A stretch of DNA of 42,174 bases from positions 1 through 42,174 of the forward strand of contig JAJFTL010000058.1 in NCBI GenBank assembly GCA_021373025.1, in the 5' to 3' direction. Of this stretch, positions 1 to 42,174 are shown piece by piece. The stretch comes from a bacterium (lineage in GTDB: Bacteria > Caldisericota > Caldisericia > Cryosericales > Cryosericaceae). Within the stretch, counting starts at the first letter, position 1, and each line of letters starts with the position of its first letter. The notes beneath the pieces were generated by a model, which saw only the letters and a list, made by a program, of their open reading frames with translations, ran no database searches and was not told where the DNA came from. A program made the translations under genes and the position numbers.

Positions 1-27
1 GTCACGCGCCACTCTAAAGGAGGAATC

Positions 28-315
28 ATGGCGGACAGTTTTATGGATAAGGTCAAGAACGCAGCAGGCAAGGTCGCGGACGGAGCAAAGGATTTGGCAG
101 CAAGCACGAAGCTGAAGATGGACATCTCAAGTCTGCAGGGCAAGATCAAGGAGGCCAAGGAGGAGTTTGGCGTGAATGTGTATGCCATGCTTGAGCAGGG
201 CAAGACCCTCGATGAGATTACCGCTGCATTCACGACCGTCAAGACGACGGTTGATGATCTCGAGGCCCAGTTAACAGCCAAACAGGAAGAACTCAAGAAG
301 CTGGGCGAGGACTGA
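28..315 (+). CDS. small coiled-coil protein, function unknown
   Basis: A 95-residue, highly charged protein rich in Ala, Lys and Glu, with no cysteine, no signal peptide and no membrane segment. Residues 1-35 look like an amphipathic helix, and residues 70-93 have heptad-like spacing expected of a coiled coil. The start is well supported by AAAGGAGG 5 nt upstream of the ATG. A rho-independent terminator follows, so it is probably the last gene of its transcript; what lies upstream is outside the window. I do not recognise a named family. The N-terminus resembles helical leaders found on small zinc-ribbon or phasin-like proteins, but no zinc ribbon is present. Confidence 0.75.
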   Translation: MADSFMDKVKNAAGKVADGAKDLAASTKLKMDISSLQGKIKEAKEEFGVNVYAMLEQGKTLDEITAAFTTVKTTVDDLEAQLTAKQEELKKLGED

Positions 316-348
316 GCTCGCAGGCTGGTTTTCTGACCAGAATGTATC

Positions 349-379
349 AAAGGCGTACGTCTGAGGCGTGCGCCTTTTT
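349..379 (+). terminator. rho-independent terminator
   Basis: An 11-bp stem (AAAGGCGTACG pairing with CGTGCGCCTTT, one G-U pair) with a 7-nt loop, ending in a run of five T. It lies 34 nt after the stop of the small coiled-coil gene and immediately before the helicase promoter. Confidence 0.85.
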
Positions 380-396
380 GCATTGTCTGATGTCGC

Positions 397-408
397 TACA
401 CTGATTGC
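397..408 (+). promoter_or_regulatory. -10 element predicting a leaderless helicase mRNA
   Basis: TACACT at 397-402 is followed by exactly 6 nt and then the ATG at 409, so transcription should start at the A of the start codon. No Shine-Dalgarno sequence is visible. The -35 at 16 bp spacing (TTTTTG, 375-380) is poor and overlaps the preceding terminator's T-run. Confidence 0.4.
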
Positions 409-2715
409 ATGACAGAACATGAATTGCAGTTTCTCCTGCGAGAGTTGACGACCTCGCAGAACTATGAAGAGCAGATTGTCAGCCGTCTGGACTTCGAGGC
501 CCATGAGGCGACGATGGCTCCACTTCCCGCCATCCATGCTGATCTGCAGGCAGACCTTGCAGATAACGGGATCAACGAATTGTATGCCTTCCAGCGTGCC
601 TGCTTTGACGGCGCGCAGGACGGCTACAACGTGACCGTCGTCAGCCCGACAGCGAGCGGCAAGAGCCTCGCCTTCCAGCTGCCAGTCCTAGACCATCTGC
701 TGAAACACCCTGGCACAACAGCACTGTTTCTCTACCCCACGAAGGCCCTGATCGAGGATCAGCTGACCAAGCTGGGGCAAATGGAACGGTGCATGGGGCG
801 CATCAATACGGCCGTCTATGACGGGGATACGGACACAGGTGCAAGACACCAGCTGCGTAAGTATGGCCGACTCATCCTCTCCAACCCGGACAGCCTTCAT
901 TTCAGCATTCTGCCCCATCACGAAAGCTGGTCGCGATTCATGCGTGGGCTGGCCTTTGTTGTCATTGACGAAGGCCACTACTACCATGGCGTTCTCGGTT
1001 CGCATATGGCCCTCCTTTTGCGTCGACTGCGACGCCTCGCGAACTTCTACGGGGCGCATCCTGTCTTCATCGTGACCTCGGCCACCATCGACGAACCCGG
1101 CTCATTTGCGTCACTGCTGACAGGGGAACTCGTGCACCAGGTGGACCCATCGGGAGCCCCCGAGGGCAAGCGTACGCTGCTGTTGTTCAACCCAAAACTT
1201 GTTGACAAGCAGAATAACATCCGCAAGAGTGTCATGAAAGAGACCTTGTGGCTGTTTCAGCAAGCTGTTCAGGAGGATGTACGAACCATCGTCTTCACAA
1301 AATCCCGCCAGGAAGCCGAGCTGCTCTACAAATATGCGAGAGATGCGGGGGCCGGCAAGGGGCAGCGGCTGGGAGACCGTGTCGCAACGTACCGCGCTGG
1401 CTACCTCCCCGCCGTTCGACGAGGCATCGAACATCGGCTCTCGTCCGGTGAGCTGACTGGGGTCATCACAACGAATGCGCTTGAACTGGGCATCGACATC
1501 GGACACCTCGACCTCTCGATTACCGCTGGCTACCCGGGTTCTGTGACCAGCCTTTTCCAGCAAATGGGGAGGGCGGGGCGGGAGCGTAATCATTCGCTAT
1601 CCATCTATGTTGCCTCGTCGAACCCCCTCGACCAATATGTCGTCCAAACACCCGGCTTTCTCACTTCAGGACGTTTCGGCACGCCCACGATCAATCCCGA
1701 CAACGAGCATATTCTCAGTGCACACCTGCGCTGCGCTGCATATGAACTCCCACTGCGCCCAGTCGACAGCGAGTACTTTGGTCCAAAGTACCTGCCCCTT
1801 GTCGGACAGCTGGAGACCGAGGGCAAGCTGCACGTTCGCGGTTCACTGATCGTCTCGACCGAGGCCTATCCACATCGATTCGTGAGCCTCCGCACGCTCT
1901 CAGACAAGCGATATCACATCGTCAACAAGAGTGACGGACAGGTTCTCGAGGAAGCCGATGCCTACAAGGTCATCGAGGAATTCTATCCAGGAGCGGTCTT
2001 CCTTCATCAGGGAGACTCCTACCTTGTCGTCGACAATGATCATGAACAGCAGGTTGTCCATGCTGTCCCGACGACCCAGAATTACTACACCGACGCACTC
2101 ATTCGCAGTGATGTCGTTGTGCAGAATGAGCAAAGCCACCAGGAGTACGGGGGAGTAGGTCTGTCATTTGGTCGGGTTGTCGTATCCGAACAGACAGTCG
2201 GCTTTATTAAGAAGAGTTTTCATATCGAGACAGAAATCGGGCGGGAATACATTGACACTCCTGAAATCAGCTACGATACCATGGCACTGTGGGTTACACT
2301 ACCAGATGAGATCCTCGAACGGCTGAAAGAGGGAGGGTATGACATAGCTGGAAGCCTGCACGCAGCCGAACACCTTCTCATCGCCCTCATGCCCATCGTC
2401 GTGCTTTGCGATCCACGCGACCTTGGTGGGATCTCCACGATTTTGCATCGAGATACATTGAAGCCCAGCATTTTTGTATATGATGGTCATATAGGAGGCG
2501 TCGGCTTGACTGAGGCAGCGTACAGCCACTTTGCCGATGTCGTGCGCCTCTCGCTGAGCCGGGTCACGGAATGCACATGCAAGGACGGCTGTCCAAGCTG
2601 CGTCTACTCGCCCAAGTGTGGCAACAACAACAAGCCGCTGGACAAGAATGGCGCTCGTATCCTGCTTGGCCTGCTGCTCGACAAGCTAATAACAACCACA
2701 GGAGGTGGTGTATGA
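409..2715 (+). CDS. DEAD/DEAH-box helicase of the YprA/MrfA family (DUF1998)
   Basis: A superfamily 2 helicase of 768 residues. The Walker A motif is TASGKS (81-86), the Walker B box is DEGH (187-190) followed by the family's HGVLGSH segment, and motif III is SATIDEP. A helicase C domain with QMGRAGR-type motif VI follows. The C-terminal DUF1998 region contains the four-cysteine cluster CxC...GCPSC...SPKCG typical of MrfA/YprA, a zinc-binding site. Bacillus subtilis MrfA acts in repair of mitomycin C damage, and that is the best inference here. The stop overlaps the next start (ATGA), so the ferritin-like gene is translationally coupled. No Shine-Dalgarno precedes the ATG; a -10 placed for leaderless transcription does. 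Confidence 0.9.
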   Translation: MTEHELQFLLRELTTSQNYEEQIVSRLDFEAHEATMAPLPAIHADLQADLADNGINELYAFQRACFDGAQDGYNVTVVSPTASGKSLAFQLPVLDHLLKHPGTTALFLYPTKALIEDQLTKLGQMERCMGRINTAVYDGDTDTGARHQLRKYGRLILSNPDSLHFSILPHHESWSRFMRGLAFVVIDEGHYYHGVLGSHMALLLRRLRRLANFYGAHPVFIVTSATIDEPGSFASLLTGELVHQVDPSGAPEGKRTLLLFNPKLVDKQNNIRKSVMKETLWLFQQAVQEDVRTIVFTKSRQEAELLYKYARDAGAGKGQRLGDRVATYRAGYLPAVRRGIEHRLSSGELTGVITTNALELGIDIGHLDLSITAGYPGSVTSLFQQMGRAGRERNHSLSIYVASSNPLDQYVVQTPGFLTSGRFGTPTINPDNEHILSAHLRCAAYELPLRPVDSEYFGPKYLPLVGQLETEGKLHVRGSLIVSTEAYPHRFVSLRTLSDKRYHIVNKSDGQVLEEADAYKVIEEFYPGAVFLHQGDSYLVVDNDHEQQVVHAVPTTQNYYTDALIRSDVVVQNEQSHQEYGGVGLSFGRVVVSEQTVGFIKKSFHIETEIGREYIDTPEISYDTMALWVTLPDEILERLKEGGYDIAGSLHAAEHLLIALMPIVVLCDPRDLGGISTILHRDTLKPSIFVYDGHIGGVGLTEAAYSHFADVVRLSLSRVTECTCKDGCPSCVYSPKCGNNNKPLDKNGARILLGLLLDKLITTTGGGV

Positions 2716-3212
2716 GTAATGAAGGAATGATCACGCTTCTCAAAGACGCATTCCAGCTCGAGGTTGAGGGGTGGCTCTTTTATCGAGACGTCATTGGAAC
2801 ACTTTCTGAGGGACCTGTGCGTGACGTTTTTGTCTATCTCATGGACCAGGAAGCGAAACACCAGGAATTCATCAAGCAGGAACTGGACCGCGTGGAAGCA
2901 GACACCCCAATCGAACTCTCCGGCCTTTCGGCACTGAAGGAGACGGCTCATGAAGAGGTGCTGGCTGACGCCGTGCGCAGCTCGAAGGACCTCTCGCAGC
3001 ATGAGGCCTCAGCGATTCACACAGGCATGCTGCTGGAGCGCAATTCGTGGGAGTTCTACCACAGGGCAGCCGAGCGCGCCACCCAGCCCGACGAGACATC
3101 ACTGTACACGCAGTTGGAAGAATGGGAAAAGGTCCATCTGCATGTGCTTGAGAAGGCCTATGACCTCCTCAAGGAGCGTATCTGGGCTGAGAACCGGTTC
3201 GCGCCGTTCTAG
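2712..3212 (+). CDS. ferritin-like/rubrerythrin-family di-iron protein
   Basis: A 166-residue four-helix protein. It has two copies of an E...ExxH iron-binding pattern: LEVEGWLFYRD with QEAKHQEF in the first half, and ERNSWEFYHRA with EEWEKVHLHVLE in the second. This matches the erythrin/ferritin-like fold. The C-terminal rubredoxin domain of classical rubrerythrins is absent, so it would need an external electron donor if it reduces peroxide. The open frame extends upstream to 2571, but the true start is the ATG at 2712: it overlaps the helicase stop and has GGAGGTGGTGT just before it. A role in peroxide or iron handling is inferred from the family. Confidence 0.85.
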   Translation: MSNEGMITLLKDAFQLEVEGWLFYRDVIGTLSEGPVRDVFVYLMDQEAKHQEFIKQELDRVEADTPIELSGLSALKETAHEEVLADAVRSSKDLSQHEASAIHTGMLLERNSWEFYHRAAERATQPDETSLYTQLEEWEKVHLHVLEKAYDLLKERIWAENRFAPF

Positions 3213-3239
3213 GTCCAGCACGATTCGGCTGCCTGTTGC

Positions 3240-4535
3240 TCAGTCGTTCAGGCGTCCTTCGAGAACGACGCGTTCACCATCGAATCGACAGCTCTCAGCG
3301 TGAATGGTGATGAATCTGTCGCGCTGAGGTGTGATGTCTGGATAGGTACGCCCCTGTGTCCATAGATACTGCTCCGAATACCCCTGAACGATCCCGGGAG
3401 ACACCTGCTCGGATACAATCGTGACGTCCCGACCAACGAACTGGTGGGCAAAGGTCATGCCTGTCCGCTCTGCAACGTCGAGCACGCTATGCAGCCTGTC
3501 TCGAGCGATGGAGACAGGAACCTGTTCAGGCTCGCGTGCGGCCGGAGTAAATGGCCTCGGTGAAAAACGAAAGACGTGGACCTTCGCAAACGCCGCAGCC
3601 CTGATCACGTCCAAGGTAGCCTGCAGGTCTCGTTCTGTCTCGCCAGGAAACCCGACGATGACGTCTGTGGTAAATGTGAACAAGGGATTGATTGACCTCA
3701 GACGCTCTACGCTACGCATCACATCCTCGACAGCATAAGGCCGCCGCATGCGTCGAAGCACTGCATTGCTGCCGCTTTGGAGCGGTAGATGCAGCTGCGG
3801 GCAAAGTGCGGGGTGCCACTCAAATTGCCTGGTCAGGCCTTCGGTAATGGCATCCGGGTTCAGCGAACTGATGCGTATGCGGGTGGGAAGCCCAGCCACT
3901 TCCAGTGTCCCCAGCATGCTCTCCAGCAAAGTGGACAGACTGTCCGGCCCAGCACCGTACTTGCCGATCTCGGTGCCGGTGAGGACAACCTCCTTGACGC
4001 CTGTCGTTGCCAGGCTGACCACTTCGTCGACTGCCACGGACATTGGCTTCGATTGGAGGTGCGCACCGCGCACATAGGGAATGACACAGTACGAGCATAA
4101 GTTGTCACAGCCCTCCTGAATGCGGACGTCCACCCGATTACGCGGACCTGCCTTCTGGATCATTCTCTCAATCCACGGAACCGGCTCCTCCGCGACGCCG
4201 CCAGAATTGGTGACAATCCTTGCAAGGGTGGACCGGTCGTCCAGGCTCACGACGGTGACGCCGGCAGGAACCTGGGCATGGGTCAGCTGCAGCAGTGACG
4301 ACCCACACCCAACAAGAAACACACGCGCCTCCGGCCGCTCTCTCAAGGCACGGCGAACAACCTGCAAACTCTGGGCCTGTGCTCGACTGGTTACGCTGCA
4401 GGAGTTGATAACGACTGCATCCGCCTCGTTCAGGTCTGATACGACCGTGGCTCCCAGCGACGCAATTTCCTGGGCGTAGAGCTCTGAGTCGACCTCATTG
4501 ACTTTGCAGCCAAGTGTAGAGATGAATACGTTCAC
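3240..4535 (-). CDS. mtaB: tRNA t6A37 methylthiotransferase MtaB
   Basis: A radical-SAM methylthiotransferase of 431 residues, which adds a methylthio group to N6-threonylcarbamoyladenosine at position 37 of ANN-decoding tRNAs. The N-terminal UPF0004 domain has its three cluster cysteines (C10, C46, C77), and the radical-SAM motif CDNLCSYC supplies C143, C147 and C150. The opening MNVFISTLGCKVNEVDSE is typical of MtaB rather than MiaB or RimO. A TRAM-like C-terminal segment is present. It starts with GTG, which overlaps the rsmE stop as GTGA, so it is coupled to rsmE as the last gene of hrcA-rsmE-mtaB. Confidence 0.93.
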   Translation of the reverse strand: MNVFISTLGCKVNEVDSELYAQEIASLGATVVSDLNEADAVVINSCSVTSRAQAQSLQVVRRALRERPEARVFLVGCGSSLLQLTHAQVPAGVTVVSLDDRSTLARIVTNSGGVAEEPVPWIERMIQKAGPRNRVDVRIQEGCDNLCSYCVIPYVRGAHLQSKPMSVAVDEVVSLATTGVKEVVLTGTEIGKYGAGPDSLSTLLESMLGTLEVAGLPTRIRISSLNPDAITEGLTRQFEWHPALCPQLHLPLQSGSNAVLRRMRRPYAVEDVMRSVERLRSINPLFTFTTDVIVGFPGETERDLQATLDVIRAAAFAKVHVFRFSPRPFTPAAREPEQVPVSIARDRLHSVLDVAERTGMTFAHQFVGRDVTIVSEQVSPGIVQGYSEQYLWTQGRTYPDITPQRDRFITIHAESCRFDGERVVLEGRLND

Positions 4536-5257
4536 GACGCCGCCTGCAACTCGCGCGTCAAGAGTGCACCGGCAAAGCCTGCCAGCTCGCTCCTGAGGAC
4601 GCCCGTACCAAGGCGAACAGGCACAGCTCCATGCTCCGTGAGCAGTGCTTCCTCCGATTCGGTCAGTCCCCCCTCGGGGCCAACAACGATCGCCACAGAG
4701 CCCTGCAGGGCAAGGCCACCCGCGCGTGCAAGGCCCACAATGGTACTGTCTGACCGTGGAGACAGCATGATCATCGTGTCCACCAAACCCGCATCAGACA
4801 GAGCACTCTTCAGCCCCGCTGACAGCTGCAGGCTCGGGACCTGTCCCGTTTCTGCCTGCTCAGCCGAAGAACCGGCTATTTGGCGTAAGCGATCCAGTCG
4901 CGTGGCGATGTTCCAAGGCTGACTGCGCTCCGCGGTAAAGATGACAAAACGCTGTACCCCAAGCGGAGAGCACATGCGAATGATATCATCAAGCAGTACC
5001 GGTCGGATGACCGCTTGGATCAGCATCAGAGGACGCGTAACGAAGCGAGCAGGACGGGCGCTCTCGATCACAATGGCAAGTCCCGACCTGGAAGCGTCCT
5101 CGACCATGGCATCGTACAATTCTCCCTCGTGGAACAGTGTGATATGGTCGCCGGTACGGACTCTCAAAACGTCGGCAATGTGATGCAAAACAGCCGTGTC
5201 GTCGAGATCAACGTGTTCGCCCGGCTTGAGCCACTGGCCCGCTTCAAATGCCGGCAT
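4532..5257 (-). CDS. rsmE: 16S rRNA (uracil-1498-N3)-methyltransferase
   Basis: A SPOUT-class methyltransferase of 241 residues, normal for RsmE, which methylates U1498 of 16S rRNA using S-adenosylmethionine. The knotted SAM-binding region is clear: VGPEGGLTESE followed by VRLGTGVLRSELAG, the counterpart of the usual LG.RILR.ETA motif, here with a GTGVLRSE variant. The N-terminal PUA-like domain (residues 1-70) is present. It begins 3 nt after the hrcA stop and overlaps mtaB by 4 nt, so all three share a transcript. In many Firmicutes rsmE and mtaB close the hrcA-grpE-dnaK-dnaJ-prmA heat-shock cluster, which explains the neighbours. Confidence 0.92.
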   Translation of the reverse strand: MPAFEAGQWLKPGEHVDLDDTAVLHHIADVLRVRTGDHITLFHEGELYDAMVEDASRSGLAIVIESARPARFVTRPLMLIQAVIRPVLLDDIIRMCSPLGVQRFVIFTAERSQPWNIATRLDRLRQIAGSSAEQAETGQVPSLQLSAGLKSALSDAGLVDTMIMLSPRSDSTIVGLARAGGLALQGSVAIVVGPEGGLTESEEALLTEHGAVPVRLGTGVLRSELAGFAGALLTRELQAAS

Positions 5258-5260
5258 AGA

Positions 5261-6298
5261 TCAGGTGGCGCTTGACACTTTGCTCAGATACCCCGCAAAA
5301 CTCTCCAGCACGGTGATGGCCCGGACATAGTTCATGCGGATCGGCCCAACGACTCCAAGAACGCCACGCTGATCCGAGTTCAGTGAATAGCATACCGAGA
5401 CAAGACTGAAGCTCCGCAGTTCCTCCTGCTTGTTCTCTTCCCCAATCAGCAGGCTGATTTCACCCTGACGGCTCAGCGACGCCAAGTATGACTTCACCAC
5501 TTCCTCGCGACTCAGAAATGTGCTCAGTGCTGAGAAGGCCCCAATCTGATCTTCAGGTAGTTCGCTGAGCATCTGCTCGATTCCTCGAACGACAATCTGG
5601 CTCTCTCCCTTGCGAAGTTCACTTTCCATGAGCTCAGCCACTGCGTCCAGAACATCTTCATAGCGCCTTGCCATGCTCTGAGGCAGGATATTCCCAAAGT
5701 GAAGAATGCGGATGCCTTCCTCAAGGCTCTTTCCCCTCAGTTCCTTGGCGAATATGGCGTTGATGTCGCTGAGCTCCTGCTCGGTCACCCCACGAGGAGC
5801 GGGGAGCTTGTATCCCTCGACGCTCTCGCGGTCAGTGATGAGCACCAGCATCAGTACCGTCTCGCTGAAAAGCACCAGACTGACATGGCGCAGGGTCACC
5901 GAATTGAATGGAGGGGAGAGGACAAAGCTCACCTTCTTCGTGCGATCGGACACAGCAGAGGCCACACTCTCAAGGAGCCGTGGAAGACTCTCATAGCGCA
6001 ACGGTAGGTCCATCGGGCCTGCCACCATGCGCCCTCGTGTCGCCTCGACGAGAAACGTGGAGACATACTCGTGGTACGACAGCACTGTGGGAACGCGCCC
6101 GGCCGACACATGCGGCTGTTGTAAATAGCCCAGTCGCTCGAGCTCGGCCATTTCGTTGCGGATAGTCGCCGAGGAAAGGTCCCTGCCCATCTGACTGCAT
6201 ACAAATCCTGAACTGACGGGCTCGCCATCATTCATATACTTACGAACGATGGTCAGCAAAATGCGCTTCTGTCGCTCTGTCAATACTGTCTGTTTCAT
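5261..6298 (-). CDS. hrcA: heat-inducible transcription repressor HrcA
   Basis: A 345-residue repressor of class I heat-shock genes. The N-terminal winged helix contains the hallmark SSATIRNEMAELERLGYLQQPHVSAGR-like segment (roughly residues 42-68), and the rest matches the GAF-like dimerisation and IDD region. The open frame extends to 6352, but the ATG at 6298 gives the usual N-terminus (MKQTVLTERQ). A promoter lies exactly 6 nt before that ATG, so the longer form cannot be transcribed from it. No CIRCE operator (TTAGCACTC-N9-GAGTGCTAA) is visible upstream, and no grpE, dnaK, dnaJ or groE is nearby. Confidence 0.92.
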   Translation of the reverse strand: MKQTVLTERQKRILLTIVRKYMNDGEPVSSGFVCSQMGRDLSSATIRNEMAELERLGYLQQPHVSAGRVPTVLSYHEYVSTFLVEATRGRMVAGPMDLPLRYESLPRLLESVASAVSDRTKKVSFVLSPPFNSVTLRHVSLVLFSETVLMLVLITDRESVEGYKLPAPRGVTEQELSDINAIFAKELRGKSLEEGIRILHFGNILPQSMARRYEDVLDAVAELMESELRKGESQIVVRGIEQMLSELPEDQIGAFSALSTFLSREEVVKSYLASLSRQGEISLLIGEENKQEELRSFSLVSVCYSLNSDQRGVLGVVGPIRMNYVRAITVLESFAGYLSKVSSAT

Positions 6299-6332
6299 AC
6301 AACTATTGTACCGCACTGCGCCACAGAGACAA
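6299..6332 (-). promoter_or_regulatory. hrcA promoter, predicted leaderless
   Basis: On the minus strand TTGTCT (6327-6332), a 16-bp spacer and TACAAT (6305-6310) lead to a predicted +1 exactly at the A of the hrcA ATG (6298). No Shine-Dalgarno is present. The 6333-6491 stretch between this promoter and the trxA stop holds nothing else I can recognise. Confidence 0.6.
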
Positions 6333-6491
6333 GCCGCAAGTGTGCGGATCACGTATGCAAAAACGATCGCTCACATGCCAGCGCCTGGACTGCGTGACAA
6401 GATGGAACCCAAGACCGGAACCGTCGTTGAAAGGCAGTAGCCGAACGTCGCTAGAAAAGGACGTCCCGCTGCGAACAAGCTCGGGGGTCTT

Positions 6492-6827
6492 CTATGTGTT
6501 CTTGAGGAGTGCGTCGATCTTGGCTGTAATGGTGCGCTTTGGAACGGCACCGACCACCTGATCAACAACGACACCATCCTTAAACAGGGCAAGCGTCGGT
6601 ATGCTCATGACCCCATACCGAGCAGCAATTTCCTGGTTCTCGTCGACGTTCAAACGAGCAACCCTCAACTTCCCTGCGTAATCGCTCGCAATCTCCGTAA
6701 CAACTGGGGCGATCATGCGGCATGGAGGGCACCACGCTGCCCAGAAGTCGACGAGAACGGGCAGCTTTGAAGAAAGCACCTCGCTCTGAAAATTCGCAGT
6801 TGTCGCAACAATCTCCTTGTCTTCCAT
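6492..6827 (-). CDS. trxA: thioredoxin with a WCPPC active site
   Basis: A full-length thioredoxin of 111 residues. The redox centre is FWAAWCPPCRMI (Cys33, Cys36), so the usual WCGPC has Pro in place of Gly. The cis-proline (MSIPTLALF) and the buried acidic residue in VLVDFWA are intact. It should act as a cytosolic dithiol reductant. AAGGAGGAAC sits just upstream of the ATG. It lies 51 nt downstream of the CsoR/CstR-family regulator on the same strand, so it is probably controlled by the regulator's operator. The WCPPC loop is known to shift redox potential in engineered thioredoxins; its effect here is not known. Confidence 0.92.
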   Translation of the reverse strand: MEDKEIVATTANFQSEVLSSKLPVLVDFWAAWCPPCRMIAPVVTEIASDYAGKLRVARLNVDENQEIAARYGVMSIPTLALFKDGVVVDQVVGAVPKRTITAKIDALLKNT

Positions 6828-6878
6828 GTGTTCCTCCTTGCAGAACTTTCTGCTTCGTTCAGATAGTGGTTCGCGCTT

Positions 6879-7136
6879 CTACTTGAGCCCGCTGTACGTG
6901 AGAAGGAGCTTCTCCAGTCGCTCCAGTTCCTGCTCGGGGTTGAGATTCTGCCGGGGGCCGCAACCAACTTCATTGAGAAGAATATCAGTTCCGATGCGTC
7001 CGACAGCAGCGTGGACTGCCACCAGCTGCGTTAAAACAGCATCACAAGGCTGGCCTTCTTCAACCATCTTCTCGATACCACGCAGCTGTCCTTCGACACG
7101 TCGAAGGCTATGGAGAATCTTTGTTTTCTGCATCAT
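6879..7136 (-). CDS. CsoR/CstR-family (DUF156) transcriptional repressor
   Basis: An 85-residue all-helical sensor-repressor of the metal/persulfide-sensing family (LHSLRRVEGQLRGIEKMVEEG then the conserved Cys31). By hand alignment, Cys31 matches the first ligand of all members. The copper-ligand His of CsoR is replaced by Glu56, and the second cysteine (Cys59) sits one position before the expected site. The pattern of two cysteines and no histidine is closer to the persulfide sensor CstR than to copper-sensing CsoR. The open frame extends to 7301, but the start near 7136 is fixed by family length and by the operator and promoter directly upstream. An ATG at 7133 is an alternative. Confidence 0.85.
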   Translation of the reverse strand: MMQKTKILHSLRRVEGQLRGIEKMVEEGQPCDAVLTQLVAVHAAVGRIGTDILLNEVGCGPRQNLNPEQELERLEKLLLTYSGLK

Positions 7137-7152
7137 ATACCCCTGCGGGTAT
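7137..7152 (-). promoter_or_regulatory. CsoR/CstR-type operator
   Basis: ATACCCCTGCGGGTAT is a perfect inverted repeat, ATACCC-N4-GGGTAT, the recognised operator form for this repressor family. It begins directly after the repressor's start codon and overlaps the end of its -10, so bound repressor would block its own transcription. Confidence 0.8.
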
Positions 7153-7178
7153 ACTATGCTGATTATTGCCCTTGTCAA
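7144..7178 (-). promoter_or_regulatory. promoter of the CsoR/CstR-trxA unit
   Basis: On the minus strand: a perfect TTGACA (7173-7178), 16-bp spacer, TAGTAT (7151-7156). The predicted +1 is near 7144, inside the operator, giving a leader of about 8 nt. Confidence 0.7.
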
Positions 7179-7198
7179 GAATATCTCTATCATGATAG
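7166..7198 (+). promoter_or_regulatory. promoter and palindrome ahead of the lapA-like gene
   Basis: TTGCCC (7166-7171), 16-bp spacer, TATCAT (7188-7193). The -35 overlaps the -35 of the divergent repressor promoter. A perfect 12-bp palindrome, CTATCATGATAG (7187-7198), covers the -10 and could be an operator. Confidence 0.5.
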
Positions 7199-7236
7199 GG
7201 TGGACTTTGCAATAAGATGAATGGTGGAGGTGTTGC

Positions 7237-7569
7237 ATGAAGCGAATCATGACGAGCCTGATGGTCTTTCTTGTGGTGTTTATTATCTTCGCGCTCATCA
7301 TAAGTCCGCTGCGACGGGAGACGATTCAGTTGACCATCCTGTTCTTTCCGACCATTACAGCGTCGGTAGAAGCAGTGGCATACGTCTCATTCTTCATCGG
7401 TCTGTTCCTTGCGACCTGGATCGCTTTCGTAGGAGACCTGGCACTGCGCAGAAGGTTCCGCGCCACCCGGGCTGAGTACGAAAAACAACTGAAAACGGCC
7501 AGCGATACCAAGGATGGAACCGCCAACTCCAGTACAGCTTCCCCTGGTGAACAGAAATTAGAGAAATAG
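7237..7569 (+). CDS. LapA-domain small membrane protein
   Basis: A 110-residue inner-membrane protein with two hydrophobic helices (about residues 5-24 and 43-65) and a charged cytoplasmic tail. The layout and the FIGLFLATWIAFVGDLALRRRFRATRAEYEK stretch match the LapA (DUF1049) family, in which LapA/LapB act in envelope assembly in Gram-negatives. The function in this lineage is unknown. GGTGGAGGTG precedes the ATG. The stop lies inside the upstream extension of the next gene's reading frame, so it is probably coupled to the QueT-like gene. Confidence 0.75.
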   Translation: MKRIMTSLMVFLVVFIIFALIISPLRRETIQLTILFFPTITASVEAVAYVSFFIGLFLATWIAFVGDLALRRRFRATRAEYEKQLKTASDTKDGTANSSTASPGEQKLEK

Positions 7570-7622
7570 AAACGAAGCGGCTCACCACTGCCCAGATAAC
7601 GCGTGCTGCTCTTATTGCAGCG

Positions 7623-8138
7623 ATGTATATCGTCTTCACCATGTTGCCTCCGTTCAATGCCATCAGCTACGGCGCTATACAGTTTCGACTGGGCGAATCG
7701 CTGGTTCTCCTTCCATTTCTGCTCGATGAAGCCGTGATAGGAGTGGTTGCCGGCTGTCTTATCGCCAATCTCTCCTCACCATTTGGCCTTGTCGACGTTG
7801 TCGTCGGAACCACTGTAACCGCTCTGGCAGCCATCTTGACTCGACGCCTGCGCACGACCGGCAAGCCTTGGCTGGCAGCCGTTCCGCCGATTGCCCTGAA
7901 TGTGCTCATCATACCCATGTACGTCTCGACGCTCGCACTGCCTGGAGCGACAGATCTTGACCTCAAGTTCAGTCTTGGTGAAGCTGTTCGATTCGTCCTG
8001 GCGCACTTCTCCTGGAAAGTCTACCTACCCGTAGCGTTATCAGTGCTTACCGGCGAGGCAGCCGTGGTCATCATTCTCGGCCTCCCCGTGCTAGCCCTGA
8101 TCCGTCGCGCCATCAATCCCACCAAGGAGGCTCGATGA
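7623..8138 (+). CDS. QueT-like ECF transporter substrate-binding (S) component
   Basis: A membrane protein of at least 171 residues, with five or six hydrophobic helices. The segment NAISYGAIQFRLGESLVLLPF followed by GVVAGCLIANLSSPFGLVDVVVGT is characteristic of the QueT family, predicted importers of queuosine precursors. The energising EcfA/EcfT subunits are not in this window. The first ATG in frame is at 7623, but the frame is open from 7551. The upstream codons encode TKRLTTAQITRAALIAA, the expected N-terminus of the family, with no ATG, GTG or TTG among them. The real start is therefore probably a non-standard codon, such as ATT at 7557 or ATA at 7566. It overlaps the amidase gene by ATGA. 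Confidence 0.8.
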   Translation: MYIVFTMLPPFNAISYGAIQFRLGESLVLLPFLLDEAVIGVVAGCLIANLSSPFGLVDVVVGTTVTALAAILTRRLRTTGKPWLAAVPPIALNVLIIPMYVSTLALPGATDLDLKFSLGEAVRFVLAHFSWKVYLPVALSVLTGEAAVVIILGLPVLALIRRAINPTKEAR

Positions 8139-8974
8139 CTTGTACTGTTGCACTTGCACAGATAAATCCCACCTGCGGCGATCTGGAATCCAATGTGAAG
8201 CTGCACGTGGACCAGATCGAACAGGCTCTCGAAGCCCGCGCCGACCTGATCGTCTTTCCTGAGCTTTCACTGACCGGATACACGCTCAAGGATCAGACAC
8301 TTCAGCTCATGCGCCCTGCCGGAAGCCCAGAATTCGCGGCCCTGCGCAAGCTTTCCAATCACATTGCCATCTGTGCCGGCTTCGTTGAAGAGGGGGAGGA
8401 TGGTATCCCCTACAATAGCGCCTTCTTTATGGATGGCGGTGATGTGGTCCACGTTCACCGAAAGATGTACCTGCCCACGCACGGCATGTTCGAGGAACTG
8501 AAGTTCTTCGGGCGGGGAAGAGAATTGTCCGTTTTCGATACGCGATTTGGCCGCACAGGTATCGTCATCTGTCGCGACCTGTTCCACCCCCTCGAGGTTT
8601 CCACCATGGCGGCGCTCGGAACAGAACTGCTGCTGGCACCGAGCGCGATGCCGGCACGCGGCTTTGAGGGAGAGCAGCTAGCCATCGAACGGACAGTGAG
8701 TCTCGCGCTCGGCTCAGCAAGCACCTTTCTTGGCATGTTCGTCGTGTATGTCAACCGTGTTGGATTTGACGACGGACTCGGATTCTACGGAGGTTCCGCT
8801 CTCAGCGACCCAGTCGGAGGCGTCACTGTCTCTGCTCCGCACTTCGAGCCTGTTCTGCTTCTGGGCAGGATCGACTCCTCGCACGTGGCACGACAGCGAT
8901 ATCAACTGCCCATTCGTCGCGAGGAAGACCTTGCCATCGTTCGGCATGCTCTTGATGCAGGGAGGAACCCGTGA
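8135..8974 (+). CDS. nitrilase-superfamily amidase, likely glutaminase partner of NAD synthetase
   Basis: A 279-residue carbon-nitrogen hydrolase. The catalytic Glu43 (FPELSLTGY), Lys110 (HRKMYLPTHG) and Cys146 (VICRDLFHP) are all present. The N-terminus (VALAQINPTCGDLESN) is very close to the glutaminase domain of glutamine-dependent NAD synthetases. It overlaps the NAD synthetase gene by GTGA. I infer that the two proteins form a split version of the usually fused glutamine-dependent enzyme, this one releasing ammonia from glutamine. An independent omega-amidase-type role cannot be excluded. The start is the ATG at 8135, with GGAGG upstream. Confidence 0.85.
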   Translation: MTCTVALAQINPTCGDLESNVKLHVDQIEQALEARADLIVFPELSLTGYTLKDQTLQLMRPAGSPEFAALRKLSNHIAICAGFVEEGEDGIPYNSAFFMDGGDVVHVHRKMYLPTHGMFEELKFFGRGRELSVFDTRFGRTGIVICRDLFHPLEVSTMAALGTELLLAPSAMPARGFEGEQLAIERTVSLALGSASTFLGMFVVYVNRVGFDDGLGFYGGSALSDPVGGVTVSAPHFEPVLLLGRIDSSHVARQRYQLPIRREEDLAIVRHALDAGRNP

Positions 8975-9798
8975 AGCCAGGCGCCCTCATGCTCAACAAT
9001 GCACTTGTCTACGACTACCTCAAGCACTTCATTCGGGAGGAACTGCACACCAGCGGGTTTACCGAGGCGTCCATTGCCGTCTCGGGCGGACTGGACTCGG
9101 CGCTCGTGCTCAGGCTGACTGTCGACGCCCTTGGTCCAGACCACGTTCACGCTCTCTTTCTGCCCTACAGCGCCAGCTCTGATGAGAGTGTGCAGGACGC
9201 CCATGCGATGTTCGACTTCTGCGGCATTCCGTGGCAGGAACTGGATATCAGTGCGATGGCTGATGCCTACCTGGCCGTGCAGCCAGGAATAGATCGCCTG
9301 CGGACAGGCAATCTGCTAGCTCGCCTGCGGATGGCGGTTATCTTCGACCAATCGAAGAAGGAGAACGCCCTGGTCATGGGCACGAGTAACAAGAGTGAAT
9401 TGCTGGTTGGCTACTCGACATGGTACGGTGACATGGCGTGCGCTATCATGCCTATTGGCGACCTCTACAAGACCCAGGTGCGCTCGCTTGCCAGCGAAAT
9501 CGGATTGCCTCCCCAAATCATTAGTAAGCCGCCTTCTGCCGACCTCTGGGCAGGTCAGACAGATGAGGAAGAAATCGGCATCAGCTACGAAACGCTTGAT
9601 CAGGTGCTGTATCTGCTTGCTGATCAGCGGCTCTCCCCAGCGGAAGCCGCAGCGGAAGGCTTTGAGCTTGAACTTGTGCAGCGCATCGAGCACAAGATCC
9701 AGACATCACAGTTCAAGCGTGTTGCTCCTCCTGTCGCCAAACTCTCGCAGCGGACCGTGGGTATCGACTTCCTCTACCCTCGCGACTGGCGCAGATAA
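8971..9798 (+). CDS. nadE: NAD+ synthetase
   Basis: A 275-residue ATP-dependent synthetase that amidates deamido-NAD+ to NAD+. The PP-loop is SGGLDSALV (38-46). Other family blocks are GTSNKSELLVGYST, the IGDLYKTQV segment and KPPSADLWAGQTDEEE. The length is that of the ammonia-dependent, single-domain form, but an amidase resembling the missing glutaminase domain is encoded immediately upstream with a GTGA overlap. It starts with GTG at 8971, supported by GGAGG at 8961-8965; an in-frame ATG at 8989 is less likely. It is the last gene of the LapA-QueT-amidase-nadE unit. Confidence 0.93.
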   Translation: MKPGALMLNNALVYDYLKHFIREELHTSGFTEASIAVSGGLDSALVLRLTVDALGPDHVHALFLPYSASSDESVQDAHAMFDFCGIPWQELDISAMADAYLAVQPGIDRLRTGNLLARLRMAVIFDQSKKENALVMGTSNKSELLVGYSTWYGDMACAIMPIGDLYKTQVRSLASEIGLPPQIISKPPSADLWAGQTDEEEIGISYETLDQVLYLLADQRLSPAEAAAEGFELELVQRIEHKIQTSQFKRVAPPVAKLSQRTVGIDFLYPRDWRR

Positions 9799-9826
9799 TA
9801 ATCCGGATACATCACAACATGTCACA

Positions 9827-9861
9827 AAGCCAGCCCCCAGTCGATGCTGAGGGGCTGGCTT
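9827..9861. terminator. hairpin between convergent nadE and pfkA
   Basis: An 11-bp perfect stem, AAGCCAGCCCC pairing with GGGGCTGGCTT, with a 13-nt loop. It lies in the 97-bp gap between two converging genes. No T-run follows on either side, so it may be a rho-assisted or 3'-end-protecting structure rather than a classical terminator. Confidence 0.6.
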
Positions 9862-9895
9862 CCAATGAGTAGGTGAATGCAGTAACCCACAAACT

Positions 9896-10891
9896 CTAGT
9901 AGAAGGTTTTCGCCTGCATGATAACCTCGGCGGGAACGGTATGCGGCTGTGTCATCACTTCCCTTAGGCCAGTATACGCGATGTGCTGGCTCGTTTCACC
10001 GACAAGGATGCCGGACTTGCCTTCGCGGACGGCATCAATTGCAGCAAAGCCGAGCCGCGTTGCCAGCAGGCGGTCAAATACTGTGGGAGATCCTCCCCGC
10101 TGGAGATAGCCCAACACCGTGACGCGGGTCGATAAACTGGTGAGGCTGCTCAGGGCCTCTGCCAGTCCATAGCCTGCAACCGGTCGGCCCGCTGGACCCG
10201 GTTCATGCGTGCCTGTCGGATACCCCTCAGCAACGACCACAATGGAAAAGTCCTTCCCCTCTTCCTTCCGCTGCTTGAGATGTGCTGCCAACGTCTCAAT
10301 GGGAACGGGCTGTTCAGGAATTGCAATAAAGTCCGCTCCCCCTGCAAGCCCACCATAAAGAGCCAGCCACCCGGACTGCCGGCCCATGACTTCGACAATC
10401 ATGACCCTGTGATGCGCAGACGCTGTCGTGTGAAGCTTGTCAAGTGCATCGCTGATTGTTGTGATAGCGCTGTCGAACCCGATGCTGAAATCTGTGCCAA
10501 AGATGTCATTATCGATGGTGTTCGGTATGACAACACACGGGAAGCCATTGGCGTCAAAAACCTCCGCCACGGCGACCGCGCTACGGTCACCGATGATGAC
10601 ACTGGTGGTGATATTGTTCCGTGTAAGGGCATCCCGAATTTTCGCGAGGTTCTGCACAGCATACTCAGCTCCCACCCGAGAGCTGCCAAGAATGCTCCCT
10701 CCAAGGGGGAGGATGCCTGACACCATCTTCTTATTCATGATTTCGACATCCCCACGCACGAGCCCCTCGAATCCATCCTTCACCATCAGGACGTCATAGC
10801 CAAGCTCAAATGAACGCCTTGCCACCGAGCGAATCGCCGCATTCATCCCGGGGGCATCCGCACCTGCCGTAATTACTGCAACACGTCTCAT
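9896..10891 (-). CDS. pfkA: 6-phosphofructokinase family protein with altered active-site motifs
   Basis: A 331-residue member of the PfkA family, of normal length. Retained are the catalytic TIDND (125-129), MGR (169-171), the PE of the sugar-binding loop (192-193) and QRGGSPTVFDR. Three usually conserved motifs differ. GGDAPGMN is GADAPGMN (Ala11). The nucleotide-donor motif GGDGS is IGDRS (100-104), with Arg103 where ATP enzymes have Gly and PPi enzymes have Asp. The fructose-6-phosphate-contacting LGH is LGY (Tyr262). It may be a divergent kinase, use another donor, or be regulatory. AGGAGGAATGTGAG precedes the ATG. It lies 25 nt downstream of pmbA, so it is co-transcribed with tldD-pmbA. 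Confidence 0.85.
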   Translation of the reverse strand: MRRVAVITAGADAPGMNAAIRSVARRSFELGYDVLMVKDGFEGLVRGDVEIMNKKMVSGILPLGGSILGSSRVGAEYAVQNLAKIRDALTRNNITTSVIIGDRSAVAVAEVFDANGFPCVVIPNTIDNDIFGTDFSIGFDSAITTISDALDKLHTTASAHHRVMIVEVMGRQSGWLALYGGLAGGADFIAIPEQPVPIETLAAHLKQRKEEGKDFSIVVVAEGYPTGTHEPGPAGRPVAGYGLAEALSSLTSLSTRVTVLGYLQRGGSPTVFDRLLATRLGFAAIDAVREGKSGILVGETSQHIAYTGLREVMTQPHTVPAEVIMQAKTFY

Positions 10892-10916
10892 CTCACATTC
10901 CTCCTCTTCTTATAGA

Positions 10917-12260
10917 CTACCGTGATACGCTGGTAAACCGAAACTCCTCAGAGCGCATGCTGGGAAGTACCATAGCACCGATGCCATATCGTGAGGCCAG
11001 AACTGCACGATTCCGGCTGATTTCAACTGTATGCTCAAGCATGTCGACCAGGCTCTGGGTAAACCGCAAGTTGTGCACCCCCCTGGTTTTGCGGCCATTC
11101 TCAATGAGATAGGTACCATCGCGTGTCGTCCCAGTGACAACAGCCCGACGCGGCTCCACTGGGTTCCCATACCAGAAACGGGTTACATAGATGCCTCTCT
11201 CGACATGAGACACCATGTCTGCCTCGGTGCTGTCGCCTGCCCCCATGAAGATGTTGAGAGGATAGGGCCCCATGTCGTTTGGCTGCTGAAGTGCATGCCC
11301 CGTCGTCACATGGCCCGATTTTGCAGCGTAGTACGAGTCATACACCACGCTGCCTCCCCTGCCATGAATCAAGAAATCCACATGGTTCTTCGGCATGCCC
11401 TCGAAATCGAAGGGCAGCGGCATCCCAGCAGGGTCCAGTCCATCATCATACAAGCTGACAAGAGGAGAGACAATCTGTTCGCCCTCGTGTCCTTCCAGAA
11501 AGCACGTATGTTCTTCGACGCTCCGAGCAGAAAAGGCCAGATAGGCCATCATGCTCATCAGCTCCTCCACCGCAAAGGGGCTCAGGACGACCTCAAACGC
11601 TCCAGGCTCAACCTCGATGGGATGCCGTGTTTCTACCGCCGTCCGCACTGCCTGCTCACCGATGGCATCGGGGTCGATCTCGCCCACATCGGCCGATGAC
11701 ATGAAGCCATATCCCGAACTGTCTTCTCCCATAATGACCGCCTTGAGAGCGGCAACCGTGTACCGGTGATAGGCGGCCACACCTGTCGAACTCATGACTG
11801 CCAGTTCCGAGTCCTGGACAGCATAGGTTCCGGCAGCTCTCAGCCCCTCACGTTCAGCACGATCGATGACGTTTCTGACTGCCTGCACGCGTTCCTCCGG
11901 CTTCGACTGGGCAGTTTCCGCAATCCAGCTGCTGTTGGAAGCGACCAGGACAGGCTGGGGCTGCGGCAGACCAGGAAAGTCAGGGTCATCAGGCATGAGT
12001 CGAGCAGCCTGAGATGCCTGTTGAACAACGAGCTTCAGGCCCTCTGCCGTGCAGTCGGTTGTCGAAGAACTGCCAACCTTTTTTCCCTGAACCGCGCGCA
12101 CCTGAACCTGTCCTGTATGCTCAGCCACATGCTGATGGATCATGTTCTCGGCATACCACGTAAGAGCACTGTCAGTCATCATGGCAACTATCTCGGTTTG
12201 ATCTGCCTCTGATCCCTTCAACGCGTCCTGCATAAGGTCATGCAGCTCTTCCCTACTCAT
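10917..12260 (-). CDS. pmbA: TldE/PmbA-type metalloprotease partner subunit
   Basis: A 447-residue member of the TldD/PmbA family, shorter than TldD and without the HExxxH motif, as expected for the TldE subunit. In Escherichia coli TldD and TldE form a heterodimer that trims unfolded peptides, including microcin precursors and the CcdA antitoxin. Family features include the DEG-like ligand region and the C-terminal GNPVEPRRAVVTGTTRDGTYLIENG segment. Its start overlaps the tldD stop by 8 nt on the same strand, which fits production of equal amounts of both subunits. The start is ATG at 12260. Confidence 0.88.
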   Translation of the reverse strand: MSREELHDLMQDALKGSEADQTEIVAMMTDSALTWYAENMIHQHVAEHTGQVQVRAVQGKKVGSSSTTDCTAEGLKLVVQQASQAARLMPDDPDFPGLPQPQPVLVASNSSWIAETAQSKPEERVQAVRNVIDRAEREGLRAAGTYAVQDSELAVMSSTGVAAYHRYTVAALKAVIMGEDSSGYGFMSSADVGEIDPDAIGEQAVRTAVETRHPIEVEPGAFEVVLSPFAVEELMSMMAYLAFSARSVEEHTCFLEGHEGEQIVSPLVSLYDDGLDPAGMPLPFDFEGMPKNHVDFLIHGRGGSVVYDSYYAAKSGHVTTGHALQQPNDMGPYPLNIFMGAGDSTEADMVSHVERGIYVTRFWYGNPVEPRRAVVTGTTRDGTYLIENGRKTRGVHNLRFTQSLVDMLEHTVEISRNRAVLASRYGIGAMVLPSMRSEEFRFTSVSR

Positions 12261-13698
12261 GAAGCACCCCCACGTGAACCTGGCGGAATCGGGCTGGAGC
12301 AGTGCCGTGAGAGACGTGCGCTACCTGCATGGGTTCTCCCTTGCCACAATTGTCGACGCCCCAGACGTGGTACAGGTCGGGGCCACCAATGCCATCACAC
12401 GATCTCCAGAACTCATAGGTGACACCAGTATACGTGGGGTTTCTGACCATGTCTTGCAGTTTCCCCCCCTTGATGATCCAGCCAATCTCGCTCCCAAATT
12501 GGAAGTTCAGTCGCCGATCATCGATGGACCAGCTTCGGATGCCATCCACATAAAGGCCATTCTCGACGCCGCCAATCAACTGCCCGAACGTCAGATCGCC
12601 AGGCTCAAGGTTGATGCTCGTCATGCGGACAATGGGTGCCCGGCCAAAACCGTCAGCTCTCATGGCTCCCATAGGCTCCTCACCGACGACGGGAGCAGAT
12701 GCACGCGAATTCAGGTACTGTTCAAAGATGCCATTTCGCACAAGATACACCTTGCGGCCTTTCACACCCTCATCGTCATAGGCAAGTGCTCCCAGTGCAT
12801 GAGGAATGGTTGCGTCAGCGGTCAAGTTAACAATGTCGGACCCGTAGCGAAAGTTCCCCTTCTTCTCCGGCGTGAGGAACGACGTCCCGGCGAATGACGC
12901 CTCCATGCCCATGACGCGATCAAGCTCTGATGGGTGGCCGCATGACTCATGCACCTGCAATGCCAGCTGTTGCCCACCAACAACCAGATCCAACACACAC
13001 GACGGACATGGCCGCGCACTCAGCAGGGCAACAGCTTCGCGCGCAGTCGGCCCGGCATGCTCCAAAAACTTCATACCTTCGATGAACTCCCATCCCGCCT
13101 GAGCATTGTCTCCCGAAAACGACATAGGATAGCTGCGAACCTGAACGCCACCCCTATCACTGGCAGCCATGGCACTGATGCCCGCCCCACTCTCAATGCG
13201 GTCCTGTATGACACAAGTGCCCTCAGAGGACGCGAACGTCTTGCGCTCCTTGAGAAACTGCATTTGGCCGCGCGCCAGCACGACAAACGGCACCATCATT
13301 GCCCGCGTAGCCTCAGCAAGCACGCTCATCTTCTCGGCATCCGAAATCAGGAATGGATCGATGTCCGCCTGATGGGGGACCATGTCCTGAACAGCATCGA
13401 CCGGTGCCAGGACAATATCCGCCTTCTTTGCCAGTGCACTGGCGTGAGCGATCGCAACAGCCTCCTCGACGATACGATCTGCTTCGGCATCCGTGACGAC
13501 CGACGATGACGAGAATCCCCATGCCCCATCCGCAATGATGCGAACGCCAAAGCCTCGCTGATGCGCATGGACCGCCGCGCGCGGCATGCCTCCGACGACC
13601 GAGATATCTTCGCGTTCCATATCCACTGCACGACAGTCGCAATACGTTGCACCCAGGCGTTTTGCCGCTCTGAGGACACGCTCCGCAAACTTGTCCAC
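12253..13698 (-). CDS. tldD: TldD metalloprotease
   Basis: The 481-residue zinc-dependent catalytic subunit. The HExxxH metal site is HESCGH at residues 250-255, followed by the usual PSELDRVMG. Upstream are conserved blocks such as RGFGVRIIADGAWGFSSS. With the overlapping PmbA it should form the TldD/E peptidase, which degrades unstructured peptides in the cytosol. No peptide-natural-product genes are nearby to suggest a specific substrate. The start is GTG at 13698, preceded by GTGGAGGTGGCGA; no closer ATG gives the family N-terminus. It heads the tldD-pmbA-pfkA unit. Confidence 0.92.
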   Translation of the reverse strand: MDKFAERVLRAAKRLGATYCDCRAVDMEREDISVVGGMPRAAVHAHQRGFGVRIIADGAWGFSSSSVVTDAEADRIVEEAVAIAHASALAKKADIVLAPVDAVQDMVPHQADIDPFLISDAEKMSVLAEATRAMMVPFVVLARGQMQFLKERKTFASSEGTCVIQDRIESGAGISAMAASDRGGVQVRSYPMSFSGDNAQAGWEFIEGMKFLEHAGPTAREAVALLSARPCPSCVLDLVVGGQQLALQVHESCGHPSELDRVMGMEASFAGTSFLTPEKKGNFRYGSDIVNLTADATIPHALGALAYDDEGVKGRKVYLVRNGIFEQYLNSRASAPVVGEEPMGAMRADGFGRAPIVRMTSINLEPGDLTFGQLIGGVENGLYVDGIRSWSIDDRRLNFQFGSEIGWIIKGGKLQDMVRNPTYTGVTYEFWRSCDGIGGPDLYHVWGVDNCGKGEPMQVAHVSHGTAPARFRQVHVGVLHE

Positions 13699-13724
13699 TC
13701 GCCACCTCCACGGTCGATATGGCT

Positions 13725-13752
13725 AGTATATTGGAGCATTCGTCAAAAGCAA
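13725..13752 (-). promoter_or_regulatory. tldD promoter
   Basis: On the minus strand TTGCTT (13747-13752), 16-bp spacer, TATACT (13725-13730). The -10 is strong and the -35 weak. A TTGACG also occurs within the spacer but too close to serve this -10. Confidence 0.5.
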
Positions 13753-13791
13753 CGCCGCAGTCCTATCGCCGCGGTCCTTCTCTTGTCTTCT

Positions 13792-13819
13792 TTGCCAAAT
13801 GGATCGTTCAGGATAGAAT
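13792..13819 (+). promoter_or_regulatory. promoter of the propeller protein-ligA-gatCAB unit
   Basis: TTGCCA (13792-13797), 16-bp spacer, TAGAAT (13814-13819). The predicted +1 near 13826 leaves a leader of only about 9 nt before the ATG at 13835. Confidence 0.6.
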
Positions 13820-13834
13820 TGTCACCGTGATGCC

Positions 13835-14986
13835 ATGAAAAACAACATGCAAGCGCGTAGTCTTCGCACGATACTCCTGCGCCATCGGCGCTGGCTGGCT
13901 GGTCTCCTCGTCCTGATCCTCCTGGCTGGAGTCTCGCTCGCGTTGGTCCTTCGCGCTCAACGGACATCCCTCAGGATATACTCGGACTTCAAGACTGCCG
14001 ATTACCCCGTCGCTGTCGTTGGCACAGCGGAAGGAGGCTATGTGGCCACTGCTGAGGGTCAAGTCTTCTCGATCGACGCATGGGCCAGCCAAGGCAGCAG
14101 TACACAACTCCAGGATTCTGTAACGTTTCTCGCTCTCAGCACATCCGGCAAGTATCTCCTCGCCGGCGGACAGCGGCTGACATTGCTGGACAACAGCCTG
14201 CACCAAAAGTGGTCGCGCAAGACGACGACGGCCAGTGTCGTCGAACAGGCCCTGTTTACCTCAACCGGGCAAATTGCTGCCGTCTACTCCTTCCTCGCCG
14301 ACCAGTCACGCCAAGTCGTCACCTACAATCTGGCCGGTACCTACCTCGACAGCTATACCGTGCCCGATTTTGGAAGCGGATCGCAAGTCAGCCTGGCACA
14401 CAGCGGCATGCTTGTCATAACGCTGTCCAGCGGCACCATCTACACGATTTCTCCCAAGGGAGCGGTCATTGCCAAGTTCACCGTGCCCAATCCTGATCAG
14501 AAACTGGCTGGACTTGTCTCCGCCGTCGATCAGTCAGGCACCCGCATTATTGCGGGATATAGCTTCAGTGTCTCGGGGTCATCCGAGCCATTGCCCCGAT
14601 ACATTTTCGATCAGACGGGAAAAATCGTTTCCCAGGTCACCGCTGCCTCAGACAATCCAGGGCTCCGCGCCGTGGGAGACAGCTTCGTCATTCTTGGCCG
14701 GACAGCGGACGTCATGGACAAGGAAGGGAAACGTCTGATTTCTGCATCAAAGCTCAACTTTGATGCAATCGATGCATCGATTTCGGATGGAAGCTGTGCG
14801 CTTCTGTTTCAGGAACAGACCTCCTCGCAGACTGCCGTCTACTTTCTTGGCGTCTACGACATGGAGAGTGGTATCCTTAAACGGCAATGGAGCACTGCCG
14901 AACCCAGCGAGATACGCGTGTTCCAGATGCCCGGGCTACGCTCTGTGCTGGCGTTGGGCACCGGCATCTTCGTCCTCGCGCCATGA
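13835..14986 (+). CDS. membrane-anchored beta-propeller-like protein, function unknown
   Basis: A 383-residue protein with a positively charged start, one transmembrane helix (about residues 19-41) and a large, presumably extracytoplasmic domain. That domain has repeating beta-rich units, such as TAEGQVFSID, GKYLLAGGQRLTLLD and SSGTIYTISPKGAVIAKF, resembling WD40/PQQ-type propeller blades. The architecture is like the DUF5711 proteins of anaerobic Firmicutes, but I am not certain of that assignment. No enzymatic motif is seen. It lies 12 nt upstream of ligA and probably leads the ligA-gatCAB transcript. The start is set by the short promoter distance. Confidence 0.7.
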   Translation: MKNNMQARSLRTILLRHRRWLAGLLVLILLAGVSLALVLRAQRTSLRIYSDFKTADYPVAVVGTAEGGYVATAEGQVFSIDAWASQGSSTQLQDSVTFLALSTSGKYLLAGGQRLTLLDNSLHQKWSRKTTTASVVEQALFTSTGQIAAVYSFLADQSRQVVTYNLAGTYLDSYTVPDFGSGSQVSLAHSGMLVITLSSGTIYTISPKGAVIAKFTVPNPDQKLAGLVSAVDQSGTRIIAGYSFSVSGSSEPLPRYIFDQTGKIVSQVTAASDNPGLRAVGDSFVILGRTADVMDKEGKRLISASKLNFDAIDASISDGSCALLFQEQTSSQTAVYFLGVYDMESGILKRQWSTAEPSEIRVFQMPGLRSVLALGTGIFVLAP

Positions 14987-17020
<2,034 letters not shown>

Positions 17021-17036
17021 GCAAACGGGAGGCATC

Positions 17037-17333
17037 ATGGCAGCCATCATCGACAGCAAGACACTTGAGCACGTAGCGTCACTGGCACGACTCGAGATCA
17101 GCCCGGACCAGGAGGACAAGCTCCTGAACGACCTGGAGAACATCCTCGGCTACGTTGCACAGCTCACCAGCATTGACACCAGTAGCGTCGTGACCAAGAG
17201 GCCCGCCATGACCGAACTCCGTCCGGATGAGGTCATCGATGGACTGACACGAGAGCAGGGACTTGGGGGCGCTCCCGCAATGCGAGATGGCTTTGTGGTC
17301 GTGCGCAATGTCATGGGAGGTGAGGATGAATAG
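17037..17333 (+). CDS. gatC: aspartyl/glutamyl-tRNA amidotransferase subunit C
   Basis: A 98-residue GatC, the small subunit that wraps around GatA and stabilises it against GatB. Typical features are the opening VASLARLEISPDQEDKL, the LTSIDTSSV linker and the RPDEV segment. GGGAGGCATC precedes the ATG. The stop (TAG at 17331) lies inside the start region of gatA, an 8-nt overlap. The gene order is gatC-gatA-gatB. Confidence 0.95.
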   Translation: MAAIIDSKTLEHVASLARLEISPDQEDKLLNDLENILGYVAQLTSIDTSSVVTKRPAMTELRPDEVIDGLTREQGLGGAPAMRDGFVVVRNVMGGEDE

Positions 17334-18747
17334 CGAACTTCCCAGAAGCCTGGATCAGTATCGTCGTGCGGTACGCACCCATGTCCTCTCCCCGACCGAA
17401 TACCTGCAGGAAACGCGCGAGGTCATCGAGCAGAATGATCCCCAGGTGCGGGCGTTTCTGCACCTCCGCCTCGATGCCGCAATATCCGAGTCGAAGGCGG
17501 CGAAGAGCTCTTCTCTCCTTGCAGGTGCTCCCATAGCAATCAAGGACAATATCATGATGGCGGGCGAGCCATGCACCTGCGGTTCTCTCATGCTCGAACA
17601 CTACGTCGCTCCGTACACAGCAACAGCGGTACAGGCACTGCTTTCGGCGGGAGCCGTTGTGCCCGGCAAGACCAACCTCGACGAATTCGCTATGGGTTCG
17701 TCCACCGAGAACTCTGCATTCTTCCCCACCCACAATCCTCAAGATCTCTCACGCGTTCCCGGGGGCTCAAGTGGAGGATCGACCGCTGCAGTAGCCGCAG
17801 GGTTTGCTCTTGGAGCCGTAGGGTCGGACACGGGAGGTTCAGTGCGTCAGCCCGCAGCGTTTTGTGGCGTCGTCGGCTTCAAGCCCACCTATGGCCTTGT
17901 CTCGCGGTACGGCCTGGTCGCCTTCGGATCCAGTCTCGACTGTATCGGGCCTATTACACGAAGCGTCCGGGATGCAGCAATCATGCTCAACATCATGGCT
18001 GTCCACGATCCGAGAGATGCCACCAGCCTCAGACACGCTCCTGTCGACTACGAAGCATCACTGCAGCCGTCACTTGCCGGCAAGCGGCTGGGGATCATCC
18101 ACGAGCTGCAGGGACTGGACGTCCAGCCCGAGATTGCCAGAGCAATGGAGGACGCGCGCAGGGCTGCCCTCCAAAGCGGAGCGTCTGTCGTCGAGGTCAG
18201 TGTACCACACATCCTTTCGGCGCTCCCTGCTTACTACATCATCGCCCCTGCCGAGTGCTCAGCGAACCTGGGCCGCTTCGACGGCGTGCGGTATGGCCTT
18301 CACCTTGAGGGCAGAGACATGACAGAGACATACAGCAGAACACGAAATGCCGGATTTGGCTCCGAAGTAAAGCGCCGCATCTTGATCGGCGCCTTCGTCC
18401 TCTCGGCCGGCTACTATGATGCCTACTACAAGAAGGCAACAGATGTCCGCCAGTTGATCACCGACGAGCTCGACCTGGCACTGCAGAGCGCCGATGTCCT
18501 GCTGACACCGACCACGCCAACGACAGCGTTCAAGCTGGGCGCTGTCAGTGATCCACTCGAGATGTACAAGGCTGATGTTTTCACGATCCCCGCGAACCTG
18601 GGCGGGCTTCCAGCCATCTCTTTTCCAGCAGGAACGGACGAGTCCGGTCTTCCGATCGGCCTTCAGCTCATGGGTCCCCGGCTGGGTGATGCAGATCTGC
18701 TCTCAGCGGCCAATGTCCTCTTTACGAGCCTGGGAGGTGCATCATGA
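17326..18747 (+). CDS. gatA: aspartyl/glutamyl-tRNA amidotransferase subunit A
   Basis: The 473-residue glutaminase subunit of GatCAB, an amidase-signature enzyme that supplies ammonia for converting Glu-tRNAGln or Asp-tRNAAsn. The Ser-cisSer-Lys triad is present: Lys73 in AIKDN, Ser148 in GGSSGGS and the nucleophile Ser172 in DTGGSVRQPA. The frame is open from 17263, but the ATG at 17326, with GGGAGGTGAGG upstream and an overlap with gatC, gives the normal family N-terminus. It overlaps gatB by ATGA. Confidence 0.96.
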   Translation: MNSELPRSLDQYRRAVRTHVLSPTEYLQETREVIEQNDPQVRAFLHLRLDAAISESKAAKSSSLLAGAPIAIKDNIMMAGEPCTCGSLMLEHYVAPYTATAVQALLSAGAVVPGKTNLDEFAMGSSTENSAFFPTHNPQDLSRVPGGSSGGSTAAVAAGFALGAVGSDTGGSVRQPAAFCGVVGFKPTYGLVSRYGLVAFGSSLDCIGPITRSVRDAAIMLNIMAVHDPRDATSLRHAPVDYEASLQPSLAGKRLGIIHELQGLDVQPEIARAMEDARRAALQSGASVVEVSVPHILSALPAYYIIAPAECSANLGRFDGVRYGLHLEGRDMTETYSRTRNAGFGSEVKRRILIGAFVLSAGYYDAYYKKATDVRQLITDELDLALQSADVLLTPTTPTTAFKLGAVSDPLEMYKADVFTIPANLGGLPAISFPAGTDESGLPIGLQLMGPRLGDADLLSAANVLFTSLGGAS

Positions 18748-20171
18748 TCACAACAATCGGCTTGGAGATCCATGTTCAACTGGCCACCCGTAGCAAGATG
18801 TTTTGCGGTTGCAGCACGGCCTTCGGTGATGAACCCAACACGCACATCTGCCCCGTCTGCCTTGGCCTCCCCGGTGCACTGCCCGTTTTGAACGCAACAG
18901 CCGTTCAACTCGCCATCGGGATTGCCATGGCGCTGGGCTGTCAGCTTCACGAAGTCTCGGAATTCTCCCGCAAGAACTACTTCTATCCGGATCTCCCCAA
19001 ATCCTATCAGATCACCCAGTACGACCGCCCCATCGCTACGGGAGGATCGCTTCCCATTGCGACTGCAGGTGGCACGCGCGCTATCCGGCTGACACGCGCA
19101 CACATCGAGGAGGATGCAGGCAAGTCCATGCACGCGGCCGATATTACGCTTGGCGGCGAGACGCTGGTGGACTTCAACCGCTGTGGCGTGCCTCTCATCG
19201 AAATCGTGACCGAACCGGATATGCAAAGCGGCGATGAGGCATATGAGTTTCTGCGCAGCCTGCGGCGACTGGTCAGATGGCTGGGCGTGTCCTCCGGCGA
19301 TATGGAAAAGGGGGCTATGCGCTGCGATGTGAATGTTTCCGTCAGTCCAGACCCCTCACGGCACGGAACCAAGGTTGAGATCAAGAATCTCAACAGTTTC
19401 CGGAGTGTCAAGCGAGCCATCGACTACGAGGAACAGCGGCAGGCACAGTGTCTCGCTGATGGAACCCCGATTCCGATGGAAACAAGGCACTTTGACGAGG
19501 CGCTGGGTACCACGGCCCCCATGCGAAGCAAGGAGGCCAGCAATGACTATCGCTACTTTCCTGAACCCGACCTGCCTCTGCTCATGCTGGGCGCGGCAGA
19601 ACTGGCTTCGGTACGGGAACACCTTCCTGAACTGCCATGGGAAATGCAAGCGCGCTTCGAGAGCGAGTTTGGCCTGACCCCGTACGACGCTGCACTGCTA
19701 ACAGAGGAACGCTCCACAGCAGAGTTCTTTCAGCGGACTGTTGTCATCTCTAACAATCCCAGGAAAATAGCCACCTACATGGAAACCGAGGTGGCAAAGC
19801 TCCTGAATGAGCGTGGAAAGACGCTGTCTGAGACCATGCTGACGCCAGAGGCCCTTGCCGGCCTGCTGACCATGGTTGAGAGTGGTATTATCAGCAATAC
19901 TGCATCAAAGGATGTCCTGCCCCTGCTGGTCGACACAGGAGTGACGCCCGATGAAGCCGTCAGGAAGCTTGGGCTGGAACAGGTCTCTGACACCTCTGCT
20001 ATCGAGGAACTTGCACGCCAAGTCATCATAGAAAATGCAGCCCAGGCAGAGCAGTTCAGGAGCGGCAAGGAGGCAGTGCTCGGCTTTCTCGTCGGCCAGC
20101 TCATGAAGAAGAGTAAAGGCAAAGCGAACCCGAAGCTGGCAGGCGAGCTCCTGCGCAAGCTGCTGGGATAA
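18744..20171 (+). CDS. gatB: aspartyl/glutamyl-tRNA amidotransferase subunit B
   Basis: The 475-residue tRNA-binding and kinase/amidotransferase subunit of GatCAB. The N-terminal GLEIHVQL and the zinc-binding CGC...CPVC set are present, as are the DFNRCGVPLIEIVTEPD and MEKGAMRCDVNVS blocks. The C-terminal helical and YqeY-like tail domains complete a normal length. Presence of GatCAB implies that at least one of Gln-tRNA or Asn-tRNA is made indirectly in this organism. Its start overlaps the gatA stop (ATGA). It ends the operon and is followed by a hairpin. Confidence 0.96.
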   Translation: MITTIGLEIHVQLATRSKMFCGCSTAFGDEPNTHICPVCLGLPGALPVLNATAVQLAIGIAMALGCQLHEVSEFSRKNYFYPDLPKSYQITQYDRPIATGGSLPIATAGGTRAIRLTRAHIEEDAGKSMHAADITLGGETLVDFNRCGVPLIEIVTEPDMQSGDEAYEFLRSLRRLVRWLGVSSGDMEKGAMRCDVNVSVSPDPSRHGTKVEIKNLNSFRSVKRAIDYEEQRQAQCLADGTPIPMETRHFDEALGTTAPMRSKEASNDYRYFPEPDLPLLMLGAAELASVREHLPELPWEMQARFESEFGLTPYDAALLTEERSTAEFFQRTVVISNNPRKIATYMETEVAKLLNERGKTLSETMLTPEALAGLLTMVESGIISNTASKDVLPLLVDTGVTPDEAVRKLGLEQVSDTSAIEELARQVIIENAAQAEQFRSGKEAVLGFLVGQLMKKSKGKANPKLAGELLRKLLG

Positions 20172-20176
20172 CCTCA

Positions 20177-20207
20177 GCGGGGATCACCCTGGTGATGCGA
20201 TCCCCGC
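20177..20207. terminator. hairpin between convergent gatB and aldo/keto reductase genes
   Basis: A perfect 9-bp stem, GCGGGGATC pairing with GATCCCCGC, whose loop also contains the self-complementary ACC...GGT. It lies 6 nt after the gatB stop and 35 nt from the end of the converging gene. There is no T-run. Confidence 0.55.
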
Positions 20208-20241
20208 ATGACGAAACATTGCCTCACGAACGAGCAATGGT

Positions 20242-21207
20242 CTACTTGCTCAGCACCTCATCGATAGCCGTCATTGTTGCATCGTCCAAGACGACATCGA
20301 CAGCCTTGACATTCTCGTCGATCTGTTCTGGCCGGGAGGCCCCAATAATCACGCTGCTGATCTCCCGGTGATGGAGGATCCATGCCAGTGCAAGCTGTGC
20401 CATCGAGATGTTGATACCGGCAGCTATTGCGGAAAGCCGCTCAACCTTGGCAACATTGTCCTCAGTCAGGTAGCGCTCCACAAAGTGTCCGAGGTTAGGG
20501 TCCGCAGCTCTGCTTCCCTTTGGCAGCTCCTGGCCCTTCCTGTACTTGCCGGTCAGGACCCCTTCAGCCAGAGGGCTGAAAACGGCTATGCCCAGTCCTT
20601 CCCTGTCACACATGGCCATGACTTCTTTCTCAATATACCTGTTCAACATGTTGTATGCCGGCTGATTGATGGCGATGGGGTTCAGATTCAGTTGTCTGGC
20701 CGTGCTCTGGGCGTCCAGAATCTGGCTTGCACTCCATTCACTAACACCTGCGTACAGTACCTTTCCCTGATGCACAAGGTCATCAAGAGCCCGCATCACC
20801 TCGTCGATGGGTGTCTCCGGATCATAGCGGTGGCAGTAAAAGATATCAACATAGTCGGTACGCAGCCGCTTCAAGCTTGCTTCGCACTGTTCCATGATGT
20901 GTTTTCTGGAAAGCCCTTTGTCGTTCGGTCCCTCCCCCACAGGCCAGAACGTCTTTGTAGCCAGCACATAGGAGGATCTGGCAATTCCCTGCAAGGATCC
21001 TGCCAGCACCTCTTCAGCTGCACCCGGATGCGTCTGCCCAGCTCCATAAACGTCCGCAGTATCGAAGTAATTAATGCCCAAATCATACGCCCGCCTCACG
21101 CACGCATTCGCCTGGTCCTGCCCATAGGCTCCCCCATACGTCAGCCAGCTGCCAAGTGCCACTTCGCTAATCTTGATGCCGTAGCGGCCTATCTTGCGGT
21201 AGTTCAC
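20242..21207 (-). CDS. aldo/keto reductase
   Basis: A 321-residue NAD(P)H-dependent oxidoreductase with a TIM-barrel fold. The catalytic tetrad is complete: Asp49 and Tyr54 (FDTADVYG), Lys85 (LATKTF) and His126 (FYCHRYDP). The sequence is most like the YghZ/voltage-gated potassium channel beta-subunit-like branch (GSWLTYGGAYGQDQA, NMLNRYIEKEVM, YSPLAEGVLTGKY-type region). The substrate cannot be told; small aldehydes such as glyceraldehyde phosphate or methylglyoxal are possible. It is a single gene, 111 nt downstream of smc on the same strand. GGAGGGTC precedes the ATG. Confidence 0.9.
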   Translation of the reverse strand: MNYRKIGRYGIKISEVALGSWLTYGGAYGQDQANACVRRAYDLGINYFDTADVYGAGQTHPGAAEEVLAGSLQGIARSSYVLATKTFWPVGEGPNDKGLSRKHIMEQCEASLKRLRTDYVDIFYCHRYDPETPIDEVMRALDDLVHQGKVLYAGVSEWSASQILDAQSTARQLNLNPIAINQPAYNMLNRYIEKEVMAMCDREGLGIAVFSPLAEGVLTGKYRKGQELPKGSRAADPNLGHFVERYLTEDNVAKVERLSAIAAGINISMAQLALAWILHHREISSVIIGASRPEQIDENVKAVDVVLDDATMTAIDEVLSK

Positions 21208-21318
21208 ATGACCCTCCTGTCGTCCTGGTTTTGATCAATCCCAATAGTATCGTATCACCCCTGTCACGCGAAAAATGAAGCGCATACCTGCGCGGCCACT
21301 CTTGCGAAGCAGGATTCA

Positions 21319-24300
21319 TCAGGAGGCATGAACGGGCACCTCATCACTATCCAGGCGCAGCGATACGACCTTGGAGACCCCGCTCTCCTGCATCGTCACT
21401 CCGTACAGCACGTCCGCCGCCAGCATGGTCTCACGGTTGTGTGTCACGACGAGGAACTGCGAATCCTCTTGCTCACGCAGCAGGCGCGCGAACCTGTGCA
21501 CATTATCTTCGTCCAATGCGTTGTCGACCTCGTCGAGCAGGTAGAACAGGCTGGGCCGTGCCTTGAACAGCGCAAATTGCAGGGCTGCAGCAGTCAGCAC
21601 CTTTTCACCACCCGACAGGAGCTCAAGCGGCTGACGCCGCTTGCCAGGAAGCACGACATCGATGTCGATCCCTGTGAGTTCTCCGTTTTCCTGTCGCACC
21701 AGTCTCGCCTCTCCCCCGTCGAACATCTTGATGAAGTTTTCCTGAAATGCCTTCTCGATCACGGCAAATGTCTCCTCGAAGAGGGTCGAGGCGCGTCGGT
21801 CCAGGTCATCAATCAATGCAAGAAGTTTCGCTCTCGACTGGACAAGATCATCGTCCTGTGCTTTGAGATGGGCGATGCGCTGAGCCAGCTCTTCGCTTTC
21901 GCTGATACTGGCCATGTTCACTGGCTCGAGATTTGTCATGCTGCGGCGCACCTGGTCCATCTCGCTCTGCATCTGCTCTAGACTTTCGCCCGATTCACTT
22001 CTGCCCGCCAGCTGAGCAAAGTCATCTCGAACGGTAAACTGTTCCAGTTTCCCTTTCCCTTCGGCGAGCACAACCTCCAGCTCGCGTACACGCCCCTCAA
22101 GGCGCGTGCGACTGGCACTGACTCCCTCGATCTCAGCTGCCAGCGCACTCACCTCCTCATCCTTGTGGCGCTTCTCGACTTCAAGCTGATCGATGCCCGC
22201 CTGAAGCACGGCCAGTCCATTGTTCTTCTCCTTGAACTGATCGTCCAGAACCCTCATCCGCTGCTCCAGGACCACGCGCTCTGCTCTCACCCGCACAAGG
22301 CCGTCCCGCGATGCCTTGATCTCGGTTCCAAGACTTGCAAGCTGATCCTCGTAGGCCAGTCTCTTCTCCAGAAGTCCCTGGATCCTGCCGGTCACTGAGT
22401 TATGCCTGATCTGCAACGCCTGCACCCGGTCCTTGCCTGCCAGCAGCTCTGCTTCAGCCTTCTGGCGGCCCTTTTCCGCCACGTCCAGAGCTTCACGAGC
22501 CTTGGCCAGCGAGGTTCTGCGGTCTGCCAATGTATCGCGCAGCGGCGCCACTTCCTTCTCCAGTTCAAGGATGCGAGTCCGCGCAGCTTCCAGCCGACTT
22601 GCCCGCTCGTGCTCAACCGCACGGCGGCGCTCTTCCTCCACCACCATCGCCTGTAGGCCTACCTGTGCCTGCTTGAGATCACGTTCCGCCTGTTGTATGG
22701 CGGCCAGCAACGCGCCCCTCTTCTCCCGGGCAGCAACGACACTCCGTTTCTGCTCTTGCGCTCGCTGTACAGCCTCTGAAGCCGCTGACTCGAGTCGTGA
22801 GAGTTCAACCGAATCCTTGCCCACAAGCGAACGCTCAATCGAACCACGAAGTGCCCTCACCACGAATGCACTATCGATAGCAAATCCATCCTCAGTGTAG
22901 ACCTTGTAGAACACATATGGATGCTCGCGAGCGAACAGCAGACCCTCTTCAAGGGATTTCATGACGAAAAGGCGCTGAAGCAGCTGCCTGACAATGGGGG
23001 GAGCATCCTTGGCACTGACCTCTGCAGCTACTGAGGCGGCCAGAACATCCCCCGTACCACCCGGGAACCTCTGCGGCACATGCCGCATGGCTAGACTGGC
23101 CTGTCCTGTGCTGCGGATCGATGCCGCAAGAGCATCACCCGACGCGTCACTGAGCTGTACCACCAGCTCCTCCCTCAAGAGTTGCAGCAGCAGAGGCCTG
23201 CGTTCACCCAAGTCAACCACGTCGAGTACGCGGCGAACCGTAGACCCATTTCGTATCTGAGCCTCCAGGCTTGCCACAAAGGCTGCTGCATTTCGAAGAG
23301 ACGTGCGGTACGATTCCGCTTGCGCCAACTTGTCGCGGCTCTCAACTTCCAGGGCATTCTGTTCCTGTTCACTCACTAGAAGCTCGCGCGATGCTTCCTC
23401 GGACCCAGCGCGCAGGTCGCGGAGCCGTGCCTCGGTCGCTTCCACGCGATCGTGCGCTGCACGGAGCTGGTCCTCGGTTCCATGAGGCTCTTCGCGTCCA
23501 TCGCCTGAGATGGCCTGTTCAACGGTCTTGCGCTTTTCATCCAGCTCGAACTGCAGCGGATTGAATCTCCCAAACAGCTGTCGGACCTCAGCCTCCAGCT
23601 GCACGACCTCAGCCTGCAACCGGGTGAGGCCTTTGCGCTTCTCTTCAACGCTCTGAACTAACTGGTCATAGGCATGCTGCTCAGCAGACAGTTCCGCTCC
23701 CGCCCGAGCCTCCTCGGCCCTCAGCTGCTCAATGGTTGCTCCCGTTTCAGCAGCGAGCCGAGCCGTCTGCTCCCTGCTAGCGTCCCAGTCCTGCTCCTGC
23801 CGTATCAGCCTCGACTCTTCAGCTGCCAGGTACTTTGCCTTCTCGCGGACTGAAACCAGCTCCTTTTCCAGGCGATACGCATCCTCTCGCGCCTCGCTGA
23901 GAGCAGTTGCCTTCTCGCGGAGAGACGCCGCAAGTTTGCGCTGCGCTACCTGGAGATCGTCATGAGCCGCCTGTCTGCTATTCAGGCTGCCAATGACTTC
24001 AGCCATCTTGTCCTGTGCCTCGGCAAGCCGAGCCGTGGCACGCTCCTGCTCACGCAGCACCGAGCGGTACCGGGCGTAGGCAATGTCCAGATCGAGATCA
24101 TGGAGCCTCGCCTGGTAGCCAACATACTCGCGTGCCGCTGCAGCCTGCTGGGCGAGATGCGCATAGTTGCCGTTCAGCTCCGTCATCAGATCCTCAACCC
24201 GCGCAATGTTCACACGCGTCTCTTCCAGCTTGATGAGCGTATCCCTCTTGCGCTGCTTGTACTCGGAAACGCCTGCCACCTCTTCGAACAGCGTCTTTCG

Positions 24301-24768
24301 CTCCTCCGGCTTCATCGTGAAGATGCGACTCATCTCGCCCTGTCCGATGAACGGATAGTGACGAAATCCAAGTCCTGTCGACGTCAGCACTGCTTCCACG
24401 TCACGTAGCTGAACGCTCTTCCCATCGATAAGAAAATCCGATTCCTTGGAACGAAAGATGCGCCGCGCCACGGTAACAGTGTCACCTCCCGTGCCAAACA
24501 CATCTCCCGGATTGTTGAACACGACCTCGGCCTCGGCATAGCTGACCGGCCGGCGAGTCGCACTGCCGGCAAAGATGAGGTCCAGCATCGACCGGGCACG
24601 GAGCGTGCGCAGGTTCTGCTCACAGAGAGTCCACCGCAGTGCATCCACCAGGTTGCTCTTGCCGGATCCGTTGGGCCCTACAATGGCAATGATCGGATAT
24701 GACAGTTCTAGTGTGGTACTCTGCTCAAAGGTTTTGAACCCCTGGATATGAAGGGATTTCAGATACAT
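21319..24768 (-). CDS. smc: chromosome segregation ATPase SMC
   Basis: The 1149-residue condensin ATPase that compacts and helps segregate the chromosome. It has Walker A GPNGSGKSN (31-39), two very long Glu/Arg/Ala-rich coiled coils, a central hinge near residues 490-640, and a C-terminal ATPase half with the signature LLSGGEK and Walker B LFYLLDEVDNALDEDN. Reading is open up to 24870 from a TTG, but the promoter lies inside that extension. The ATG at 24768 gives the canonical MYLKSLHIQGFKTF start. Partner genes scpA and scpB are not in the window. Confidence 0.96.
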   Translation of the reverse strand: MYLKSLHIQGFKTFEQSTTLELSYPIIAIVGPNGSGKSNLVDALRWTLCEQNLRTLRARSMLDLIFAGSATRRPVSYAEAEVVFNNPGDVFGTGGDTVTVARRIFRSKESDFLIDGKSVQLRDVEAVLTSTGLGFRHYPFIGQGEMSRIFTMKPEERKTLFEEVAGVSEYKQRKRDTLIKLEETRVNIARVEDLMTELNGNYAHLAQQAAAAREYVGYQARLHDLDLDIAYARYRSVLREQERATARLAEAQDKMAEVIGSLNSRQAAHDDLQVAQRKLAASLREKATALSEAREDAYRLEKELVSVREKAKYLAAEESRLIRQEQDWDASREQTARLAAETGATIEQLRAEEARAGAELSAEQHAYDQLVQSVEEKRKGLTRLQAEVVQLEAEVRQLFGRFNPLQFELDEKRKTVEQAISGDGREEPHGTEDQLRAAHDRVEATEARLRDLRAGSEEASRELLVSEQEQNALEVESRDKLAQAESYRTSLRNAAAFVASLEAQIRNGSTVRRVLDVVDLGERRPLLLQLLREELVVQLSDASGDALAASIRSTGQASLAMRHVPQRFPGGTGDVLAASVAAEVSAKDAPPIVRQLLQRLFVMKSLEEGLLFAREHPYVFYKVYTEDGFAIDSAFVVRALRGSIERSLVGKDSVELSRLESAASEAVQRAQEQKRSVVAAREKRGALLAAIQQAERDLKQAQVGLQAMVVEEERRRAVEHERASRLEAARTRILELEKEVAPLRDTLADRRTSLAKAREALDVAEKGRQKAEAELLAGKDRVQALQIRHNSVTGRIQGLLEKRLAYEDQLASLGTEIKASRDGLVRVRAERVVLEQRMRVLDDQFKEKNNGLAVLQAGIDQLEVEKRHKDEEVSALAAEIEGVSASRTRLEGRVRELEVVLAEGKGKLEQFTVRDDFAQLAGRSESGESLEQMQSEMDQVRRSMTNLEPVNMASISESEELAQRIAHLKAQDDDLVQSRAKLLALIDDLDRRASTLFEETFAVIEKAFQENFIKMFDGGEARLVRQENGELTGIDIDVVLPGKRRQPLELLSGGEKVLTAAALQFALFKARPSLFYLLDEVDNALDEDNVHRFARLLREQEDSQFLVVTHNRETMLAADVLYGVTMQESGVSKVVSLRLDSDEVPVHAS

Positions 24769-24810
24769 GTCGCGCGTGTTCTCCAGCTCAAAAAGGTAGC
24801 ATACAGTCGA

Positions 24811-24838
24811 AGTATACCCCGGTTCCTGCCTGTGGCAA
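24811..24838 (-). promoter_or_regulatory. smc promoter
   Basis: On the minus strand TTGCCA (24833-24838), 16-bp spacer, TATACT (24811-24816). It is about 43 nt upstream of the chosen ATG and back to back with the valS promoter; the two -35 elements are 25 bp apart. Confidence 0.65.
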
Positions 24839-24863
24839 TGAGGCCCAAAGAGGCTCAGTTCAA

Positions 24864-24891
24864 TTGACAAGCCACGCCCTCCGCCTATACT
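24864..24891 (+). promoter_or_regulatory. valS-folC-rnf promoter
   Basis: TTGACA (24864-24869), 16-bp spacer, TATACT (24886-24891): the strongest match to a housekeeping sigma promoter in the window. It supports the valS start at 24921 and rules out the longer frame starting at 24864. Confidence 0.8.
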
Positions 24892-24920
24892 TAAACGATA
24901 TCTCCCTGGAGGTTTACGCG

Positions 24921-27557
24921 ATGACTCCGATCGAGCTGGATCCGTTGTACGATGCTACAAAGCACGAGGAGCAGGTGTACAATCTGTGGGTTAGTCAGGC
25001 TGCTTTCCACTCGGAGCCCAATCCGGACAAAACACCGTTCGTCGTCATGATGCCACCCCCGAATGTCACGGGATATTTGCACATCGGTCATGCTCTCAAT
25101 ATGACGCTTCAAGACATCGCAGTCCGCTATAAGCGCATGAAGGGCTTCGAAACCCTCTGGCTGCCCGGCATGGACCACGCGGGCATCGCGACGCAGGCGG
25201 TCGTAGAACGCCAGCTAAAGGAACAAGGACTCACAAAGGAAGGACTGGGGCGCGAGGAATTCGTCAAGCGTATCTGGGAGTGGAAAGACAGATACGGAGG
25301 CATCATCCTGTCTCAGCTGAAGAAGCTTGGCGTCTCCGCTGACTGGGATCGCCAGCGCTTCACCCTTGATGAGCCCTATGAGCGCGCGGTTAAGACTGCT
25401 TTTGTCCACTACTATGACAAGGGCCTCCTCTACAAGGGTCAGCGTATCACCAACTGGTGTCCCCATTGCCATACGGCCATCTCCGACATCGAGGTCACCT
25501 ACGCTAACGAGAAGGGACATCTCTGGTACGTTCGCTACCCGTTTGCTGATGGCTCCGGGTTTGTCACGATTGCAACAACGCGCCCCGAGACTATTCTTGC
25601 GGATGCTGCGGTCGCCGTCAATCCGGCTGATCCCCGCTACACCAGCATCATCGGCAAGGAAGTCATCGTCCCCGTTGCCAATCGGAACGTGCCTATCATC
25701 GCTGATGAGGCTGTCCTGATCGATTTTGGTACAGGTGCGCTCAAGATTACTCCCGGGCATGATCCGACCGATTTCGAGGTTGGGGAACGGCATAATCTGC
25801 CCAGCATGGCCGTCATTGGTCTTGACGGCCTCATGAATGACAATGCTCTGCATTTCAGGGGCATGACCGCACTTGCTGCTCGGGACCGGATCGTGGCAGA
25901 GATCGACGCCCTGGGGCTGCTGGAGAAAGTTGAACCCTATGAACACAGTGTCGGGCACTGCTCGCGCTGCAACTCCATCATTGAGCCCATCGTCACGGAC
26001 CAGTGGTATCTCCGCATGAAGGAACTGGCCGCCAGAGCGCTTAGGGCTGAACGGGATGGGAAAGTGGAAGTCCTGCCTGTCAAGTGGCGAAAAGTCTATG
26101 AGGGATGGCTGGAAAACATCAATGACTGGTGTGTTTCCCGACAGCTCTGGTGGGGACATCGCATTCCGGTCTACCACTGTGAAGATTGCGATGAAACGAT
26201 CGTTGCGGTCGATGCACCCCAGACATGTCCGACGTGTGGCGGCACACATATCACGCAGGAATCAGATGTCTTGGACACGTGGTTCAGTTCTGCGCTATGG
26301 CCGTTTGCAACGCTGGGCTGGCCGGAGCAGACTCCCGCGCTCCGCTACTATTACCCAACGTCGCTGCTGATCACTGGCTATGACATCATCTTCTTCTGGG
26401 TTGCCCGTATGGTCATGTCGGGCCTCGAGTTCATGGATGACGTTCCCTTCCACACCGTCTTCATCACAGGGCTGGTGCGTGACGAGCAGGGACGGAAAAT
26501 GAGTAAGTCGCTCAAGAACCAGGTCGATCCTCTGGATCTCATCAGTACCTATGGCACAGATGCGCTGCGCTTCACAATGGCCTCGCTGTCCACCTACGGA
26601 GGACAGGACATTCTCCTCTCCGAGCAGAAGCTGCTGTCTTCCCGTAACTTCATCAACAAGCTGTGGAATGCTACGCGGTTCGTTGCCACGAACGTGGATG
26701 TGGCCGGGGCGCTGGCTGGCACGCGTCCATCGAGCGATGAGCTTGGACTGTTTGACCGCTGGATCCTGACGCGCCTCGAAGGCGCAACGCACGATGTGAC
26801 CGCCAAGATGGACATCTATGACTTTGGCGAAGCTTCGCACCTTCTCTACGAGTTTGTCTGGGGCGACTTCTGCGACTGGTACATTGAGCTGTCGAAGATC
26901 CCTCTCCGTGATGAGGTCAAGGCACCTGCAACCCGCTGGGTACTGGCATATGTGCTGGAAAACATTCTGCGCCTGCTCCATCCGTTTGTCCCGTTCGTGA
27001 CTGAAACAATCACACAGCAGCTCTATAACGGTGACCATCTGATCATGACCGCAGCCTACCCGGAGGCCGACGGAATGCTGACCTATGAGAAAGACGCAGC
27101 CCAGGCAGACTTCCTCATCGGATTCATCAAGGCTGTTCGCAACCTCAAGGCAGTTTTCGGCCTTCCACCTACCGAAAAGCAGAGCATTCTAGTCCTCGGT
27201 CAAACAGATGACGTCGGTGCGATCATGGCAAACGCGGAAGCGATCAAGTTTGTCGGACGGTTTGCCGACATCGGCACTGAACTGGATCCGGCCCAGCGCT
27301 ACATCAAAGGCGCATATGGGACGATGCAGATGATGATCCTGGCCAAATCAGACTTTGACGTTGAAGCCGAGCTCAAGGTTGTCAGGAACAAGCTCGAACT
27401 CCTGCACGCAGAGGCGGTCAAGATCGAGAGCCGCCTGAACAATCAGGACTTCGTTGCGCGTGCGCCAGCGGACGTGGTTGACAAAGATACGCAGAAGCTG
27501 GAAGACCTCAAGGCCGAAGAACGCCTGCTGAGTGACTTCTTGAACAAGCAGGGCTGA
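24921..27557 (+). CDS. valS: valyl-tRNA synthetase
   Basis: An 878-residue class Ia synthetase of standard length that charges tRNAVal. HIGH is at residues 54-57 (PPPNVTGYLHIGH) and KMSKS near residue 526 (GRKMSKSLKNQ). The editing domain, the CEDCD...CPTCGG zinc knuckle and a C-terminal coiled-coil arm (last 70 residues) are all present. The ATG at 24921 has CTGGAGGTTTACGCG upstream. It is the first gene of a run that continues through folC and the rnf genes with gaps of 24 nt or less. I see no T-box leader: the transcript's leader is only about 20 nt. Confidence 0.96.
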   Translation: MTPIELDPLYDATKHEEQVYNLWVSQAAFHSEPNPDKTPFVVMMPPPNVTGYLHIGHALNMTLQDIAVRYKRMKGFETLWLPGMDHAGIATQAVVERQLKEQGLTKEGLGREEFVKRIWEWKDRYGGIILSQLKKLGVSADWDRQRFTLDEPYERAVKTAFVHYYDKGLLYKGQRITNWCPHCHTAISDIEVTYANEKGHLWYVRYPFADGSGFVTIATTRPETILADAAVAVNPADPRYTSIIGKEVIVPVANRNVPIIADEAVLIDFGTGALKITPGHDPTDFEVGERHNLPSMAVIGLDGLMNDNALHFRGMTALAARDRIVAEIDALGLLEKVEPYEHSVGHCSRCNSIIEPIVTDQWYLRMKELAARALRAERDGKVEVLPVKWRKVYEGWLENINDWCVSRQLWWGHRIPVYHCEDCDETIVAVDAPQTCPTCGGTHITQESDVLDTWFSSALWPFATLGWPEQTPALRYYYPTSLLITGYDIIFFWVARMVMSGLEFMDDVPFHTVFITGLVRDEQGRKMSKSLKNQVDPLDLISTYGTDALRFTMASLSTYGGQDILLSEQKLLSSRNFINKLWNATRFVATNVDVAGALAGTRPSSDELGLFDRWILTRLEGATHDVTAKMDIYDFGEASHLLYEFVWGDFCDWYIELSKIPLRDEVKAPATRWVLAYVLENILRLLHPFVPFVTETITQQLYNGDHLIMTAAYPEADGMLTYEKDAAQADFLIGFIKAVRNLKAVFGLPPTEKQSILVLGQTDDVGAIMANAEAIKFVGRFADIGTELDPAQRYIKGAYGTMQMMILAKSDFDVEAELKVVRNKLELLHAEAVKIESRLNNQDFVARAPADVVDKDTQKLEDLKAEERLLSDFLNKQG

Positions 27558-27581
27558 CTGCGGCACCTCGTGGAATCTCGC

Positions 27582-28919
27582 ATGCAACGAACCTACGCCG
27601 AAGCACTCGATTGTGTCTTTTCCCTCTCCAAATTTGGCTCGAAGCTGGGCCTGGAGAGGATCACACGTATTATGACCAGATTGGGAAATCCAGAGCGTGA
27701 ACTCCGGTTTGTCCATGTCGCCGGCACGAAGGGCAAGGGGTCTGTCTGCGCCTTCACGGCACGCATGCTCGAGGAAGCTGGCTACACCGTGGGGCTGTAC
27801 ATTTCCCCATCGCTGGTCAATGTCGGCGAACGTATCTCGGTCAATGGTGAAATGCTCTCGCCGGCTGATTTTCTTGGGGCGTTCGAGGTTGTGTGGGATG
27901 CTGTCGGCACAGTGTCCGAGGATGATCCCGTCACTGTCTTCGAGGTCTTTACGGCCATGGCAATCGTACACTTCGCCCGCAAGAAGGTCGACGTGGTTGT
28001 ATGGGAGGTCGGTCTCGGAGGGCTGTATGATGCCACGAATGTGATCCCTGTGCCTGAGGTGGCAGTCATCACGAATATCGGATTAGAACACACTGACCGG
28101 CTCGGCAATACCGTTTCGGAGATCGCGACCCAGAAGGCAGGCATCATCAAGCAGGGAGGCATCACTGTCATCGGCTCTCAAGACTACAGGGATGCCGAGG
28201 CAACGCTCCTCGCTCAGGCTCAAGCCATGCAGAACCGGATAGCCCTTGCCGGTCGAGACTTTGTCTTCTCATCACAGCGGTTCACCCCTGACACGGTCAC
28301 CTTTGACTATATGGGCACGGTCCTCGGGCGACAGGTCTCGCTTCCCGGCGTAACCATCGGGATGCGCGGAACGCACCAGGTCCAGAATGCAGCCAGTGCC
28401 ATCACGGCAGTGCTTGCGCTGCCCGCCAGCGATGGGCCGGAGGTATCCGAGGCAGCCATGCGGAGTGGCCTTAAGGAGACATTCTGGCCCGGACGCATGG
28501 AGCTCATTCCAGGAACGCCGACTGTGCTGCTCGATGGTGCACATACCCAGATGGCAGCCAGGTATCTCGTGGAGTCCCTACATGCACACTTTCCGGACCA
28601 GCACTACACGATGTTGTTCGGCGTATTGATGGACAAAGACATGGACGGCATCGCCGCCGTGTTGGCTCCAGAGATGGATCGTATCGTCTTGACCCGGGTT
28701 CCGGACAATGGCCGTGCGGCAAGCCCGTGGGAGCTGAGGGAGAAATTCGCGCGCTATCATGCCCGCGACTCGATCCAGGTCAGCGAGGACTTCGAGGAAG
28801 CCTATCGAGCTGCACTGGCGGAAACTCCTGAAGGCTCATGGCTGCTGGTGACCGGATCCCTCTATCTTGTGGGGGCTGTCCGCAAGCTGATGGGTCTGTA
28901 CACATTCGTGCGATCGTGA
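27582..28919 (+). CDS. folC: folylpolyglutamate synthase/dihydrofolate synthase
   Basis: A Mur-ligase-family enzyme of about 445 residues that adds glutamate to folates. The P-loop is GTKGKGS (48-54), followed by SPSLVNVGERISVNGE (the family usually has SPHL here) and WEVGLGGLYDATNVI, GLEHTDRLGNTVSEIATQKAGI and LDGAHT. The ATG at 27582 gives the common MQRTYAEALD start; a GTG four codons earlier (27570) is possible, and neither has a convincing Shine-Dalgarno. It lies 24 nt after valS, a frequent pairing in Firmicutes-like genomes. Confidence 0.92.
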   Translation: MQRTYAEALDCVFSLSKFGSKLGLERITRIMTRLGNPERELRFVHVAGTKGKGSVCAFTARMLEEAGYTVGLYISPSLVNVGERISVNGEMLSPADFLGAFEVVWDAVGTVSEDDPVTVFEVFTAMAIVHFARKKVDVVVWEVGLGGLYDATNVIPVPEVAVITNIGLEHTDRLGNTVSEIATQKAGIIKQGGITVIGSQDYRDAEATLLAQAQAMQNRIALAGRDFVFSSQRFTPDTVTFDYMGTVLGRQVSLPGVTIGMRGTHQVQNAASAITAVLALPASDGPEVSEAAMRSGLKETFWPGRMELIPGTPTVLLDGAHTQMAARYLVESLHAHFPDQHYTMLFGVLMDKDMDGIAAVLAPEMDRIVLTRVPDNGRAASPWELREKFARYHARDSIQVSEDFEEAYRAALAETPEGSWLLVTGSLYLVGAVRKLMGLYTFVRS

Positions 28920-28928
28920 TATGTTGTT

Positions 28929-29432
28929 ATGGTTGGAGGTGACACTATCGCTACTTCATTTGTACAATTCTGGCAGAACAATGTTGTTCCAAACATGAGT
29001 TCCATCGTGCTGGGCACAGTCGTGCTTGTCCTCGTGATTCTTGTCTGGATCATCAAGGATACGTCGAGGAGAGGCGCGAACACCCTTGTCTGGGCGGTGT
29101 TCACCGTCGTTGGCCTGGGATTGGTACCGCTCATCATCTACTTCCTGGTACGCGACCCCCTGACCATTGACGACCACATGACGGATAAGCTCAACACTGA
29201 TGTTCTCAGGCTCGAGAGAAGCTACTATGCATTCATTATGGACGAACGCGACAAGAAGTGCCCTGTGTGCGGACACGAAACGAAATCAACGTACAGGTAT
29301 TGCCCCGCATGTGGCATGGAGTTGCGCACGGTGTGCCCTGAATGCGGCGAACTTCTTGAAACAAACTGGAAAACCTGCCCGCACTGTGGACACAGAATCG
29401 AGCAGCGTGAGATGAAAGGAGACTTGGCCTAA
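28929..29432 (+). CDS. membrane protein with double zinc ribbon, upstream of rnfC
   Basis: A 167-residue protein with two transmembrane helices (about 25-43 and 53-74) and a cytoplasmic C-terminus carrying four CxxC knuckles (111-114, 125-128, 136-139, 150-153), which form two zinc ribbons of the DZR type. The ATG at 28929 has no good Shine-Dalgarno upstream; a GGAGGTG occurs just inside the frame but no start codon follows it. Its stop is directly followed by the rnfC ATG, with no gap. It is not a known Rnf subunit. A role in assembling or anchoring the complex is only a guess. Confidence 0.8.
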   Translation: MVGGDTIATSFVQFWQNNVVPNMSSIVLGTVVLVLVILVWIIKDTSRRGANTLVWAVFTVVGLGLVPLIIYFLVRDPLTIDDHMTDKLNTDVLRLERSYYAFIMDERDKKCPVCGHETKSTYRYCPACGMELRTVCPECGELLETNWKTCPHCGHRIEQREMKGDLA

Positions 29433-30773
29433 ATGAACCTGAAAACGTTCAGGGGCGGCATTCATCCGCCCGAGCGCAAAGAAGCAACCTGTGATCTGCC
29501 GATCGAGCACGTTCCGACGCCTGCATCAGTCGTGATCCACCTGACGCAGGCTGTTGGAGCGCAGAACCAACCACTTGTGAAGATCGGGGACCGCGTTCTG
29601 AAAGGACAGAAGATCGGCGACGTCGATGCCTGTCCAGCTGCTGCCGTCCACGCATCCATCACGGGCATCGTCAAGAAGATCGAGCCCGCCCCCCAGAGCA
29701 ACCTGCGTGACGGCATGGCTATCTTCATCGAGGCGGATGGCACGGATGAAACGGCGTATATGCCACCCCTTGATCCGTTCGCCTGTTCACGCGAAGAAGC
29801 TATCAAGCGCCTGCGTGACGCAGGGATCGTCGGCATGGGCGGAGCGTCCTTCCCCACCGACGTCAAGCTGGCACCTCCTGCAGACAAGCCCGTGGATACG
29901 ATCATCGCAAACGGTGCTGAGTGCGAGCCATATCTGACCATTGATTATCGGACTATGCTCGAAACGCCTGCGGTGGTTGTTGAGGGACTTGCAATGGCAG
30001 CACACATCTTGGGCGCAGACAAGGCAATCATTGCCATCGAATCCAACAAGGCAGATGCATTGCCAGGGATTCAGCGGGAGATCCCGGCCCACGCACACGG
30101 TGTCCCAATGGAAGCTGTCCTCGTCGCCACCAAGTATCCGCAGGGTGGAGAGAAGATGCTGATCAAGGCCATCACCAACCGTGAGGTACCTTCCCACGGA
30201 CTGCCCTTCGACGTCGGCGTGATTGTCCAGAACGTCGGAACGCTCGTTGCCATCAGTGAGGCCTTCATCCAGGGCAAGCCGCTTATTGAGCGCGGCTTCA
30301 CTGTCTCGGGCGAAGCGTGCAGGACCCCCAAGAATCTCTATGCTCCTATCGGTACGGTCATTGGCAGCCTCATCCCGGATGTCATCCAGGTCAGTGATGA
30401 TCTGCGCAAAGTCATCTTCGGTGGCCCTATGATGGGCGTTGCCGTGCCGACTCTGCAGACGCCAATCGCCAAGGGAACAAGCGGAGTGCTGTTTTTCAAC
30501 ACAGCCGAAGCTACACAGTATGAGGAACGGCAGTGCATCCGCTGCGGCCGCTGTGCTGACGCCTGCCCTGTTCGGCTCATGCCTATGCTGATGAACGCCG
30601 CCATCGCCATCAAGGATCTCGATCGCGCCGATGCTCTCGGCCTGATCGACTGCTTCGAATGCGGAGCCTGCAGTTACAGTTGTCCAGCCCGCATTCCACT
30701 CACGCAGCGGTTTAGGCTTGGCAAAGACCTTCTGCGTAACCAACGTGCTAAGGAGGCCCGCCATGGAAAATAA
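29433..30773 (+). CDS. rnfC: Rnf complex subunit C
   Basis: The 446-residue peripheral subunit of the sodium- or proton-pumping ferredoxin:NAD+ oxidoreductase, which carries the FMN/NADH site and two [4Fe-4S] clusters. The opening FRGGIHPPERK is diagnostic. The flavin/NADH-binding stretch GIVGMGGASFPTDVKL and NGAECEPYLT is intact, and the clusters are CIRCGRCADACP and CFECGACSYSCP near the C-terminus. GAAAGGAGA lies upstream of the ATG. It overlaps rnfD by 11 nt and opens the order rnfCDGEAB, as in clostridia. Confidence 0.96.
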   Translation: MNLKTFRGGIHPPERKEATCDLPIEHVPTPASVVIHLTQAVGAQNQPLVKIGDRVLKGQKIGDVDACPAAAVHASITGIVKKIEPAPQSNLRDGMAIFIEADGTDETAYMPPLDPFACSREEAIKRLRDAGIVGMGGASFPTDVKLAPPADKPVDTIIANGAECEPYLTIDYRTMLETPAVVVEGLAMAAHILGADKAIIAIESNKADALPGIQREIPAHAHGVPMEAVLVATKYPQGGEKMLIKAITNREVPSHGLPFDVGVIVQNVGTLVAISEAFIQGKPLIERGFTVSGEACRTPKNLYAPIGTVIGSLIPDVIQVSDDLRKVIFGGPMMGVAVPTLQTPIAKGTSGVLFFNTAEATQYEERQCIRCGRCADACPVRLMPMLMNAAIAIKDLDRADALGLIDCFECGACSYSCPARIPLTQRFRLGKDLLRNQRAKEARHGK

Positions 30774-31752
30774 GCCCAGACTCGTCTTGTCGGCAGCACC
30801 ACATATTTTTACACGCTGTGACATCCAGAAAACGATGGGCATGGTCATCATTGCCCTGCTGCCCGCTCTTGCGGGAGGCGTCTACTTCTTTGGGCCCAGA
30901 GTCCTGGCGGTCGCAGCAGTGTCCATCGTCACGGCAGTGGCGTCCGAGTTCGTGTTCCGGAAAGCACTCCGGCGCGAAACACACATCAAGGATCTGTCCG
31001 CGGTCGTCACGGGGCTCCTGCTGACTCTCATCCTGCCTCCCTCGTCGCCCCTGTGGATGGCAGCCGTTGGAGCGGCGTGCGCCATCATTGTGGCCAAGGA
31101 GCTATTTGGCGGACTGGGCGGCAACTTCGCCAACCCGGCTCTCGTAGGACGTGGCATTCTGCTCATGAGCTGGCCGGCATTTATGACGCGCTGGTCGCCT
31201 CTGGTGAATGCGGCAACCGTTGACGCAACGACGACTGCGACACCCTTGGGCATCCTCAAGCTCGGGGGCGCCCTCGCTGATGTCATGAAAAGCCTCGGGG
31301 TCAGTGGTAAGCCGGCTCTGTACCTGCAGATGTTTCTTGGCAACCGTTCAGGAAGCATTGGTGAAACCTCGGCCCTCCTGCTACTGGTGGGCGCGGCATT
31401 CTTGGTCATCACCCATGTCATTGACCTGCGCACGCCCGTTGCCTTCATCGCAACAACCTTTGTCACGTCATGGCTCTTCGGCCGCGACCCTCTCTTTTCC
31501 GTACTGGCTGGAGGTATCCTCCTAGGGGCCTTTTTCATGGCCACTGACTACGTCACAACACCAGTGACACCAGCGGGGAAATGGATCTTTGGCATGGGCG
31601 CCGGGCTCATCACCGTCTTAATCCGCCAGCTTGGCAACTTCCCAGAGGGTGTCACCTATGGCATCCTGTTCATGAACGTGGTCACACCGTATCTCGATAT
31701 GATCGTTCCACACAAGTTCGGCTATGTGAAACCCAGGAAGGTGAGAGCATGA
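30763..31752 (+). CDS. rnfD: Rnf complex subunit D
   Basis: A 329-residue integral membrane subunit with about nine or ten hydrophobic helices. The covalent FMN attachment region reads DATTTATPLG, where the usual form is D.(S)GATPL; the acceptor is predicted to be Thr160. The ATG at 30763 has AAGGAGG upstream and lies within the rnfC end, and the longer frame from 30718 is not needed. It overlaps rnfG by ATGA. The flavin transferase ApbE that would modify RnfD and RnfG is not in this window. Confidence 0.95.
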   Translation: MENKPRLVLSAAPHIFTRCDIQKTMGMVIIALLPALAGGVYFFGPRVLAVAAVSIVTAVASEFVFRKALRRETHIKDLSAVVTGLLLTLILPPSSPLWMAAVGAACAIIVAKELFGGLGGNFANPALVGRGILLMSWPAFMTRWSPLVNAATVDATTTATPLGILKLGGALADVMKSLGVSGKPALYLQMFLGNRSGSIGETSALLLLVGAAFLVITHVIDLRTPVAFIATTFVTSWLFGRDPLFSVLAGGILLGAFFMATDYVTTPVTPAGKWIFGMGAGLITVLIRQLGNFPEGVTYGILFMNVVTPYLDMIVPHKFGYVKPRKVRA

Positions 31753-32771
31753 AAACGTGGCAGATGATCAAGCTGGGGCTTATCCTGGCCATCTACACCA
31801 CTGTCGGCTGTGTCGGACTTGCCTTTGTCTACAACAGCACCAGTAAGACGATCGCTGCGCGCCAGGCGGCAGATCTGCAGAGTGCACTGCGAGATGTCTT
31901 CCCGAGCGCGACCAGGTTCACCCCGACAGACAAGGTCGTGTCGTCCAGCAGTGCCGTAGTTTTCCAGTCAGCCTACATGGCAGAGGGTTCTTCGGGGCCG
32001 CTGGGTATTGCCGTGCAGGTTCAGGGCTCCAGCTATGGCGGTGCCACGGTTCTTCTCGTCGGAGTTTCAACAGATGGCACCATCACAGGCGTCAAGGTCA
32101 TAGAAAACAAGGATACGCCCGGCCTTGGGGCCAATGCGGCAAATCCTTCGTATTATGTCGACAGGGCAACGAAGACAACCTTCCCAGGGCAATTCACCGG
32201 GAAGAAGGTCACCGATCCCTTTATCGTCAAGGAAGACGTCATCCCTATCACGAGCGCTACCATTACGAGCCGTGCCATTACCAACCTGGTACGGATTGTC
32301 GGCAAGGCTGCCTCTGACGCACTTGGCATTGGGACGACGGCACAGGGACCCAAAGCAGTCCTCCCCGAAGCTGACGCTGTTCGAGCGTCCGCCAAGGCTG
32401 TAAGCTCCAGCGCACCCGGCGTTACCATCCTGGAAACCTCAATCGGAACCAAAGCCGGAGCGATCATCGGTGCTGCCGCAACAGCAAAGGCAAAAGGCTA
32501 CGATGGCGAGATCACCGTTCTGGTGGGTGTTTCGACCGATGGCACCATCACGGGCGTTCAGGTGCTGGAATGCACAGACAGTCTGGGCGGCTCGATCCTC
32601 GCACCCACATTCGCTCAGCAGTTCACGGGCAAGAAGGCGGGCATGTCTCTTGAAGTCGGCACAAACGTAGACGCAGTCTCCGGAGCTACATTCAGCAGCA
32701 AGGGGGCCACAGCGCTTGTGAAAGCGACAGCCGACGCTCTCTTCAAGGCACTGTCAGGAGGTGGTCTGTGA
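31749..32771 (+). CDS. rnfG: Rnf complex subunit G with two FMN-binding domains
   Basis: A 340-residue protein with an N-terminal transmembrane helix (about 8-28). RnfG is normally near 200 residues with one FMN-binding domain; here there are two. Domain 1 (about 95-185) has VLLVGVSTDGTITGVKVIE and the attachment site TSATITS with acceptor Thr171. Domain 2 (about 250-335) repeats VLVGVSTDGTITGVQVLE and ends in the canonical SGATFSS with acceptor Thr314. Both also share QFTGKK, and a linker rich in Ala, Ser and Thr joins them. The ATG at 31749 overlaps the rnfD stop; the frame is open upstream to 31581, but that extension lies inside rnfD. Confidence 0.94.
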   Translation: MKTWQMIKLGLILAIYTTVGCVGLAFVYNSTSKTIAARQAADLQSALRDVFPSATRFTPTDKVVSSSSAVVFQSAYMAEGSSGPLGIAVQVQGSSYGGATVLLVGVSTDGTITGVKVIENKDTPGLGANAANPSYYVDRATKTTFPGQFTGKKVTDPFIVKEDVIPITSATITSRAITNLVRIVGKAASDALGIGTTAQGPKAVLPEADAVRASAKAVSSSAPGVTILETSIGTKAGAIIGAAATAKAKGYDGEITVLVGVSTDGTITGVQVLECTDSLGGSILAPTFAQQFTGKKAGMSLEVGTNVDAVSGATFSSKGATALVKATADALFKALSGGGL

Positions 32772-33436
32772 AACGTCTCTTTACTATCTTTCTCAACGGA
32801 CTGATCGTTGAAAATCCGCTGTTTATTATCATGATCGGCCTTTGTTCAGCCTTGGCTGTCACGACGACCGTGGCAAATGGCATCGGCATGGGCGTGGCCC
32901 TCACCTTCGTCCTTGTCATGTCTGAAGTGATCATCGCTCTGTTCAGGAAGCTGATTCCCAACAGCATCCGTATGCCTATCTTCCTCGTCGTTATTGCTTC
33001 ATTCACAACGATCATGGACCTCGAGATGAAGGCCTACTTCCCCGCTCTCTCCAAGTCAATGGGCGTGTTCATCCCGCTTGTCGTCGTCAACTGCATTGTC
33101 ATGGGACGTGTCGAGGCGTACGCCTCCAAGCAGCCAGTGCTTAATGCCCTGTTTGATGGCCTTGGCATGGGCATCGGCTATACATGGGTACTCATCGCGC
33201 TGTCCGTCGTCCGCGAACTGCTGGGAAATGGCACTCTGCTTGGTATACAGGTGATGCCATCTTCTTTCTCGCCCATGATCTTCTTCATCCTGCCACCCGG
33301 TGGCTTCCTGGTCTTCTCGTTCTGGATGGCTCTCAGCAATCAACTCCGCAAGAAAATCCTGGCCGGCAGAAAACCTGAACCAACAGAAGATAGTTGTTGC
33401 ACACTGCCTGACATTGGCTCAGCCGAAAAGGCATAG
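32768..33436 (+). CDS. rnfE: Rnf complex subunit E
   Basis: A 222-residue membrane subunit with six predicted helices, homologous to RnfA and NqrD. NPLFIIMIGLCSALAVTTTVANGIGMG and NCIVMGRVEAYASKQP are family blocks; the two conserved cysteines (in GLCSAL and VNCIVMG) are placed to hold the iron centre shared with RnfA in the membrane. It starts with GTG, overlapping the rnfG stop as GTGA, with GGAGGTG upstream. A short cysteine-containing cytoplasmic tail (DSCCTLPD) follows the last helix. Confidence 0.94.
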   Translation: MKRLFTIFLNGLIVENPLFIIMIGLCSALAVTTTVANGIGMGVALTFVLVMSEVIIALFRKLIPNSIRMPIFLVVIASFTTIMDLEMKAYFPALSKSMGVFIPLVVVNCIVMGRVEAYASKQPVLNALFDGLGMGIGYTWVLIALSVVRELLGNGTLLGIQVMPSSFSPMIFFILPPGGFLVFSFWMALSNQLRKKILAGRKPEPTEDSCCTLPDIGSAEKA

Positions 33437-33444
33437 GAGGAGAC

Positions 33445-34023
33445 ATGAGTGACCTGATCAAAATCTTCATTGCCGCGTTTCTTGTCAACAACGTCATTCT
33501 CATGCGCTTCATTGGCCTCTGCTCGTACATCGGCATGACATCGGACATCGGACAGTCAGTCGGCATGGGGTTGGCCGTAACCTTCGTAACCGTCATGGCC
33601 TCGGCTGTCACGTGGCCCATCTACTACTGGATTCTCAAGCCCAACGGCCTTGAATTCCTGGAGATCCTGGTCTTCATCGTCGTCATCGCTGCGCTGGTTC
33701 AGCTCGTGGAGTTCTACCTCAAGAAGAGCGTTCCTACGCTCTACCATGCCATGGGCATCTATCTGCCCCTGATCACGACCAACTGTGCGATCCTGGCCGT
33801 AACATTTGACCAGATCACCTACAATTACAACTTTGTACAATCCGTGGTCTTTGCCCTGGCTGTCTCGCTGGGCTACCTCCTTGCCATGCTGCTGCTGGCT
33901 GGTGTGCGCCGGCGGCTCCGCAATTCCCCGATTCCGTCCTTCATGATGGACACGCCTATTCTTTTCCTCACGACGAGCGTCATCGCAGTGGCATTCATGG
34001 GCTTCGCCGGCCTGGTCAAGTGA
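33445..34023 (+). CDS. rnfA: Rnf complex subunit A
   Basis: A 192-residue membrane subunit with six helices, the counterpart of RnfE. NNVILMRFIGLCSYIGMT and LPLITTNCAILAV carry the paired conserved cysteines for the intramembrane iron-sulfur centre. AGGAGGAGAC sits before the ATG, 8 nt after the rnfE stop. It is followed 7 nt later by rnfB, as expected for the rnfCDGEAB order. Confidence 0.95.
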   Translation: MSDLIKIFIAAFLVNNVILMRFIGLCSYIGMTSDIGQSVGMGLAVTFVTVMASAVTWPIYYWILKPNGLEFLEILVFIVVIAALVQLVEFYLKKSVPTLYHAMGIYLPLITTNCAILAVTFDQITYNYNFVQSVVFALAVSLGYLLAMLLLAGVRRRLRNSPIPSFMMDTPILFLTTSVIAVAFMGFAGLVK

Positions 34024-34030
34024 GGGCCAG

Positions 34031-34846
34031 ATGAAGATCATTCTTGAAACAACGATTCTTTCCGCTGTTCTGGGCCTTCTGATCGGCATCGCACTGGGCT
34101 TCTTCCGCGAAAGGTTTGCAGTCCCCAGTGACCCAATGGTGGATCAGGTCCGGGCGATCCTTCCCGGCGCCAACTGCGGAGCGTGTGGGTACGCGGGCTG
34201 TGATGCCTACGCTCTCGCCGTCGCACACCGAACGGCTCCACCAGACCGCTGTACGACGGGCGGCAAGAAAGCTGGAGACCAGATTGCTGCGCTGCTTGGC
34301 CTTACATCCAGTGCAGTCGACCAGCTGGCGGTCCTCGTGTGCCAGGGCTCCCGAGAGAAGGCTCCCCTGAAAGGTGACTACGTTGGTATCGATTCGTGCC
34401 GTGAGGCCAAGATCGTCACTGGCGGGACAAAGCTGTGCCAGTGGGCATGCCTCGGACTGGGAGACTGCACTCGCGTCTGTCCGTTCGATGCGATTCACGT
34501 CGAGGACGATGGTCTTCCCCATGTAGATAACGGCAAGTGCACCGGATGTGGAAAGTGCGTGGAAGAGTGCCCCCAGAACGTTCTTGTACTGGTCCCGCGC
34601 GCCAAAATGGGTGCCATACCTCTCTGCTTAAATCGCAATCCCGTGAAGTCCAAAGTCATTTCTACTTGCAAGACGGGCTGTATCAAGTGCGAGATCTGCG
34701 TCAAAGCCTGCCCCGAGGGAGCCATTCGTATGGAACGCGGACTTCCGGTCGTGGACGAGAAACTGTGCACATCCTGCGGCATTTGTGTCCAGAAGTGCCC
34801 AACCCATGTGTTCAAGCTCATCGAGAAGGACATAATCATCGCTTGA
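34031..34846 (+). CDS. rnfB: Rnf complex subunit B, iron-sulfur protein
   Basis: The 271-residue subunit that receives electrons from reduced ferredoxin. A membrane helix at residues 5-24 is followed by the four-cysteine domain NCGACGYAGC...C. Two double-cluster ferredoxin modules come next: CQWACLGLGDCTRVCP with CTGCGKCVEECP, then CIKCEICVKACP with CTSCGICVQKCP. Together these can hold five or more [4Fe-4S] clusters. It is the last gene of the rnf operon and is followed by a GC-rich hairpin. Confidence 0.96.
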   Translation: MKIILETTILSAVLGLLIGIALGFFRERFAVPSDPMVDQVRAILPGANCGACGYAGCDAYALAVAHRTAPPDRCTTGGKKAGDQIAALLGLTSSAVDQLAVLVCQGSREKAPLKGDYVGIDSCREAKIVTGGTKLCQWACLGLGDCTRVCPFDAIHVEDDGLPHVDNGKCTGCGKCVEECPQNVLVLVPRAKMGAIPLCLNRNPVKSKVISTCKTGCIKCEICVKACPEGAIRMERGLPVVDEKLCTSCGICVQKCPTHVFKLIEKDIIIA

Positions 34847-34877
34847 CACTGAGCCAGCAGGTACGTGTCAACCAGAC

Positions 34878-34899
34878 CCCCCGGTCGAACTGCCGGGGG
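34878..34899. terminator. hairpin between convergent rnfB and DUF4388 genes
   Basis: A 7-bp GC-only stem, CCCCCGG with CCGGGGG, and an 8-nt loop, 31 nt after the rnfB stop and 26 nt from the end of the converging gene. There is no clean T-run, so its terminator role is only probable. Confidence 0.5.
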
Positions 34900-34925
34900 T
34901 ATACATTTCGAGATCAGAGGCCTTC

Positions 34926-35714
34926 TTACCGAGCCGGAGCGACCGACACTTCCTGACCGTTGTGAACACCACACAGCCGGCAGGCAGGCACCGACATGAC
35001 GACGCTCCTGCCCAGTCCCTGCTTCGCGAGTGCTGCAAACACATGGCCCTCGATCGTCACTCTGCCAGAGAAAACGCCCGATTCACGCCACCGGGCAACG
35101 ATCTCCGAGTCAAGCTCAACGGCCTCCTCCTCGCGGGTATAGCCCTTCACAACGACTAGCCGTTCTGCCGCGGTGGTTTCCACCATCTCACCCGTTCGCC
35201 GGACCAATCCCTGGACCAGCAATGGCGCAAGAGCCTTTTTGAGCGCAAAGAGGTCACGCCCTTCACTCAGATGGCGCAAGGTACGCCGCCCTGGAATCTG
35301 CGCCAGGAGCAGCCATTGCAACGGTGTAAGCGAAAGTGGTTCCTCAAACGACACCGAAGCGGTCAGCTTCTCGTCAAGGTCCGGGAGTACAGGAGCGATG
35401 GTGTCGGTCTCTGCTTTTTCCTGCACTGCCAGTTCAGCAAACTGCTTTGCATCCACACGCATGTCTGGCGCAGCAGCCTTCTCTCCCTCACGAAATTCGA
35501 ACTGCCCCGAGGAAAAGGTTGCCAGCGTGCTGACAAGCCCATCGGTGCCATGCGACAGGCCATGCATTGCCTCGACAATGACTCCCTGGTCGAAGAAGAT
35601 CGAACTCTCAGCCGCGTCCTGTTTCAGCACGAGATGACCGGTCTTTGCCTCACTCATGATGAAAAGGATCACTTCACCCACACTGAATCCTGCCAGATCA
35701 CCAGCCAAGGGCAT
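34926..35714 (-). CDS. DUF4388 (PATAN-like) domain protein
   Basis: A 262-residue soluble protein. Residues 1-90 (LAGDLAGFSVGEVILFIMSEAKTGHLVL, FFDQGVIVEAMHG, FEFREGE) match the DUF4388 domain, found in bacterial signalling proteins that often sit with GTPases and response regulators. The central part (about 125-185) looks like a winged helix, and the C-terminus (205-262) is uncharacterised and has two cysteines (ACRLCG). GGCGGAGG precedes the ATG. It is transcribed divergently from the large membrane-anchored protein, so the two may share regulation. Confidence 0.75.
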   Translation of the reverse strand: MPLAGDLAGFSVGEVILFIMSEAKTGHLVLKQDAAESSIFFDQGVIVEAMHGLSHGTDGLVSTLATFSSGQFEFREGEKAAAPDMRVDAKQFAELAVQEKAETDTIAPVLPDLDEKLTASVSFEEPLSLTPLQWLLLAQIPGRRTLRHLSEGRDLFALKKALAPLLVQGLVRRTGEMVETTAAERLVVVKGYTREEEAVELDSEIVARWRESGVFSGRVTIEGHVFAALAKQGLGRSVVMSVPACRLCGVHNGQEVSVAPAR

Positions 35715-35765
35715 GCGTGCCTCCGCCTTGTCGTGAGCATCTACGTCGATCTTTTCAATATTGGC

Positions 35766-35793
35766 ATTATACTTTCAGTGTAGCTGCGTGCAA
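35766..35793 (-). promoter_or_regulatory. promoter of the DUF4388 gene
   Basis: On the minus strand TTGCAC (35788-35793), 16-bp spacer, and a perfect TATAAT (35766-35771), about 51 nt upstream of the ATG. Confidence 0.7.
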
Positions 35794-35835
35794 GTAACCT
35801 GCTGACCAGTCACGGGATATTACGGCCGGGTGGTC

Positions 35836-35863
35836 TTGCAAAACAACAAATGCCCTATAGCAT
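35836..35863 (+). promoter_or_regulatory. promoter of the membrane-anchored protein gene
   Basis: TTGCAA (35836-35841), 16-bp spacer, TAGCAT (35858-35863), ending 26 nt before the ATG at 35890. It supports that start over the frame beginning at 35830, which would lie across the promoter. Confidence 0.5.
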
Positions 35864-35889
35864 TCTTCTTACAAGGGTGGTGCGCCAGC

Positions 35890-37551
35890 ATGAGAAAACG
35901 AGTGAGAAGTGTTCTGACCGGACTTCTGATGGGTTGTTGTGTTGCTGCAGGAACCGTGTTGCCGGGACGCGTCCAGGCAATTGTTGCTGATCCACGTGGT
36001 CCTGCCAGTGGAGCTGCGGCTCAGACAGTGGTTCTCGAACCTGTATGGACGTGGATCCGCGAAGCGGCCCGCACCACTGGCGCGTTCTTTGCGTCGGTCT
36101 ACGCAACAGTCAGTGACTTCTTTGCCTCAGGCGAAGCCATGAGGCTCCTGCAGTCCGCCACGCACAATGTCAATGATGTTGCCATCCGGCTGCTTCTGCC
36201 AATATCCTCTCCCATTGCTGCACTGCTGTCTCGGCTGCTGCCCGGCGCCTCAGTGACGCCTGAGGTTGTCGCTCTCTGGATCTTCTGGATTGTCATCGCA
36301 CTGATTCTCCTGCTCATTGTCCTTGCTTCGCGCCCGCGGCCCGCAGCGCACCGCCTGCCCAAGGTGGAGCCAAGGGTCCCTGAGCAGGAGGCACATACCA
36401 TTCAGTTCGGCATGGCAGACCAGGGGCCGCAACCTTCCCCTGCGGCGACACCTGACCTCGCCTCCCGCATGCATGAACCGGAGGCCGAGCCCATCTCCTC
36501 CGGATCAGCAGCCGTTCACCCGGCAGCGCCAGCACAGCCTTCGCCGAGTCGAACCGAGCCGCACTCCATTCCCGAGATCTCTCTCGAACCCCTTGGCCTA
36601 TTCGGCGAGGCCCCTGTTGAGCCCCCCGCAGCGCATGAAATGTCACAGGAGCGCACAATCAGTACCGAACCGGTTGTTCCGCCACTCCTGGAGCCGTTGG
36701 AGCCTCAGATCCAGGTCCCGGAGTCCGAAGCTTCGCAGCAGAGCCATCCTGCAGCAATCTCAGAGCCACCCACTGAGATGTCGGCAGAAGCTCTTCTATC
36801 CGTGCCCGAAGAAACGTCCGAAGAGACCCCCGCTCCAGCTCCTGAGACTGCAGCTCCGGAACTGCCTGAGCCAACGTTAACTCCGCTGGGAGAGCAGCCA
36901 GCGGCCGAACCACAGCCACCTGTGTTCGAACCGTCGCAACCAGCTTTCAATGAGGTATCCCAGATGCGGATCCCCACTCAGGAGACCGGAGAGGAGCCCG
37001 CCGCTGCAGACCTCCTGACAAAGCTGCTTGATGAGGAGGAGTCGTTTCCCCGGGCTGTGGCTAGTCCGGCACCAGCAGCCTCTTCCCTGCCGAAGGCTTC
37101 TCCAAAGCCATCAGCCCCGAAGGCGCAGTCCTCGGTGTTCTCGGGAGACGTGGACCTTGATGAACTGCTGCGCGACGGTGTTGTGACCGACGCCACGGCG
37201 CTCGCTCAGCTTTTCTACGGCGGATATCGCAACCGCATCTCCAAGCTTGCGGTATCAGCCAAGGACCTCCAGAATGTTCCCGAGGAGATGCGCCAGACGA
37301 TCAAGCTCACGGTCGTCGCCCTGTCACCCATTGAGCTATCGATCGCCCGCGACCTGGCTATGCGCCTTGATGCACCGGGCTTCGTCGGCGAGGCTCTGCT
37401 GGTTGCCAAGAAGATGGGGTACGAACATTATCTCACTACCTACAGGAACATCTCCAAGAACTACAAGAACGTTAGCATCATTGAGACCACCAGCCTCAGG
37501 GTTCCGCCCATGTCCAGCGAATCCAGCAGTGAACTCATTTCCTTCAACTAG
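35890..37551 (+). CDS. secreted-start, membrane-anchored protein with a long disordered linker, function unknown
   Basis: A 553-residue protein with four parts: a signal peptide (1-30 or 33, cleavage after VQA or IVA); a short helical domain (about 45-120); a transmembrane helix (126-146); and a long region rich in Pro, Glu and Ala (about 150-410). It ends in a compact domain of about 130 residues. If the signal peptide is cleaved, the linker and C-terminal domain face the cytoplasm. The final domain has a faint resemblance to PIN domains (VVTDATALAQLF near residue 434, then LSPIELSIARDLA and GEALLVAKKMGYEHYLTTY), but most catalytic acids would be missing. I do not recognise a family. AAGGGTGG precedes the ATG. 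Confidence 0.7.
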   Translation: MRKRVRSVLTGLLMGCCVAAGTVLPGRVQAIVADPRGPASGAAAQTVVLEPVWTWIREAARTTGAFFASVYATVSDFFASGEAMRLLQSATHNVNDVAIRLLLPISSPIAALLSRLLPGASVTPEVVALWIFWIVIALILLLIVLASRPRPAAHRLPKVEPRVPEQEAHTIQFGMADQGPQPSPAATPDLASRMHEPEAEPISSGSAAVHPAAPAQPSPSRTEPHSIPEISLEPLGLFGEAPVEPPAAHEMSQERTISTEPVVPPLLEPLEPQIQVPESEASQQSHPAAISEPPTEMSAEALLSVPEETSEETPAPAPETAAPELPEPTLTPLGEQPAAEPQPPVFEPSQPAFNEVSQMRIPTQETGEEPAAADLLTKLLDEEESFPRAVASPAPAASSLPKASPKPSAPKAQSSVFSGDVDLDELLRDGVVTDATALAQLFYGGYRNRISKLAVSAKDLQNVPEEMRQTIKLTVVALSPIELSIARDLAMRLDAPGFVGEALLVAKKMGYEHYLTTYRNISKNYKNVSIIETTSLRVPPMSSESSSELISFN

Positions 37552-37575
37552 AGCTCTCAGATAGACCATGACGTG

Positions 37576-37603
37576 ACAAAGGGGCGCCTCGGCGCCCCTT
37601 TGT
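37576..37603. terminator. strong bidirectional terminator
   Basis: A 13-bp stem, ACAAAGGGGCGCC with GGCGCCCCTTTGT, closing on a tiny loop. A pyrimidine-rich tail (CCTTCTTCTTCC) follows on the plus strand. It lies between two converging genes and can serve both. Confidence 0.85.
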
Positions 37604-37623
37604 CCTTCTTCTTCCTGGTACCC

Positions 37624-38682
37624 CTACCTGCGGTGAACTGATACCTCCGCATATTCCTTCAGGCACCACCCGCATCCGACACAACCAGCGCGCCTCACGA
37701 CCGGAATCCCATTCGATCCTTCACTGATGGCACCTGTGGGGCAAACCAGGGCATCAAAGTCTGTCGGCCTGCCAGAGAATTCCACTATGGGAGGCCCGCC
37801 AAGGGCCCTGCGGGCTGGGGGCTTTTCCCAGAATCCGGCAGGTATCCGGGCCCTCAACTCGTCCAGGCGAACATTGGAAGCAATGCCTTCCACGTGCCCG
37901 CTGCGGCCCCTTCCGGCACGCGCAGATGCTGATGCGCTGAAAGGCGACCACGAAGTCCTCCCTCCACTCACGATCAGCGCATAGCCATCCAGGTCCTCTG
38001 GATCAATGCCAGCCAAGATGACGCCAGTTTCCGCTGTTCGTCCGAATGTTTCTTCGCGCGTCTGCTCGGCATCCAGGATGCCGAAGAGAAAGACGCTCTC
38101 AAGTGCCGACCAGGCGTCCAGAAGAGCTTCGCCCATCAGTCCATATGAGGCATAGCTCAGGACTTCAGTCCGTGTCTTCGTGGCAAGACAGTCGAGAACC
38201 GTTGCAAACACCCCGTGAACACCAGAGAACCTGTTGAGTTCCAGGTTCCGCACTACCACGAACAGGTCCGCTTCGGCAAGACAGCGCGCGAAGAACGCCT
38301 GTTTGATGAACCGACGTTCGCGTGTTTCCATCCCGTGCAGCTGGCGCGCAGAAGTCCTCGTCGGCACCGCAAGAGACTCGAACTCTCCCGAACTCATCTC
38401 GATGAGCTCTCCACGTCCACCCAGCAAGCTCGTCAGCGCACTCCGAGCGGCTGCATCGTACCCAGCCAGCGACCTGGCTGCAAGATCGATCCGCGCAGCC
38501 CCGGCAAGCGACAGCACGACCTTCTCCACCAGGTCCGGTTTTGTCGGTACATCGCCCATCAGGACAACGATGCGCTTGCCCTCCAGTCCCCGGATCGTCA
38601 TCCAGTTGAACACATTATCAAGCGCATGACCCCGGGCGTCACTGCCGTGTCCGAGCGCTTCTATCATGACTGTTTCACTCAT
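37624..38682 (-). CDS. DUF362-like protein with a single-cluster ferredoxin tail
   Basis: A 352-residue cytosolic protein. The body resembles DUF362 proteins: KRIVVLMGDVPTKPDLVEKVVLSLAG, then ADLFVVVRNLELNRFSGVHGVFATVLDCLA and the YASYGLMGEALLDAWSALESVFLFG segment. The C-terminus is a shortened ferredoxin: CPTGAI (Cys314) followed by CVGCGWC (334, 337, 340). That is the last cysteine of one half and the first three of the other, exactly enough for one [4Fe-4S] cluster; the second cluster's ligands are gone (LKEYAEVSV). The ATG at 38682 has AGGAGG upstream, so the longer frame to 38742 is unlikely. The reaction is unknown. Confidence 0.7.
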   Translation of the reverse strand: MSETVMIEALGHGSDARGHALDNVFNWMTIRGLEGKRIVVLMGDVPTKPDLVEKVVLSLAGAARIDLAARSLAGYDAAARSALTSLLGGRGELIEMSSGEFESLAVPTRTSARQLHGMETRERRFIKQAFFARCLAEADLFVVVRNLELNRFSGVHGVFATVLDCLATKTRTEVLSYASYGLMGEALLDAWSALESVFLFGILDAEQTREETFGRTAETGVILAGIDPEDLDGYALIVSGGRTSWSPFSASASARAGRGRSGHVEGIASNVRLDELRARIPAGFWEKPPARRALGGPPIVEFSGRPTDFDALVCPTGAISEGSNGIPVVRRAGCVGCGWCLKEYAEVSVHRR

Positions 38683-38736
38683 AAAGCCTCCTGATATAAA
38701 AGTATACCTCCATTTCCTCCTAAGCGAGAAGGCGAG

Positions 38737-38793
38737 TTGCATCGCGTTAAATCATCGTGAACTCCCTTCGTTGCATCACGAAATCATCGCGAA
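38737..38793. repeat. pair of imperfect direct repeats
   Basis: Two copies, 38737-38761 and 38771-38793, share TTGCATC, then AAATCATCG, then GAA; they differ by a 2-nt insertion and two substitutions. They lie between the DUF362-like gene and the decayed transposase, and could be part of the end of that element. Confidence 0.5.
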
Positions 38794-38822
38794 ACAAGAG
38801 GAGGGAGCCATGATACTGACAT

Positions 38823-39320
38823 CCTTGTCTGGACGAAGCAGAAGGAGTCATGCTGCACGAGTTCTGTGCCACCACGGGGTACAGCCCTCCCTATGCAGCC
38901 TACCTGCTTCGTACCTATGCAAAGCGCGCCATCCTGGGACAGGTGACCTTGGTCCCCACGAGACCCTCTCCCCGGCCCAGAGAGAGGAAGCATGTGTATG
39001 GTCCTGCCGTAGTAGAGACGCTCATCTGGATGTATCACCTGAGTATGGACCTCTGTGGGAAGTGACTCCAGGCAGCCATGCCGGAACTCCTGCGTGCCCT
39101 AGGCAGGTATGGGACTCTTCTTCCTGATCCTTCGGCTGCTGCCCTCCTCCACATGAGTTCTGCCACCATGGATCGGCTGCTCAGGCCAGAGAAGGCCAAG
39201 GGAGGGAACCGGGGACATGCACCCCAAACTCTTTGAAGCGCTCACCGCCGTCCTCCATGACCTCCCCTTCGCCGTTCAGCTCCTCCATCAACTGGGGGTA
39301 TCGACCTTCTTCCATTGCAG
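38823..39320 (+). pseudogene. decayed integrase-core (IS481-like) transposase
   Basis: The frame running into the ATG at 38850 reads LDEAEGVMLHEFCATTGYSPPYAAYLL and then YGPAVVETLIWMYHLSMDLCGK. This matches the helix-turn-helix part of integrase-core transposases, where LDEF..TGYHRKYAIRLL is usual. At 39063-39065 an in-frame TGA follows GK, where relatives have KRL with CGA; past it the same frame continues as LQAAMPELLRALGRYG and MSSATMDRLLRPEK. After GHAPQTL another stop occurs. The next frame then gives KLFEALTAVLHDLPF, resembling a much later part of the catalytic core, so a central section including the DDE residues seems deleted. The right limit is approximate. Confidence 0.7.
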
Positions 39321-39899
39321 CAAAACATTTTCATCTTGCAGGCACGGCTCCTCCGCACAGCCAGTCAGGACACTTTCCTCGGAACCGTGACGTGGCATAT
39401 CCCTCCCTTCTTGTTATGCCCAGGATCCACATCGATCCGCCAATCCGTGCTTGCAGTAGCTGAGTGAGATCAACACGAACGAGCCCATGGGAATCGGGGC
39501 TCACGGATAATAGACGACACTATCGTTGATGAATAAGGATAACTGCGTTGCCACTTGTTCGCTGTAGGCCCCTTGGGCAACACTTCAAGAACACCCTTGC
39601 GCACAGGACCTCTGACGAGACCATGCGTGCCATTGGAACAATCTCGATCATCTGTATTGGCACTTTTACAAACAAACTCTGCCTGCACCTGGTGTTTTGC
39701 CTGTTCTTGTACACCCGTAATTCGGCAGGAGATCAACTAGAATGATCACGACCCCTCTCATCATCCTCGCCGAGCACTTTCCATGCAACCTGCCCCACTG
39801 CTTCCCGCCAGTTTTGCCTGTTCTCTTCATTGACAGACACGCTCACTGGATTCACAATAGGACACTGAGTAAGTCGGTCATCGAGTCGACATAAAGTAC
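39321..39899. other. intergenic stretch without a recognisable gene
   Basis: About 580 bases between the decayed transposase and the small membrane protein. Short open frames on both strands show no family resemblance, no Shine-Dalgarno and no codon pattern like the neighbours. It may hold further debris of the element. A TTGACA (39828-39833) with CACAAT 17 bp further on is a weak candidate promoter for the membrane protein. Confidence 0.5.
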
Positions 39900-39917
39900 A
39901 TGTATAGAGGAGTTCTG

Positions 39918-40214
39918 ATGAGCAAGAAAAGGAAGGCATCCGGAAAGGCGCCACGAGTCAAGAAGGTAGAAGCGGAAAAAATCACTCGGAGCAAGCTCCG
40001 TCTTGCGATTGGCCTGACCTCGGCCGGCGTAATCTTCATCCTGGCTGGACTGCTCATAGGACGTGGAACAGTCGAAGGAAACTGGATGTATTCTGCCCGT
40101 CTATTCATGCTGGTTATCGGCCTCTCACTTCTCCTAGCAGGCGGTGTCGGCCTTCTGGCACACGCTCTCGTCATTGGCGCAAATAGGCAAATAGATAAGG
40201 GGCGCCACGCATGA
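39918..40214 (+). CDS. small two-helix membrane protein, function unknown
   Basis: A 98-residue protein with a very basic N-terminus (MSKKRKASGKAPRVKKVEAEK) and two hydrophobic helices (about residues 35-53 and 67-88), both ends probably cytoplasmic. No family recognised. GAGGAG lies just upstream of the ATG at 39918, which is better supported than the in-frame ATG at 39900. It converges on parA with the two stop codons directly abutting. Confidence 0.65.
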   Translation: MSKKRKASGKAPRVKKVEAEKITRSKLRLAIGLTSAGVIFILAGLLIGRGTVEGNWMYSARLFMLVIGLSLLLAGGVGLLAHALVIGANRQIDKGRHA

Positions 40215-40958
40215 TCAGACTGTTTGAAGCCTCGAGACAATCTCCTTGTAGAGCTGGCGATAAGCTTCCGCTGCTTTCCCCCGTGGATTAAGCCGCGTGA
40301 CGGGGATTCCCTGGCTAGTTGCCTCCCGGACGCGCACAGACTCCGGAATCGTCGTTTTGAACAACAGATACCCGTATTGATCGTCAAGAACTGCCCATGT
40401 TTCCTGTGCGAATGACTGCCTCTCCTGGACATTGTTGAGGACAATCCCGAGAAGCCTTATACTCGTCTGATGACTTGCTCGCAGGATTTCAATAGACTTC
40501 ACAAGGTCTGCCAAACCCTTCAGGGCAAACCATGAAACGTCGGCTGGAATAATGGCGAAATCACTGGCCAATAACGCCCCTCTCGTAAACAATCCCATAG
40601 ACGGCGGTGTATCCAGGATCGTAACATCGTAGCCGGCGGTAGTATCCAGCCACGAGCCGATCGCCTCAAGGTGGTCCATGGGATCATGGTTCTCATATCT
40701 GCTCAAGCTGCTGTCGGTGCCGACCAAGTCGAGATGGTCAGCAACGGTAATAGGTTCCGGACGTTTGTCCTCACATACCAGGGCAATGTTATTCTGAGGT
40801 GGCAAGTCGCTGCGCAGAAAACAACTCGTCAGGTTGCCCTGTGGGTCAAGGTCAATCACCAGCACACTCTTACGGTCATTGGCAAAGAGCGTCGCAAGAT
40901 GAAACACCAGCGTCGTCTTGCCAACTCCGCCCTTCTGGTTTGTCATAACAATCCTCAT
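40215..40958 (-). CDS. ParA/Soj-family ATPase, no ParB partner
   Basis: A 247-residue deviant-Walker ATPase. KGGVGKTT is at residues 9-16, Walker A' is VLVIDLDPQGN and Walker B is VTILDTPPS. The RVREATSQGIPVTRLNPRGKAAEAY tail is typical of chromosomal Soj and related ParA proteins. Such proteins position DNA or protein cargo on the nucleoid. No parB, parS-like site or plasmid replication gene is beside it, and the neighbours are insertion-element remnants, so it may be an orphan or mobile-element cargo. The ATG at 40958 has GGGAGGAG directly upstream; the frame to 40979 is an extension. Confidence 0.9.
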   Translation of the reverse strand: MRIVMTNQKGGVGKTTLVFHLATLFANDRKSVLVIDLDPQGNLTSCFLRSDLPPQNNIALVCEDKRPEPITVADHLDLVGTDSSLSRYENHDPMDHLEAIGSWLDTTAGYDVTILDTPPSMGLFTRGALLASDFAIIPADVSWFALKGLADLVKSIEILRASHQTSIRLLGIVLNNVQERQSFAQETWAVLDDQYGYLLFKTTIPESVRVREATSQGIPVTRLNPRGKAAEAYRQLYKEIVSRLQTV

Positions 40959-40986
40959 GTCTCCTCCCATGTGCCCCATATGTTTC

Positions 40987-41009
40987 TGAGTATATCACAG
41001 GTATGCTCA
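40987..41009 (-). promoter_or_regulatory. inverted repeat over the parA -10
   Basis: A 23-bp near-palindrome whose 8-bp arms are TGAGTATA and TATGCTCA (one mismatch) with a 7-bp centre. On the minus strand it contains TATACT, the likely -10 of parA, about 30 nt upstream of its ATG. No good -35 accompanies it. An operator for autoregulation is plausible. Confidence 0.45.
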
Positions 41010-41051
41010 GAGGATCCATTGACGACCATTGGAATGAATTAGGTCCACACT

Positions 41052-42006
41052 GTTGGTGTACATTCTTCTTTCAGTACGGATTGGGCCGAGCAGTGAATTG
41101 GTCAACATGATTCAGTTTGTTACAGTCTGCATGCATAGCATTCCTGGTTTCTTCCTTATCAGCTTCACAGCGTTCCATGGTGAAGGAGTTCTTCCTCGTT
41201 ATCCATCTCTCATGCATCTCCATCGGGACGGAACCCATCAGCCGAATCATGCGAGTCTCGTTGGAGAAGAGACAGATGACACGTTCTCTCGGTCGTAGCT
41301 CATCATCGAGCCGTTCAATGCTGTTGGAGGTGCTCAGGCGTTTGTGGGATGGTTCTGGCAGACTGGTGACAGCAGTGATCTTATCAAACCGTGTATTCAG
41401 CAATGCCACCATCATGGGAGCTTCTTCCTGGTTCCATTCCAGGAGGTGGTACTTCCAGGGGGCGGCCTCGTTGAGTTCGGGTGCAGGATACAGGTTGGTC
41501 AACACAACCTTGAGTTCTGGCTGGAACTTCTTGGGTGTTCTGTCCAGGATGTTCTTGAAGAAATGAGTCTGGCAGCGCTGACAACTTTCCCACAGAAGTG
41601 CTTCCTGATGGCCTTCGTGAGTTCCCCATGATTAGGCTCCATATCTCTGACTCCTCGCTCCCTCAAGCTGAGGAACAGCTCATGCCAAGTTGCCTCACTC
41701 TCTCCATCAGCGACCATAAAACCGAGCGCCATTCCGCTCCGTCGTCGGCTCTTCGCTGCGTTCGTATGGCTCGGGCCTTCAGTTGCTCTGTGGCCTGAGC
41801 TTGTACCACCGAATTGACCACTTGCTCCAACAGTCTTGTCCCAGTTTCCTCGCGCTTGCCGAGCATCACCTCTTTCACAACATCGTCTTCCAGTGGAAGA
41901 TGTCCATGAGCCATTGGCTCCCCTTTCCGTTTCTGGTTGGTCATACACCCACGATACCGACGAAAGCGAGCCCTTGGCTCTTTCATTCTCCTGAATTTAC
42001 ACCAAC
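41052..42006 (-). mobile_element. internally deleted IS256-family element with terminal inverted repeats
   Basis: The ends are GTTGGTGTACATTC (41052-41065) and, inverted, GTTGGTGTAAATTC (41993-42006), identical at 13 of 14 positions. They frame a broken IS256-type transposase gene. At about 955 bp it is shorter than the roughly 1.3 kb usual for intact members. I see no matching target-site duplication in the 8 bp on either side. Confidence 0.75.
41071..41986 (-). pseudogene. IS256-family (Mutator-type) transposase remnant
   Basis: Three reading frames carry successive pieces of one transposase. The N-terminal part (to about 41750) ends in TGTRLLEQVVNSVVQAQATEQLKA. After a deletion junction a second frame gives ALGFMVADGESEATWHELFLSLRERG and TKAIRKHFCGK. 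A one-base loss near 41590 then shifts to a third frame with CQRCQTHFFKNILDRTPKKF, LPEPSHKRLSTSNSIERLDDELRPRERVI and MEMHERWITRK. About 170 residues between the first and second pieces are missing, including the first catalytic Asp, and the second Asp region reads EPNHGEL. The protein cannot be functional. Confidence 0.85.
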
Positions 42007-42027
42007 CCTGCGGATACTATCGGACTC

Positions 42028-42055
42028 TTGGAAAAGAGAGGCTCCGTGCTACAAT
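42028..42055 (+). promoter_or_regulatory. pta promoter
   Basis: TTGGAA (42028-42033), 16-bp spacer, TACAAT (42050-42055). It begins 22 bp beyond the outer end of the IS256-type element, so the insertion lies just upstream of this promoter. Confidence 0.6.
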
Positions 42056-42084
42056 TTCTCTTGGTGTATCATGTGGGGGATCGT

Positions 42085-42174
42085 ATGACAATCCTGGAAT
42101 CAATTCGCAGCAAGGCAACAAAGCTTCACAAGACCGTTGTGCTGCCAGAAGGCGACGAGGAGCGCAATCAGCAG
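42085..42174 (+). CDS. pta: phosphate acetyltransferase, 5' end only
   Basis: Only the first 30 codons are in the window. MTILESIRSKATKLHKTVVLPEGDEERN matches the start of phosphotransacetylases, in which VLPEG.DER is characteristic. The enzyme interconverts acetyl-CoA and acetyl phosphate and with acetate kinase yields ATP in fermentation. GGGGGA lies upstream of the ATG. The related phosphate butyryltransferase family is not fully excluded from so short a piece. Confidence 0.8.
   Translation, partial: MTILESIRSKATKLHKTVVLPEGDEERNQQ

Follow-up and report, generated by a model that had tools for sequence, protein, structure and literature searches.

Rnf clusters that encode multi-flavinylated RnfG proteins have been reported, and a second (bifurcated) exit for electrons has been proposed for them (Méheust et al. 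2021, PMC8238504). The RnfGs of Clostridium tetanomorphum (7zc6) and Acetobacterium woodii (9eri) consist of a membrane helix and a single FMN-binding domain, in 189 and 207 residues, respectively. The flavin pocket of NqrC is made up of two elements that are highly conserved in NqrC and RnfG, namely an ETPGLG loop and the attachment segment (PMC4348036). Tandem FMN_bind domains filled by ApbE are found in SaFMN3 and CbFMN4, which harbor three and four generic domains and are not described as Rnf subunits (PMC10339131). In the same study, mass spectrometry showed all sites of a three-FMN protein to be filled, and crystal structures of two flavinylated FMN_bind domains other than NqrC and RnfG showed a Ser/Thr hydroxyl bonding N5 of the flavin.

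We analyzed a contig of 42,174 nucleotides (JAJFTL010000058.1; the window) from a bacterium of the class Caldisericia. It carries a complete rnf operon in the order rnfC-D-G-E-A-B on a single strand (Table 1), in which the rnfG reading frame lies between rnfD and rnfE and overlaps each of them by 4 bases. The product of this frame is an RnfG, as it matched TIGR01947 (NCBIfam rnfG) with 120.7 bits against a cut-off of 102, in two stretches, and displayed the expected architecture, with an FMN_bind domain after an N-terminal membrane helix. The remaining Rnf subunits had been described as standard in the initial annotation, and indeed they fit the standard NCBIfam Rnf profiles, rnfA falling slightly below its cut-off. 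Immediately past the operon, a gene for a DUF4388 protein (window positions 34926-35714, minus strand) is convergent to rnfB.

Table 1. The rnf operon and the features of its rnfG product, in window positions
Feature	Residues	Position	Strand	Basis
rnfC		29433..30773	+	TIGR01945, 502 bits, above cut-off
rnfD		30718..31752	+	TIGR01946, 291 bits, above cut-off; true start probably ATG at 30763 (by inspection)
rnfG with two FMN-binding domains	340 aa	31749..32771	+	TIGR01947 above cut-off; PF04205 twice
RnfG N-terminal membrane helix	~6-32	31764..31844	+	predicted hydrophobic helix; aligned with RnfG N terminus
RnfG domain 1, canonical RnfG soluble domain	~49-192	31893..32324	+	phmmer to 7zc6_G, E=1e-19
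Domain 1 flavin-pocket loop KDTPGLG	121-127	32109..32129	+	sequence; role in the pocket as seen in the structure of NqrC (PMC4348036)
Domain 1 attachment motif TSATITS, predicted flavinyl Thr171	168-174	32250..32270	+	
RnfG domain 2, whole RnfG soluble domain without membrane helix	203-340	32355..32768	+	9eri_G sequence, E=2e-11; fold 7zc6_G/9eri_G/4xa7
Domain 2 degenerate pocket loop TDSLGG	276-281	32574..32591	+	
Domain 2 attachment motif SGATFSS, predicted flavinyl Thr314	311-317	32679..32699	+	
rnfE		32768..33436	+	TIGR01948, 229 bits, above cut-off
rnfA		33445..34023	+	TIGR01943, 223.6 bits, slightly below cut-off 229.3
rnfB		34031..34846	+	TIGR01944, 129 bits, above cut-off

RnfG had been read as two homologous copies in 340 residues, and this was confirmed. 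Pfam FMN_bind (PF04205) matched twice (whole-protein E=2e-29), the two stretches scoring 58.7 and 56.3 bits against a cut-off of 22. The two halves aligned with 43% identity (E=3e-15), and the Smith-Waterman score between them was 167, while 1000 shuffles gave a mean of 38 and a maximum of 64. Both domains also matched solved RnfG subunits. The repeated unit spans about 140 residues and thus exceeds the 77-residue Pfam core; it corresponds to the full RnfG soluble domain minus the membrane helix. Indeed, residues 203 to 340 include the stretch VLPEAD, which in other RnfGs comes after the membrane helix. The alignment to 7zc6_G starts at residue 2. In the structural model of RnfG, a helix covers residues 2 to 50, and the strand order and the C-terminal helix recur in both halves. 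The full-length model was weak (pLDDT 70, pTM 0.51), too weak for the relative placement of the domains. Domain 2 modeled alone reached a pLDDT of 84 and a pTM of 0.80, with a fold matching RnfG and NqrC, including holo-NqrC (4xa7).

The initial annotation had taken two shared peptides as a sign of homology, and these are present in both halves, GVSTDGTITGV at residues 105 to 115 and 260 to 270 and QFTGKK at residues 148 to 153 and 291 to 296. However, they mostly represent the consensus of the family, the RnfG of C. tetanomorphum having VGVSTEGKVTGIKIL, for instance, and in several further species of the genus they are not identical. Stronger evidence for the duplication comes from the roughly 140-residue alignment, VLPEAD included, together with the repeated secondary structure. 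A recent duplication, which the identical peptides might suggest, was rejected, as the two copies of the longer peptide are encoded with 5 differences in 33 bases and those of the shorter one with 3 in 18, and the peptides have diverged in other species of the genus. A match of residues 245 to 277 to TonB_C was weak and short, lay over a beta-hairpin of domain 2, and was taken as a cross-match.

We then considered the flavin sites. Both threonines, T171 and T314, were found where the initial annotation had placed them, each within an ApbE-type attachment motif, namely TSAT in domain 1, a glycine-to-serine variant, and SGAT or TGAT in domain 2. The domain 1 motif TSATITS and the domain 2 motif [ST]GATxSS were invariant in all nine full-length sequences of the genus. 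In domain 1, the pocket loop KDTPGLG is likewise invariant in the genus, and this domain is very probably flavinylated at T171, judging from its sequence. In domain 2, the canonical motif is kept and the (E/D)TPGLG loop is lost and shortened, varying among species of the genus (TDSLG, TDSQG, TDGLG, SDSQG), while almost every other RnfG domain in our sample has TPGLG. The absence of a flavin pocket from one domain, which the initial annotation had named as an objection to its own reading, thus applies only by half. A complete NqrC/RnfG pocket in each domain is a structural expectation, and domain 2 departs from it; the definition of multi-flavinylated RnfG used by Méheust et al. counts domains. 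The serine at the N5-bonding position is retained in most domain 2 sequences and, given the Ser/Thr bond to N5 described in PMC10339131, we consider flavinylation of domain 2 at T314 to be likely, in an environment that should differ from that of domain 1.

To see how widely this architecture is shared, we compared the RnfGs of related genomes. A full two-domain rnfG was found in 8 other genomes of the genus, with 72 to 77% identity and a nearly constant length of 340 or 345 residues, and a ninth contained the second half only, at a contig end. The remaining five genomes of the genus, which are 61 to 87% complete, gave no match. Elsewhere in the class, the families that we sampled have a single-domain RnfG of about 200 residues. 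The recurrence of the same architecture at nearly the same length in eight genomes, plus the partial copy, leaves an assembly artefact, or two genes mis-called as a fusion, with a negligible chance. In the genus, the linker had a pooled dN/dS of 0.351, and the values of domain 1 (0.106) and domain 2 (0.157) were lower, indicating that both domains are kept by purifying selection.

In a tree of the individual domains, domain 1 clustered with those RnfGs of the class that have a single domain, and domain 2 was placed on a long branch. Once three unstable long-branch rows were removed, a single group with a support of 97 united the two domains and the RnfGs of the sister families, which makes it likely that the duplication took place inside Caldisericia. 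As to the node, the two domains joined each other at 84, and the alternative of domain 1 with the sister families was unrejected (p-AU 0.73). VLPEAD had hinted that domain 2 was acquired horizontally, from an RnfG of clostridial type, which is unsupported given the same grouping at 97.

We also searched the genome for possible partners of RnfG. It encodes one ApbE flavin transferase (G000:C36), adjoining, by inspection, a NusG-II-like reading frame. One further FMN-binding gene was found (G000:C2:30165-30863; L034:1336-2034), encoding 232 residues with two FMN_bind domains, the attachment motifs SQAT and SKAT, and a lipobox-like start, so that the product is a predicted lipoprotein. This gene lies away from rnf and, by inspection, adjoins genes for a sugar-type ABC transporter permease and an alpha/beta hydrolase. 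Most members of the genus carry such extra small FMN_bind genes, which are missing from all sister families sampled; one genus genome (G004, 94% complete) shows no FMN_bind gene other than rnfG. Since all members share ancestry, the extra genes count as one correlated change. A limited search for two families of c-type cytochromes (paired CXXCH and cbb3-type) gave no match.

Based on these data, we propose that ApbE would attach one FMN to T171 and probably a second one to T314. Domain 1, which adjoins the membrane helix, would act as the ordinary relay between the iron-sulfur center of RnfA/E and the flavin of RnfD. Domain 2, farther out on the linker, would be an extra redox center, probably swapping electrons with domain 1, and could open a side path by which electrons leave (or enter) Rnf, with the small FMN-binding lipoprotein as one candidate extracytoplasmic partner. 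As an overall explanation, a multi-flavinylated RnfG with a relay in domain 1 and an outer side-branch flavin in domain 2 is the one that we modestly favor; the side-branch role taken by itself is tentative, with somewhat less than an even chance. Against this explanation stand the lost pocket loop of domain 2, the position of the lipoprotein gene away from rnf, the lack of extra FMN_bind genes in G004, and the negative result for the two cytochrome families. A bolder version, in which domain 2, with its altered pocket, is a specialized exit flavin that works with the newly acquired FMN lipoproteins in a cytochrome-free electron export fed by the Rnf ion pump, appears quite improbable.

The deleted TPGLG loop could mean that the flavin of domain 2 is loosely held or absent, in which case this domain would be a structural or docking module on the outer face of the Rnf complex. 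The variability of the loop across the genus and a dN/dS above that of domain 1 are consistent with such a module, which we nevertheless consider rather unlikely: [ST]GATxSS does not vary within the genus while the rest of domain 2 diverges, and the domains of SaFMN3 and CbFMN4 are flavinylated with a Ser/Thr hydroxyl near N5, a feature kept by most domain 2 sequences. Alternatively, the second flavin might merely store or buffer electrons within a normal Rnf cycle, none being passed outside. This would fit the standard appearance of the other subunits and the lack of an outside acceptor or of a cytochrome partner from the two families searched, but the extra FMN-binding proteins, which most genomes of this genus have and the sampled sister families lack, argue against it, and we hold it to be improbable. 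Finally, domain 1 could have lost its flavin through the glycine-to-serine change, domain 2 having taken over the relay. The motif of domain 1 does deviate from [ST]GAT in all genus members examined; however, residues other than glycine at this position recur in single-domain RnfGs (TAAT in a sister family; SSAT, ASAT, and TNAT in other phyla), and the pocket of domain 1 is intact, better conserved, and next to the membrane helix, making such a takeover very unlikely.

Should the second flavin of domain 2 work as proposed, Rnf would couple ferredoxin and NAD and would in addition be linked to acceptors outside the membrane, an idea that has already been published as a hypothesis. The lineage offers a clean case for it, with the extra domain in one genus, close relatives that lack it, and a diverged pocket in the second domain. 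The initial annotation had regarded a double-domain RnfG as exceptional, which was not supported; its own first objection, that such proteins might prove common and already described, applies. Like the RnfGs of Méheust et al. (PMC8238504), for which the same second path was proposed, this one harbors more than one FMN-binding domain within an Rnf operon, and the two-domain RnfG of this genus belongs with the multi-flavinylated RnfGs already described. It differs from those in that its RnfG-type domains number exactly two and the pocket loop of the second is degenerate. The new detail, read from the sequences, is that domain 2 keeps its motif and has lost the pocket loop, while domain 1 keeps its pocket and carries the glycine-to-serine motif.

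To determine whether similar proteins recur elsewhere, we surveyed 300 genomes of one other bacterial phylum and fetched 20 RnfG hits, chosen for length and nearly all of them long frames. At least two FMN domains or motifs were present in 16 of the 20, a number that, after selection for length, speaks for recurrence and not for frequency. Seven of these 16 adjoin other rnf genes, with 2, 2, 2, 3, 5, 4, and 3 domains or motifs. Two surveys of small phyla, with few genomes, yielded no confirmed tandem rnfG. The second domains of the other rnf-linked multi-domain RnfGs retain TPGLG or TQGLG. Three two-domain RnfGs of the sampled phylum (L100, L101, and L108) resemble ours in having tandem RnfG-type domains encoded beside rnfD, rnfE, rnfA, and rnfC, but in these an ETPGLG-like pocket is preserved in the first as well as the second domain. 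In the domain tree, their domains group with each other, apart from those of the present RnfG, and the duplications therefore look independent.

The survey also yielded other arrangements. L111 and L112 encode rnf-linked RnfGs with five and four FMN-attachment motifs, in which only the first domain is of the full RnfG type. L102, L105, L106, and L107 encode RnfG-like proteins with three FMN domains, with no rnfA, B, C, D, or E in the fetched 3.7 to 4.5 kb, and these proteins possibly serve another membrane partner. In two genomes of the sampled phylum, a single uninterrupted frame of about 550 codons covers both RnfD and RnfG (L103, plus strand, from base 932; L116, reverse strand, from its base 1310), which looks like an RnfD-RnfG gene fusion.
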